A stretch of 32,732 bases of DNA from a virus. How positions within the stretch are numbered: the stretch's first letter is position 1; each line of letters opens with the position of its first letter. Location of the stretch: positions 1 through 32,732 of the IMG/VR virus record IMGVR_UViG_3300028025_003432; one strand, given 5' to 3'. The position numbers and the translations under genes were made by a program. The notes under the pieces are model-generated. The model saw only the letters and a program-made list of their open reading frames with translations. It was not told the origin of the DNA and searched no databases. Of the stretch, positions 1-32,732 are shown piece by piece.

Positions 1-281
1 GGTAAGAAAGATAATAAAGAACTAAATGTTTGCAAATGCAATGATTGTTTTTGATATTGAAAATGATAAACACTATGTATTAATTGTGGTACATCAATCC
101 CATTCGAAATGCTAACCATTTTATTATAATCTTCTAAATTTTTATTTCTATTAGAAATAGAAGTATAATTAGAAGATGAATTCCAATACCAAGGAAACTC
201 TGCAGAAATACAGAGTTTCTCAATAGAATCCTGCACTGATTGAGGAACCATGTCATCTAAAACTAATATAGATTCTTTCAT
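1..281 (-). CDS. N-terminal part of a phage protein, possibly 2OG-Fe(II) oxygenase
   Basis: The reading frame opens with ATG at 281 and runs off the left edge of the window, so only about 93 residues are visible. The start overlaps the stop of the upstream gene as ATGA, which supports it. The opening residues (KESILVLDDMVPQSVQDSI) followed by an FPWYW motif near residue 38 resemble the N-termini of phage-encoded 2-oxoglutarate/Fe(II)-dependent oxygenase-like proteins. The HxD...H iron ligands would lie further downstream and cannot be seen here. The reading frame is convincing; the function is a weak guess from memory of similar phage proteins. Confidence 0.7.
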   Translation of the reverse strand, partial: MKESILVLDDMVPQSVQDSIEKLCISAEFPWYWNSSSNYTSISNRNKNLEDYNKMVSISNGIDVPQLIHSVYHFQYQKQSLHLQTFSSLLSFL

Positions 282-463
282 TTCTTACTTTTCATAGCGA
301 AAAATCCAAAGACCCATAGAGTGGCAAACCACGTAGCGATGTTACTTGGAATAGCCAATACTGGGAATAATGTATTCAAAGACCAGATCGTAATCAGTGG
401 TCCAAAAATAACGATAACTGCAATCAATGCAATAAGCAAAACAATTTTAACGATATCACTCAT
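278..463 (-). CDS. Small two-segment membrane protein
   Basis: A 61-residue, very hydrophobic protein with two predicted membrane segments: about residues 5-25 (rich in I, V and L) and about 33-55, ending in a short basic tail (KSKK). Both of its junctions are ATGA overlaps, with the gene upstream (stop at 460) and the one downstream (start at 281), so it is very likely translated. I do not recognise a family. Position and size fit the small inner-membrane proteins common in T4-like phages. Confidence 0.7.
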   Translation of the reverse strand: MSDIVKIVLLIALIAVIVIFGPLITIWSLNTLFPVLAIPSNIATWFATLWVFGFFAMKSKK

Positions 464-759
464 AGTTCAAATCCTACTTTTGTTACGGAGTCCCAGCGGA
501 AAGATCTCCACTCTTGTTTTTCTGTATCGAAGACTCGTAGTGCGGATCCAGAATCCTTGCCAGTCGTCTCTGTTTTTGGTTGCTTGTCTGTTGGAATTCT
601 TGATTCGACAAGGGTACAGAACATGTCTCTGTTTGAGCCATCTTTCTTGGTGAAAGTAACACACACGTCTTTTGCTGATTCATCTCGTAGAACTCCTAGT
701 GTCCATGTTTTAAACTCTTCGAATTCTTTTTCAGTTTTGAGCATCGTTTGCATTGTCAT
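460..759 (-). CDS. WYL_2/Sm-like SH3-fold phage protein (DUF2693 type)
   Basis: A 99-residue protein. The pattern is a helical start (EKEFEEFKTWTLGVL), then strands with VCVTFTKKDGSNRDMFCTL, and a C-terminal stretch containing LRVFDTEKQEWRSFRWDSV. It matches what I remember of the DUF2693/WYL_2 family of small SH3-barrel proteins common in T4-like phages, whose role is unknown. The purine-rich GAGAGA about 7 bases upstream supports the ATG at 759; in-frame ATGs at 753 and 744 are alternatives. It overlaps the end of the upstream gene by 29 bases and the next start by an ATGA. Confidence 0.75.
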   Translation of the reverse strand: MTMQTMLKTEKEFEEFKTWTLGVLRDESAKDVCVTFTKKDGSNRDMFCTLVESRIPTDKQPKTETTGKDSGSALRVFDTEKQEWRSFRWDSVTKVGFEL

Positions 760-994
760 TATCTAATCTCTCTTTCATATCTTTAAAAATTGGACCAAAG
801 AACTCTCTAAACTCTTTTGGAGAAAAGAAAGACGTGTGTCCAGTGTCAGTTATAACTTTACCATTGATGTCTGTCAACTTATTCCTAATTGTAAATTCAA
901 TCGTGGCATAAGATGTACCTTCGTTTCGTTCTTTAATAACAACAGTTTTTAACAGACCTTCACGATAGAACTCTGCTTCATAATTAAGACTCAT
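731..994 (-). CDS. Conserved-looking phage hypothetical protein, 87 aa
   Basis: An 87-residue protein that is predominantly beta in its first half (EAEFYREGLLKTVVIKE, then YATIEFTIRN), with a charged helical tail (FKDMKERLDNDNANDAQN). It has no signal peptide or membrane segment. It overlaps its upstream neighbour by 11 bases and its downstream neighbour by up to 29 bases, as is usual in this compact unit. I do not recognise the family. Confidence 0.65.
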   Translation of the reverse strand: MSLNYEAEFYREGLLKTVVIKERNEGTSYATIEFTIRNKLTDINGKVITDTGHTSFFSPKEFREFFGPIFKDMKERLDNDNANDAQN

Positions 995-1121
995 AATCTT
1001 CTTTCCTGTGTTTAGGTTTACGAATGTATTGAACCTTACTCTCTACCACACGCATGCGATATTTTGGAGTACGTAAATCCTTTGCAACAGGATCTCTAGG
1101 TTTCAAAGTCTTATTATACAT
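984..1121 (-). CDS. Very small basic phage protein, 45 aa (DUF7230-like)
   Basis: A 45-residue, strongly basic protein. It contains RDPVAKDLRTPKYRMRVV followed by a Lys/Arg-rich tail (RKPKHRKED). Short proteins with a DPVAK-LR...P...R pattern and a basic tail recur in T4-like phages (I believe family DUF7230); their function is unknown and the basic character suggests nucleic-acid contact. A good ribosome binding site (AAGGAT, 5 bases before ATG) and the overlap with the next start at 994 support it. Confidence 0.75.
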   Translation of the reverse strand: MYNKTLKPRDPVAKDLRTPKYRMRVVESKVQYIRKPKHRKEDYES

Positions 1122-1130
1122 GTCTTATCC

Positions 1131-1352
1131 TTACAAGGCAAATTTCTTTAATAGTTCTTTTGCATCTTTACAGTCGTCAATAAGATTATCCATCTCTGCG
1201 AGAATAATCATTTGTTGAAGACTATCTGCAAGTCGTTGATCTTCATCATCCAATAGATTATACCATTCCTCGTATTCTTCTATAGAATCCAAAGACCACA
1301 TATGGTCTAGCATCTCAACTTGATATGGAGTTAGGTTTTCAATTGTAATCAT
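1131..1352 (-). CDS. Acidic helical phage protein, 73 aa
   Basis: A 73-residue acidic, helix-rich protein containing MWSLDSIEEYEEWYNLLDD and DQRLADSLQQMIILAEMD. Proteins with this pattern are frequent in marine T4-like phages next to the RNA ligase; their role is unknown. The start overlaps the stop of the RNA ligase gene as ATGA (1349-1352), so the two are probably translationally coupled. Confidence 0.75.
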   Translation of the reverse strand: MITIENLTPYQVEMLDHMWSLDSIEEYEEWYNLLDDEDQRLADSLQQMIILAEMDNLIDDCKDAKELLKKFAL

Positions 1353-2389
1353 TTTTCACCCAATAGGTATTTGTTAGAAATCACTTTGAATGTCATACCA
1401 CCATCCACTTGTTTGAACACAATACCCTCACGCTCTGGTCCATTCACATCACCCATCACAGACTTACCTTCAGCGAACTTTAGCAATTGTGGAATGTCAG
1501 TGATTCCAAGAGTATCATATAACTCAGCAGCAGCTGCAAGAACAGGTACATGCTTCAACCCCATCACATCAACAAGTTTACGACGTGCTTCAGGATTCAT
1601 GTATGTACCCATCTGAATATTATAGATATCAAATACACGGAACTCTGGTTTAGATAACTTGTAAATGTTACCTTGAATTCCTGGACCAATCAACTCACCC
1701 TGAATAGCAAAATCCCAGTATGGATCGATAGACATCATCTGTGCCTCAATATCTTCTTCAATAGCCACTTTCCAGAAGGTGTTATTCTCGTCACGTTTCA
1801 GATCAAGATTACGTGAGCATACACCAAATTCACCTTGAATGCGATAAACAGTCATTGATGAACCTTCCAACTTCTCAGTGACTTCGAACTTCATACCAAT
1901 TTCATTGGCATTAGTGATTTCTTTCACCAAGTTTTGGCAACGCTCTTGATCTGTCTTTGGAATCAGTGAAGGAAAATTACCTTTACAAACACCAGCAAGC
2001 TGAGCATTCATGGGTTTTTCCCACTTTACGATATTCAGTGGAACAGAAACATCCAAACCTTCGAACAATTCTGATTCGATATTCTTGCATGCCTCATCCA
2101 GTGGCATCAGCAAACCTTGCGACAGTTGACCACGCAACTTGATAGTCTTCAGCCGTTCGCCTTTGATACCTTCGAACTCTCGTGGTTCTTTTCCTTTAGA
2201 CAGGAATGGAGCCAATTCGAATGGGATCCACGAATCAATTTCAAAGTACACAGCAAGATCTCCCTCTTTGTAGAGACCTTTCTGTGCAACAACTTTCCAA
2301 CCACCTACAGTGGCACACTCAATCGCATCTGCTCCATCAATCGGAGTCAGTGAATCAATTTTACGAATAGAAGCCAATTTACGAGTCAT
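1349..2389 (-). CDS. RNA ligase, Rnl5/DraRnl-like with N-terminal OB domain
   Basis: A 346-residue ATP-dependent RNA ligase. The C-terminal nucleotidyltransferase domain carries the ligase motifs: motif I EKLEGS with the expected AMP-accepting Lys173; motif III VCSRNLDL at 190-197; motif IIIa IQGELIG at 229-235; motif IV EREGIVFK at 319-326; and motif V TFKVISNK at 333-340. The N-terminal ~120 residues (KLASIRKIDSLTPIDGAD, then GDLAVYFEIDSWIP) match the OB-fold extension of Deinococcus DRB0094-type (Rnl5) enzymes. Such ligases seal nicked RNA; in phages this may repair RNA cut by host nucleases. The gene overlaps the phosphatase gene upstream by 11 bases and the next gene by ATGA. No motif is missing, so an active enzyme is expected. 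Confidence 0.92.
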   Translation of the reverse strand: MTRKLASIRKIDSLTPIDGADAIECATVGGWKVVAQKGLYKEGDLAVYFEIDSWIPFELAPFLSKGKEPREFEGIKGERLKTIKLRGQLSQGLLMPLDEACKNIESELFEGLDVSVPLNIVKWEKPMNAQLAGVCKGNFPSLIPKTDQERCQNLVKEITNANEIGMKFEVTEKLEGSSMTVYRIQGEFGVCSRNLDLKRDENNTFWKVAIEEDIEAQMMSIDPYWDFAIQGELIGPGIQGNIYKLSKPEFRVFDIYNIQMGTYMNPEARRKLVDVMGLKHVPVLAAAAELYDTLGITDIPQLLKFAEGKSVMGDVNGPEREGIVFKQVDGGMTFKVISNKYLLGEK

Positions 2390-2813
2390 AAGTCCAACCC
2401 AACACTTTCATCATTTTGTTTTTTACACGAACATTTGGTTGTCGATATCTATCAGATGGAGTAAACCCCATCATAGATGCCACCTCAACCACAGCACCAC
2501 TACGGCAAATGCCAGCGTGACAATGCACAACGACATTCATATGATTTTCCAAAGCATATTTCAATAGAGAAACAATATCAAATGCTTGTTTATCACTAAT
2601 CTTTGCTTCATCTGGAAACCCATCTTCATCTTCTGCGTCCAAAAATTCAAACTGTTTCACAAGTTTAAAGTTGTGTTTTGGAACAGGAAAGAATGTAGCT
2701 GGATCTGCAATTTGAATGAGCATGGAGTTATCCCCACAGTCATAGTGCCGACCATTCTTACAATCATCCCAGCTGATGTTTTCAATGAAACGAATCACTT
2801 GATGCTGCTCCAT
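2379..2813 (-). CDS. Tyrosine/dual-specificity protein phosphatase (HCX5R)
   Basis: A 144-residue cysteine-dependent phosphatase. The P-loop VVVHCHAGICRSGAVVE holds the nucleophile Cys98 and the phosphate-binding Arg104 followed by Ser105 (HCxxGxxRS). An acidic loop (LDAEDEDGFPDE, 59-70) lies where the general acid is expected. The length is that of a minimal dual-specificity phosphatase, close to phosphatases annotated in T4-like phages. The substrate is unknown: phosphoprotein, RNA 5' end or small molecule are all possible. Being directly upstream of an RNA ligase makes an RNA-end role worth considering, but that is inference. It overlaps the MazG-like gene by 19 bases. Confidence 0.9.
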   Translation of the reverse strand: MEQHQVIRFIENISWDDCKNGRHYDCGDNSMLIQIADPATFFPVPKHNFKLVKQFEFLDAEDEDGFPDEAKISDKQAFDIVSLLKYALENHMNVVVHCHAGICRSGAVVEVASMMGFTPSDRYRQPNVRVKNKMMKVLGWTYDS

Positions 2814-3058
2814 TTTGCTAGTTTTTCCATCTTCGCTCTGCGTGCATACTCAACTGCATTGGCATCCACAAGTTTGTTGCGAATCATCAATTCAATCATA
2901 CAGAGCAAATCACCCACTTCTTCGCTGAGATGAGTAGAGTTTGTCACTCCATTATACTCAGAATCAAATCCAAAGCGGAATACTTTACTTATCGCTTGCG
3001 TAACTTCAGCACATTCTTCTTGTGCAATCAACATAATCTCTTTATCAACTTCTTGCAT
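2795..3058 (-). CDS. MazG-like nucleotide pyrophosphohydrolase
   Basis: An 87-residue all-alpha NTP-PPase of the MazG superfamily, starting at ATG 3058 (upstream stop TGA at 3060-3062, TGAAATG junction). The magnesium-binding motif is intact: E14-E15-x-x-E18 in EECAEVTQAISK, and E47-x-x-D50 in HLSEEVGDLLCMIELMI. The family hydrolyses NTPs or dNTPs to NMPs and PPi. Phage versions have been proposed to alter host ppGpp levels or clear damaged dNTPs. A single MazG domain is normal for phage copies. The combination with a phosphatase and RNA ligase in one unit suggests nucleotide or RNA housekeeping during infection. Confidence 0.88.
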   Translation of the reverse strand: MQEVDKEIMLIAQEECAEVTQAISKVFRFGFDSEYNGVTNSTHLSEEVGDLLCMIELMIRNKLVDANAVEYARRAKMEKLAKWSSIK

Positions 3059-3059
3059 T

Positions 3060-3293
3060 TCAACCCCAATCTTTCTTATCACCATACTGTTCATTGTAAT
3101 CGTATCCAGCGTGGTATGCTTCCAACTCTTCCACAGTGATTGCTGGAATTCTTGGACCAGAACCACCACCTACACCACCACGATGTGGGTCACGACTACG
3201 ATGATAGTAAGAGTCCGCTGAACCACGATCGAAAAACGATCCATGACTCTTATCAAAATGTTCTGTTGCTAATTGTGCTTCTTTGTAATCCAT
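3060..3293 (-). CDS. Phage hypothetical protein with DRGSADSYYHR motif
   Basis: A 77-residue hydrophilic protein. Its central FDRGSADSYYHRSRDPHRGG, followed by TVEELEAYHAGYDYNE, is a pattern I recall from many phage proteins (DRGxADxYYxR...PH, then E--Y--GY); the function is unknown. I prefer the ATG at 3293 over the in-frame ATG at 3305 because it has a GGAG 6-7 bases upstream and forms the common TAATATG junction with the previous stop (3295-3297). Confidence 0.75.
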   Translation of the reverse strand: MDYKEAQLATEHFDKSHGSFFDRGSADSYYHRSRDPHRGGVGGGSGPRIPAITVEELEAYHAGYDYNEQYGDKKDWG

Positions 3294-3294
3294 A

Positions 3295-3507
3295 TTAAGC
3301 TCCATAATATTGTGCATCGTCATTTGCCATCTCGTCGGCATACGACATCATTTCATACTGCTTTTCTAATTCCAAACATTCAAGCTGTTCGATGGTATCA
3401 TAAACCATTTCAATGGGCACGTTCAAAGTCGCCACAATAAACTTTGGTGACATACCTTGTGCCAACAACTCTTCAATCTCATACGCTAACTCAGACATTT
3501 TACTCAT
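3295..3507 (-). CDS. Small acidic phage protein with possible helix-turn-helix, 70 aa
   Basis: A 70-residue protein. The first half (YEIEELLAQGMSPKFIVATL, then NVPIEMVYDTI) reads like a helix-turn-helix of the 'sense the next step' type. The second half ends with ADEMANDDAQYYGA, an acidic tail with a YYG end seen in small T4-like phage proteins. DNA binding is possible but unproven. The ATG at 3507 overlaps the previous gene's stop; an in-frame ATG at 3498 is an alternative. Confidence 0.7.
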   Translation of the reverse strand: MSKMSELAYEIEELLAQGMSPKFIVATLNVPIEMVYDTIEQLECLELEKQYEMMSYADEMANDDAQYYGA

Positions 3508-3661
3508 TGTTCATCGCCTTTACACCATAATTCATTATAATCAAACCAACGATTGCTGATAAAATCTGCACATAAAAGTATTCAGATGGACCAGCATCCA
3601 TACCACCGACTGCACCAAACACCATCAAGAATCCAACTGCTAAACGAATAGAACCTTGCAT
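3500..3661 (-). CDS. Small membrane protein, 53 aa
   Basis: A 53-residue protein with two hydrophobic segments (about residues 5-20, LAVGFLMVFGAVGG, and 28-43, YFYVQILSAIVGLIIM) separated by a short polar loop with MDAGPSE. Small two-segment proteins with an LGAVGG..D loop are frequent in marine T4-like phages; function unknown. It abuts the upstream gene (TAATATG) and overlaps the downstream start. Confidence 0.7.
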   Translation of the reverse strand: MQGSIRLAVGFLMVFGAVGGMDAGPSEYFYVQILSAIVGLIIMNYGVKAMNNE

Positions 3662-3662
3662 A

Positions 3663-3890
3663 TTAAATCCTCACAATCAAACCATAAACATAAACAGCCA
3701 ACAAACCTACGTTGACCACCACTAAACTTGCACGCTTAACTCTGATAGCCCACGCTAACCACAGCACAGAACCGATGTTGAACAGATAGATGTTCAATGG
3801 ATCGATAGAGAGTGCAGTGGCAAGTGCAGCACCAACAGTAACTATCGTGGCTGACCACTCTAAAATTGCATTCACTTTTTCATTTTTCAT
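3663..3890 (-). CDS. Small membrane protein, 75 aa, first gene of its unit
   Basis: A 75-residue protein with three hydrophobic stretches (about 10-27, 30-46 and 53-73) containing PLNIYLFNIGSVLWLAWAIR and NVGLLAVYVYGLI. The pattern resembles small phage membrane proteins distantly reminiscent of PnuC-like half-transporters (I believe the DUF6552 type), so a role in solute passage is possible but not shown. I chose ATG 3890 because a consensus -10 (TATAAT) ends only 6 bases upstream. A longer frame from GTG 3929 would place the promoter inside the gene. The mRNA would be leaderless or nearly so. Confidence 0.72.
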   Translation of the reverse strand: MKNEKVNAILEWSATIVTVGAALATALSIDPLNIYLFNIGSVLWLAWAIRVKRASLVVVNVGLLAVYVYGLIVRI

Positions 3891-3896
3891 ACAACT

Positions 3897-3925
3897 ATTA
3901 TACCGTATATTGCAATTAAAGACAA
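3897..3925 (-). promoter_or_regulatory. Sigma70-type promoter giving a leaderless mRNA
   Basis: The -35 TTGTCT (3920-3925), a 17-base spacer and a perfect -10 TATAAT (3897-3902) are followed after 6 bases by the ATG at 3890. The spacer contains TTGCAA ending 7 bases before the -10, exactly as in the promoter at 31243-31271. It starts the transcription unit running to position 1 and lies just after an intrinsic terminator. Confidence 0.75.
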
Positions 3926-3940
3926 GCACTTTCTGGATGT

Positions 3941-3963
3941 AAAAAAACCCTGTAAAAACAGGG
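3941..3963 (-). terminator. Intrinsic (rho-independent) terminator
   Basis: On the minus strand a 6-bp stem CCCTGT/ACAGGG with a TTTT loop is followed by seven T residues (3947-3941). It ends the unit that contains the curli-like genes and the adenylate cyclase, directly before the promoter for the next unit. Confidence 0.85.
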
Positions 3964-3974
3964 GTTTAGGAGGG

Positions 3975-4003
3975 CTAATAACCCTACAGAGTGTAGGGGA
4001 TTA
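3975..4003 (-). repeat. Copy A of a boundary element fused to a stop codon
   Basis: The minus strand reads TAATCCCCT (beginning with the TAA stop of the 4001-4492 gene), then a short variable part, then TCTGTAGGGTTATT. It can form a hairpin with a 6-bp stem CCCTAC/GTAGGG. A near-identical copy lies at 31272-31300, also starting on a TAA stop and also just upstream of a sigma70-like promoter. Confidence 0.7.
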
Positions 4004-4492
4004 GTCGTTTCGGCTGTTTCTAAACGTCGGATCTCCAGCTTCATACACTGGCATAGTCGTTGCATTTGCAAGAGGAGATGTGTTGAAGTCAAACCCAAAA
4101 CCATTTTGTGATGGTGGTGGAGCCATTGGTCGTGGTGGCATCATACCCATTGGTTTTGGAGCAGGTGCAGTAGGTGTCGGTGCAACTGGTGTTGGTGGTT
4201 TATCCCAACCTTTGTTTGCAGCTTGCAACGCTAACTTCTGTGCATCTTTATCTCCACCTGCCAACATGATACCAGATAAAGTTCCAGTCAAGAATGTAGC
4301 AATAGGAATAATCAACTCAAAGAATTTCTGGTCGATAGGACTGATAGCATTCAATGGTTGTGTCACGAAAATAATAGAGTAAAGAACAACGAAAACAATT
4401 CCAACAAGGGTAAATGATAAACAGATACCGATGAAGAATTTCAGACGAGCCATCAACTGCTCTTCTGTATACATTAGATTTTGGTCACTCAT
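4001..4492 (-). CDS. Membrane protein with Pro-rich cytoplasmic or periplasmic tail
   Basis: A 163-residue protein starting at ATG 4492 (ATGA overlap with the upstream stop). Two membrane segments, about residues 18-42 (FFIGICLSFTLVGIVFVVLY) and 60-80 (ELIIPIATFLTGTLSGIML), are followed by an Ala/Lys helix and a long proline-rich region of alternating P, A, T and M with a FGFDF motif near the end. The architecture is common in marine T4-like phages; function unknown. It is the last gene before the terminator. Confidence 0.75.
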   Translation of the reverse strand: MSDQNLMYTEEQLMARLKFFIGICLSFTLVGIVFVVLYSIIFVTQPLNAISPIDQKFFELIIPIATFLTGTLSGIMLAGGDKDAQKLALQAANKGWDKPPTPVAPTPTAPAPKPMGMMPPRPMAPPPSQNGFGFDFNTSPLANATTMPVYEAGDPTFRNSRND

Positions 4493-4761
4493 TTGCACGC
4501 TCCTGTGGTTGGTACTGGTGCAGATGCAGGTTTAGCAACTTCACCATCTTTTGGTGGACCGAGACGTGGATCTCTCTGTCCTTTGAAAATATGTTCTGGA
4601 CAAGTTCTGTTGACATCACATAGTGGCATCTTACAGATGTCCTTCTCCCAGTTTGCGGGATCTTGACAAGGATAGCGGAAAGATTCTTTACTAACTATTG
4701 AAAAGCCAATAGGTATTAGTAACAAAACTCCCAGCACCCAGAATAAATGTTTATCGTTCAT
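4489..4761 (-). CDS. Secreted or membrane-anchored Cys-rich small protein
   Basis: A 90-residue protein with an N-terminal hydrophobic segment (residues 6-23, LFWVLGVLLLIPIGFSIV). A cysteine-containing extracytoplasmic part follows, with Cys at about 32, 43, 48, 54 and 89, and a Pro/Ala-rich tail. The even spread of Cys suggests disulfides in the periplasm. It overlaps the next gene by ATGA. I do not recognise the family. Confidence 0.7.
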   Translation of the reverse strand: MNDKHLFWVLGVLLLIPIGFSIVSKESFRYPCQDPANWEKDICKMPLCDVNRTCPEHIFKGQRDPRLGPPKDGEVAKPASAPVPTTGACK

Positions 4762-4762
4762 T

Positions 4763-5011
4763 TTAAATCCTAGCTAAAGTGTGTAGAATATCCAAGAAAC
4801 CCCACACGAAACAAAATACTAATATACTTAGGAGAATTGTTGCAAAGAACAATTCCACTCCATTAAAATCCCACCACTCTCTTACTTGCTTGTTGCGTGG
4901 TAGACTCCGTCCCAGTTGCTTGGCTTGCCTTGCTTGAGTCTTTCCAGCATTAGTTCGTAGTACTGCTTTAGAGGGTTCGTAGTCGAATCCCCATCCATTA
5001 GTTCCTGACAT
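4763..5011 (-). CDS. Single-span small membrane protein, start uncertain
   Basis: From ATG 5011 the protein is 82 residues: a basic, polar N-terminal half (GKTQARQAKQLGRSLPRNK) and one strong membrane segment (about 55-73, FFATILLSILVFCFVWGFL). This start overlaps the adenylate cyclase gene by 130 bases in another frame. The cyclase C-terminus is family-typical and surely real. Translation could instead begin at a GTG just after the cyclase stop (in GVELFF), giving little more than the membrane segment. The segment itself and the tight fit to the next gene support a product. Confidence 0.55.
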   Translation of the reverse strand: MSGTNGWGFDYEPSKAVLRTNAGKTQARQAKQLGRSLPRNKQVREWWDFNGVELFFATILLSILVFCFVWGFLDILHTLARI

Positions 5012-6909
5012 AGTTTTATCGCTTTCTTCCAATCGCCAGAATAATATGCGTCAAGATACTGCTGATGTTTTTCACCAACTTTTGCGATTGCGTAAATGTG
5101 AAGTCCAATTGTTTTACCTTTTACTGCGATACAATCAAGCTGTGCCACATCATAAACATGTTTCACTCGCTCTGCTGTTTCTGGACCAATTACCAACAGA
5201 ACTCCATAACCTTTTGTTTGTCCCTCAAGACGTGCTGCAGTTGATACTGAATCACCGAGTACGTCATAACCATAGCGATCGTTTGCACCGATGTTACCAA
5301 TCAGAGTTGGACCAGTATTTACACCAGCACCCATACCTACAGGTGGACGACCTTCTGCTTGTAATTCTTTATTAAACTCCTCAATTGCATCAATCATTTC
5401 AAGAGCAGTCTTAACTGCAGTAATTGCGTGTTCATTATCATCAACAGGTGCGTTGTGAACGTGTAGTGAAGCATCACCAATAAACTTGATAATACAACCA
5501 CCATTCTTCAACACTGGCTTAGACAATGCGTCCATATAACGATTCATAACTGCAGTCAAACCTTGCACGTCAGCACCGAATGATTCACCAAGTGTAGTGA
5601 AACCACGAAGGTCTGTCATAACGATAGAGAGATCTTTCTTCTCTCCTTTTAGTCGCTCTGCTGCACCTTCAGGATCTTCTGCCAATTGATTAACGATGAT
5701 TGGAGATACGTATCCACCAAACTGTTTTTTAATTTGCTGTTTTGCACGCAACTCGACAAGGAACTTGACAATGTATCCATGGAAGCTGGCAATGAATATG
5801 GTAAGAATTGGGAATACAGCATCGAGTAAATACCCAGATCCAGTAAACAGTTGGAAGCCACCATAATAGGCGATTGCTCCCAAAGCGAGCGCAAAGATGT
5901 ATCCATGAGTGTACCTTGTTAGAAAGATTGATAGGATTACTGCCACTATCATAAATGCTAACTCAGCAATCAATGCCCAATCTGGACGACTGATGTTAGT
6001 GCCACTTGTTACTGTATCTAATACTGCAGCTTGTAAGTAATGCGGATAAACCGATCCCGTTGCAGTAGCCACTGGATTGTTGAGTCCTTTTGCAGTAAGT
6101 CCAACGATGACGATGGCTCCACCAAAGTCGGCTGGTAGTTTTGCTGCAGAATATTCTTTTGGTTTTGCTGACCAATCAACCCAAATTCTACCCAACTCGT
6201 CTGTGTCGATTTTTCCGAACTGTGGAATTCGAACTGCTTCGATTCCTGATTCATTGACCTTGACTTGGAAACTAGGATCTCCTGCAGCGACACGCAATGT
6301 CTCCAAACTGATGCTTGGGTACAATTGTCCTTTAGAATTGACGACCATTGGAATTCTTCTGGTGACGCCATCGATTTCTGGGAGGGTGTTAACAACACCA
6401 ATACCAGCAGCACTATTATTAAACTTTTTAATATTAGGTTGAATATTTCCATAGATGACTCCTGTACTCGCTGGATCGCCACCTACTACAGAAACACCTG
6501 GACGAAACGGTAAATGCTTATCTGAAAAATAACTATCACTTGTTGCTACCTGTGGAAGAACAACAGGTGCTTGTTTCATTAATGATGCTAGTTGATCATC
6601 TTGACCAAAACGATCAGACTCAGGCATATAGACGTTAAAGACAACCAGCCCAGCACCATGAGAATAGAGATTAGTAATGAGTTCGGCATACTGTCCACGA
6701 GGGAACGGGAACTGTCCTTTTTGTTGAATATAGGCATCGTCAATATTTACAACTGCAATCTGCTGAGATGTAGTTGCACCTTTACTTGTTATGAGTTGAT
6801 CGAAATAACGAAGTCTGACAGACTCTACAAATGCAGGATCTGCTACTCGAATAGCTAGTAGGAGGACTAGTGTTACTAGAGCCATCCATGGAGATAATAG
6901 TTTTTTCAT
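4882..6909 (-). CDS. CHASE2-domain class III adenylate cyclase
   Basis: A 675-residue membrane enzyme predicted to make cAMP from ATP. It has an N-terminal anchor (7-22), an extracytoplasmic CHASE2 sensor (about 25-305, with VVNIDDAYIQQKGQFPFPR), three membrane helices (about 315-381), then a class III cyclase domain (about 425-610). The metal ligands are Asp433 in MTDLRGFT and Asp479 in KFIGDAS. The adenine-selecting pair is Lys475 and Asp549 (YDVLGDSV), and Arg560 is present. The transition-state Asn position is Ser556 (VSTAAR), so activity may be reduced or the catalytic detail altered. The tail (YYELMLERLKQG...WDGVYHATSK) is typical of bacterial CHASE2 cyclases. I chose ATG 6909 because it forms an ATGA with the PA14-curlin stop and precedes the signal anchor (MKKLLSPWMALVTLVLLL). 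The cyclase is the enzymatic end of the curli-like operon. Confidence 0.93.
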   Translation of the reverse strand: MKKLLSPWMALVTLVLLLAIRVADPAFVESVRLRYFDQLITSKGATTSQQIAVVNIDDAYIQQKGQFPFPRGQYAELITNLYSHGAGLVVFNVYMPESDRFGQDDQLASLMKQAPVVLPQVATSDSYFSDKHLPFRPGVSVVGGDPASTGVIYGNIQPNIKKFNNSAAGIGVVNTLPEIDGVTRRIPMVVNSKGQLYPSISLETLRVAAGDPSFQVKVNESGIEAVRIPQFGKIDTDELGRIWVDWSAKPKEYSAAKLPADFGGAIVIVGLTAKGLNNPVATATGSVYPHYLQAAVLDTVTSGTNISRPDWALIAELAFMIVAVILSIFLTRYTHGYIFALALGAIAYYGGFQLFTGSGYLLDAVFPILTIFIASFHGYIVKFLVELRAKQQIKKQFGGYVSPIIVNQLAEDPEGAAERLKGEKKDLSIVMTDLRGFTTLGESFGADVQGLTAVMNRYMDALSKPVLKNGGCIIKFIGDASLHVHNAPVDDNEHAITAVKTALEMIDAIEEFNKELQAEGRPPVGMGAGVNTGPTLIGNIGANDRYGYDVLGDSVSTAARLEGQTKGYGVLLVIGPETAERVKHVYDVAQLDCIAVKGKTIGLHIYAIAKVGEKHQQYLDAYYSGDWKKAIKLCQELMDGDSTTNPLKQYYELMLERLKQGKPSNWDGVYHATSK

Positions 6910-8090
6910 TGTTGTGTCATCGTCACAGAACACCCACCTGCGTTTGCACAAGATTGCTGCAGCAAGTATGTCTGATTAGTATTCCCTTGTTGTAAAACAT
7001 TAACAGTCGAAGAGCCACCACTATTAGTCACTTCAATTCTAGCAGAATGAGCACCAGCATCTTTTTGGTCTAAGGAAACTGTGTGCCCATTTCCTGTGGC
7101 TTTTATATCCGAATATTTAGTTCCTGTTCCAACTTGATTGTTTGTAATATTATTAGTATTACCATTAATTATGATAAAACTGGTTTTCTCTGCATCGCCT
7201 GTCTGCGATACATTTACTGTATTTGTATTACCTGTCACATCAACAGAACTATAATGTCCTGGAGTTGACGCTGTGCCTGAATTAGATTGATACACATTGG
7301 TTATATTAGAACTGCCATTTATATTAATGTTAGAGTAGTTCTTCCAACCCAACTGGTCTAGCCCAATTGAATTACTATCACCCTGTATTGTTATGTCAGT
7401 TAAATGATATGTTCCTGACTGTAAAACATCTACTGTATTATATGAACCAACTTGATTCACATAAATTTGATTGGCAATAGTTTGTCTATTTCTTGCAGCA
7501 GTTTTGTTTGTTTGTTGTAGTGTTGTTATACCAACTTGAATCGCTGGTTGCCAGTATGTTGAAACAGTTGCTAAGGATGTCGTCGGAATTATTTCCCACG
7601 TATTGTTTTGAACCCACTGTAGATTTACCATGGCACCACCACCATTTTCATAGTATATTAGTTCTATTGGTACTGTTCCTGCAGGTAATGATACACTACC
7701 AGATCTAAAAGCACCACCACTTTCAATCCAGCTATCAACTACCTGAGTATTATTAACTTTGATTCGTATACCATCATCAGCCTGTCCACCAAAACTATAT
7801 GTGCCAGCTGTTGGTATGTTAATAAATCCATAAAATCTTACAATAACACCCTCTGCTCTTCCAGAATTTAAAACTGCTCCACCACCCCATCCAAAGTTTA
7901 CAGTACTGACTATTCCTGAACTTAACTTTGTACGATTGTTAATAGTTCCATCTGCAGCTTGAGTGTAGGTAGGCATCGCTCCACCTGCAGCATACGTGTC
8001 ATACAACAATCCATTAGTTTGAGCATCTATATCCTGACTGTTAGCAGAAAAGTAGATAAACGCAGAAAGTAAAATTAAAAACTTTTTCAT
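6906..8090 (-). CDS. Secreted PA14-domain protein with C-terminal curlin repeats
   Basis: A 394-residue protein with a Sec signal peptide (MKKFLILLSAFIYFSANS). It has a PA14-like carbohydrate-binding beta-barrel at about 25-170, including VRFYGFINIPTAGTYSFGG, the ADDGIRIKVNN core and LPAGTVPIELIYYENGGGA. About 200 residues of curlin-type repeats follow, with N-x-[IV]-x-[IV]-x-Q units such as YNTVDVLQSG, TNTVNVSQTG and GGSSTVNVLQQGN. A Cys pair (C-x5-C) lies close to the C-terminus. It could be an adhesive or glycan-binding amyloid subunit or nucleator. Both ends are ATGA overlaps, with FecR upstream and the cyclase downstream. PA14 was assigned by pattern; the curlin repeats are clear. Confidence 0.85.
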   Translation of the reverse strand: MKKFLILLSAFIYFSANSQDIDAQTNGLLYDTYAAGGAMPTYTQAADGTINNRTKLSSGIVSTVNFGWGGGAVLNSGRAEGVIVRFYGFINIPTAGTYSFGGQADDGIRIKVNNTQVVDSWIESGGAFRSGSVSLPAGTVPIELIYYENGGGAMVNLQWVQNNTWEIIPTTSLATVSTYWQPAIQVGITTLQQTNKTAARNRQTIANQIYVNQVGSYNTVDVLQSGTYHLTDITIQGDSNSIGLDQLGWKNYSNININGSSNITNVYQSNSGTASTPGHYSSVDVTGNTNTVNVSQTGDAEKTSFIIINGNTNNITNNQVGTGTKYSDIKATGNGHTVSLDQKDAGAHSARIEVTNSGGSSTVNVLQQGNTNQTYLLQQSCANAGGCSVTMTQQ

Positions 8091-9169
8091 TTTTGTATCA
8101 ACGTAATTGTAGTGCTACCACCCTTGTTAATATTTTGTATGTATGTTGCACCTTGTTGAGTATACACAATTGTTTTATCCTCTGTAACCGATGCTCTTAC
8201 GCAAGCAGTGCTAGATGCAGAGAATTTACATACGTTTACCATTGTTTGATCATCATTAAAGAAATAGTATGCACCAACAGATGCTTTAAAATCTGGCAAC
8301 AGACGACTCTCTGCTGACAGAGAATCTTTACTCAAATTGTCTGCATCAGCATCCAACATGTTAAACAGAAAGTTAATGTCAAGTAAATTAATATCTAACT
8401 CTTTAAAGTTCTCTAACTTATTTTCGTCCAAGTCTTTAAATGCCAATAAGTCTACATTTAAAAAGTTCTTATCTAAAAGACTTTTAGATTCACGCATCTC
8501 TATTTCTTTGATTTCTTTTGGAGGAGATACAATAAGAAGATTGTCGATATTTGCTTGGTCTATACTTACAATAACTGGAGCAGTTGGTGCTGTAGTTAAA
8601 GAAGCCACCACCGTAGTTTGATATGGTTCATTCATGAATACTTCTCCTGCATCGTTTTTAACTGAAATGGCTCCAGTAACGCAGGACTTTTTCTTTTCAT
8701 CGCAAGACGGTAACAGCATAATTAAACTGCGACCCAATTCATCAACAGTCATAGAAAAGTCAGTACCCCTAACTGCCACTGTAGCAGTAGGGGTATTAAC
8801 GGCAACTTGTTGTGGATTAGTTTTTGCGATTTGACCACTTGCGTAACGAGCAGTGCCCATTACAACTTTCATAGCGAGTTTTCCTGAACCTTTCTTCGGA
8901 TCATACACGAAGTCATCTACCACTAGCTTACTCTGCTCTGTGATATTGACTGTCGTGTTATCCTCGAAAGTTAGTTTGGCTTTCGCCTTTGCAGTAACAA
9001 TTGTATCATTCATTTCTACTCCAGAGCCAACTTTGGATGGAATAGAATTTTTATTACGTACTATTTCTGTTGGACCAGTCTGTTCTGTGACTTTGCCAAC
9101 TGCAGCAAAATTAGTTTGACTGAGTGATAGAAATAGTATTGCTGTTACCAGACGAATTAATATTAACAT
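8087..9169 (-). CDS. Secreted FecR-domain protein of the curli-like operon
   Basis: A 360-residue protein with a Sec signal peptide (residues 1-23, cleaved near NFAA). The FecR domain spans about 25-190. Its signature is VAVNTPTATVAVRGTDFSM, preceded by FEDNTTVNITEQSKLVVDDF. It has no membrane span and no sigma-regulator N-domain, so it is unlikely to be a classical FecR anti-sigma protein; it resembles the stand-alone periplasmic FecR proteins that sit next to CHASE2 cyclases in bacteria (from memory). The middle (about 205-290) is a Leu/Asp/Lys-rich helical segment. The last 20 residues (YIQNINKGGSTTITLIQ) look like one curlin strand pair. Cys pairs C-x6-C and C-x8-C suggest disulfides. The start overlaps the curlin gene by 59 bases. 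Confidence 0.88.
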   Translation of the reverse strand: MLILIRLVTAILFLSLSQTNFAAVGKVTEQTGPTEIVRNKNSIPSKVGSGVEMNDTIVTAKAKAKLTFEDNTTVNITEQSKLVVDDFVYDPKKGSGKLAMKVVMGTARYASGQIAKTNPQQVAVNTPTATVAVRGTDFSMTVDELGRSLIMLLPSCDEKKKSCVTGAISVKNDAGEVFMNEPYQTTVVASLTTAPTAPVIVSIDQANIDNLLIVSPPKEIKEIEMRESKSLLDKNFLNVDLLAFKDLDENKLENFKELDINLLDINFLFNMLDADADNLSKDSLSAESRLLPDFKASVGAYYFFNDDQTMVNVCKFSASSTACVRASVTEDKTIVYTQQGATYIQNINKGGSTTITLIQK

Positions 9170-9707
9170 TTTGTACAGTCATTCCAGATTGTGTCACACC
9201 AACTGTATTTGTATTACCAGTAATAGTAGCATTCATGGTAGTAGTTCCAGTTGCAGTACTTGTATGAGTCACGTTATTAGTATCTCCAGTCACAGTAATG
9301 TTACTAGTGTGGTTAGCACCAGAACCTAAGTTTTGAGTAATAGTATTATCGTCACCAGTAATAGTTTGCGTAATAGTAGATCCTGAGCATCCTGCAGAAA
9401 CAGTAGTTCCACAATCGATAGTTTGTATGTTACCACTACCTGTTGTAAGAATTGTAGTGTCAGCGGATGAACCATTCACGACCATTGCTAAGATGTTATT
9501 GTCTCCAATTTGGTCAATTGCCACAGTGTTAGAACCACTGCCAATATAAATCGAATCGGTGTTATTACCGATAGTGTTACCCACACCTTGTTGTGTGATA
9601 GTAACAGTAGAACTAGAACCAACTTGTTCTATATAAATGTCATTAGCATAACCAAAAGAACTAACACCAAGCAAGCTAATCATAGCGACTGCTTTTAGTC
9701 CTTTCAT
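9111..9707 (-). CDS. Curlin-repeat (CsgA/CsgB-like) amyloid subunit
   Basis: A 198-residue secreted protein with a signal peptide (MKGLKAVAMISLLGVSSFGYA). The rest consists of curlin-like repeats with Asn/Gln ladder residues: IYIEQVGSSSTVTITQQGVGN, GSNTVAIDQIGDNN, ITQTITGDDNTITQNLG, ITGNTNTVGVTQSG and a terminal NSNTISITQSN. Repeats are more irregular and Thr-richer than E. coli CsgA, and a C-x7-C pair interrupts them. It is the likely main or minor fibre subunit for the CsgG/CsgF pore encoded upstream. Its ribosome site (AAGGAC) and TAATATG junction with csgG indicate tight coupling. Confidence 0.9.
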   Translation of the reverse strand: MKGLKAVAMISLLGVSSFGYANDIYIEQVGSSSTVTITQQGVGNTIGNNTDSIYIGSGSNTVAIDQIGDNNILAMVVNGSSADTTILTTGSGNIQTIDCGTTVSAGCSGSTITQTITGDDNTITQNLGSGANHTSNITVTGDTNNVTHTSTATGTTTMNATITGNTNTVGVTQSGMTVQNVNINSSGNSNTISITQSN

Positions 9708-9708
9708 A

Positions 9709-10500
9709 TTATTGTCCTTTTTGTTTAGATTTAAATTTCCATAATCCTTTTCGCTCGCCCTCTATAATCATCTCATAGACAGCCTGTTCAATAGCTACAC
9801 GAACAGCGTATGTTGTCGGTTCATTGATACCTTGCCCAGTTTCTAATTCTAGGGCTTTTGTTCCAGCATCAATAAATCTAAACACACCGATATTAGAAAC
9901 ACTACTGTAAATAGTTTTACTTACCGCAGTGCTCAACAAAACCTCTCCGCTACTCACACTTACTAAGCGTAGAGATATAACAACTTCATCGACACGATAT
10001 TGCTCGCTTCCACCAATTCCTAAAAATCTTGCACCATTACCACCTGAACGCACATTAGAGTCATAACCGATAATACCACCATCAATCATGATACCTGCAA
10101 CAGTCATTGGTTTTAATGGTGTCGCACCCTTACCTTCATAAACTTCTCGTTGATTACGAATCAATTGTCTTTCTTTTATTAAGTTGTCAAGTCCAACTCG
10201 TTCAACAACTTTAAACCATCCAGTGCTATCTTTTAGTGCTTTAATTAAAAATACTTCAGAACCTTGTGTCACTGCTTTACTGAACAAAGCCATTTTATCA
10301 CTTGGTTTGTTTTGTCCAGTTTTATCTTGAAATCCATAAACTGCCACTGTCATTGGTGGACCATCTAGTTCTGGTAATTTTTCTATTAGACTTTTCTTTG
10401 GTTCAAGTTTAACTGGTTCTTGATCACCAAATGCCTGCATATTGACAGAGGCACATCCAGTTAGTGCTAGTGCAATCAGAGATATTAGTATCGTTTTCAT
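9709..10500 (-). CDS. csgG: CsgG-like curli secretion channel lipoprotein
   Basis: A 263-residue outer-membrane lipoprotein. The lipobox LALTGC places the lipidated Cys at 16. Family signatures run the length of the protein: MTVAVYGFQDKTGQNKPS; ALKDSTGWFKVVERVGLDNL; IKERQLIRNQRE; GIMIDGGIIGYDSNVRSGG; ARFLGIGGSEQYRVDEV; SLRLVSVSSGEVL; GVFRFIDAG; and a final RKGLWKFK. E. coli CsgG forms a nonameric pore that exports curli subunits. Around the constriction loop the Phe is kept (ALFSKAV), but the Tyr51 and Asn55 equivalents seem replaced and the loop is one residue longer. The C-terminal tail is about 20 residues shorter. I chose ATG 10500 (TAATATG after the csgF stop) because it gives a clean lipoprotein signal. 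Confidence 0.95.
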   Translation of the reverse strand: MKTILISLIALALTGCASVNMQAFGDQEPVKLEPKKSLIEKLPELDGPPMTVAVYGFQDKTGQNKPSDKMALFSKAVTQGSEVFLIKALKDSTGWFKVVERVGLDNLIKERQLIRNQREVYEGKGATPLKPMTVAGIMIDGGIIGYDSNVRSGGNGARFLGIGGSEQYRVDEVVISLRLVSVSSGEVLLSTAVSKTIYSSVSNIGVFRFIDAGTKALELETGQGINEPTTYAVRVAIEQAVYEMIIEGERKGLWKFKSKQKGQ

Positions 10501-10501
10501 A

Positions 10502-10969
10502 TTAGAAACTAAATGTGGCGATTGGCACAACGACCTGTGTAACAGTCCCTTGTGTATCTCTAATTGTTAATTGAACTTGTGTGGCAGAACCATTGTCGTA
10601 TAGTTTTTCCCAAGTGATAGAAGATCCTTGGAAATCCACAGTGCCAGTGTTTGAGCTACCATCTGAAAACATCTGGTCAGCTAACTGTTTTGAAAGTTGC
10701 GCATAGATTCTTGACTCTAGATTGTTCAAGAATTTGGCAATATTTGTGTTGTTCTTAGCTCTTGCTGCTGCATCTTCTGCAGCTTTGGCTTCGTCTTTAA
10801 GTTTTTGTTTTCTTGATGATTCTAACTGCTCGATAGTTAGAACGTGTGCTGAGTATCCCTGTCCACTGAAAGCAGGGGAGTTGAATTGGTGTACGAGTTC
10901 TCCTGCATTACTGTTTAAACTGACTATCAGCAGACCCAGGAGGGATTTTCTTAAGTGATGCCTTGACAT
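10502..10969 (-). CDS. csgF: CsgF-like curli assembly factor
   Basis: A 155-residue secreted protein. The signal peptide ends near SNA, and the mature N-terminus (GELVHQFNSPAFSGQGYS) matches the CsgF segment that plugs into the CsgG pore (E. coli F-R-N-P-N-F-G-G-N). An Ala/Lys-rich helix (about 48-75) and a C-terminal beta part with WEKLYDNG and VQLTIRDTQGTVTQVVVP agree with the family. In E. coli CsgF couples export to fibre nucleation at the cell surface. The start lies 62 bases inside the upstream gene, but the signal peptide requires it. It directly precedes csgG. Confidence 0.9.
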   Translation of the reverse strand: MSRHHLRKSLLGLLIVSLNSNAGELVHQFNSPAFSGQGYSAHVLTIEQLESSRKQKLKDEAKAAEDAAARAKNNTNIAKFLNNLESRIYAQLSKQLADQMFSDGSSNTGTVDFQGSSITWEKLYDNGSATQVQLTIRDTQGTVTQVVVPIATFSF

Positions 10970-11243
10970 CTTCTATTCCGTTCGTTTTGTTATCGTCGGT
11001 GGGCTGTTGCCCATCTTTTTCTCTTAATGACAAGATAACATTCACTTTCTGATTCAAACGGATAAGATCGTTATCCAACATCCTAATGCGATCGATTAGA
11101 TCAATCAGAACTTTACTAGCTTCACCTGTTACTGGCTTAATTTCTGTGGTTACCCACTGCCAGACATAATAAACAAAGTAACCCAAACCACCTGCTGCAA
11201 TTATCGGGAAACCATACTTATTGACTAACTCAACGACATCCAT
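10908..11243 (-). CDS. Small membrane protein, paralogue of the 11412-11690 product
   Basis: A 111-residue protein starting at ATG 11243, preceded by GAGAGTGAAA. One membrane segment (VNKYGFPIIAAGGLGYFVYYVW, about 6-27) is followed by an amphipathic coiled region (DRIRMLDNDLIRLNQKVNVIL) and a polar tail. It is clearly related to the protein encoded at 11412-11690: both share GFPI-AA---GYFV and D-R-----DxxRxxxKV---L. The pattern is compatible with small holin-like or virion-assembly membrane proteins of marine phages, but the function is unknown. Its 3' end overlaps csgF by 62 bases. Confidence 0.7.
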   Translation of the reverse strand: MDVVELVNKYGFPIIAAGGLGYFVYYVWQWVTTEIKPVTGEASKVLIDLIDRIRMLDNDLIRLNQKVNVILSLREKDGQQPTDDNKTNGIEDVKASLKKIPPGSADSQFKQ

Positions 11244-11412
11244 TTTCACTCTCGCTCTTTTGTATCTTTTGAAAGACGATTCTTCCATCAAATGTCACAT
11301 TAGCAACATAACGATCGCCATCTTTAAGATGTAGTTTATCAGCTGTTAATTCTTTGTCCATCATAATAGTACCATTTTCTAGCACATCAAAGACATAATC
11401 TACAAATAACAT
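11230..11412 (-). CDS. Small soluble phage protein, 60 aa
   Basis: A 60-residue beta-rich protein (MLFVDYVFDVLENGTIMMD, then KLHLKDGDRYVANVTFDGRI). The ATG at 11412 forms TGATG with the previous stop; a TTG one codon earlier is less likely. The KDGDRY-V segment suggests an SH3/OB-like barrel, but I recognise no family. It sits between two paralogous membrane protein genes. Confidence 0.65.
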   Translation of the reverse strand: MLFVDYVFDVLENGTIMMDKELTADKLHLKDGDRYVANVTFDGRIVFQKIQKSESENGCR

Positions 11413-11690
11413 CAATCTCTCCTTGCGTCACTTTGCTCTGCTCGAGCAATCCTGTCTAAATCTGGGGGTATACCCAGTGCGTGAGATACCTTAGTATCAA
11501 TTCGAATAACATCGTGGTTCATTGCTGCAACTCGTTTATCGAGAGCCATAATGATTCCCTTGATAGAGTTTACAGAACCTGTTACTCCAGCAAGGATGAA
11601 TTTAAGTGTAAGGAATACAAAGTAACCTGCAGCCATTGCTGCAGCGATTGGGAATCCGAGTTCCGCTACGATTTTTAAAAAGTCTACCAT
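11412..11690 (-). CDS. Small membrane protein with amphipathic tail
   Basis: A 92-residue protein with one long hydrophobic stretch (about 8-35, ELGFPIAAAMAAGYFVFLTLKF). Then comes an amphipathic helix (IIMALDKRVAAMNHDVIRID) and a charged tail. It is a paralogue of the 10908-11243 product. Such pairs are found in marine T4-like phages; I cannot give a role. It is the first gene after a 53-base gap that holds a late-promoter-like CCTAAATA. Confidence 0.75.
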   Translation of the reverse strand: MVDFLKIVAELGFPIAAAMAAGYFVFLTLKFILAGVTGSVNSIKGIIMALDKRVAAMNHDVIRIDTKVSHALGIPPDLDRIARAEQSDARRD

Positions 11691-11713
11691 CGTAATCCTT
11701 ATTATTATACATC

Positions 11714-11721
11714 TATTTAGG
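11714..11721 (-). promoter_or_regulatory. T4-late-like promoter element CCTAAATA
   Basis: CCTAAATA on the minus strand lies 23 bases upstream of the ATG at 11690, in one of the few gaps of the window. T4-like phages use TATAAATA-type late promoters, and the same 8-mer (preceded by T in both) occurs upstream of the gene at 28832. If real, it would drive the membrane protein genes and the curli-like operon late in infection. A TATAAT at 11704-11709 also occurs here but has no -35 at normal spacing. Confidence 0.4.
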
Positions 11722-11743
11722 ATTACCTATGGTTGCAAGAGTG

Positions 11744-12958
11744 TTACTTTTTCTGTAAGTCTTGAACTTCTTTTTCGATGGTTTTTACACCAGTTGATTG
11801 AAACACGTCGCTAACTTTATTCAAGAAAGATTGTGTTTTTGATGGGTTTAACTTCTGTGCGAGTTCTTCCTCAGTCTCTGGAGTGATACGTCTTCCAGCT
11901 GAGTCGTATTCTATACGCTTTTTAACTCTGTCATATAACTCAGGTTCCCAGTCCTTAGAATGCTCTTCTATTTTAATTTCTGGTAACTCTGTTTCTTCTG
12001 CTTCTTTAAAGGTTTGTTCATAGTCCATACCATCGACTTTAGCGACAGTAACTTCCTCCTGAACACTGACTTTATCTTCAATATCCACACCCTTCTTTGC
12101 GAAGAATTTGTCCCACGTATTTGGTTGATAGATGGCAGAAATACCAGTATATGGATCGTAATTTAAATCTCCAGGTTTTAAATCTGAAGAAAACGAAATA
12201 GGTGGTAATCCACCATCTCTTCTTAATTGCCAGTTTGCAGCAACTAATAATAGAACAGCGAGAGGATCGAATACTAGAACAATCATTATAGTAACGATTC
12301 TCACCGCTCTCTCTAACGTATCAGTATCTGTGCTATCATCGTAAATTAATGCAGCAATATACTTAATTGGACCTACTTCTGCTTCGACTTTCCTGACTTC
12401 GCTGGCGATTGGCGCACGCTCTTCGTTGAGTTTGGCGATTTTCGCTTGACTGGAGCCGATTTCACTGAGGATTCTGGCTCTGTCTTTTTGCTGGTTTCTT
12501 CTAATGGAAATGGCACGCTCTGCTCCACTGGCTTCTGTGGTTCTTGAGATGGTTTGGTCAACTTGCTGATCCAATTGAGAAAGTTCTTTACGATTTGCAT
12601 TGATATTTTCCTTTTCTGTTTTGATTTTCTCATCAATCAACGCTAACTTAGAGGAAACATCTCCAGTAGGAATTGCTTGGTCTAAGTGTGCCTTTGATAA
12701 GAATCCGAAAATGCCCATTGAAGTTAGTAACATCAATACTACGAGGGCTATGGTGAAATATGACTTCATCAATATTGGAATTTCTTTCCAAGAACGATAA
12801 AGCCATGATGCCACTACGAGTTTCGATGCTTCGAGCAAAGAACCCATAATAACAATCGGCACTGTAGCTGCAGCAAAGATTGCGACTAATCCAGCAACAG
12901 CATACCATGCTGCTACAGCGGATAATGATAGTGCAACTACAAATAAAAGGTATGTCAT
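11744..12958 (-). CDS. Large membrane and coiled-coil phage protein
   Basis: A 404-residue protein. Three membrane segments come first (about 5-25, 28-55 and 65-87). A long coiled coil follows (about 105-195, with KLALIDEKIKTEKENINANRKE), then a pair of hydrophobic helices near 218-240 (IVTIMIVLVFDPLAVLLLVAAN) and an acidic, Glu-rich cytoplasmic tail. The layout recurs in marine T4-like phages without known function. Its start overlaps the GIY-YIG gene stop as ATGA. The membrane-coiled-coil design could serve virion assembly or membrane remodelling, which is only a guess. Confidence 0.75.
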   Translation of the reverse strand: MTYLLFVVALSLSAVAAWYAVAGLVAIFAAATVPIVIMGSLLEASKLVVASWLYRSWKEIPILMKSYFTIALVVLMLLTSMGIFGFLSKAHLDQAIPTGDVSSKLALIDEKIKTEKENINANRKELSQLDQQVDQTISRTTEASGAERAISIRRNQQKDRARILSEIGSSQAKIAKLNEERAPIASEVRKVEAEVGPIKYIAALIYDDSTDTDTLERAVRIVTIMIVLVFDPLAVLLLVAANWQLRRDGGLPPISFSSDLKPGDLNYDPYTGISAIYQPNTWDKFFAKKGVDIEDKVSVQEEVTVAKVDGMDYEQTFKEAEETELPEIKIEEHSKDWEPELYDRVKKRIEYDSAGRRITPETEEELAQKLNPSKTQSFLNKVSDVFQSTGVKTIEKEVQDLQKK

Positions 12959-13383
12959 AATTTGTTTTTAATATGAGAGCCATGGACTCGAACAGAGATC
13001 TGTCCGTTATAATAGTCGTCTGATTCTAATACTTTCCTTCCAAATTGCTCTCGTGCCTCAACATACGAGCACTCAGCTTTAGATTTACAAAAGAACAAAA
13101 TCTCTCGGGAAAAGTTATCCTTGCCCAGAGAGAGTACATCTTTATTTAGTTCGTCACTTGAACCGTAATAATCTTGCCAGTCAGAATCAATTTTACTTCT
13201 GACTTTCTTTTTCTTTTTAGTTCCGTTTTTTAATTTAACTACCTTGTATGTAGTTTTACTAAATTTGGCTAATTTCTTTCCAATGTATTTACGATTGGTT
13301 GTTTTGTTTGTTATTAGATAGACAAACCCAACGCAGTCGTCTGGTAGTGTTTCAACAGTTTCGTTTTGATACGTCCAAGTCAT
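12955..13383 (-). CDS. GIY-YIG family endonuclease
   Basis: A 142-residue protein with an N-terminal GIY-YIG-type core: GFVYLITN (VYL in place of GIY) and RKYIGKK (YIG). A Lys-rich insert (TKKKKKVRSK) and YGSSDEL follow, and the candidate metal-binding Glu is in SYVEAREQ. This single-domain form is similar to nucleases of T4-like phages (Seg-like), some of which home into intergenic sites. It sits between the zinc-ribbon gene and a membrane gene with ATGA overlaps on both sides. That argues for a resident gene rather than a recent insertion. Confidence 0.8.
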   Translation of the reverse strand: MTWTYQNETVETLPDDCVGFVYLITNKTTNRKYIGKKLAKFSKTTYKVVKLKNGTKKKKKVRSKIDSDWQDYYGSSDELNKDVLSLGKDNFSREILFFCKSKAECSYVEAREQFGRKVLESDDYYNGQISVRVHGSHIKNKL

Positions 13384-13529
13384 TCTTCTTCATCAAGATC
13401 TTCCTCTTCGTAGATGTCAGCAGAACAAACTGGGCAATATACCAAATCGGCTGTTGAATGGTCATCTCCTTTGAGAACGATCTTTCCTCGTGCTCCACAT
13501 GATTCACATTCAAAGTATTTAGTTGTCAT
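13380..13529 (-). CDS. Small zinc-ribbon protein, 49 aa
   Basis: A 49-residue protein with two Cys pairs, C-E-S-C at 8-11 and C-P-V-C at 32-35, a classic zinc ribbon, and a strongly acidic tail (EEEDLDEEE). It overlaps the desaturase gene upstream by 11 bases and the GIY-YIG gene downstream by ATGA. Small zinc ribbons like this are common between metabolic genes of T4-like phages. Binding to nucleic acid or RNA polymerase is possible but not shown. Confidence 0.8.
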   Translation of the reverse strand: MTTKYFECESCGARGKIVLKGDDHSTADLVYCPVCSADIYEEEDLDEEE

Positions 13530-14229
13530 TTTTTACCTTTGCTAATTCTAATTTTTCTAATACTTTAAACCACATCCATCCAATATCAAACTCAAACCAA
13601 CGTCTACTTAATTTAGGGTTTGCTGGTTCAGCGTGATGATTGTTGTGTAGTTCTTCACCGCCAATAATAATTCCAAATATTGATATGTTTTTAGAACGAT
13701 CCTTAGTGTTTGTGTTACGATAACCCCACCAATGACCAATACCATTAACAATACCTGCTGCCCAAAAAGGGATCCAAATCATTTGAATACCCCAAAGAAG
13801 CAGACCGATCCAGCCAAACACAATTACATTGATGGCTAACATAATCATGATACCTGTTCTACTATGTTTAGAGTAAACATTATTTTCTAGCCAATCATCT
13901 GGAGTTCCAACTCCATATTGATCAACCATTGCTTTATTTTTGCTGGCTTCGTTATACAATAATGCACCGCCAAAGACAACTCTCCAAATACCATAAACAT
14001 GAGGAGAGTGGGGATCTCCTTCTTTCTCACACATTTGATGATGTTTACGATGTATAGCAACCCACTGTTTAGTCACCATTCCAGTAGTGAGCCACAACCA
14101 AAAACGCATGAAGTGTGCAACTGCTGGATGAAACACCAATCCTCTATGTGTCTGTCCTCTATGAAGATAGAGAGTGACACACACGATTGTGATGTGCGTC
14201 ATTATTAAAACGTAGATAAGTTCAATCAT
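13519..14229 (-). CDS. Membrane fatty acid desaturase (acyl-CoA delta-9 type)
   Basis: A 236-residue integral membrane di-iron enzyme. The three histidine boxes are complete: HRGQTH (23-28), HRKHH (60-64) and HNNHH (195-199). Extra ligand-like His occur in GDPHSPH (74-77) and GIGHWWG. Four hydrophobic segments surround the boxes. The family introduces a double bond into membrane fatty acyl chains. In a phage it could tune host membrane fluidity during infection or lysis. The length is shorter than eukaryotic enzymes and normal for bacterial and phage forms. It overlaps the upstream gene by 8 bases. Confidence 0.93.
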   Translation of the reverse strand: MIELIYVLIMTHITIVCVTLYLHRGQTHRGLVFHPAVAHFMRFWLWLTTGMVTKQWVAIHRKHHQMCEKEGDPHSPHVYGIWRVVFGGALLYNEASKNKAMVDQYGVGTPDDWLENNVYSKHSRTGIMIMLAINVIVFGWIGLLLWGIQMIWIPFWAAGIVNGIGHWWGYRNTNTKDRSKNISIFGIIIGGEELHNNHHAEPANPKLSRRWFEFDIGWMWFKVLEKLELAKVKNDN

Positions 14230-14860
14230 CTTTTCTTTCGTACATTATTGTGTTAGTGTCACCAAGAGACCACTTGGGATCTGTTTCAACTGACCACTTT
14301 TTAGTTGCTACTTTAAAGTCAGGCATCTTTAATTCTTTAGGATTGCTACTTGGTTCTAAAATAATGAGACGATTATTAGGCTGAGCAGCAAACTGCCCAT
14401 TATCACACTGAATAAAATTATAAGACTTATGGTCTTCGATATCTTCAGAAAAGCCTGTATCAAGAGTGTTAAAATCAGGGTGGGCACTATCAACTGTAAA
14501 AAGATATACTCCATACATCCACTCTCCGTTTTTAAGTTTAAACTTACAACGCATTGATTGAAGTTGTGCCTTCTTAATCACAGTAATATCATAGGATAGA
14601 CAATCCCATAACTGAAGGTAATCTAGTGGTAGTGGCTCACCTTCAATTGGTTTCCAACAATATGCATGGAGTGGTAGTTTATCATACAAAGCACCATAAT
14701 TATTTAAGTATGACTCAATACGGAATGCTTGTCCACGTAAAGACTTAATACTTATCCACCAACATGGCTCGAGTTCTCCATGACCTTTTTCAAAATCATA
14801 GAGAAACTCTTTGCGAACAAAACATTTAACAGGTGGAAGGTTCGCAACAATATGTGCCAT
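14222..14860 (-). CDS. Phage hypothetical protein, 212 aa
   Basis: A 212-residue soluble protein starting at ATG 14860 (TAATG with the aldolase stop). Features are MAHIVANLPPVKCFVRKEFLYDF at the start, WWISIKSLRGQAFRIESYLNN, and a Trp/Tyr-rich middle. It has no signal or membrane segment. I recall similar proteins beside desaturase genes in marine T4-like phages but know of no function. The constant pairing with metabolic genes suggests an enzyme or regulator of the same pathway, which is inference. Confidence 0.72.
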   Translation of the reverse strand: MAHIVANLPPVKCFVRKEFLYDFEKGHGELEPCWWISIKSLRGQAFRIESYLNNYGALYDKLPLHAYCWKPIEGEPLPLDYLQLWDCLSYDITVIKKAQLQSMRCKFKLKNGEWMYGVYLFTVDSAHPDFNTLDTGFSEDIEDHKSYNFIQCDNGQFAAQPNNRLIILEPSSNPKELKMPDFKVATKKWSVETDPKWSLGDTNTIMYERKDD

Positions 14861-15525
14861 TAATATTTTCCTGATGAAAGAACGATATGACAAATATGTT
14901 CTAGTCGTTCAATATGTTCAAATGCTCGCCAAGGACTAGTATCAATAGCGACTACACCATGTCCTTTAATACCTACGATGTCAAAGCCAGTATTACCTTG
15001 TTCATCAAGATTTAGTTTTTCAAAACATTGGTCAGCAAGTTCTTGACTAATTGGAGGAACATCACCAACATTAGGTGCTACGCTAGTATAACGACTTAGT
15101 TCTGGAAAATCATTGGCAAGACTACTCAACTCAATTCCACGATGCATTGCAGCAACACAGTATGTTGGGTGAAAGTGCATAACTACTCTCACTTCATTAC
15201 TATGCTGTCCCATCATCTTTTGTAAACCAAAGTGTAATGGAATCTCGCCACTTGGTTTTAGATTAGCACTAATGTCAGTATACTGTCCTTCTTTCCAACC
15301 CCATCGTTCTGCCAACAAACCTGTGCCAAGTTCGTTCCATGATAGTGGTGGTTTGATTATGATCTTTTTAAATTGATCAGGTTGTAGTGTTTGTTTACGT
15401 ACACCACTTGGAGTAATATAAAAATGGTCACGATCGTGGTGACGAATAGAGACATTACCATCACGACTGGTAATCCAGTTGCGACGATATGCCTCTACCA
15501 TTGTATCACATATTGTTTCTAACAT
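14860..15525 (-). CDS. Class II aldolase/adducin-family protein
   Basis: A 221-residue metal-dependent aldolase-type fold. The zinc site is visible: HFH at 117-119, a third His in GHG (189), and the catalytic Glu94 in PSGEIPLH. The N-terminal RDGNVSIRHHD and ITPSG segments match the family's phosphate-binding region. Relatives include fuculose-1-phosphate aldolase, ribulose-5-phosphate 4-epimerase and methylthioribulose-1-phosphate dehydratase (MtnB); the substrate cannot be read off here. It starts within the nrdB stop (TAATG). Phage copies could redirect sugar phosphates during infection. Confidence 0.88.
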   Translation of the reverse strand: MLETICDTMVEAYRRNWITSRDGNVSIRHHDRDHFYITPSGVRKQTLQPDQFKKIIIKPPLSWNELGTGLLAERWGWKEGQYTDISANLKPSGEIPLHFGLQKMMGQHSNEVRVVMHFHPTYCVAAMHRGIELSSLANDFPELSRYTSVAPNVGDVPPISQELADQCFEKLNLDEQGNTGFDIVGIKGHGVVAIDTSPWRAFEHIERLEHICHIVLSSGKY

Positions 15526-16514
15526 TAAGCTGCCTTACCCCATACATCACCCCAGTCACCTGACAATGCACCTTTAGCATAATCAGTCACACGATTCTCA
15601 AAGAAGTTACCGTGCACTGGTGCGTTAATCATTTCTTCAACCCATGGTAGTGGATTCTTCTTAACTTTGAATACACCTTTCATACCCAAAGAGATAAGAC
15701 GACGATCTGCGATATAGCGAATGTATTGTTTAACATCAGCTGCAGATAGATCTCGCATTTCTGAACCAGCAAATGATAGATCGATAAACTTATCCTCGAG
15801 TTCAACCATCTTCTCAGCAATGGTATAAATCTTACCCTTTAGTTCATCATTCCAAATTTCTGGATTCTCTTTGATATACTCACGGAATAATTTAATCATT
15901 GACTCAGCGTGCATTGTTTCATCAACAATAGACCAAGTAACAATCTGTCCCATACCCTTCATCATACCATGACGTGGCATATTCAATAACATAATAAATG
16001 AGCTAAACAACTGCATACCTTCAGTAAATGCAGAGAACACAGCGATATGTTCAGCAGTTGAAGCAATAGTTCCATTACGTGATGAGATGTCAGCAACGTA
16101 GTCGTGCTTATCTTTCATTTCTTGATATTCCATAAACTGATTGTATGTAGTTTCTGGAAGACCAAGTGTTTCAATAAGGTGAGAGTATGCAGCGATGTGA
16201 AGAGATTCACGTGCAGCAAAACCAGACAGCATCATACGAATTTCTGGTTGTGGGAAATATGGAAGATAATTCTTCACATAACCACCAGCTACGTCAATGT
16301 CACCCTGTGTGAAGAAACGGAAGATGTTTGTCAAGAATGTTTTTTCTTGTGGTGTTAATTTCTTCTTCCAATCTTTTACGTCTTCTGCCATTGGCACTTC
16401 AGTATGTAACCAATGTGCTTGTTCGTGCTTTAGCCATGCCTCATATGCCCATGGATAGTTGAAAGGTTTGAAGTAATTCCTTTCATCCGTCATTCTGCTA
16501 TGTTTCTTGATCAT
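15525..16514 (-). CDS. nrdB: Ribonucleotide reductase class I beta subunit
   Basis: A 329-residue NrdB. The di-metal ligands can all be placed: Asp72, Glu103, His106 (ARESLHIAAYSH), Glu165, Glu199 and His202 (DETMHAES). The spacings Asp-Glu (31) and Glu165-Glu199 (34) equal those in E. coli NrdB. The radical Tyr is present at 110, so a tyrosyl-radical enzyme is expected. It pairs with NrdA to make deoxynucleotides for phage replication. ATG 16514 has a GAGGA site at good spacing; Met8 is a weaker alternative. Confidence 0.95.
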   Translation of the reverse strand: MIKKHSRMTDERNYFKPFNYPWAYEAWLKHEQAHWLHTEVPMAEDVKDWKKKLTPQEKTFLTNIFRFFTQGDIDVAGGYVKNYLPYFPQPEIRMMLSGFAARESLHIAAYSHLIETLGLPETTYNQFMEYQEMKDKHDYVADISSRNGTIASTAEHIAVFSAFTEGMQLFSSFIMLLNMPRHGMMKGMGQIVTWSIVDETMHAESMIKLFREYIKENPEIWNDELKGKIYTIAEKMVELEDKFIDLSFAGSEMRDLSAADVKQYIRYIADRRLISLGMKGVFKVKKNPLPWVEEMINAPVHGNFFENRVTDYAKGALSGDWGDVWGKAA

Positions 16515-16703
16515 TTATTCCTCGTCTAATTTTAGTTCTATCATGTTATCTGTTATACAAACACCTACAACTTCACGATAACCATCAGGAGTGTTAATAA
16601 CTACTCTTACTTTAGTTTTTGATTTAGTAATTTCACCAGAGTTCTTTGGAACTACTGCACACCAATACTTTTTGATTTTATCTGAAATGTCATAGGCATC
16701 CAT
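16515..16703 (-). CDS. Small protein between nrdA and nrdB, 62 aa
   Basis: A 62-residue protein, mainly beta (KVRVVINTPDGYREVVGVCI) after a short helix (DISDKIKKYWC). It has a strong ribosome site (AAGGA) and abuts both RNR genes (TAAACATG and TAAATG). No family is recognised. Its fixed position between the subunit genes suggests an accessory to the reductase, such as a glutaredoxin substitute or assembly factor. It lacks a CxxC motif, so a redoxin is unlikely. Confidence 0.65.
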   Translation of the reverse strand: MDAYDISDKIKKYWCAVVPKNSGEITKSKTKVRVVINTPDGYREVVGVCITDNMIELKLDEE

Positions 16704-16705
16704 GT

Positions 16706-18505
16706 TTATCCTTCGCAGGCTAAGCAGGTATCTGCATCACCAGTTAGTGCATGAAGATCGATTTCTTTAATAACTTCTCGCTCGATACGTTTTGATACTT
16801 TATCAGCTTTGGCAATCTTATCTGAACGACAGTAATACATCGTTTTCAATCCTTGCTTCCATGCTTGGAAGTGGACAGCGTGAATGTATTTAATGTGACT
16901 GTCTGGTCTGAAGAATACGTTAAGAGATTGTGCTTGGTCAATATACTCTTGACGATCTGCTGCGTGTTGAACAACCCAACGCTGATCAATTTCCATTGAC
17001 GTCTTGAATACGTCTTTTGTCCAATCATCCATCCACTCAAGATGTTGAACAGATCCATCATTGGCAATGATGCTTGACCATACTTCATCAGCCCATCCTT
17101 CTTTATGATTCTCTGCTTCTTTCTGAATCACAATATCCAAGAAACGATTCTTGTTTAGGTGAGAACCCGAAAGAGTATCCTGCCTATAAGCATTGGCACG
17201 ATAAGGTTCAATAGAAGGACTAGTGTTGCCCATAAGAATGGAAGAAGAAGCATTGGGAGCAATAGCCATAAGATGACTAAAGCGATTCCCAGTACCCACC
17301 GCATCAGGTGCTTCACCTCGTTCCAATCCAAGTTCTTTATTCGCTGCATCTAACTTTCCTCTTATGTGTGCGAAGATTTGTTTGTTACGTCCAATTGACA
17401 TTGGTGATTCCCATGGCAAGCTATTCTTTTGCAAGTAGGCATGCCAACCCAAAGCACCGATGCCGATACTTCTTTCTCGCATAGCGGAGTATTTTGCTCT
17501 CTTGATGGTGGAAGGTGCATTATCAATAAAATACTGAAGCACATTGTCAAGCATTTCTGCTACATCACGAAGGAAAGTAGGATGCGACTTCCAGTCATCG
17601 TAGTACTCTAAGTTTAGAGAAGACAAGCAGCATACTGCTGTTCGCTTTTCATTTGTTGGTAGAATAATCTCAGAACAGAGATTAGATTGATGAACCTTCA
17701 AACCTTTATCTTTTAACCATTGTGGTAGTTTACGATTTGATTCATCGATGAAGTGGAGGTATGGTTCACCAGTCATCATACGCATCTCAAGGATACGTTG
17801 CCATAATTCTTTTGCTGATACAGTTTCACGAATTTCGTTTGATGCTGGGTCAACTAGATTCCATGAGTCATCTGCTTCTGGATCAATCATACAATTTTCA
17901 ATCAACTGCATAAACGCATCAGGAATATTAATACCATGATGCATGTTTAGAGTACGCATGTTTTGGTCGCCTGTCGGCTTGCGCATCTCTAAAAAGTTAA
18001 TAATGTCGGGATGACTGATATCAAGATAAGCAGCATAACTTCCACGACGAGTACGACCTTGGCGATAAGCAAGACTCGAAGCATCGTACATTTTGAGGTG
18101 TGGCATAACACCAGTGCTCTTGTCGTCTGCCGAACGTATACCGAACCCAATACCAACACCACCCCCGAGCATAGAAAGCCAATTAGTTTCAGAAAGGTTA
18201 TCAACTAGTCCCTCCGCTGTGTCTTCAATGTAGTTAAGAAAGCACGAAATAGGTAATCCTCTTTTACTTCTGCCGAATGATAGAATAGGTGTTGAGTAAG
18301 AGAGCCAGTGCTTGCTGGAATACTCATAAAGTCTTTGTGCGTGTTCTGGATTGCTACCAAATTTGCTGCTAACGAATGCGAATCTTTCTTGCGGTGACGT
18401 TTCTTCATCTTTCATGTAACTTTCTTTTAATCTTATCTTACCTAATTCATCGAACAAATTGTCTCGAGAATAATCAACCTCTATGCCATGCACAATGTCT
18501 GCCAT
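16706..18505 (-). CDS. nrdA: Ribonucleotide reductase class I alpha subunit, short form
   Basis: A 599-residue catalytic subunit reducing NDPs. Active-site residues are present: Cys88 (LPISCFLN), the N275-x-C277-x-E279 triad in SNLCSE, Cys292 (AVCCLSS), the radical-transfer pair Tyr557-Tyr558 (MYYCRS), and a C-terminal redox pair CLAC (594-597). It is about 150 residues shorter than E. coli or T4 NrdA. The protein begins close to the catalytic barrel without an N-terminal ATP cone, so dATP feedback inhibition is probably absent, which would favour runaway dNTP synthesis in the infected cell. It is followed by the 62-aa gene and nrdB. Confidence 0.95.
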   Translation of the reverse strand: MADIVHGIEVDYSRDNLFDELGKIRLKESYMKDEETSPQERFAFVSSKFGSNPEHAQRLYEYSSKHWLSYSTPILSFGRSKRGLPISCFLNYIEDTAEGLVDNLSETNWLSMLGGGVGIGFGIRSADDKSTGVMPHLKMYDASSLAYRQGRTRRGSYAAYLDISHPDIINFLEMRKPTGDQNMRTLNMHHGINIPDAFMQLIENCMIDPEADDSWNLVDPASNEIRETVSAKELWQRILEMRMMTGEPYLHFIDESNRKLPQWLKDKGLKVHQSNLCSEIILPTNEKRTAVCCLSSLNLEYYDDWKSHPTFLRDVAEMLDNVLQYFIDNAPSTIKRAKYSAMRERSIGIGALGWHAYLQKNSLPWESPMSIGRNKQIFAHIRGKLDAANKELGLERGEAPDAVGTGNRFSHLMAIAPNASSSILMGNTSPSIEPYRANAYRQDTLSGSHLNKNRFLDIVIQKEAENHKEGWADEVWSSIIANDGSVQHLEWMDDWTKDVFKTSMEIDQRWVVQHAADRQEYIDQAQSLNVFFRPDSHIKYIHAVHFQAWKQGLKTMYYCRSDKIAKADKVSKRIEREVIKEIDLHALTGDADTCLACEG

Positions 18506-18522
18506 GCTAACTCCAATTATTA

Positions 18523-19203
18523 TTATTTGTTTACAATATCTTTTGCTAAAGGAAATACTTCAGCAATAACTTTCGCACATTCAAGTGCAACCAACTGATG
18601 TTCTTTTTGTGTACCATTTGCACTACGCAATTCAATAAAGTGAATCCAACTACGCAGTGTACCATTCATGTATAAACGACTAACTGTATTACCTTCTGGT
18701 AAAATTGCTCTTGCTTGTTCTTTAGCAATACCTTGTGAGATTGCCCAGTCATACGTTTTTGTCACTAATGCTAGAATTTCTTTTTGTCTAACATTCCACT
18801 CTTCCGCAAGATTCTGTCCAGCAATGGTGGCTGGTAACTCTACGCTATTTTGACGATTCTTTTCGTCTTGGAGTCTGGCTTCCCTAAGGACAAATGATAA
18901 GTCCTTGGTGGGATCTGCGTAGCGTTGGCTGAATTCTTGAAAACTAAAAGAGCGGTGACGCAAGATTTGTCTTGCGATATCACGAGTAGTTTCTATTTCT
19001 AAACAAGCACTAACCATTTCTAATGGTGACCAGTGACTATGTTTGATAAGATACTTAATTAACTTCTCTGATGTCTCTGTGTTGAACTGATTGGATGGAT
19101 TTGATACTCGAGCACAAAAAGCAACTAGCTCTTGCACGTCTACCAAACCCTCATCATACATTTCATCTGATGGTTTAGAATAACTAATTAACTTTACTTT
19201 CAC
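18523..19203 (-). CDS. thyX: Flavin-dependent thymidylate synthase ThyX
   Basis: A 226-residue ThyX converting dUMP to dTMP with FAD, NADPH and methylene-tetrahydrofolate. The signature RHRxxxxxxxS is at 82-92 (RHRSFSFQEFSQRY), and the substrate-binding region QARAILPEG follows. The start is GTG 19203: it overlaps the primase stop as GTGA, has GGAGAG just upstream, and gives the usual N-terminus KVKLISYSKP. It forms a dNTP cassette with nrdA and nrdB downstream. Confidence 0.95.
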   Translation of the reverse strand: MKVKLISYSKPSDEMYDEGLVDVQELVAFCARVSNPSNQFNTETSEKLIKYLIKHSHWSPLEMVSACLEIETTRDIARQILRHRSFSFQEFSQRYADPTKDLSFVLREARLQDEKNRQNSVELPATIAGQNLAEEWNVRQKEILALVTKTYDWAISQGIAKEQARAILPEGNTVSRLYMNGTLRSWIHFIELRSANGTQKEHQLVALECAKVIAEVFPLAKDIVNK

Positions 19204-20225
19204 TTAACTCTCCATTCACTAAATCTAAGTTTCGCTTCCATACCAGTATGGGTGTTTGTATTTATTACTTCGGTGATTTCATCGGCAGTCATTCCGCCAT
19301 GTAAAATCATTTCATTAATATCTTTTTGTTGTATGCTATTTGGGAACATGCACACACTAAATCCTGAATCAATATACTTTTCTAACTGCTTCACGATGTC
19401 TTTATTTCTCGGTTCATTGTCCATAACGATTGTAGCGTTAGTGAGCAACTGACGAATCGTTGGTGTATCAAATGAAGCACCTGACACAGCAACAGCATTG
19501 GGTAGAAATAAAGAATCAATTGGACCTTCTACAACCAAGATTCGTTTCGAGTAATCAACTCGATCTAAACCATAAATCTTTTCCTGAGTCTCATCTACCT
19601 TAATGGTATAATACTTAGGCTCCTCATTTCCATACGCTCTACCTTGAAAAGCAAAACACTTTCCTGCTGGAGTGAAGTATGGAATAATCATGCGTGGATG
19701 TTCATCAACAATTGGTTCTACGAACTTCGGTGTAACAGAGTTCACAAACTTCTTAAACTTCGCACAGAAGTAAAGTAGATGCCATTTGTCTCTTGGAATC
19801 TTTCTACTCAGAACATACTTCACTGCAGGATGAGAAGCATCAAGTGTGTCTATCCTCTTAAGTGGCTCGAGAATATCATCTTCAAGCAACTCAATCTTTT
19901 CTGGTTCTGGGAGAATTTCCGATACATCTTTGTGCGCATTGTAACGAGTGGCACCAGCTTTGTATCTTTCGAGAACATACTCATCATATAGTTTTGTATC
20001 AACATACTTAATTAGATTACCAATGTTGGTGCTATAATTACAGTTGTGACACTTCACAAACAGATCAGCTTCAGTACGATAAATGTAACCACGTGCCTTC
20101 AACTTATTTTTAGATGAGTCACCACACACTGGACAAGAATAGTTCCAGAGATAATCTTTTTTCTGTTTGAAATTTCGCAAGCGACTACCCAGTATTTGGG
20201 CATACTTTGCATCAATGTATAACAT
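19200..20225 (-). CDS. DNA primase, T4 gp61-like
   Basis: A 341-residue primase. The N-terminal zinc ribbon uses CPVC (31-34) and CHNC (59-62). The TOPRIM domain has Glu233 in ILVVEGPIDS and the acidic D269-N-E271 in IVMDNEP. It makes RNA primers for lagging-strand synthesis with a replicative helicase not in this window. Length and layout match gp61 of T4 relatives. ATG 20225 follows a GGAG site and a promoter that carries a large inverted repeat. Confidence 0.92.
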   Translation of the reverse strand: MLYIDAKYAQILGSRLRNFKQKKDYLWNYSCPVCGDSSKNKLKARGYIYRTEADLFVKCHNCNYSTNIGNLIKYVDTKLYDEYVLERYKAGATRYNAHKDVSEILPEPEKIELLEDDILEPLKRIDTLDASHPAVKYVLSRKIPRDKWHLLYFCAKFKKFVNSVTPKFVEPIVDEHPRMIIPYFTPAGKCFAFQGRAYGNEEPKYYTIKVDETQEKIYGLDRVDYSKRILVVEGPIDSLFLPNAVAVSGASFDTPTIRQLLTNATIVMDNEPRNKDIVKQLEKYIDSGFSVCMFPNSIQQKDINEMILHGGMTADEITEVINTNTHTGMEAKLRFSEWRVK

Positions 20226-20239
20226 AATAACTCCACATG

Positions 20240-20261
20240 GTAGAGTAACATTATACTCTAC
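20240..20261. repeat. Inverted repeat over the primase promoter -10
   Basis: Perfect 8-bp arms GTAGAGTA and TACTCTAC are separated by 6 bases. On the minus strand the left arm end and spacer contain the -10 hexamer TATAAT (20250-20255), so the repeat straddles the -10 and the start of transcription. It may be an operator or a 5' hairpin. Confidence 0.65.
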
Positions 20262-20278
20262 ATAACATTATAAAACAA
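20250..20278 (-). promoter_or_regulatory. Sigma70-type promoter of the primase-thyX-nrd unit
   Basis: The -10 TATAAT (20250-20255) and -35 TTGTTT (20273-20278) lie 17 bases apart, 25 bases upstream of the primase ATG. The -35 lies in a second palindrome (arms ATAAAAC/GTTTTAT, 20270-20285) that overlaps the stop of the lysis gene upstream. Only TTG of the -35 fits consensus, so strength is uncertain. Confidence 0.6.
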
Positions 20279-20281
20279 GTT

Positions 20282-20635
20282 TTATTTTAGAAACTTTGCG
20301 ATCTCTGAGATGTGACCAAGAACAAAGCCCAAAGTTGCAGCACCACCTACTACATACCATTTCCACTGCTCTAATGCACCAACTCGCTTTTCCATTTTCT
20401 CTAGATCTTCAACAACATCTTTACGAATTTCTTCATGTTGAATTTGTGAGATTTGAGCATTTGCATTCATCTTATGTTCAATGCGTGTTTGCATATCGTC
20501 AATCTTGTCAACGATCTCTCTGTTGGATGTTGTGACACGGGAATGTATTTCCTTGATGTCGTGCTTCACTTCAGCAACATCCTCCTTTAGGGCATCCATT
20601 TGTGCTTCCAATTTGGCTATTCTCTCTAGTTCCAT
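20282..20635 (-). CDS. XhlA-like coiled-coil membrane protein, holin candidate
   Basis: A 117-residue protein. A long N-terminal coiled coil (about 1-88, IAKLEAQMDALKEDVAEVKH onward) ends in a single C-terminal membrane segment (WYVVGGAATLGFVLGHIS, about 93-110). This layout is that of XhlA/haemolysin-type phage proteins that help puncture the inner membrane. It directly follows two spanin-like genes (TAACATG junction), making a lysis cassette likely. No endolysin is present in the window. The family call rests on architecture and position. Confidence 0.7.
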   Translation of the reverse strand: MELERIAKLEAQMDALKEDVAEVKHDIKEIHSRVTTSNREIVDKIDDMQTRIEHKMNANAQISQIQHEEIRKDVVEDLEKMEKRVGALEQWKWYVVGGAATLGFVLGHISEIAKFLK

Positions 20636-20636
20636 G

Positions 20637-20900
20637 TTATTTTACGCTATCAAAAATTTGTTTTTGAGTTTTGTACCATTCCATCCAAGTATCAACTTTG
20701 ATTTTGCATTCATGATACTGTCCGTAATTATCAACAACAATCTTAAGAACTTCTGATAGTTTTTCAGTCTGTTCTACAGTCTTTAAATCTGGGCATGCTT
20801 CCATTAGTTCTTTTGGAACCTCTGGAAAGTTTCTTTTAACTGGTGTAACTAAACACCCTGCTAGAAGAACAATCGGAATCAAAAGAAGTAATTTTTTCAT
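20637..20900 (-). CDS. Outer-membrane lipoprotein, o-spanin (Rz1-like) candidate
   Basis: An 87-residue lipoprotein with a lipobox LLAGC (Cys16) after MKKLLLLIPIVLL. The mature part (VPKELMEACPDLKTVEQTEK, then NYGQYHECKIKVDTWMEWYK) matches outer-membrane spanin subunits of T4-like marine phages. It overlaps the membrane coiled-coil gene upstream by ATGA, the arrangement expected for an Rz/Rz1-type pair that fuses inner and outer membranes at lysis. The two mature Cys residues may form inter-subunit bonds. Confidence 0.8.
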   Translation of the reverse strand: MKKLLLLIPIVLLAGCLVTPVKRNFPEVPKELMEACPDLKTVEQTEKLSEVLKIVVDNYGQYHECKIKVDTWMEWYKTQKQIFDSVK

Positions 20901-21352
20901 TTCTTGATTCCCTTTGCTGCATCATTAAGAATGTCAACAGTGTCGCTAGTAATCTTACACTGAGAATCAATTTTAACTTCTACTGTTTTAATTTTCTCTT
21001 GGATAACAACCTGAGTTTCTTTAACAACTCTTACTTTATCCACATAAACAGTTTTAATGTTTTCGTTGGCAGTCTTAGATTCAGCTTCAGCTTTTGCAAC
21101 CTTTGCTTCCATATCAGCAACTCGTGCTCTCCAAGTCATCTCAACACCAACTCCACCCTTGAAGTATACACCAGCAATGAGTAGAACAAGAGCAACTATC
21201 TGCAGGAGCATTCTGTAAGGAATAATCCATGGCAAATAGCGAACAAAGAAACCAAAGAAGAATGCTACGACAGTGCCGATAATACCAGCAATTAGAATTG
21301 CATTAACTACCCATAGTAGGAATGCATCAGGAATAAAGTTAAGCAGAAACAT
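20897..21352 (-). CDS. Inner-membrane spanin (Rz-like) candidate
   Basis: A 151-residue protein with two N-terminal membrane segments (about 10-36 and 43-64). A periplasmic coiled coil follows (about 72-130, ADMEAKVAKAEAESKTANEN), ending in QCKITSDTVDILNDAAKG. The single Cys near the end could pair with the lipoprotein encoded next. Classical Rz has one membrane segment, so this is a variant. It overlaps its upstream gene by 14 bases and the lipoprotein gene by ATGA. Confidence 0.72.
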   Translation of the reverse strand: MFLLNFIPDAFLLWVVNAILIAGIIGTVVAFFFGFFVRYLPWIIPYRMLLQIVALVLLIAGVYFKGGVGVEMTWRARVADMEAKVAKAEAESKTANENIKTVYVDKVRVVKETQVVIQEKIKTVEVKIDSQCKITSDTVDILNDAAKGIKK

Positions 21353-21860
21353 TCACTGGCTTTCTCTTAGCCATTAATTGAAACTTCTTGATGTTTTTCT
21401 TATCGATTTTAGGCTCATCAGTAGAGACTGCAGCACCAGTAACATTCATAGCACCTTCGCCTTCCTCAGATAAGAACTTTTTAACAAGTAGTTCCTCTTC
21501 AACCAAAGACACTCTATTGTCCATCATTTCAATAAGTTTGTCAAATTTTTCTTGCATCATTGCAGTTGAACGACTGCCTGACTCATATGTTTCTTTGACT
21601 AACCAAAGTGCAGCAACTAAACTCTTAGTCTTGCTTTCACCACCTGGAAGTTTGTTGATGATTTTCTTCATGTTGAACACCAAACGATTCAAAAATGTGT
21701 ATGCATCTTTCTCTTCGGATGTTCTAAGGGTATTTGCTTTGCGAAGATTCTTTCCCTTTGCATCAATAATACCTAGCTTGAATGCTTCTGTGTCAGTGAA
21801 GTTAGTCACTAACATCTTTAGCACTTTATAAGCAATCAGGTTATCTACTATGCGACTCAT
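21339..21860 (-). CDS. Phage hypothetical protein, 173 aa
   Basis: A 173-residue basic, helical protein with no membrane span. It contains YTFLNRLVFNMKKIINKLPG, a central helix ending TYESGSRSTAMMQEKFDK, and a basic tail (KKNIKKFQLMAKRKP). It starts within the stop of the previous gene (TAATG). I do not recognise it. Position between virion-type and lysis genes suggests a late function. Confidence 0.7.
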   Translation of the reverse strand: MSRIVDNLIAYKVLKMLVTNFTDTEAFKLGIIDAKGKNLRKANTLRTSEEKDAYTFLNRLVFNMKKIINKLPGGESKTKSLVAALWLVKETYESGSRSTAMMQEKFDKLIEMMDNRVSLVEEELLVKKFLSEEGEGAMNVTGAAVSTDEPKIDKKNIKKFQLMAKRKPVNVSA

Positions 21861-22240
21861 TAAATCTTCCTTAATGTGGCTATGATTGTTTCATCTAAAA
21901 CTATGTCTGATAAAACAATACCGTATTCTGGTAGGGTTTCTGGCATTCGATCAAGATAGACCAAGAATGTGACTAACGAATCCCAACACGATTCTTCGAT
22001 TTTGTAAAACAACATTTTTGTTGCTGCATCACCGAAGATATTATAAAGAACAATAATATGATTGAGTATTAATCTTTCTCTAAGTTCACCATTGTTTTTA
22101 TATCTTGAAAGTAACTTCTTAAGATACAAAAACTTTTTGATGTCTTCTTCAAACTCAGCTAAACTATGACACTGTGGGTTATCATAGTGGTGCATTGCAT
22201 GAACAAGAAAGTTACCTTCATTTAATTTTTCACTAACCAT
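21860..22240 (-). CDS. Conserved phage protein, 126 aa (DUF7207-like)
   Basis: A 126-residue helical protein: FLVHAMHHYDNPQCHSLAEF, then KKFLYLKKLLSRYKNNGELRE, ILNHIIVLYNIFGDAATKML and a C-terminal DETIIATLRKI. This pattern is frequent in T4-like phages of many hosts (I believe DUF7207) and has no known role. The upstream 56-base gap holds a strong hairpin (22258-22280) and a late-promoter-like site. Confidence 0.8.
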   Translation of the reverse strand: MVSEKLNEGNFLVHAMHHYDNPQCHSLAEFEEDIKKFLYLKKLLSRYKNNGELRERLILNHIIVLYNIFGDAATKMLFYKIEESCWDSLVTFLVYLDRMPETLPEYGIVLSDIVLDETIIATLRKI

Positions 22241-22257
22241 ATTCTCTTCACGGAATT

Positions 22258-22280
22258 AGAGGGAGGACAATCCTCCCTCT
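22258..22280. terminator. Strong hairpin in the gap before the 22240 gene
   Basis: Perfect 10-bp stem AGAGGGAGGA/TCCTCCCTCT with a 3-base loop. On the minus strand it is followed by TAATTCC, not a T-run, so it is either a factor-assisted or attenuating terminator for the Ig-protein gene or a 5' stabiliser for the downstream mRNA. Confidence 0.5.
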
Positions 22281-22290
22281 TTACATCATG

Positions 22291-22298
22291 TATTTATT
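22291..22298 (-). promoter_or_regulatory. T4-late-like promoter element AATAAATA
   Basis: AATAAATA overlaps the TAA stop of the Ig-like gene and lies about 50 bases upstream of the ATG at 22240. It fits the TATAAATA-type late promoter of T4-like phages in seven of eight positions. Any transcript would start just before the hairpin at 22258-22280. Confidence 0.4.
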
Positions 22299-22833
22299 AC
22301 GCTACTGTTAGAGTTGCTGCGTTAGAAGTCTTAGTATCAGCACCATCTAGAGATACTAGAACACGATACTTGTCACCATCTGTTGCACCTGCACCATCAC
22401 CAGTTGCTGTTGCGCCAGTTGTGTATGAAGCAGTAGTTCCACCAGTACCAGTTGTTACGTTAGCCCAAGTACCAGCACCTTCTTGCTGAATCTGCCATTG
22501 ATAAGTCAATGTGCCAGTACCAGTACGAGTAGCAGTTACGCTAAATGTAGCAGTTGCTGGAGCAGTAACAGATTGATTAGTTGGTTGTACAGTGATAGTA
22601 ATTTCTGGTGAAATAGTATCATTGTCGCCAGTCATTGAACCCATTGCGACCAATACCTCGTGAAATACACGACCTTCACGACCACCTGAACCAGTTGATT
22701 TTAAATTCCAACCAGCAGTTAGTCCATTAGCAGTCGCTTCTTGAGTATTAATACCAACAGTGTTTGATGCATCTGTTTCGTTTAGAAACTTTGGTTTACC
22801 TGCGTTTTCGTCTACGTTTGACCATAGTGCCAT
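22297..22833 (-). CDS. Ig-like-domain virion-associated protein
   Basis: A 178-residue protein. The N-terminal ~65 residues (MALWSNVDENAGKPKFLNE, then REGRVFHEVLVAMGSM) match small phage decoration or neck-type proteins. A Thr/Gly/Ala-rich Ig-like domain follows at about 75-178, with ITVQPTNQSVTAPATATFSV, LTYQWQIQQ and DKYRVLVSLDGADTKTSN. Ig-like domains on phage surfaces are thought to bind weakly to cell surfaces or glycans. It has a strong ribosome site (AAGGAG). Whether it decorates the head or tail cannot be told. Confidence 0.82.
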   Translation of the reverse strand: MALWSNVDENAGKPKFLNETDASNTVGINTQEATANGLTAGWNLKSTGSGGREGRVFHEVLVAMGSMTGDNDTISPEITITVQPTNQSVTAPATATFSVTATRTGTGTLTYQWQIQQEGAGTWANVTTGTGGTTASYTTGATATGDGAGATDGDKYRVLVSLDGADTKTSNAATLTVA

Positions 22834-22844
22834 TTTATTTCTCC

Positions 22845-24167
22845 TTATTTGTATAACTTTGAAGTGCCAGTAATTTTACCAGCACCAGACTTTGCCCCAG
22901 CTGGGCGACCACGACCACGCTTCACAGCTGGCTGTTGTTTTGGTTTCTTATCATCAGCATCATCAGCACCTTCTGGATCTACATAAGAACCACCGTAAGA
23001 TCCTTTGTGTACATAACGACCATCTTTTGCTTCGTATTCAAGCATCATTGCGAATTCTTTATAAGAAACTTTATTGTTTACGATATTGCCATCTGCATCG
23101 AAACTTTCTTTCACATTAGTTGGCATACCATTGATTGGTTTCTTTGTTGCTTTATATGCTTTGTGCTCTGGTGTTCCTTTGATATATTTTCTATCTGGAA
23201 CTGGAGCAACTGGTGCCTGCTCTTCTAATTCAGAGTGTAGATAGTCAGCTGCAGTTACAATGTAATCTGTTGCTAAAGTAATCTTTGATTGAACCCACTC
23301 TGGCAAATCAGTATCTGGCTTTAGTGTATCTTTAATCATTTCAGCACAACGAGTTAAAGTTGCCAACTGATTCATAGCCATGTCACCTTCATAGCCATAC
23401 TCTTGATCATCTTTCTCAAACAAACGATCGATATCTTCTTTCATTTGTTTCTTCATTGCATCTTTGGCAAGGGCACGTGCACGACTCATTGGTGATTGAG
23501 CAGTGCCATCTGAGTTTTTAACAGGTTTAGTTTTTGTGTATGGACCATCGAATGGTACATCATCTTTTTTCTCTTCACTGCGCAATGCACGACCAATTGC
23601 TACGTTGTGTGCTCTAGCAGTTTTGTGTTCTGGTTCAGCATCTGGAACTGGATTGTTAAGTTTATGACGAGCACCACGAGATGCGTCCATCATATTCTTC
23701 ATCATCTTGTTTCGTTTAGCTTGATCAGACTTCTCGTCTAATTCTTCAGCTTCTTCATTACGTAACTTAGCTAGATTCTCTTTGTCAGAGATAGTATCTT
23801 TACGTTTTAGATCAGACAACTTTAGTGGTGTCTGTCCTTGCTGTTTGCGTAGATAAGCAGGAACATCTGCTTTCTGAACTGCTTCATCAACAGTTTCTTC
23901 TTTCATAGCTTGCTTAGTTGCAGTAGCATACATAACTTCTTTTGCTCTGTCACCGTAACTTGCTTTGAAACCAGCTAGGTTTTTCTTCATACCTTTAACG
24001 ATACGCTCTCTTTCAGCCATGTCTGCATCAGACATCTTGGCTTCTTCTAACTCTTCTTCCTCTTTACGTAGAAGTTTGAAGTCATGGGCATCGATCTCGC
24101 CATTTTTATTCTTGTCGATCTTGTGTTGTTTGCCCTTCAAGGCTTCCATAAATGATTTAAATTGCAT
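22845..24167 (-). CDS. Charged phage structural/assembly protein with EF-hand
   Basis: A 440-residue, highly charged protein. Near the N-terminus DKNKNGEIDAHDF (18-30) is an EF-hand calcium loop with Asp rather than Glu at position 12. Lys/Glu-rich disordered regions and a conserved-looking middle (AMNQLATLTRCAEMIKDTL, WVQSKITLATDYIVTAADYL) follow, and the end is a Lys/Gly/Arg-rich tail (KRGRGRPAGAKSGAGK) resembling an AT-hook. Low complexity and position suggest a scaffold or internal head protein. That is inference. Confidence 0.78.
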   Translation of the reverse strand: MQFKSFMEALKGKQHKIDKNKNGEIDAHDFKLLRKEEEELEEAKMSDADMAERERIVKGMKKNLAGFKASYGDRAKEVMYATATKQAMKEETVDEAVQKADVPAYLRKQQGQTPLKLSDLKRKDTISDKENLAKLRNEEAEELDEKSDQAKRNKMMKNMMDASRGARHKLNNPVPDAEPEHKTARAHNVAIGRALRSEEKKDDVPFDGPYTKTKPVKNSDGTAQSPMSRARALAKDAMKKQMKEDIDRLFEKDDQEYGYEGDMAMNQLATLTRCAEMIKDTLKPDTDLPEWVQSKITLATDYIVTAADYLHSELEEQAPVAPVPDRKYIKGTPEHKAYKATKKPINGMPTNVKESFDADGNIVNNKVSYKEFAMMLEYEAKDGRYVHKGSYGGSYVDPEGADDADDKKPKQQPAVKRGRGRPAGAKSGAGKITGTSKLYK

Positions 24168-24169
24168 TC

Positions 24170-24604
24170 TTATTCCCCAGATTTAAGGATAGATATCAAC
24201 ATCCATCCATGTTTCTTATGTGCGTCTAGTCTTCCAGCCACGAAGTCAGCAAACCCTTGCTCACCTGCAGCATCTAACTCTCCGAATAATTTATTTAGGG
24301 TTACAATGCTTTGGTCATTCGCAATCAACAGATCTGCCACCATCGCAGATGTAGTAGTTGCAACATTGTCCCCATCAATAGTCTTTAGCGTAAAAATCTC
24401 ATCTAAATTCTTTGGAGCATATTCACCAAGTGCTCGAATTTGTTCAGCAAATGGATCAACTGCTCCTTGTAGTTCTTCATATAAATCACCGAAGAACTCG
24501 TGCATTTGAGGAAAGTTAATTCCTTCTACGTTCCAGTGATACGATTGTGCTTTAAAATACATTACGAATGTATTTGACAGTGCTTGTTTAGATGTTTCAA
24601 TCAT
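24170..24604 (-). CDS. Dps-like ferritin
   Basis: A 144-residue Dps/ferritin-like protein. The inter-subunit ferroxidase residues are intact: His23 (SYHWNVEG), His35 (FPQMHEFFGDLYEEL), Asp50 and Glu54 (VDPFAEQIRALG), with the same spacing as E. coli Dps. Dps proteins form 12-subunit shells that oxidise and store iron and can bind DNA. There is no long basic N-terminal tail, so DNA binding by the tail is unlikely. It sits among virion-type genes with a TAATG junction upstream. Confidence 0.9.
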   Translation of the reverse strand: MIETSKQALSNTFVMYFKAQSYHWNVEGINFPQMHEFFGDLYEELQGAVDPFAEQIRALGEYAPKNLDEIFTLKTIDGDNVATTTSAMVADLLIANDQSIVTLNKLFGELDAAGEQGFADFVAGRLDAHKKHGWMLISILKSGE

Positions 24605-25083
24605 TATGAACCTACCGCAGTTTCGTTATCGTATGGACCAAATACAGCAGTCTCAACCTTTGGAGTCCAGCCTTCTTTACGCAGACGAATGACACAATGT
24701 CCTGGACCATCAAATGTTAAACGAATGTCTTTGTTTGCATAAACTCTATCAGAAAAATCATCATAATCATAATACCCAGCATTAAGTAGATAATAATGAC
24801 TATGTAAAACTGGACCAGTTGGATTAATAATTCTTGTGATGTCTAGTTGTTTGTCTTTCTTAAGACCCCACCAGATACCTGTAATAAAAACTCTTGAACC
24901 AGTATACTGAACTAGACCACCACCAGTTTCATCTGGAACAGATGTTGGTGCTACGTATACTTGAGTTGATTTAGTCATATTATTTTCTAGACTTAAATCA
25001 ATGTCACCACCAGCAGAGTCTGTGACATAACACTTGAAAACAATTTCAGTTTCAGTGTGTTTGATTATGTGCTTTAGTGCCAT
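24604..25083 (-). CDS. Beta-rich phage structural protein, 159 aa
   Basis: A 159-residue protein starting at ATG 25083 (TAATG within the previous stop; a GTG at 25095 is less likely). It is mostly beta: HTETEIVFKCYVTDSAGGD, ITRIINPTGPVLHSHYYLLN, RLTFDGPGHCVIRLRKEGW. The jelly-roll-like pattern fits a small virion protein. I recall similar ORFs in marine T4-like phages; function unknown. Confidence 0.75.
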   Translation of the reverse strand: MALKHIIKHTETEIVFKCYVTDSAGGDIDLSLENNMTKSTQVYVAPTSVPDETGGGLVQYTGSRVFITGIWWGLKKDKQLDITRIINPTGPVLHSHYYLLNAGYYDYDDFSDRVYANKDIRLTFDGPGHCVIRLRKEGWTPKVETAVFGPYDNETAVGS

Positions 25084-26048
25084 TAGCAGTTCCACTTCCT
25101 AAGAGCGAGAGCTTTACGAGTTGGCTCTCCGTTTGGTTTCTTCATTGGACCTTCCATGCCACCCATGCGTGCACAGAAAGACTTTCTACGTTTTGCAGCT
25201 TTACTGTCTGGACTTAATTTTGATGGTGGAGTTGTGACTGGTGCTTTTAGATTAGCACCCTTAGCATTGTATGCGTCACGACCCTTTTGAGTCAGACCAC
25301 CAGTAGAAGACTTATGTCCCTTTGCATCAACTGCATACTCTAGTAATTCTTCATCGCTAAACTGCTCGAACTTTTCCCAAACATATTCAGGATCTAGATT
25401 ATGTTGTAGTGCAAGATCTTCAATAACTTCTTCGATTAAGTCAAACTGTTGTTCAACTTCTTCATTCTTTGGTACGCAGTCAGGTACCATGCGGTCACCT
25501 TTCTTCTTCATACCAACTTGCTTGTGAGTATCCCAGCATGCTTCGTATAACTCTTCATCCATCTCTTCACCAAACATCTCACGATACTTCTTAGTGTGCT
25601 TGGATTCTTTAGTCTTTGCTTCTGCATCTCCAGGTGCTGGTGCATATGCAGATGGATCGCTATCGCTTTTCTTATCCATCTTATCAAAGTGTGCTGCTCT
25701 GGCTTTTGCAGTTGAAGCAGAAAGACCAGCAACATACTTCTTTGGAAGACCAGACTCTTTATCTTTTGGAACTTCTGGTAGATTATTTTCTAAGATTTCT
25801 TCTTCACGTAGGTCTTTATCAGCACCATGATAAGTGCCTTTACCTTTAGTGATGTAAGAGTTCACACGAGCCATACCCCATTGTTGTGGAGTAGTTCCTG
25901 GACGATGACCAGAGTTCCAAGCAGCAACACCACGACGATATACTTTACGTAGTGTGCCAATTGAGATACCAGATTTAGATGCTTTTGCTGCAAGACCAGC
26001 GTCAGCTGTCTCGCAGATTGTGATTGAAAATTGTTTTAACGATAGCAT
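25083..26048 (-). CDS. Phage protein with DUF5824-like N-terminal domain
   Basis: A 321-residue basic protein. The N-terminal KSGISIGTLRKVYRRGVAAW followed by GTTPQQWGMARVNSYITKG is a widespread T4-like phage domain (I believe DUF5824), also found fused to virion proteins. A charged linker, a Cys-containing middle (YEACWDTHKQVGMKKKGDRM) and a C-terminal KRRKSFCARMGGM...ALRKWNC segment follow. The C-terminal Cys residues resemble a metal site. The module may be processed or packaged with the head, but no direct evidence is visible. Confidence 0.75.
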   Translation of the reverse strand: MLSLKQFSITICETADAGLAAKASKSGISIGTLRKVYRRGVAAWNSGHRPGTTPQQWGMARVNSYITKGKGTYHGADKDLREEEILENNLPEVPKDKESGLPKKYVAGLSASTAKARAAHFDKMDKKSDSDPSAYAPAPGDAEAKTKESKHTKKYREMFGEEMDEELYEACWDTHKQVGMKKKGDRMVPDCVPKNEEVEQQFDLIEEVIEDLALQHNLDPEYVWEKFEQFSDEELLEYAVDAKGHKSSTGGLTQKGRDAYNAKGANLKAPVTTPPSKLSPDSKAAKRRKSFCARMGGMEGPMKKPNGEPTRKALALRKWNC

Positions 26049-26057
26049 TTTATTTCC

Positions 26058-28832
26058 TTAAAATACGCTAGGCTGTGAACCCTGAGTGAATTTACTGTGA
26101 GACATACGTGCCTTCTCAACTTTACGAACACGTGGAACAAGACGAGTGGCGATTCGACCAATTACTGCCTTACGTTGTTCTAATGCTCTTTCGATTCTTT
26201 CTTTCTCACCAACAGAAAGTTTACTCACATCACGACCACGTAGCAGACGTTGCTTCATTAGTTTAATAGCAAGACGACGTGCACGTTTGTTAATTGTTGC
26301 AGTGTTTGAGTAACGCTTCAGTGCAATCTTAGTTGCACGTTCACGCTTTGCAGCAGTGCGACGAATACGGAATTTAGCTTTCATTCTTTCGATACGAGAA
26401 AGAACTTCCATGATTGCTTCTTCATCAAGAGCATCTTCTTCGTCTGACTTTGGAATTTCTTCGCCAGTTTCGTCATCCACTAAACCAAGTTCTTCTTCAT
26501 CGTAGTCGTCCATGATGTCATCATCAGATAACTGACCAATCATTGCTTCGATTTCTTTATCATCAACATCGTCTTCTTCTGATGTTTCTAAAGCAGTAAT
26601 TGGAGTGGCAACTTCAATCGTTTGGTCATAGGTTTCATCAACAGTATTTGTTGTGTCTACTACCCACTGCCCATTGATAAACTTTCTTCTTAATTTTGCA
26701 CGCTCTGCCAATTCTTCTTCTTCGAAGAATGGATCAAATGGTTTCTTTGAAAGTGTAGATGGTGATTCTTGTTTTAATGATTTCTCTAAACGATCGATGG
26801 CACCAGACATATTCTCTTTACCTTGTGCTGCGTCTTCTTTACGTTTACGCTCGATCTCATCGTGTTTCTTTTCACGTTCTACTGCAGCTGCACGGAATTT
26901 TTCTAGAGCAGATTCTTTTAATGAATACGCTTTATCATGATGTTGTTCTGCTTTGTCAGCAGCTTTAGATGCTGCATCACTTTGTCCAATGTCTGAATGA
27001 TATCTGTGCATCGCATCAAAGTGATCAGCCATGTGGCTGTGATGGGCTTCTGTTCCAACTTTATGTTTCATCGCAAGAGCTTTGTGTTTCTCTGCTTCAT
27101 CATAATATTTGTCTGCTTGATTACGAGATTCTGCCAACTCAACACGAACACCATGCTTAGACTTCATGGCAGATTTAAATGCATCAGCTTTATGACTTGG
27201 AACTTTAACGTATGTTGCTTTGTCTGTGGTATCAGATACTTTAGCATCATGTGCTGCGAATGTTGGCTTGTGGTCACCAGAAACTTTATCACGATTATCA
27301 ATACGGAATTCTACATGAGATTCTTCTAATGATTCGTTAGTTTTAGTCGGATTACCAGCAACAAATTTACGACGTTGCTTAGCTGCTTTTAATGCCAGTG
27401 CTAACTTTGGATCAGCACGTAACATCCATCCAGGTTTACCAGCACCTTTGCCAGTATACTCAGATTCTTTTAAAGCATCTTTTTCTCTTGTTTGTTTGTC
27501 TGCCAAAGATTCTTTTTCTTTAGCATGTTTAGCCATTAGATTTGTTTTAGCAACTTCATTTGACTTTGGATCAGGAGTGACATTCTCTGCAACACCTTGT
27601 AATTTTGATATGAAAGATTTAGCGATATCTTTTTCTTTACCAGTATGTTCTGGGTCTGTTGCGATATGCTGAGCAGTTAGTTCATGACCACTTTCTTTAC
27701 CGTATGAAGTCATACCTTTCTTCATAATCTTTTTAGCAATTTCAATACCAGTCTGTTCACCAAGATGATATTTAACTTTACGACGACGTAGATTATCTTG
27801 ACCACCAGCTGATACTAAAGTATGACCAACTTCAGATTGATCAACGTCTGTGACTTTAATTTGGTTCTCATAGTCATGGTCAGACTCATTATCTTTTTTC
27901 TTGTCTGCCTTGGAATGTTCTTCTTGTTCTTGAATCTTCTGCGCCTTAGTGTAATTGTAGAAAGTAATCATACCTTTCTTCACTGTTTTTTGTGGAAACT
28001 TACCAACATCGCTGGTCGGCTCAGAGGTTTTGGTATCAATCTTGTCTGTGCCGTTTGGCTGGATTGCACCTTCTTCTAGTTTTGATTCGTTCATTTCTTT
28101 TTCTTCTGTAGGTTTAACATCTTGAATCCATTTGGAAATCAATTTGCCAGTTGATTCTTTTAACAACAAATGATTGGAACCACGCTTTACGATTGTAAAT
28201 TTCTCACCATTTGATTCTACGATATCACCCTCGTTAAAAATCTCACCACGGAAATACTTCTCACGTAGTTTATCTTTAACGAAGACTATCTGTTCTTTAA
28301 TAGGATCAAGTCCTAGACCACTGCGCATCTCATTCATTAGACGTTTACCGTCAATGTCACGGATAGTGCTTGGCAATCTCTTTTTAAATTCTTCGTAAAT
28401 ACCTTTGGAAGCAAACTGCTTCATCTTAGTATTATCTGCTTCTGGATCTTTATCCACAGGAATAAGTTCTACATCCTGTAGTTTTCTCATTTCTGTGATC
28501 TGATCAGTTCCAACTACAAGAATAACTTTCTTGTATTTCTTATGTAATTCTGTAATAACTTCTTGTAGCTTTGACTCGTTGAGTGACTTAAATTTAGTCT
28601 TAGGAAACATTAGATTAAGGTAATGTTCCTTTTTGTCCTCTTGAATCAGACTATTTTTAGATGGGGATGTATAGATAACGTGAGCAGAACTCTTCTGTTC
28701 TGCCAGTTTTTTGACTGTCTTTACCAAAAGTTCGTGACCGACAGTCGGAGGATTAAATTCCCCCACTGCGCAGACAATGGTATTGGACGGTAGTTCTCTG
28801 ATTAACTGTTTGTAATCTTTCATTTTATCCAT
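26058..28832 (-). CDS. Large phage protein with cytidylyltransferase-like N-domain
   Basis: A 924-residue protein. The N-terminal ~220 residues form a nucleotidyltransferase-type Rossmann domain: VGEFNPPTVGHELLVKTV with the TxGH-like signature at 30-33, then ILVVGTDQITEMRKL. An SH3-like piece follows (FNEGDIVESNGEKFTIVKRG). The middle is long, charged and His/Lys-rich, with a histidine-dense stretch (HHSHMADHFDAMHRYH). The acidic region DDVDDKEIEAMIGQLSDDD and a very basic C-terminus (KRARRLAIKLMKQRLLRG) end it. The layout suggests an assembly or internal virion protein carrying an enzyme fold. ATG 28832 lacks a clear ribosome site; ATG 28823 (three codons later) is equally plausible. Confidence 0.82.
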   Translation of the reverse strand: MDKMKDYKQLIRELPSNTIVCAVGEFNPPTVGHELLVKTVKKLAEQKSSAHVIYTSPSKNSLIQEDKKEHYLNLMFPKTKFKSLNESKLQEVITELHKKYKKVILVVGTDQITEMRKLQDVELIPVDKDPEADNTKMKQFASKGIYEEFKKRLPSTIRDIDGKRLMNEMRSGLGLDPIKEQIVFVKDKLREKYFRGEIFNEGDIVESNGEKFTIVKRGSNHLLLKESTGKLISKWIQDVKPTEEKEMNESKLEEGAIQPNGTDKIDTKTSEPTSDVGKFPQKTVKKGMITFYNYTKAQKIQEQEEHSKADKKKDNESDHDYENQIKVTDVDQSEVGHTLVSAGGQDNLRRRKVKYHLGEQTGIEIAKKIMKKGMTSYGKESGHELTAQHIATDPEHTGKEKDIAKSFISKLQGVAENVTPDPKSNEVAKTNLMAKHAKEKESLADKQTREKDALKESEYTGKGAGKPGWMLRADPKLALALKAAKQRRKFVAGNPTKTNESLEESHVEFRIDNRDKVSGDHKPTFAAHDAKVSDTTDKATYVKVPSHKADAFKSAMKSKHGVRVELAESRNQADKYYDEAEKHKALAMKHKVGTEAHHSHMADHFDAMHRYHSDIGQSDAASKAADKAEQHHDKAYSLKESALEKFRAAAVEREKKHDEIERKRKEDAAQGKENMSGAIDRLEKSLKQESPSTLSKKPFDPFFEEEELAERAKLRRKFINGQWVVDTTNTVDETYDQTIEVATPITALETSEEDDVDDKEIEAMIGQLSDDDIMDDYDEEELGLVDDETGEEIPKSDEEDALDEEAIMEVLSRIERMKAKFRIRRTAAKRERATKIALKRYSNTATINKRARRLAIKLMKQRLLRGRDVSKLSVGEKERIERALEQRKAVIGRIATRLVPRVRKVEKARMSHSKFTQGSQPSVF

Positions 28833-28852
28833 CTATAAAGGGTTTGCCTAAT

Positions 28853-28860
28853 TATTTAGG
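28853..28860 (-). promoter_or_regulatory. T4-late-like promoter element CCTAAATA
   Basis: CCTAAATA (with T before it) is identical to the element at 11714-11721 and lies 20 bases upstream of the ATG at 28832, in a 39-base gap. It is consistent with a late promoter for the large assembly-type protein. It is called from similarity to the TATAAATA class only. Confidence 0.4.
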
Positions 28861-28871
28861 ACTTTTGTAAA

Positions 28872-29108
28872 TTACGCTAAGGCTATTAACGCTTGTGCTG
28901 CAGCTGCAATCCAACGACAGGCTATCTCATCTGAGGCTAATTCTTGTTGAGCACGAACTAAAGCGATCTCTTGGAGTAGATAATCATACTCTTCTCTACT
29001 TAGCTGTCCCTGCTCGAAGTTCTCACGGATAACTAATAGTTCGTTTGCCAATGATGCTGCTGGACCACCTAGTCCAGCTTGTTCTCTTAGATCGTTTAGG
29101 ATACTCAT
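28872..29108 (-). CDS. Small helical phage protein, 78 aa
   Basis: A 78-residue soluble helical protein (LVIRENFEQGQLSREEYDYL, then ALVRAQQELASDEIACRWI) starting at ATG 29108, which overlaps the lipoprotein stop as ATGA and has GAGGA upstream; ATG 29123 is less likely. The SREEYDYLLQEI segment resembles SHOCT-like short helical modules. Function unknown. Confidence 0.7.
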   Translation of the reverse strand: MSILNDLREQAGLGGPAASLANELLVIRENFEQGQLSREEYDYLLQEIALVRAQQELASDEIACRWIAAAAQALIALA

Positions 29109-29452
29109 TTTCTTCCTCTCCATGCATCGGTGATAACATCCACTCTAGCTTTGTTAATTTTAACAACAGACTCACAGAACTTCTCATTTTTAGACTCTTG
29201 TGCTTTCTTTAAAGCTGATTCTAGACTCTCGACTGCTGGTGCTTGAGGGTCGTTACGAAGACTTGTATAAACTTTTAATTTCTCTATTTTAGAGAATGCA
29301 TCGCTCCAGTCTTTATTCGTGCAGTTTAATTTATCGACTGCCACCTTTACCTCGACTAGATTATTAAATGCAGCACCATCGTGGGGAATAGGAAAGATTA
29401 CGGCACAGCCAGATAGTATTGCTATTGATAGTGCTACAAGTAATCTTTTCAT
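29105..29452 (-). CDS. Small lipoprotein, 115 aa
   Basis: A 115-residue protein with a lipoprotein signal (MKRLLVALSIAILSGCAVIF, lipobox LSGC, Cys16). The mature part is a helical, charged domain with two Cys (CTNKD and FCESV) that may form a disulfide. Both junctions are ATGA overlaps. Surface lipoproteins of phages can act in superinfection exclusion or as spanin-like parts; nothing here decides. Confidence 0.75.
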   Translation of the reverse strand: MKRLLVALSIAILSGCAVIFPIPHDGAAFNNLVEVKVAVDKLNCTNKDWSDAFSKIEKLKVYTSLRNDPQAPAVESLESALKKAQESKNEKFCESVVKINKARVDVITDAWRGRK

Positions 29453-31236
29453 TTCATCGCTTTCCTTAGATCGTTATACAATTCATCTTTGTGTTCTGGT
29501 TTCATTTGTGAAGACAATGCAGCGTGGAAGTCTTTCTTTTTACCAGTAGATGCCAACTCTCTTAATTTAGTTCCAGAGATACCAGCTACACCTTTAGCAT
29601 TTTCGTCACGTTGACCAGATGAATGCATGGTGATTGATTTAAAGTTAAAGTGCCCATGAGCAGACTCTTTACCATTATACTTTTTAAGCATTTCAACCAT
29701 GCTCTCACGATCTGAACCACCAACAAAATGTAGATGTTTAACACCTTTGTTATATAATTCAACAGCGTGATGAAGGATAGTTGGCTTATTCTTGTCTGCT
29801 ACTTCAATGTTAGTTTCAGGAAACGCATTCTTGGCATGCTTTAATTTCTGTTCTGGACTTAGTGGATTCTTACCATCTTTGGTTGCATGAGAGTGAGAAA
29901 GAATCAATGTATGTTCACCGCCAACTTCTTTGGCAGTTTTCTTTAATTGATTAACAACTTGCTCATGTCCAGCAGTTGGAGGATTCATACGACCAAATGC
30001 GATGGTATGATGTTTCTCATCTGGCTCTTTGGCTGGACCACGTGACTTTAATAGATTCTGACGAGCAAACTCTGCGCGATTGACTAACTTTGTTGGCTCT
30101 GTCACACCTCTGTGAGTATGATTGTAAACAAAACCTTCTGGCTTAGAAGCAACACCACCGATGGCATGCTCATAAGATCCTTCGTTGGATTCTAGAGTCT
30201 TAACCAATTCATTCTTGGCATTGGCTAAATGACCATGCATCTTTAGAAGATTCTCGTAGTGTTCAGCATTCTTTTGAATGTGTTTAACATGTCCACTCAA
30301 CTCAGCAAGTTTGGCATTCTGAGACTTCTCAGTTTTTAGTTTACTAACAATCTTTTCGTATTTACCAGCAATGTGCTTTTGTAAACCTTCAGCCGATGGG
30401 GTAGTGCCATCACGAACTGTTTGATTGATGTATGTGCTTAAATGTCCAGCTTCACCAGAATGGTCTGGATGAATGGCTTTATACATTTTCTCGCCATGCT
30501 TCTCGTGGATTGTTTTTGCTTTGGATAGTTCTGAAAGAACTTTATCTTGAGATTCTTGAGGATACTTTGCACCACTGGCATCATAAGAAGCAGTGTGGTG
30601 GAAAACATGGTCATGATTACCAAACTCGTCATCACTGACATTGCCAGTGGCACGCATGGCACTTAGAGTGTTACCTTCGTATTTGGTATGAGTAACTACA
30701 CCTAATTTAGCTTTGTGAATTGCTGCAGCTTTATCGCCATGTGCAGTATAAGTGATAGTGTTTGGAGTAAAAGAAGCAGAGCCACCTTTACCTTTCTTCA
30801 CATCAGGTTTAGTGAACATCACGTCACCCTGATAAACACCCTTCTTTGGAGCAATTTTAGGTAGATGATCAAGACCAGCTTTTAGTTTTTCTACAAGACC
30901 TGGAGCATGTCCATGATTCTTTTCTACATCTTCATGTGTGTAGTTTAATTTTGGATTCTTATTGAAAGCAGACTTGGAAGCAACAAAGAACTTACCAGTC
31001 TCTGGATGATGACCATAAACAATAGATGGTGAACCATCGTATTTCATTGTCAACTTATTGGATTGCTTACCTTGTTTGGTATGGAAGTGTGCACCATGAA
31101 GTGCATCGTATGCATGATGGAAACCTTCTGAGCCATGGAACAGGGGTCTATCTTCTGCATGAGTAATGTGCTTGAGTTTAGCACCCTCTTCCTCTGCACC
31201 TTCGACTAAAAAATCAGTAAATCCTAACACTTTCAT
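29449..31236 (-). CDS. Fusion of ligase-like and cytidylyltransferase-like domains
   Basis: A 595-residue protein. The first ~390 residues (a phage family I recall as DUF6267) contain what read as covalent-nucleotidyltransferase motifs in the right order: I MKYDGSPS (Lys65), III FFVASK (83-88), IIIa YQGDVMF (135-141), IV PEGFVYN (366-372) and V TKLVNRAEF (382-390). The C-terminal ~185 residues are a cytidylyltransferase domain with FGRMNPPTAGHEQV (415-428) and ISGTKLREL, an ISxTxxR-type motif. A His/Lys-rich helical stretch separates the motifs. I chose ATG 31236 because a consensus -10 ends 6 bases upstream; a TTG at 31275 would lie in the promoter. The ligase reading is my inference. Confidence 0.8.
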   Translation of the reverse strand: MKVLGFTDFLVEGAEEEGAKLKHITHAEDRPLFHGSEGFHHAYDALHGAHFHTKQGKQSNKLTMKYDGSPSIVYGHHPETGKFFVASKSAFNKNPKLNYTHEDVEKNHGHAPGLVEKLKAGLDHLPKIAPKKGVYQGDVMFTKPDVKKGKGGSASFTPNTITYTAHGDKAAAIHKAKLGVVTHTKYEGNTLSAMRATGNVSDDEFGNHDHVFHHTASYDASGAKYPQESQDKVLSELSKAKTIHEKHGEKMYKAIHPDHSGEAGHLSTYINQTVRDGTTPSAEGLQKHIAGKYEKIVSKLKTEKSQNAKLAELSGHVKHIQKNAEHYENLLKMHGHLANAKNELVKTLESNEGSYEHAIGGVASKPEGFVYNHTHRGVTEPTKLVNRAEFARQNLLKSRGPAKEPDEKHHTIAFGRMNPPTAGHEQVVNQLKKTAKEVGGEHTLILSHSHATKDGKNPLSPEQKLKHAKNAFPETNIEVADKNKPTILHHAVELYNKGVKHLHFVGGSDRESMVEMLKKYNGKESAHGHFNFKSITMHSSGQRDENAKGVAGISGTKLRELASTGKKKDFHAALSSQMKPEHKDELYNDLRKAMK

Positions 31237-31242
31237 ACCTTT

Positions 31243-31271
31243 ATTATACCCTAATTTGCAATATTTGTCAA
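31243..31271 (-). promoter_or_regulatory. Consensus sigma70 promoter giving a leaderless mRNA
   Basis: The -35 TTGACA (31266-31271) and -10 TATAAT (31243-31248) are both perfect and 17 bases apart. The -10 ends 6 bases before ATG 31236, so transcription should start at or next to the A of the start codon. The spacer holds TTGCAA ending 7 bases before the -10, as at 3897-3925. Confidence 0.88.
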
Positions 31272-31300
31272 GCAATAACCCTACAGACTTGAGGGGATTA
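31272..31300 (-). repeat. Copy B of the boundary element fused to a stop codon
   Basis: It starts with the TAA stop of the 31298-32518 gene and reads TAATCCCCT, a variable stretch, then TCTGTAGGGTTATT. It differs from the copy at 3975-4003 at three internal positions. Its hairpin is weaker (4 bp, CCCT/AGGG). It directly abuts the -35 of the promoter downstream. Confidence 0.7.
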
Positions 31301-32518
31301 TTTCAGCTTGAAAGAGCCAGCGATTCCCTTGTGAGCACCTGACGAGGACTTCAGAGTGTAGCGAGCCACAGTCATAGTCTTACCAGATTCTCTATGTTTA
31401 CCCTTGATTGTTAAAGTAGTTCCAGCTCCAGGAGCCACGTGTAATCCCTCGAACTTAGCTAAATGTTCATCTGCTAAAGTGTGTGATGGTTTGATAATAG
31501 ATTCAGCAGAACCATCGGTCTTAACTTTACTGTGAGCAACATAATGAGGAATATGAGTTGGAGGAGATACGTTACCTCTGATGACATCTCTTAGTTTAGC
31601 ATCATCGTGTTTTGATAATGCATTGGCAAAGTCAGCAGTTGCTGCAGTACGTGCTGCAATGTTAGATGAACGAGCCATCTCTGAACGCTGTTTTGCTTTT
31701 GCTAAAAACTCTGCTTGTTTCTTGGCAGGTAAACTATCATGTGCTTTAATAAAAGCAGATAGTTGTGCATGCATAACTTTGTTCTTACCAGATAATGTTT
31801 TACCTGAAGCCAAAGCACCTTCGTGTTTAGCGTGTTCTTCTCTGGCTTTATCAATACCCATCTCGTCAATCTTAGTCTGGATATTTCTTTGATCAGCAGA
31901 ACCATGATGACCCAAAGCATCCATATGTTCTTTATGGATGTCCATATGCTTTTGTAAAGTTCCAGGTGGCAGTCCAGCAGTTTTCTCTAATGAGTCAACC
32001 CCAGGATTACGATAGTTTGGCTCTTGTGAACCATACTTGGCAGAGATGCCGATATGACCAACTGGCTTACCATCTTTATGTAATGTGGTAATTAAATCAG
32101 CGTTGGAGTTTACGTCTTTGACACCAACAGTCTTCTCGTGGTCACCTGCGACGTTTGGCTTGTCTGCGTTGGATGTCCAGTGAACATTACCAATTGTGAT
32201 TCCGTTACCTGTATGTCCATGCTGGTCAAGTTGTTTCTTGATATGTTCAGCAGTTTGTTTAGCGTGTTCATCAATCTCAGCGTATGCAGCTGGACCAATC
32301 TTTTGTTTCAAACGATCGTGAACTTGTTCAGGAGTTCCTGCATGGTCTTCGTTATCTGAGAATGAACGATGATGTTCTGGCAGAGTAGTGGCTGGATGTA
32401 GGTGTTTTGCTAAAAGCAACTCATGCATCTTACCTTTGTCATCTGCTTCAAGATCTGATGTTTCTGCTTTCTCTAGCAGTAAAGTTTCTTCTTTAAGGAA
32501 TGATTTGAAATCTAACAT
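31298..32518 (-). CDS. Phage protein with possible PD-(D/E)xK-like core
   Basis: A 406-residue, His/Lys-rich soluble protein. It starts MLDFKSFLKEE, like other late proteins of this phage group. In the first half, VNSNADLITTL followed by GHIGISAKYGSQ (about 136-166) has the D...SxK spacing of PD-(D/E)xK nucleases. The C-terminal ~90 residues are a beta-rich domain (LTIKGKHRESGKTMTVARYT). The rest is charged helix. It could be a nuclease-like packaging or virion protein, which is a tentative reading from one motif. The TAA stop is part of the repeat element at 31272-31300. Confidence 0.72.
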   Translation of the reverse strand: MLDFKSFLKEETLLLEKAETSDLEADDKGKMHELLLAKHLHPATTLPEHHRSFSDNEDHAGTPEQVHDRLKQKIGPAAYAEIDEHAKQTAEHIKKQLDQHGHTGNGITIGNVHWTSNADKPNVAGDHEKTVGVKDVNSNADLITTLHKDGKPVGHIGISAKYGSQEPNYRNPGVDSLEKTAGLPPGTLQKHMDIHKEHMDALGHHGSADQRNIQTKIDEMGIDKAREEHAKHEGALASGKTLSGKNKVMHAQLSAFIKAHDSLPAKKQAEFLAKAKQRSEMARSSNIAARTAATADFANALSKHDDAKLRDVIRGNVSPPTHIPHYVAHSKVKTDGSAESIIKPSHTLADEHLAKFEGLHVAPGAGTTLTIKGKHRESGKTMTVARYTLKSSSGAHKGIAGSFKLK

Positions 32519-32521
32519 ATT

Positions 32522-32732
32522 TTACCAAGGGTCTCCAGATAACTTCAAAGACGAAGCCATCTTCTCTGATTCAAACTTAAAACGAATCTTCATAATCTTT
32601 TTATCACCAGCTTTAACACCGATGGATTCGTTGCCTACTTTTTCTAATGTAATTTTATATTTACCCAGTGCCTCTAATTTAGGATTGCTTACTGGATCCA
32701 TAACTACTGCTTTATAAGGTGGTTTATTACCC
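32522..32732 (-). CDS. C-terminal end of a phage protein
   Basis: The last 70 codons of a gene entering from the right edge, ending TAA at 32522-32524, four bases before the ATG of the next gene. The visible residues are beta-rich and basic (LEALGKYKITLEKVGNESIG, then KKIMKIRFKFESEKMASSLK). There is no recognisable domain. The frame is open to the edge and flush with the next gene, which supports it. Confidence 0.7.
   Translation of the reverse strand, partial: GNKPPYKAVVMDPVSNPKLEALGKYKITLEKVGNESIGVKAGDKKIMKIRFKFESEKMASSLKLSGDPW

Follow-up and report, generated by a model that had tools for sequence, protein, structure and literature searches.

Six genes in the window (the whole stretch of DNA analyzed here, a virus fragment of 32,732 bases) are best explained as an adhesive curli system that the phage encodes together with a FecR-CHASE2 sensor of fibre secretion or loading, a reading to which we assign a probability of about one half. 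The evidence points to adhesion with built-in sensing as a better fit than iron control.

Gene order and distribution of the module

The six genes occupy the minus strand from 10969 to 4882 in the order csgF, csgG, curlin, FecR-domain, PA14-curlin and CHASE2 class III cyclase. The sequence-only reading had placed one unit here, with a complete export-and-fibre core inside a phage genome, and this was borne out by profile searches. All six families scored above the Pfam cut-off, with matches for CsgF, CsgG, curlin repeat, FecR, PA14, CHASE2 and the cyclase domain, and neighboring genes abut or overlap throughout (with ATGA overlaps at the FecR/PA14-curlin and PA14-curlin/cyclase junctions). The csgF gene (10502..10969, minus strand) encodes 155 residues with a signal-like N-terminal segment (Pfam CsgF, 1.4e-16; phrog_35372, 4.9e-51); a phmmer comparison of this CsgF to the PDB gave no significant match. 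The csgG gene (9709..10500, minus strand), with its start corrected from TTG 10530 to ATG 10500, encodes a 263-residue outer-membrane curli pore with lipobox LTGC (Pfam CsgG, 1e-53; PDB CsgG, 1.1e-50) that aligns nearly end to end with CsgG of E. coli (E 1e-50). The first curlin (9111..9707, minus strand; 198 residues) has a signal-like segment followed by curlin repeats (Pfam Curlin_rpt, 5.7e-6) and sits between csgG and fecR, as it does in the compared loci. The window is found to hold a CsgG pore, CsgF and two curlin-repeat proteins with signal-like N-termini that predict secretion.

When compared to CsgBAC-CsgDEFG of E. coli, the phage module shares the CsgG pore, CsgF and curlin repeats, but adds FecR, a head domain and the cyclase. 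CsgE was found in none of 13 phage records, and the window is a fragment; as Zaragoza-Solas 2020 (PMC7029224) terms CsgE non-essential, a curli system is not excluded by its absence alone. Because CsgE was missing from these 13 records, phage curli may use another periplasmic partner or need none. The two phage curlins are only candidate counterparts of E. coli CsgA and CsgB.

Viral contigs were scanned by use of CsgG, which gave 16 loci, and of the cyclase, from which the best 80 of at least 589 confirmed stretches were examined. Among the loci from both scans that held csgF, csgG and fecR, cultured phages and the window included, the three genes were colinear in 68 of 68. Of 61 loci, 55 have the cyclase in the same orientation downstream of these genes and the other six have it inverted nearby; at four cyclase loci having more than 7 kb of upstream sequence, neither csgG nor fecR was within reach. 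Pelagibacter phage HTVC008M and Methylophilales phage Melnitz each carry these six genes in identical order. Gene product gp018 of HTVC008M is likewise a PA14-curlin; by contrast to the window, the second curlin of Melnitz has no recognized head. Joining of host genes to a phage contig by misassembly was ruled out and retains practically no probability, as the same operon occurs in cultured phages, 68 loci are colinear and GC content is uniform (39.2% for the module vs 38.9% for the rest of the window); no point in support of misassembly was found. Since csgF-csgG-fecR was colinear in every case and the cyclase followed on the same strand in most, chance is excluded as well.

The whole set, FecR and cyclase included, had been thought unreported, which proved incorrect. 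In Wittmers 2022 (PMC9599517), curli, FecR and adenylate cyclase are described together in podo- and myo-pelagiphages, and the type VIII secretion order given there (csgF-csgG-curlin-FecR-(curlin)-cyclase) is that of the module. The same six genes in the same order thus form the pelagiphage type VIII secretion module of myo- and podophages described in that paper and in PMC7029224. The latter reports csgF and csgG in pelagimyophages and raises the idea of 'sibling capture'; the former puts forward the ideas on aggregation and superinfection that the sequence-only reading also reached. The six-gene set is therefore already published. A text search of PMC9599517, PMC7029224 and PMC9004378 did not turn up PA14 or lectin heads on the second curlin, and no mention of a curlin-like FecR tail was found in the available text of the same papers, a silence that is not proof of priority. 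Judged by cyclase identity (36-40% to HTVC008M and Melnitz), the locus is rather distant from the modules of cultured phages.

The description of the surrounding genome as T4-like held for part of the flanks, where the primase is nearest to that of Melnitz (49% identity) and RNR, ThyX and RNA ligase are present. No structural genes were identified among the scanned ORFs of the 32.7-kb fragment, the T4 late-promoter motif TATAAATA occurs 0 times in the window vs about 2 expected by chance, and searches of the window for tRNAs and against Rfam gave no match. The nearest relatives of the RNR large subunit (16706-18505) are not T4-like phages: the closest matches (60-62%) are to an Alcaligenes phage and to a record of a faecal phage, followed by pelagipodophages, a pattern that suggests gene transfer. 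A GC content of 39% and a primase just 49% identical to that of Melnitz do not settle the phage host. Genes for a fatty acid desaturase and a class II aldolase were also observed in the flank (13519-14229 and 14860-15525). Directly upstream of csgF are two small paralogues of phrog_18771 (10908-11291 and 11412-11690, minus strand; 127 and 92 residues), each with one apparent transmembrane segment followed by a charged stretch. Histidine kinases are placed upstream of csgF by Wittmers 2022 (PMC9599517); Pfam searches of these two genes gave no histidine-kinase match.

CsgF matches in 2 of 79 SAR11-family genomes were rejected as host loci, as the contigs (L207 and L208, from SAR11-family genome bins) resemble curli phages. 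Both carry the curli-FecR-cyclase module together with phage-like genes and are probably captured phages. CsgG is also matched at 44% by OR851715.1 (H16), a record of 1.5 kb that bears the name Salmonella phage S.Kent 1-2-1 and is possibly host DNA.

Second curlin and its exchangeable head

The second curlin (6906..8090, minus strand; model m97ec96f5d585) is a 394-residue protein with a PA14 head and curlin repeats (Pfam PA14, 9.7e-11; Curlin_rpt, 1.6e-7). Its curlin half (6909..7472, minus strand; residues 207-394) is predicted to fold into regular strands, with pLDDT mostly 85-94 and lower toward the C-terminus. Comparison of loci revealed that the gene in the fecR-cyclase slot conserves this curlin half and varies in its N-terminal half. 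Based on labels assigned by hand from sequence comparison and Pfam, the head was found to be PA14 in the window, in HTVC008M and in further phages, F5/8 type C in locus L020, and elsewhere one of at least three types with no clear Pfam family, and some versions were headless. Among the best 80 of at least 589 cyclase stretches, no locus with a full slot is closer to the window than L020 (cyclase 86% and FecR 77% identical). Residues 182-394 of the second curlin are 59% identical to those of L020, similarity between the PA14 and F5/8 type C heads is undetectable, and DNA similarity ends at about 8064 and returns at about 7124 in window coordinates. A second pair, L045 and L047, is 91% identical in FecR and 69% in the curlin halves, yet the heads differ. 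On a FecR tree the PA14 label changes at least seven times, or five when well-supported branches only are counted. Exchange is not free everywhere, because the 'no second curlin' and GFESGN labels cluster on this tree, where the second curlin is absent from 24 of the 60 rows.

The PA14 head (7590..8009, minus strand; residues ~28-167) is supported by Foldseek, the head swap against L020 and motif position. Its model gave sugar-bound PA14 lectin structures of MpAFP as top Foldseek matches (7.8e-9). An Asp-Asp pair holds the sugar-binding Ca2+ of MpPA14, and sugar binding is Ca2+-dependent (PMC8092209); this pair was detected in all eight aligned PA14 heads and corresponds to Asp105-Asp106 of the window protein. 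With this predicted fold and Ca2+ site, the PA14 head is a probable sugar-binding domain. The head matches the sugar-binding PA14 domain of Marinomonas primoryensis MpAFP and other RTX adhesins; each of those is one giant protein that leaves the cell by type I secretion, whereas the phage head rides on a curlin.

The slot is filled differently at a few loci. At L014:6978-7733 and L034:4096-4872 the curlin is replaced by a DNA/RNA non-specific endonuclease whose N-terminus is signal-like (Pfam, 1.6e-58 and 3.5e-55), and large slot proteins were observed with an autotransporter beta-domain (L052:5853-7892) or an F5/8 type C domain (L004:12110-15601).

Conservation of the module bears on a proposed lysis role. 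Buchholz 2022 (PMC9004378) proposed from AlphaFold models and synteny of Melnitz that a gated CsgG-CsgF pore depolarizes the cell and times release, which would make the other genes passengers; the lack of CsgE in the phage records is consistent with this proposal. In nearly all loci, however, the curlins, FecR and cyclase accompany the pore in conserved order, and heads are exchanged with the curlin half retained. The Melnitz annotation, moreover, contains two curlin-repeat proteins and FecR, contrary to the premise of an 'incomplete operon'. An outer-membrane pore alone also leaves the inner membrane unbreached. A pore for timing lysis is thus unlikely.

FecR protein, its curlin-like tail and the CHASE2 cyclase

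The FecR-domain protein (8087..9169, minus strand; 360 residues) consists of a signal-like segment, a FecR/PupR-type fold (~25-212), a linker and a curlin-like tail (Pfam FecR, 6.4e-11). Its model, m1109f935cdf4, superimposes on the PupR CCSSD with Z 15.2 over 133 residues (rmsd 2.4). A second resemblance, to 5ix9, a cell-surface anchoring domain of RTX adhesins (MpAFP and others), has Z 6.9, a score in the middling range. The tail (8093..8272, minus strand; residues ~300-359) is predicted to form six strands spaced about 11 residues apart over the last 60 residues (pLDDT 83-89), and Gln359 is invariant across 45 FecR sequences down to 34% identity. By profile-profile comparison, the tail scored about 26 (26.4) against both curlins, compared to at most 17.7 for 40 column shuffles and 17.5 for the reversed profile. 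The Pfam curlin model did not match the tail in any of the 45 proteins, so the claim is based on the profile comparison, the invariant Gln and the spacing of the strands; the structural search reaches little of the tail, whose fold was not placed by structure. The match is modest (P 3e-4), and the case for a curlin-like tail is good but not overwhelming. The tail is retained in FecR of both L207 and L208. Among FecR matches listed for 385 alphaproteobacterial genomes, none extends into the tail, and the one that comes closest stops at position 295 of 366. SAR11 FecR relatives (L100-L105) were rejected as counterparts, as they represent a different FecR gene with no curli or cyclase nearby.

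In Wittmers 2022 (PMC9599517), FecR is called an iron-dependent regulator, and one suggestion made there is that an open pore imports cofactors or siderophores while FecR regulates iron-related genes. The annotated FecR domain and the PupR/FecR fold, typical of FecR/PupR iron-signaling anti-sigma regulators, agree with this suggestion. The layout, however, is different: the signal-like segment leads directly into the FecR fold, with no cytoplasmic anti-sigma domain before a transmembrane helix and no Pfam anti-sigma match, and the protein appears instead to be a FecR/PupR-fold domain, predicted to be exported, with a curlin-like repeat at its conserved end. In addition, neither a sigma factor nor a TonB receptor was found among the scanned neighbor genes. 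We consider nutrient uptake or iron control very unlikely.

The cyclase (4882..6909, minus strand; start corrected from TTG 6951 to ATG 6909) is a 675-residue class III protein (Pfam CHASE2, 1.4e-40; Guanylate_cyc, 5.1e-18; phrog_35576, 8e-250) in which Pfam identified a CHASE2 extracytoplasmic sensor domain (5935..6873, minus strand) and a cyclase catalytic domain (5110..5640, minus strand). The latter retains both metal Asp residues, Lys, Asp and Arg, with Ser replacing Asn. Both metal Asp, the Lys and the Arg are invariant in 83 of 83 aligned phage cyclases. Ser occupies the Asn position in 35 of the 83, and the two remaining positions covary: Ser is paired with Asp, as in the window, and Asn with Thr. 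In class III cyclases, Lys together with Asp or Thr points to an ATP substrate, and the residues thus suggest ATP here. At ten loci, a separate ORF of 99-128 residues near csgF is similar to the last ~100 residues of the cyclase (e.g., L059:2389-2745, L079:16968-17333 and L066:16752-17105).

A FecR gene was found within ~4.5 kb of the CHASE2 cyclase in 19 of 37 alphaproteobacterial loci, hand-picked among better-scoring matches rather than at random, vs none in 400 kb of control sequence from the same genomes. A similar FecR-CHASE2 cluster has been reported in Campylobacterota (PMC9239204), and an outer-membrane protein of Sinorhizobium, NsrA, feeds the CHASE2 cyclases CyaD1, CyaD2 and CyaK (PMC13001267). 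This pairing supports the earlier suggestion that FecR and the cyclase have the appearance of periplasmic input and cAMP output; that suggestion had overlooked the curlin-like tail and the exchangeable head. Unlike the phage unit, the sampled bacterial pairs have no csgF or csgG beside them and their FecR has no curlin-like tail, and three alphaproteobacterial csgF loci had no FecR or cyclase nearby. The phage unit looks like two bacterial modules joined, for which the tail may be the link.

The same fibre could also be built with FecR as a non-signaling periplasmic anchor or nucleator, comparable to CsgB, to CsgE or to the module by which giant adhesins are retained, and with the cyclase serving a separate role such as host defence or energy state. 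This arrangement would fit the likeness to 5ix9, the fact that the listed bacterial FecR matches often lie inside huge reading frames (up to 6913 residues), the missing CsgE and the six inverted cyclases, which show that the cyclase is not always in the operon. The scarcity of cAMP readers in the SAR11 family, described below, is also in its favor. By contrast, bacterial FecR adjoins CHASE2 cyclases without curli, which argues for a direct link, and the 5ix9 score is just middling. We regard a silent anchor as doubtful, though with a real chance of being correct.

The target of the cAMP is a separate matter. A cNMP-binding domain was found in none of 20 phage records and was absent from 6 of 6 SAR11 genomes and from 75 of 79 SAR11-family genomes, many of which are likely incomplete. 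As SAR11 genomes nearly always lack this domain, an E. coli-style cAMP-CRP route is unlikely in SAR11, and the proposal that the cyclase alters host metabolism through cAMP is doubtful for the family to which the HTVC008M host belongs.

A proposed adhesive fibre with its own sensor

In the adhesive system with built-in sensing that we favor, CsgG and CsgF would form a pore in the outer membrane of the infected cell and export the two curlins, which would assemble into a fibre. The second curlin would display its carbohydrate-binding head, PA14 in the window, such that the fibre sticks to sugars on neighboring cells or particles, and the head is exchanged among related phages as expected if the target varies. 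Exported FecR would contact the cyclase at its CHASE2 sensor through the FecR/PupR-type domain, and curlin subunits or the fibre base through the tail, and fibre secretion or loading would be reported as cAMP. The phage may benefit by holding sibling cells together or by blocking competitors. Counting against this reading, Melnitz-infected OM43 cells showed no clumping (PMC9004378) and the Melnitz second curlin has no recognized head; the modest match of the FecR tail, the lack of a known cAMP reader in most SAR11-family genomes and the missing second curlin in 24 of 60 tree rows also count against it. More tentatively, the module may be a lectin-tipped amyloid whose head is swapped like the tip of a tail fibre, with a FecR-CHASE2 pair turned into a fibre monitor by an added curlin repeat and with cAMP made in SAR11 that has no recognized receptor.

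With at least 589 confirmed stretches in viral contigs from the cyclase scan alone, the module is widespread, and proposals for its purpose range over capture of siblings, defence against superinfection, uptake and lysis. The exchange of heads, of which one is probably sugar-binding, provides a concrete reason to favor adhesion. The scarcity of cNMP-binding proteins in the SAR11 family turns the target of the cyclase into a question of its own, and the curlin-like tail suggests that the bacterial FecR-CHASE2 pair, which occurs without curli, may report on surface structures.

Follow-up and report, generated by a model that had tools for sequence, protein, structure and literature searches.

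Catalytic versions of a phage CHASE2 receptor cyclase are exchanged under closely related sensors

Why should a phage carry a membrane-anchored class III cyclase, and what does it mean that this enzyme has a serine at the position of the asparagine which, in canonical class III cyclases, is one member of the transition-state pair? The question is raised by a gene in a virus record of 32.7 kb (IMG/VR record IMGVR_UViG_3300028025_003432), analysed here over all its 32,732 nucleotides (the window). The record is probably a fragment. Phage-type genes flank the cyclase operon, and the window encodes ribonucleotide reductase, thymidylate synthase, primase, RNA ligase and cytidyltransferase-like proteins, with a few virion-type PHROG matches. 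ARAGORN found no tRNA in the window. Two large neighbouring proteins (26058-28832 and 29449-31275) contain the cytidylyltransferase-like domain PF01467, one of them fused to DUF6267, and phrog_3041 also occurs beside them in 25083-26048. Elsewhere, at 13519-15525, genes of fatty-acid desaturase, ferredoxin-type PHROG and class II aldolase type adjoin each other.

The cyclase and the curli operon that it closes

In order to characterise the gene, we searched the window with Pfam and PHROG profiles and predicted the structure of the cyclase with AlphaFold2. The features of the operon are as follows.

4882..6909, minus strand: CHASE2-class III cyclase, 675 aa, ATG start (PF05226, PF00211, PHROG 35576)
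5110..5640, minus strand: cyclase catalytic domain, residues ~424-600 (PF00211)
5935..6873, minus strand: CHASE2 sensor domain, residues ~13-325 (Pfam 27-339 of the longer frame, shifted by 14)
6906..8090, minus strand: PA14-domain protein with curlin repeats, the second curlin (PF07691, 9.7e-11; PF07012, 1.6e-7)
8087..9169, minus strand: FecR-domain protein with a signal-peptide-like N-terminus as read from the sequence (PF04773, 6.4e-11)
9111..9707, minus strand: curlin-repeat protein (PF07012, 5.7e-6)
9709..10500, minus strand: CsgG outer-membrane pore, ATG at 10500 (PF03783, 1e-53)
10502..10969, minus strand: CsgF (PF10614, 1.4e-16)
10908..11291, minus strand: small protein 5' of CsgF (PHROG 18771)
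11412..11690, minus strand: second small PHROG 18771 protein

The open reading frame of the cyclase was confirmed at 4882-6909; a longer frame starts at 6951, with residue numbers 14 higher than those from the ATG start. Both domains scored above their cut-offs, CHASE2 with E 1.4e-40 and Guanylate_cyc with E 5.1e-18, the latter at 65.8 bits against a cut-off of 21.9, which makes the protein a member of the class III profile. PHROG 35576 matched over the full length (E 8e-250). The AlphaFold2 model had a mean pLDDT of 86.8, and its residues ~420-612 matched the solved structures of CyaB (3r5g; Z 23.2, 188 residues, rmsd 2.2) and CyaC (1wc3; Z 22.4, 185 residues, rmsd 1.7). Helices were modelled at 7-23, 312-331, 336-358 and 365-397; hydropathy picked 1-29, 308-335 and 358-385, and did not pick the middle model helix. 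CHASE2 lies between the N-terminal anchor and the membrane helices, as is typical of CHASE2 receptors. The metal-binding residues Asp433 and Asp479 and the purine pair Lys475/Asp549 are present, as in class III enzymes, whereas the canonical Asn-Arg transition-state pair is not (Ser556, Arg560), which leaves fold and profile membership unaffected. The original prediction of a phage-borne membrane cyclase with a complete CHASE2 receptor part was thus borne out by the two Pfam domains, the virus record and the phage-type neighbours, and we read all six of these residues with exactly the identities and numbering that it gave. From its sequence, the gene product is probably a sensor enzyme that makes a signalling nucleotide.

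While the prediction was right to place the cyclase in a phage, it overlooked that the gene closes an already described phage curli (type VIII secretion, T8SS) operon. The Pfam matches follow the order csgF-csgG-curlin-fecR-curlin-cyclase on a single strand, the order of the phage T8SS module, with the cyclase as the final gene; ATGA overlaps join the FecR stop to the PA14 start and the PA14 stop to the cyclase start. An identical order is found in the cultured phages Melnitz (L082) and HTVC008M (L083), with the cyclase annotated in both. Among our 240 viral relatives (the best 80 per query), 143 had at least 4 kb upstream, and there fecR, csgG and csgF were found on the same strand in 129/143, 123/143 and 115/143, respectively. 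Phage carriage of the cyclase is therefore already known, from these two annotations and from the module of Wittmers 2022 (PMC9599517). Immediately ahead of csgF, the small PHROG 18771 proteins form a tandem pair (10908-11690). The PA14-curlin site (6906-8090) varies greatly among phages (34/45 loci with an ORF), like an exchangeable adhesin slot. A glutamine riboswitch has been reported for Melnitz; an Rfam scan of the window gave no match at the gathering score, and hence no such riboswitch there at that score.

The observed domains, residues, operon, catalytic subfamily and cassette exchange (the last two described below) incline us slightly towards a homodimeric inner-membrane receptor cyclase that would monitor the phage's own curli secretion line and make cAMP from ATP. 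CHASE2 would occupy the periplasmic side of the CsgG/CsgF pore. The state of the envelope, perhaps curlin export through CsgG, would reach CHASE2 with the FecR-domain protein as its likely relay; the signal would then cross the membrane helices and activate the cytoplasmic cyclase, and the cAMP formed from ATP would act via a host receptor.

Ser556 and the Asp/Ser catalytic subfamily

The original prediction took Ser556 for a departure peculiar to this protein. We therefore compared the following positions across viral and cellular relatives.

5242..5244, minus strand: Ser556 codon, Asn in other types (residue reading and census)
5263..5265, minus strand: Asp549 codon, Thr or Ser in other types (residue reading and census)
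5455..5463, minus strand: codons 483-485, with His483 and His485 invariant among Asp/Ser sequences (census)

Three queries gave 589, 135 and 585 confirmed viral relatives, and the best 80 of each were taken, 240 loci in all. At residues 549/556 these were Asp/Ser in 113, Thr/Asn in 45 and Ser/Asn in 80, with 2 unreadable, and mixed states (Asp549 with Asn556, or Ser556 with Thr/Ser549) did not occur among them. The alignment, chosen beforehand as the check on this reading of Ser556, showed serine to be the norm of a subfamily, in 35/80 of the nearest viral relatives and 78/80 of the Melnitz-like relatives (best 80 of each query), tied to Asp549, His483 and His485. Both histidines were found in 120/120 Asp/Ser sequences, Melnitz included, and in none of the other types. 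Asp/Ser also occurred in 6/25 loci from a genome scan; the 29 alphaproteobacterial cyclases found with a Hyphomonas protein comprised 28 Ser/Asn, 1 Thr/Asn and 0 Asp/Ser. The idea of a change peculiar to the window was accordingly not upheld. Ser556 marks a distinct, phage-dominated catalytic subfamily, Asp549/Ser556/His483/His485, and the headline of the original prediction is largely accounted for by an already-known phage gene and a residue that is the norm of its subfamily. A literature search for published exceptions at the asparagine site returned nothing useful.

In a catalytic tree of 131 rows (viral near-copies removed; 14 of the 29 alphaproteobacterial rows admitted), the Asp/Ser type formed a single clade of 55 rows with an SH-aLRT of 100, and the cellular Ser/Asn type fell outside. 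The pattern fits a single origin of Asp/Ser out of Ser or Thr/Asn, on a tree whose root is a midpoint only. Three SAR116 bacteria were nested inside the Asp/Ser clade with a support of 98; as the tree is midpoint-rooted, it carries no direction from phage to SAR116.

An alternative to an active receptor is that loss of the asparagine side chain has left a weak or inactive enzyme, kept for sensing or assembly. The role of this asparagine in canonical enzymes speaks for it, as does the constant company of two more changes next to the metal ligand Asp479. However, the metal ligands, Lys475, Asp549 and Arg560 were kept in 120/120 Asp/Ser sequences, and these form a large, diverse clade, where drift would be expected of a dead site. 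We consider a weak enzyme unlikely, and keep to the active receptor cyclase. What had seemed an odd residue becomes a defined catalytic subfamily, whose activity could be compared with that of its natural counterpart on an almost identical sensor.

Exchange of the catalytic half as a cassette

Although the original prediction was correct on the receptor and its key residues, it overlooked the exchange of the catalytic half as a cassette, which emerged when sensor and catalytic trees were compared. With the 80 nearest viral relatives (the best 80) and the window, catalytic type changed once on the catalytic tree (81 rows) and 12 times on the CHASE2 tree (76 rows). A second build of the CHASE2 tree gave 13 changes and rejected a single origin, with a log-likelihood 971 lower and an AU p of 4e-102. 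Pairs of different type were about 52% identical in the enzyme regardless of the identity of their sensors, whereas pairs of the same type averaged 78-93%; in the extreme pair (L011/L015) the sensors were 89% and the enzymes 50% identical. These results demonstrate that phages repeatedly exchange the Asp/Ser type and the Thr/Asn type as a cassette under closely related CHASE2 sensors.

Assembly chimeras were considered as a source of the swaps and rejected. The control consisted of 37 sensor sequences hand-picked from the tree, mostly members of sets of near-copies, two or three contigs each, with 87-100% full-length identity and from different IMG data sets, as judged by their names. It still rejected one clade (AU p 2e-36), while changes fell from 13 to 4, at least 3 of them on well-supported branches. 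Hence the count of exchanges is uncertain, and their existence is not. A two-rate fit placed the break point at residue 399 in 3/10 pairs and at 302-333 in 7/10, so that the membrane helices either move together with the enzyme in some cases or vary too much for the break to be placed. The cyclase tail beyond residue ~610 was also variable. Recombination between sensor and enzyme is thus visible in phages. Two catalytic versions on closely related CHASE2 sensors look new: the result listings of a literature search contained no published account of sensor/enzyme exchange in phage cyclases.

The signal, its receptor and known systems

The virus may, as the original prediction suggested, set second-messenger levels of its host. 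A cNMP-binding domain was found in 0/37 related phage records and in 4/99 genomes of the SAR11 family (that of G282, Candidatus Pelagibacter), a result that applies to relatives of the window. The cAMP receptor step is therefore without a known partner in SAR11 phages. Together with the swapping of catalytic versions beneath a single sensor, this missing receptor makes up the interesting part of the locus, and the receptor of a cyclic nucleotide in SAR11 and other hosts nearly without cNMP-binding proteins becomes a testable question.

Another cyclic nucleotide, or a receptor type outside Pfam cNMP_binding and orthogonal to the host, would fit this scarcity. Class III cyclases are also rare in the family (3/99 genomes match, 2 above the cut-off, 1 of these on a phage-like contig), yet the SAR11 phage HTVC008M keeps one, of the Ser/Asn type. 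The window cyclase also gave weak matches to Pycsar cyclase profiles. However, Lys/Asp is the pair that selects ATP in class IIIa enzymes, and the Pycsar profiles matched a cellular Hyphomonas CHASE2 cyclase better (3.5e-26 vs 4.1e-16 for the window), so that they do not discriminate. Such a different product or use seems to us rather improbable. It is very improbable that the CsgGF pore is a gated lysis channel, the proposal made by Buchholz et al. for Melnitz (PMC9004378), with the cyclase incidental or a timer: csgA/csgB are there said to be missing, but the Melnitz GenBank record and the window each hold two curlin-repeat genes, and a tie of cAMP to lysis is absent from the present data.

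The receptor cyclase that we favour has cellular relatives. On a 705-kb chromosomal contig of Hyphomonas TMED17 (L086), the order is csgF-csgG-504-aa ORF-fecR-CHASE2 cyclase, flanked by ordinary cellular genes (fumarylacetoacetate hydrolase and TonB-receptor); the 504-aa ORF had no Pfam match, and the cyclase is of the Ser549/Asn556 type, in contrast to Asp/Ser in the window. According to the abstract of Wittmers 2022 (PMC9599517), cyclase and FecR are absent from bacterial T8SS operons, while its section 8 points out a likeness to alphaproteobacterial modules. The Hyphomonas operon qualifies the abstract's statement and bears on the origin of the phage module. Three other candidates (L084, L085, L093) were rejected as cellular: their phage-type modules or fecR lie on short contigs of MAGs, and the tree places them among viral sequences. 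L084 and L085 belong to one Rhodobacteraceae bin, with coverage 64 and 5 and a phage-type curli module on each; they are probably of phage origin and were binned together with a bacterium.

FecR was found near a CHASE2 cyclase in 14/40 alphaproteobacterial regions vs 0/20 control regions, counted within fetched flanks of up to ~6 kb, many ended by a contig edge. The controls came from a plain CsgG family search, which was too broad for finding cellular operons (44/240 alphaproteobacterial genomes matched); profile searches of these 20 regions found neither FecR nor a CHASE2 cyclase. FecR also stood beside the cyclase in three SAR116 loci, and Campylobacterota clusters with FecR near CHASE2 cyclases have been described (PMC9239204). 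Taken together, the alphaproteobacterial, SAR116 and Hyphomonas loci indicate that FecR and a CHASE2 cyclase near a secretion device recur. A dedicated FecR-CHASE2 pair in phages was not supported, since over 43 phage loci FecR distances did not follow those of CHASE2 (rho 0.12, vs 0.60 for CsgG and 0.71 for CsgF).

Two SAR116 loci (L088, L090) share with the window an Asp/Ser/His/His cyclase adjoining FecR and differ from it by a C39 ABC exporter; no csg genes lay in their fetched stretches. By Pfam, L090 carries in a row the C39 ABC exporter, a cNMP_binding-HlyD fusion, the Asp/Ser cyclase and FecR, and phmmer found a relative of the cNMP part in L088. The fusion, of an exporter subunit of HlyD type (L090:3462-5822), might put secretion under the direct control of a cyclic nucleotide. 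A more far-reaching reading, to which we give a low probability, is that the Asp549/Ser556/His483/His485 cyclase, with its rebuilt active site, evolved in phages, was traded as a cassette between envelope sensors, was later captured by SAR116, and makes an orthogonal signal for a receptor of unknown type. If true, the nucleotide signal would be orthogonal to hosts without cAMP signalling.

Among known phage systems, the T8SS module with FecR and adenylate cyclase of marine SAR11 phages (Wittmers 2022, PMC9599517) shares with the window the order csgF, csgG, curlin, FecR, second curlin, cyclase. Unlike in that module, the second curlin of the window has a PA14 domain. The position before csgF to which that work assigns a histidine kinase is occupied in the window by the two small PHROG 18771 proteins. 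The parts of that work consulted treat neither catalytic types nor sensor/enzyme exchange. The Melnitz cyclase is 41% identical over its full length, with the same operon and the same Asp/Ser/His/His, and has diverged in sensor and C-terminal tail. In Sinorhizobium, CyaD1, CyaD2 and CyaK likewise combine CHASE2 with a class III cyclase and receive an envelope signal via an outer-membrane barrel, NsrA being the reported input (PMC13001267); unlike the phage cyclase, they are cellular, and their cAMP is read by Clr.
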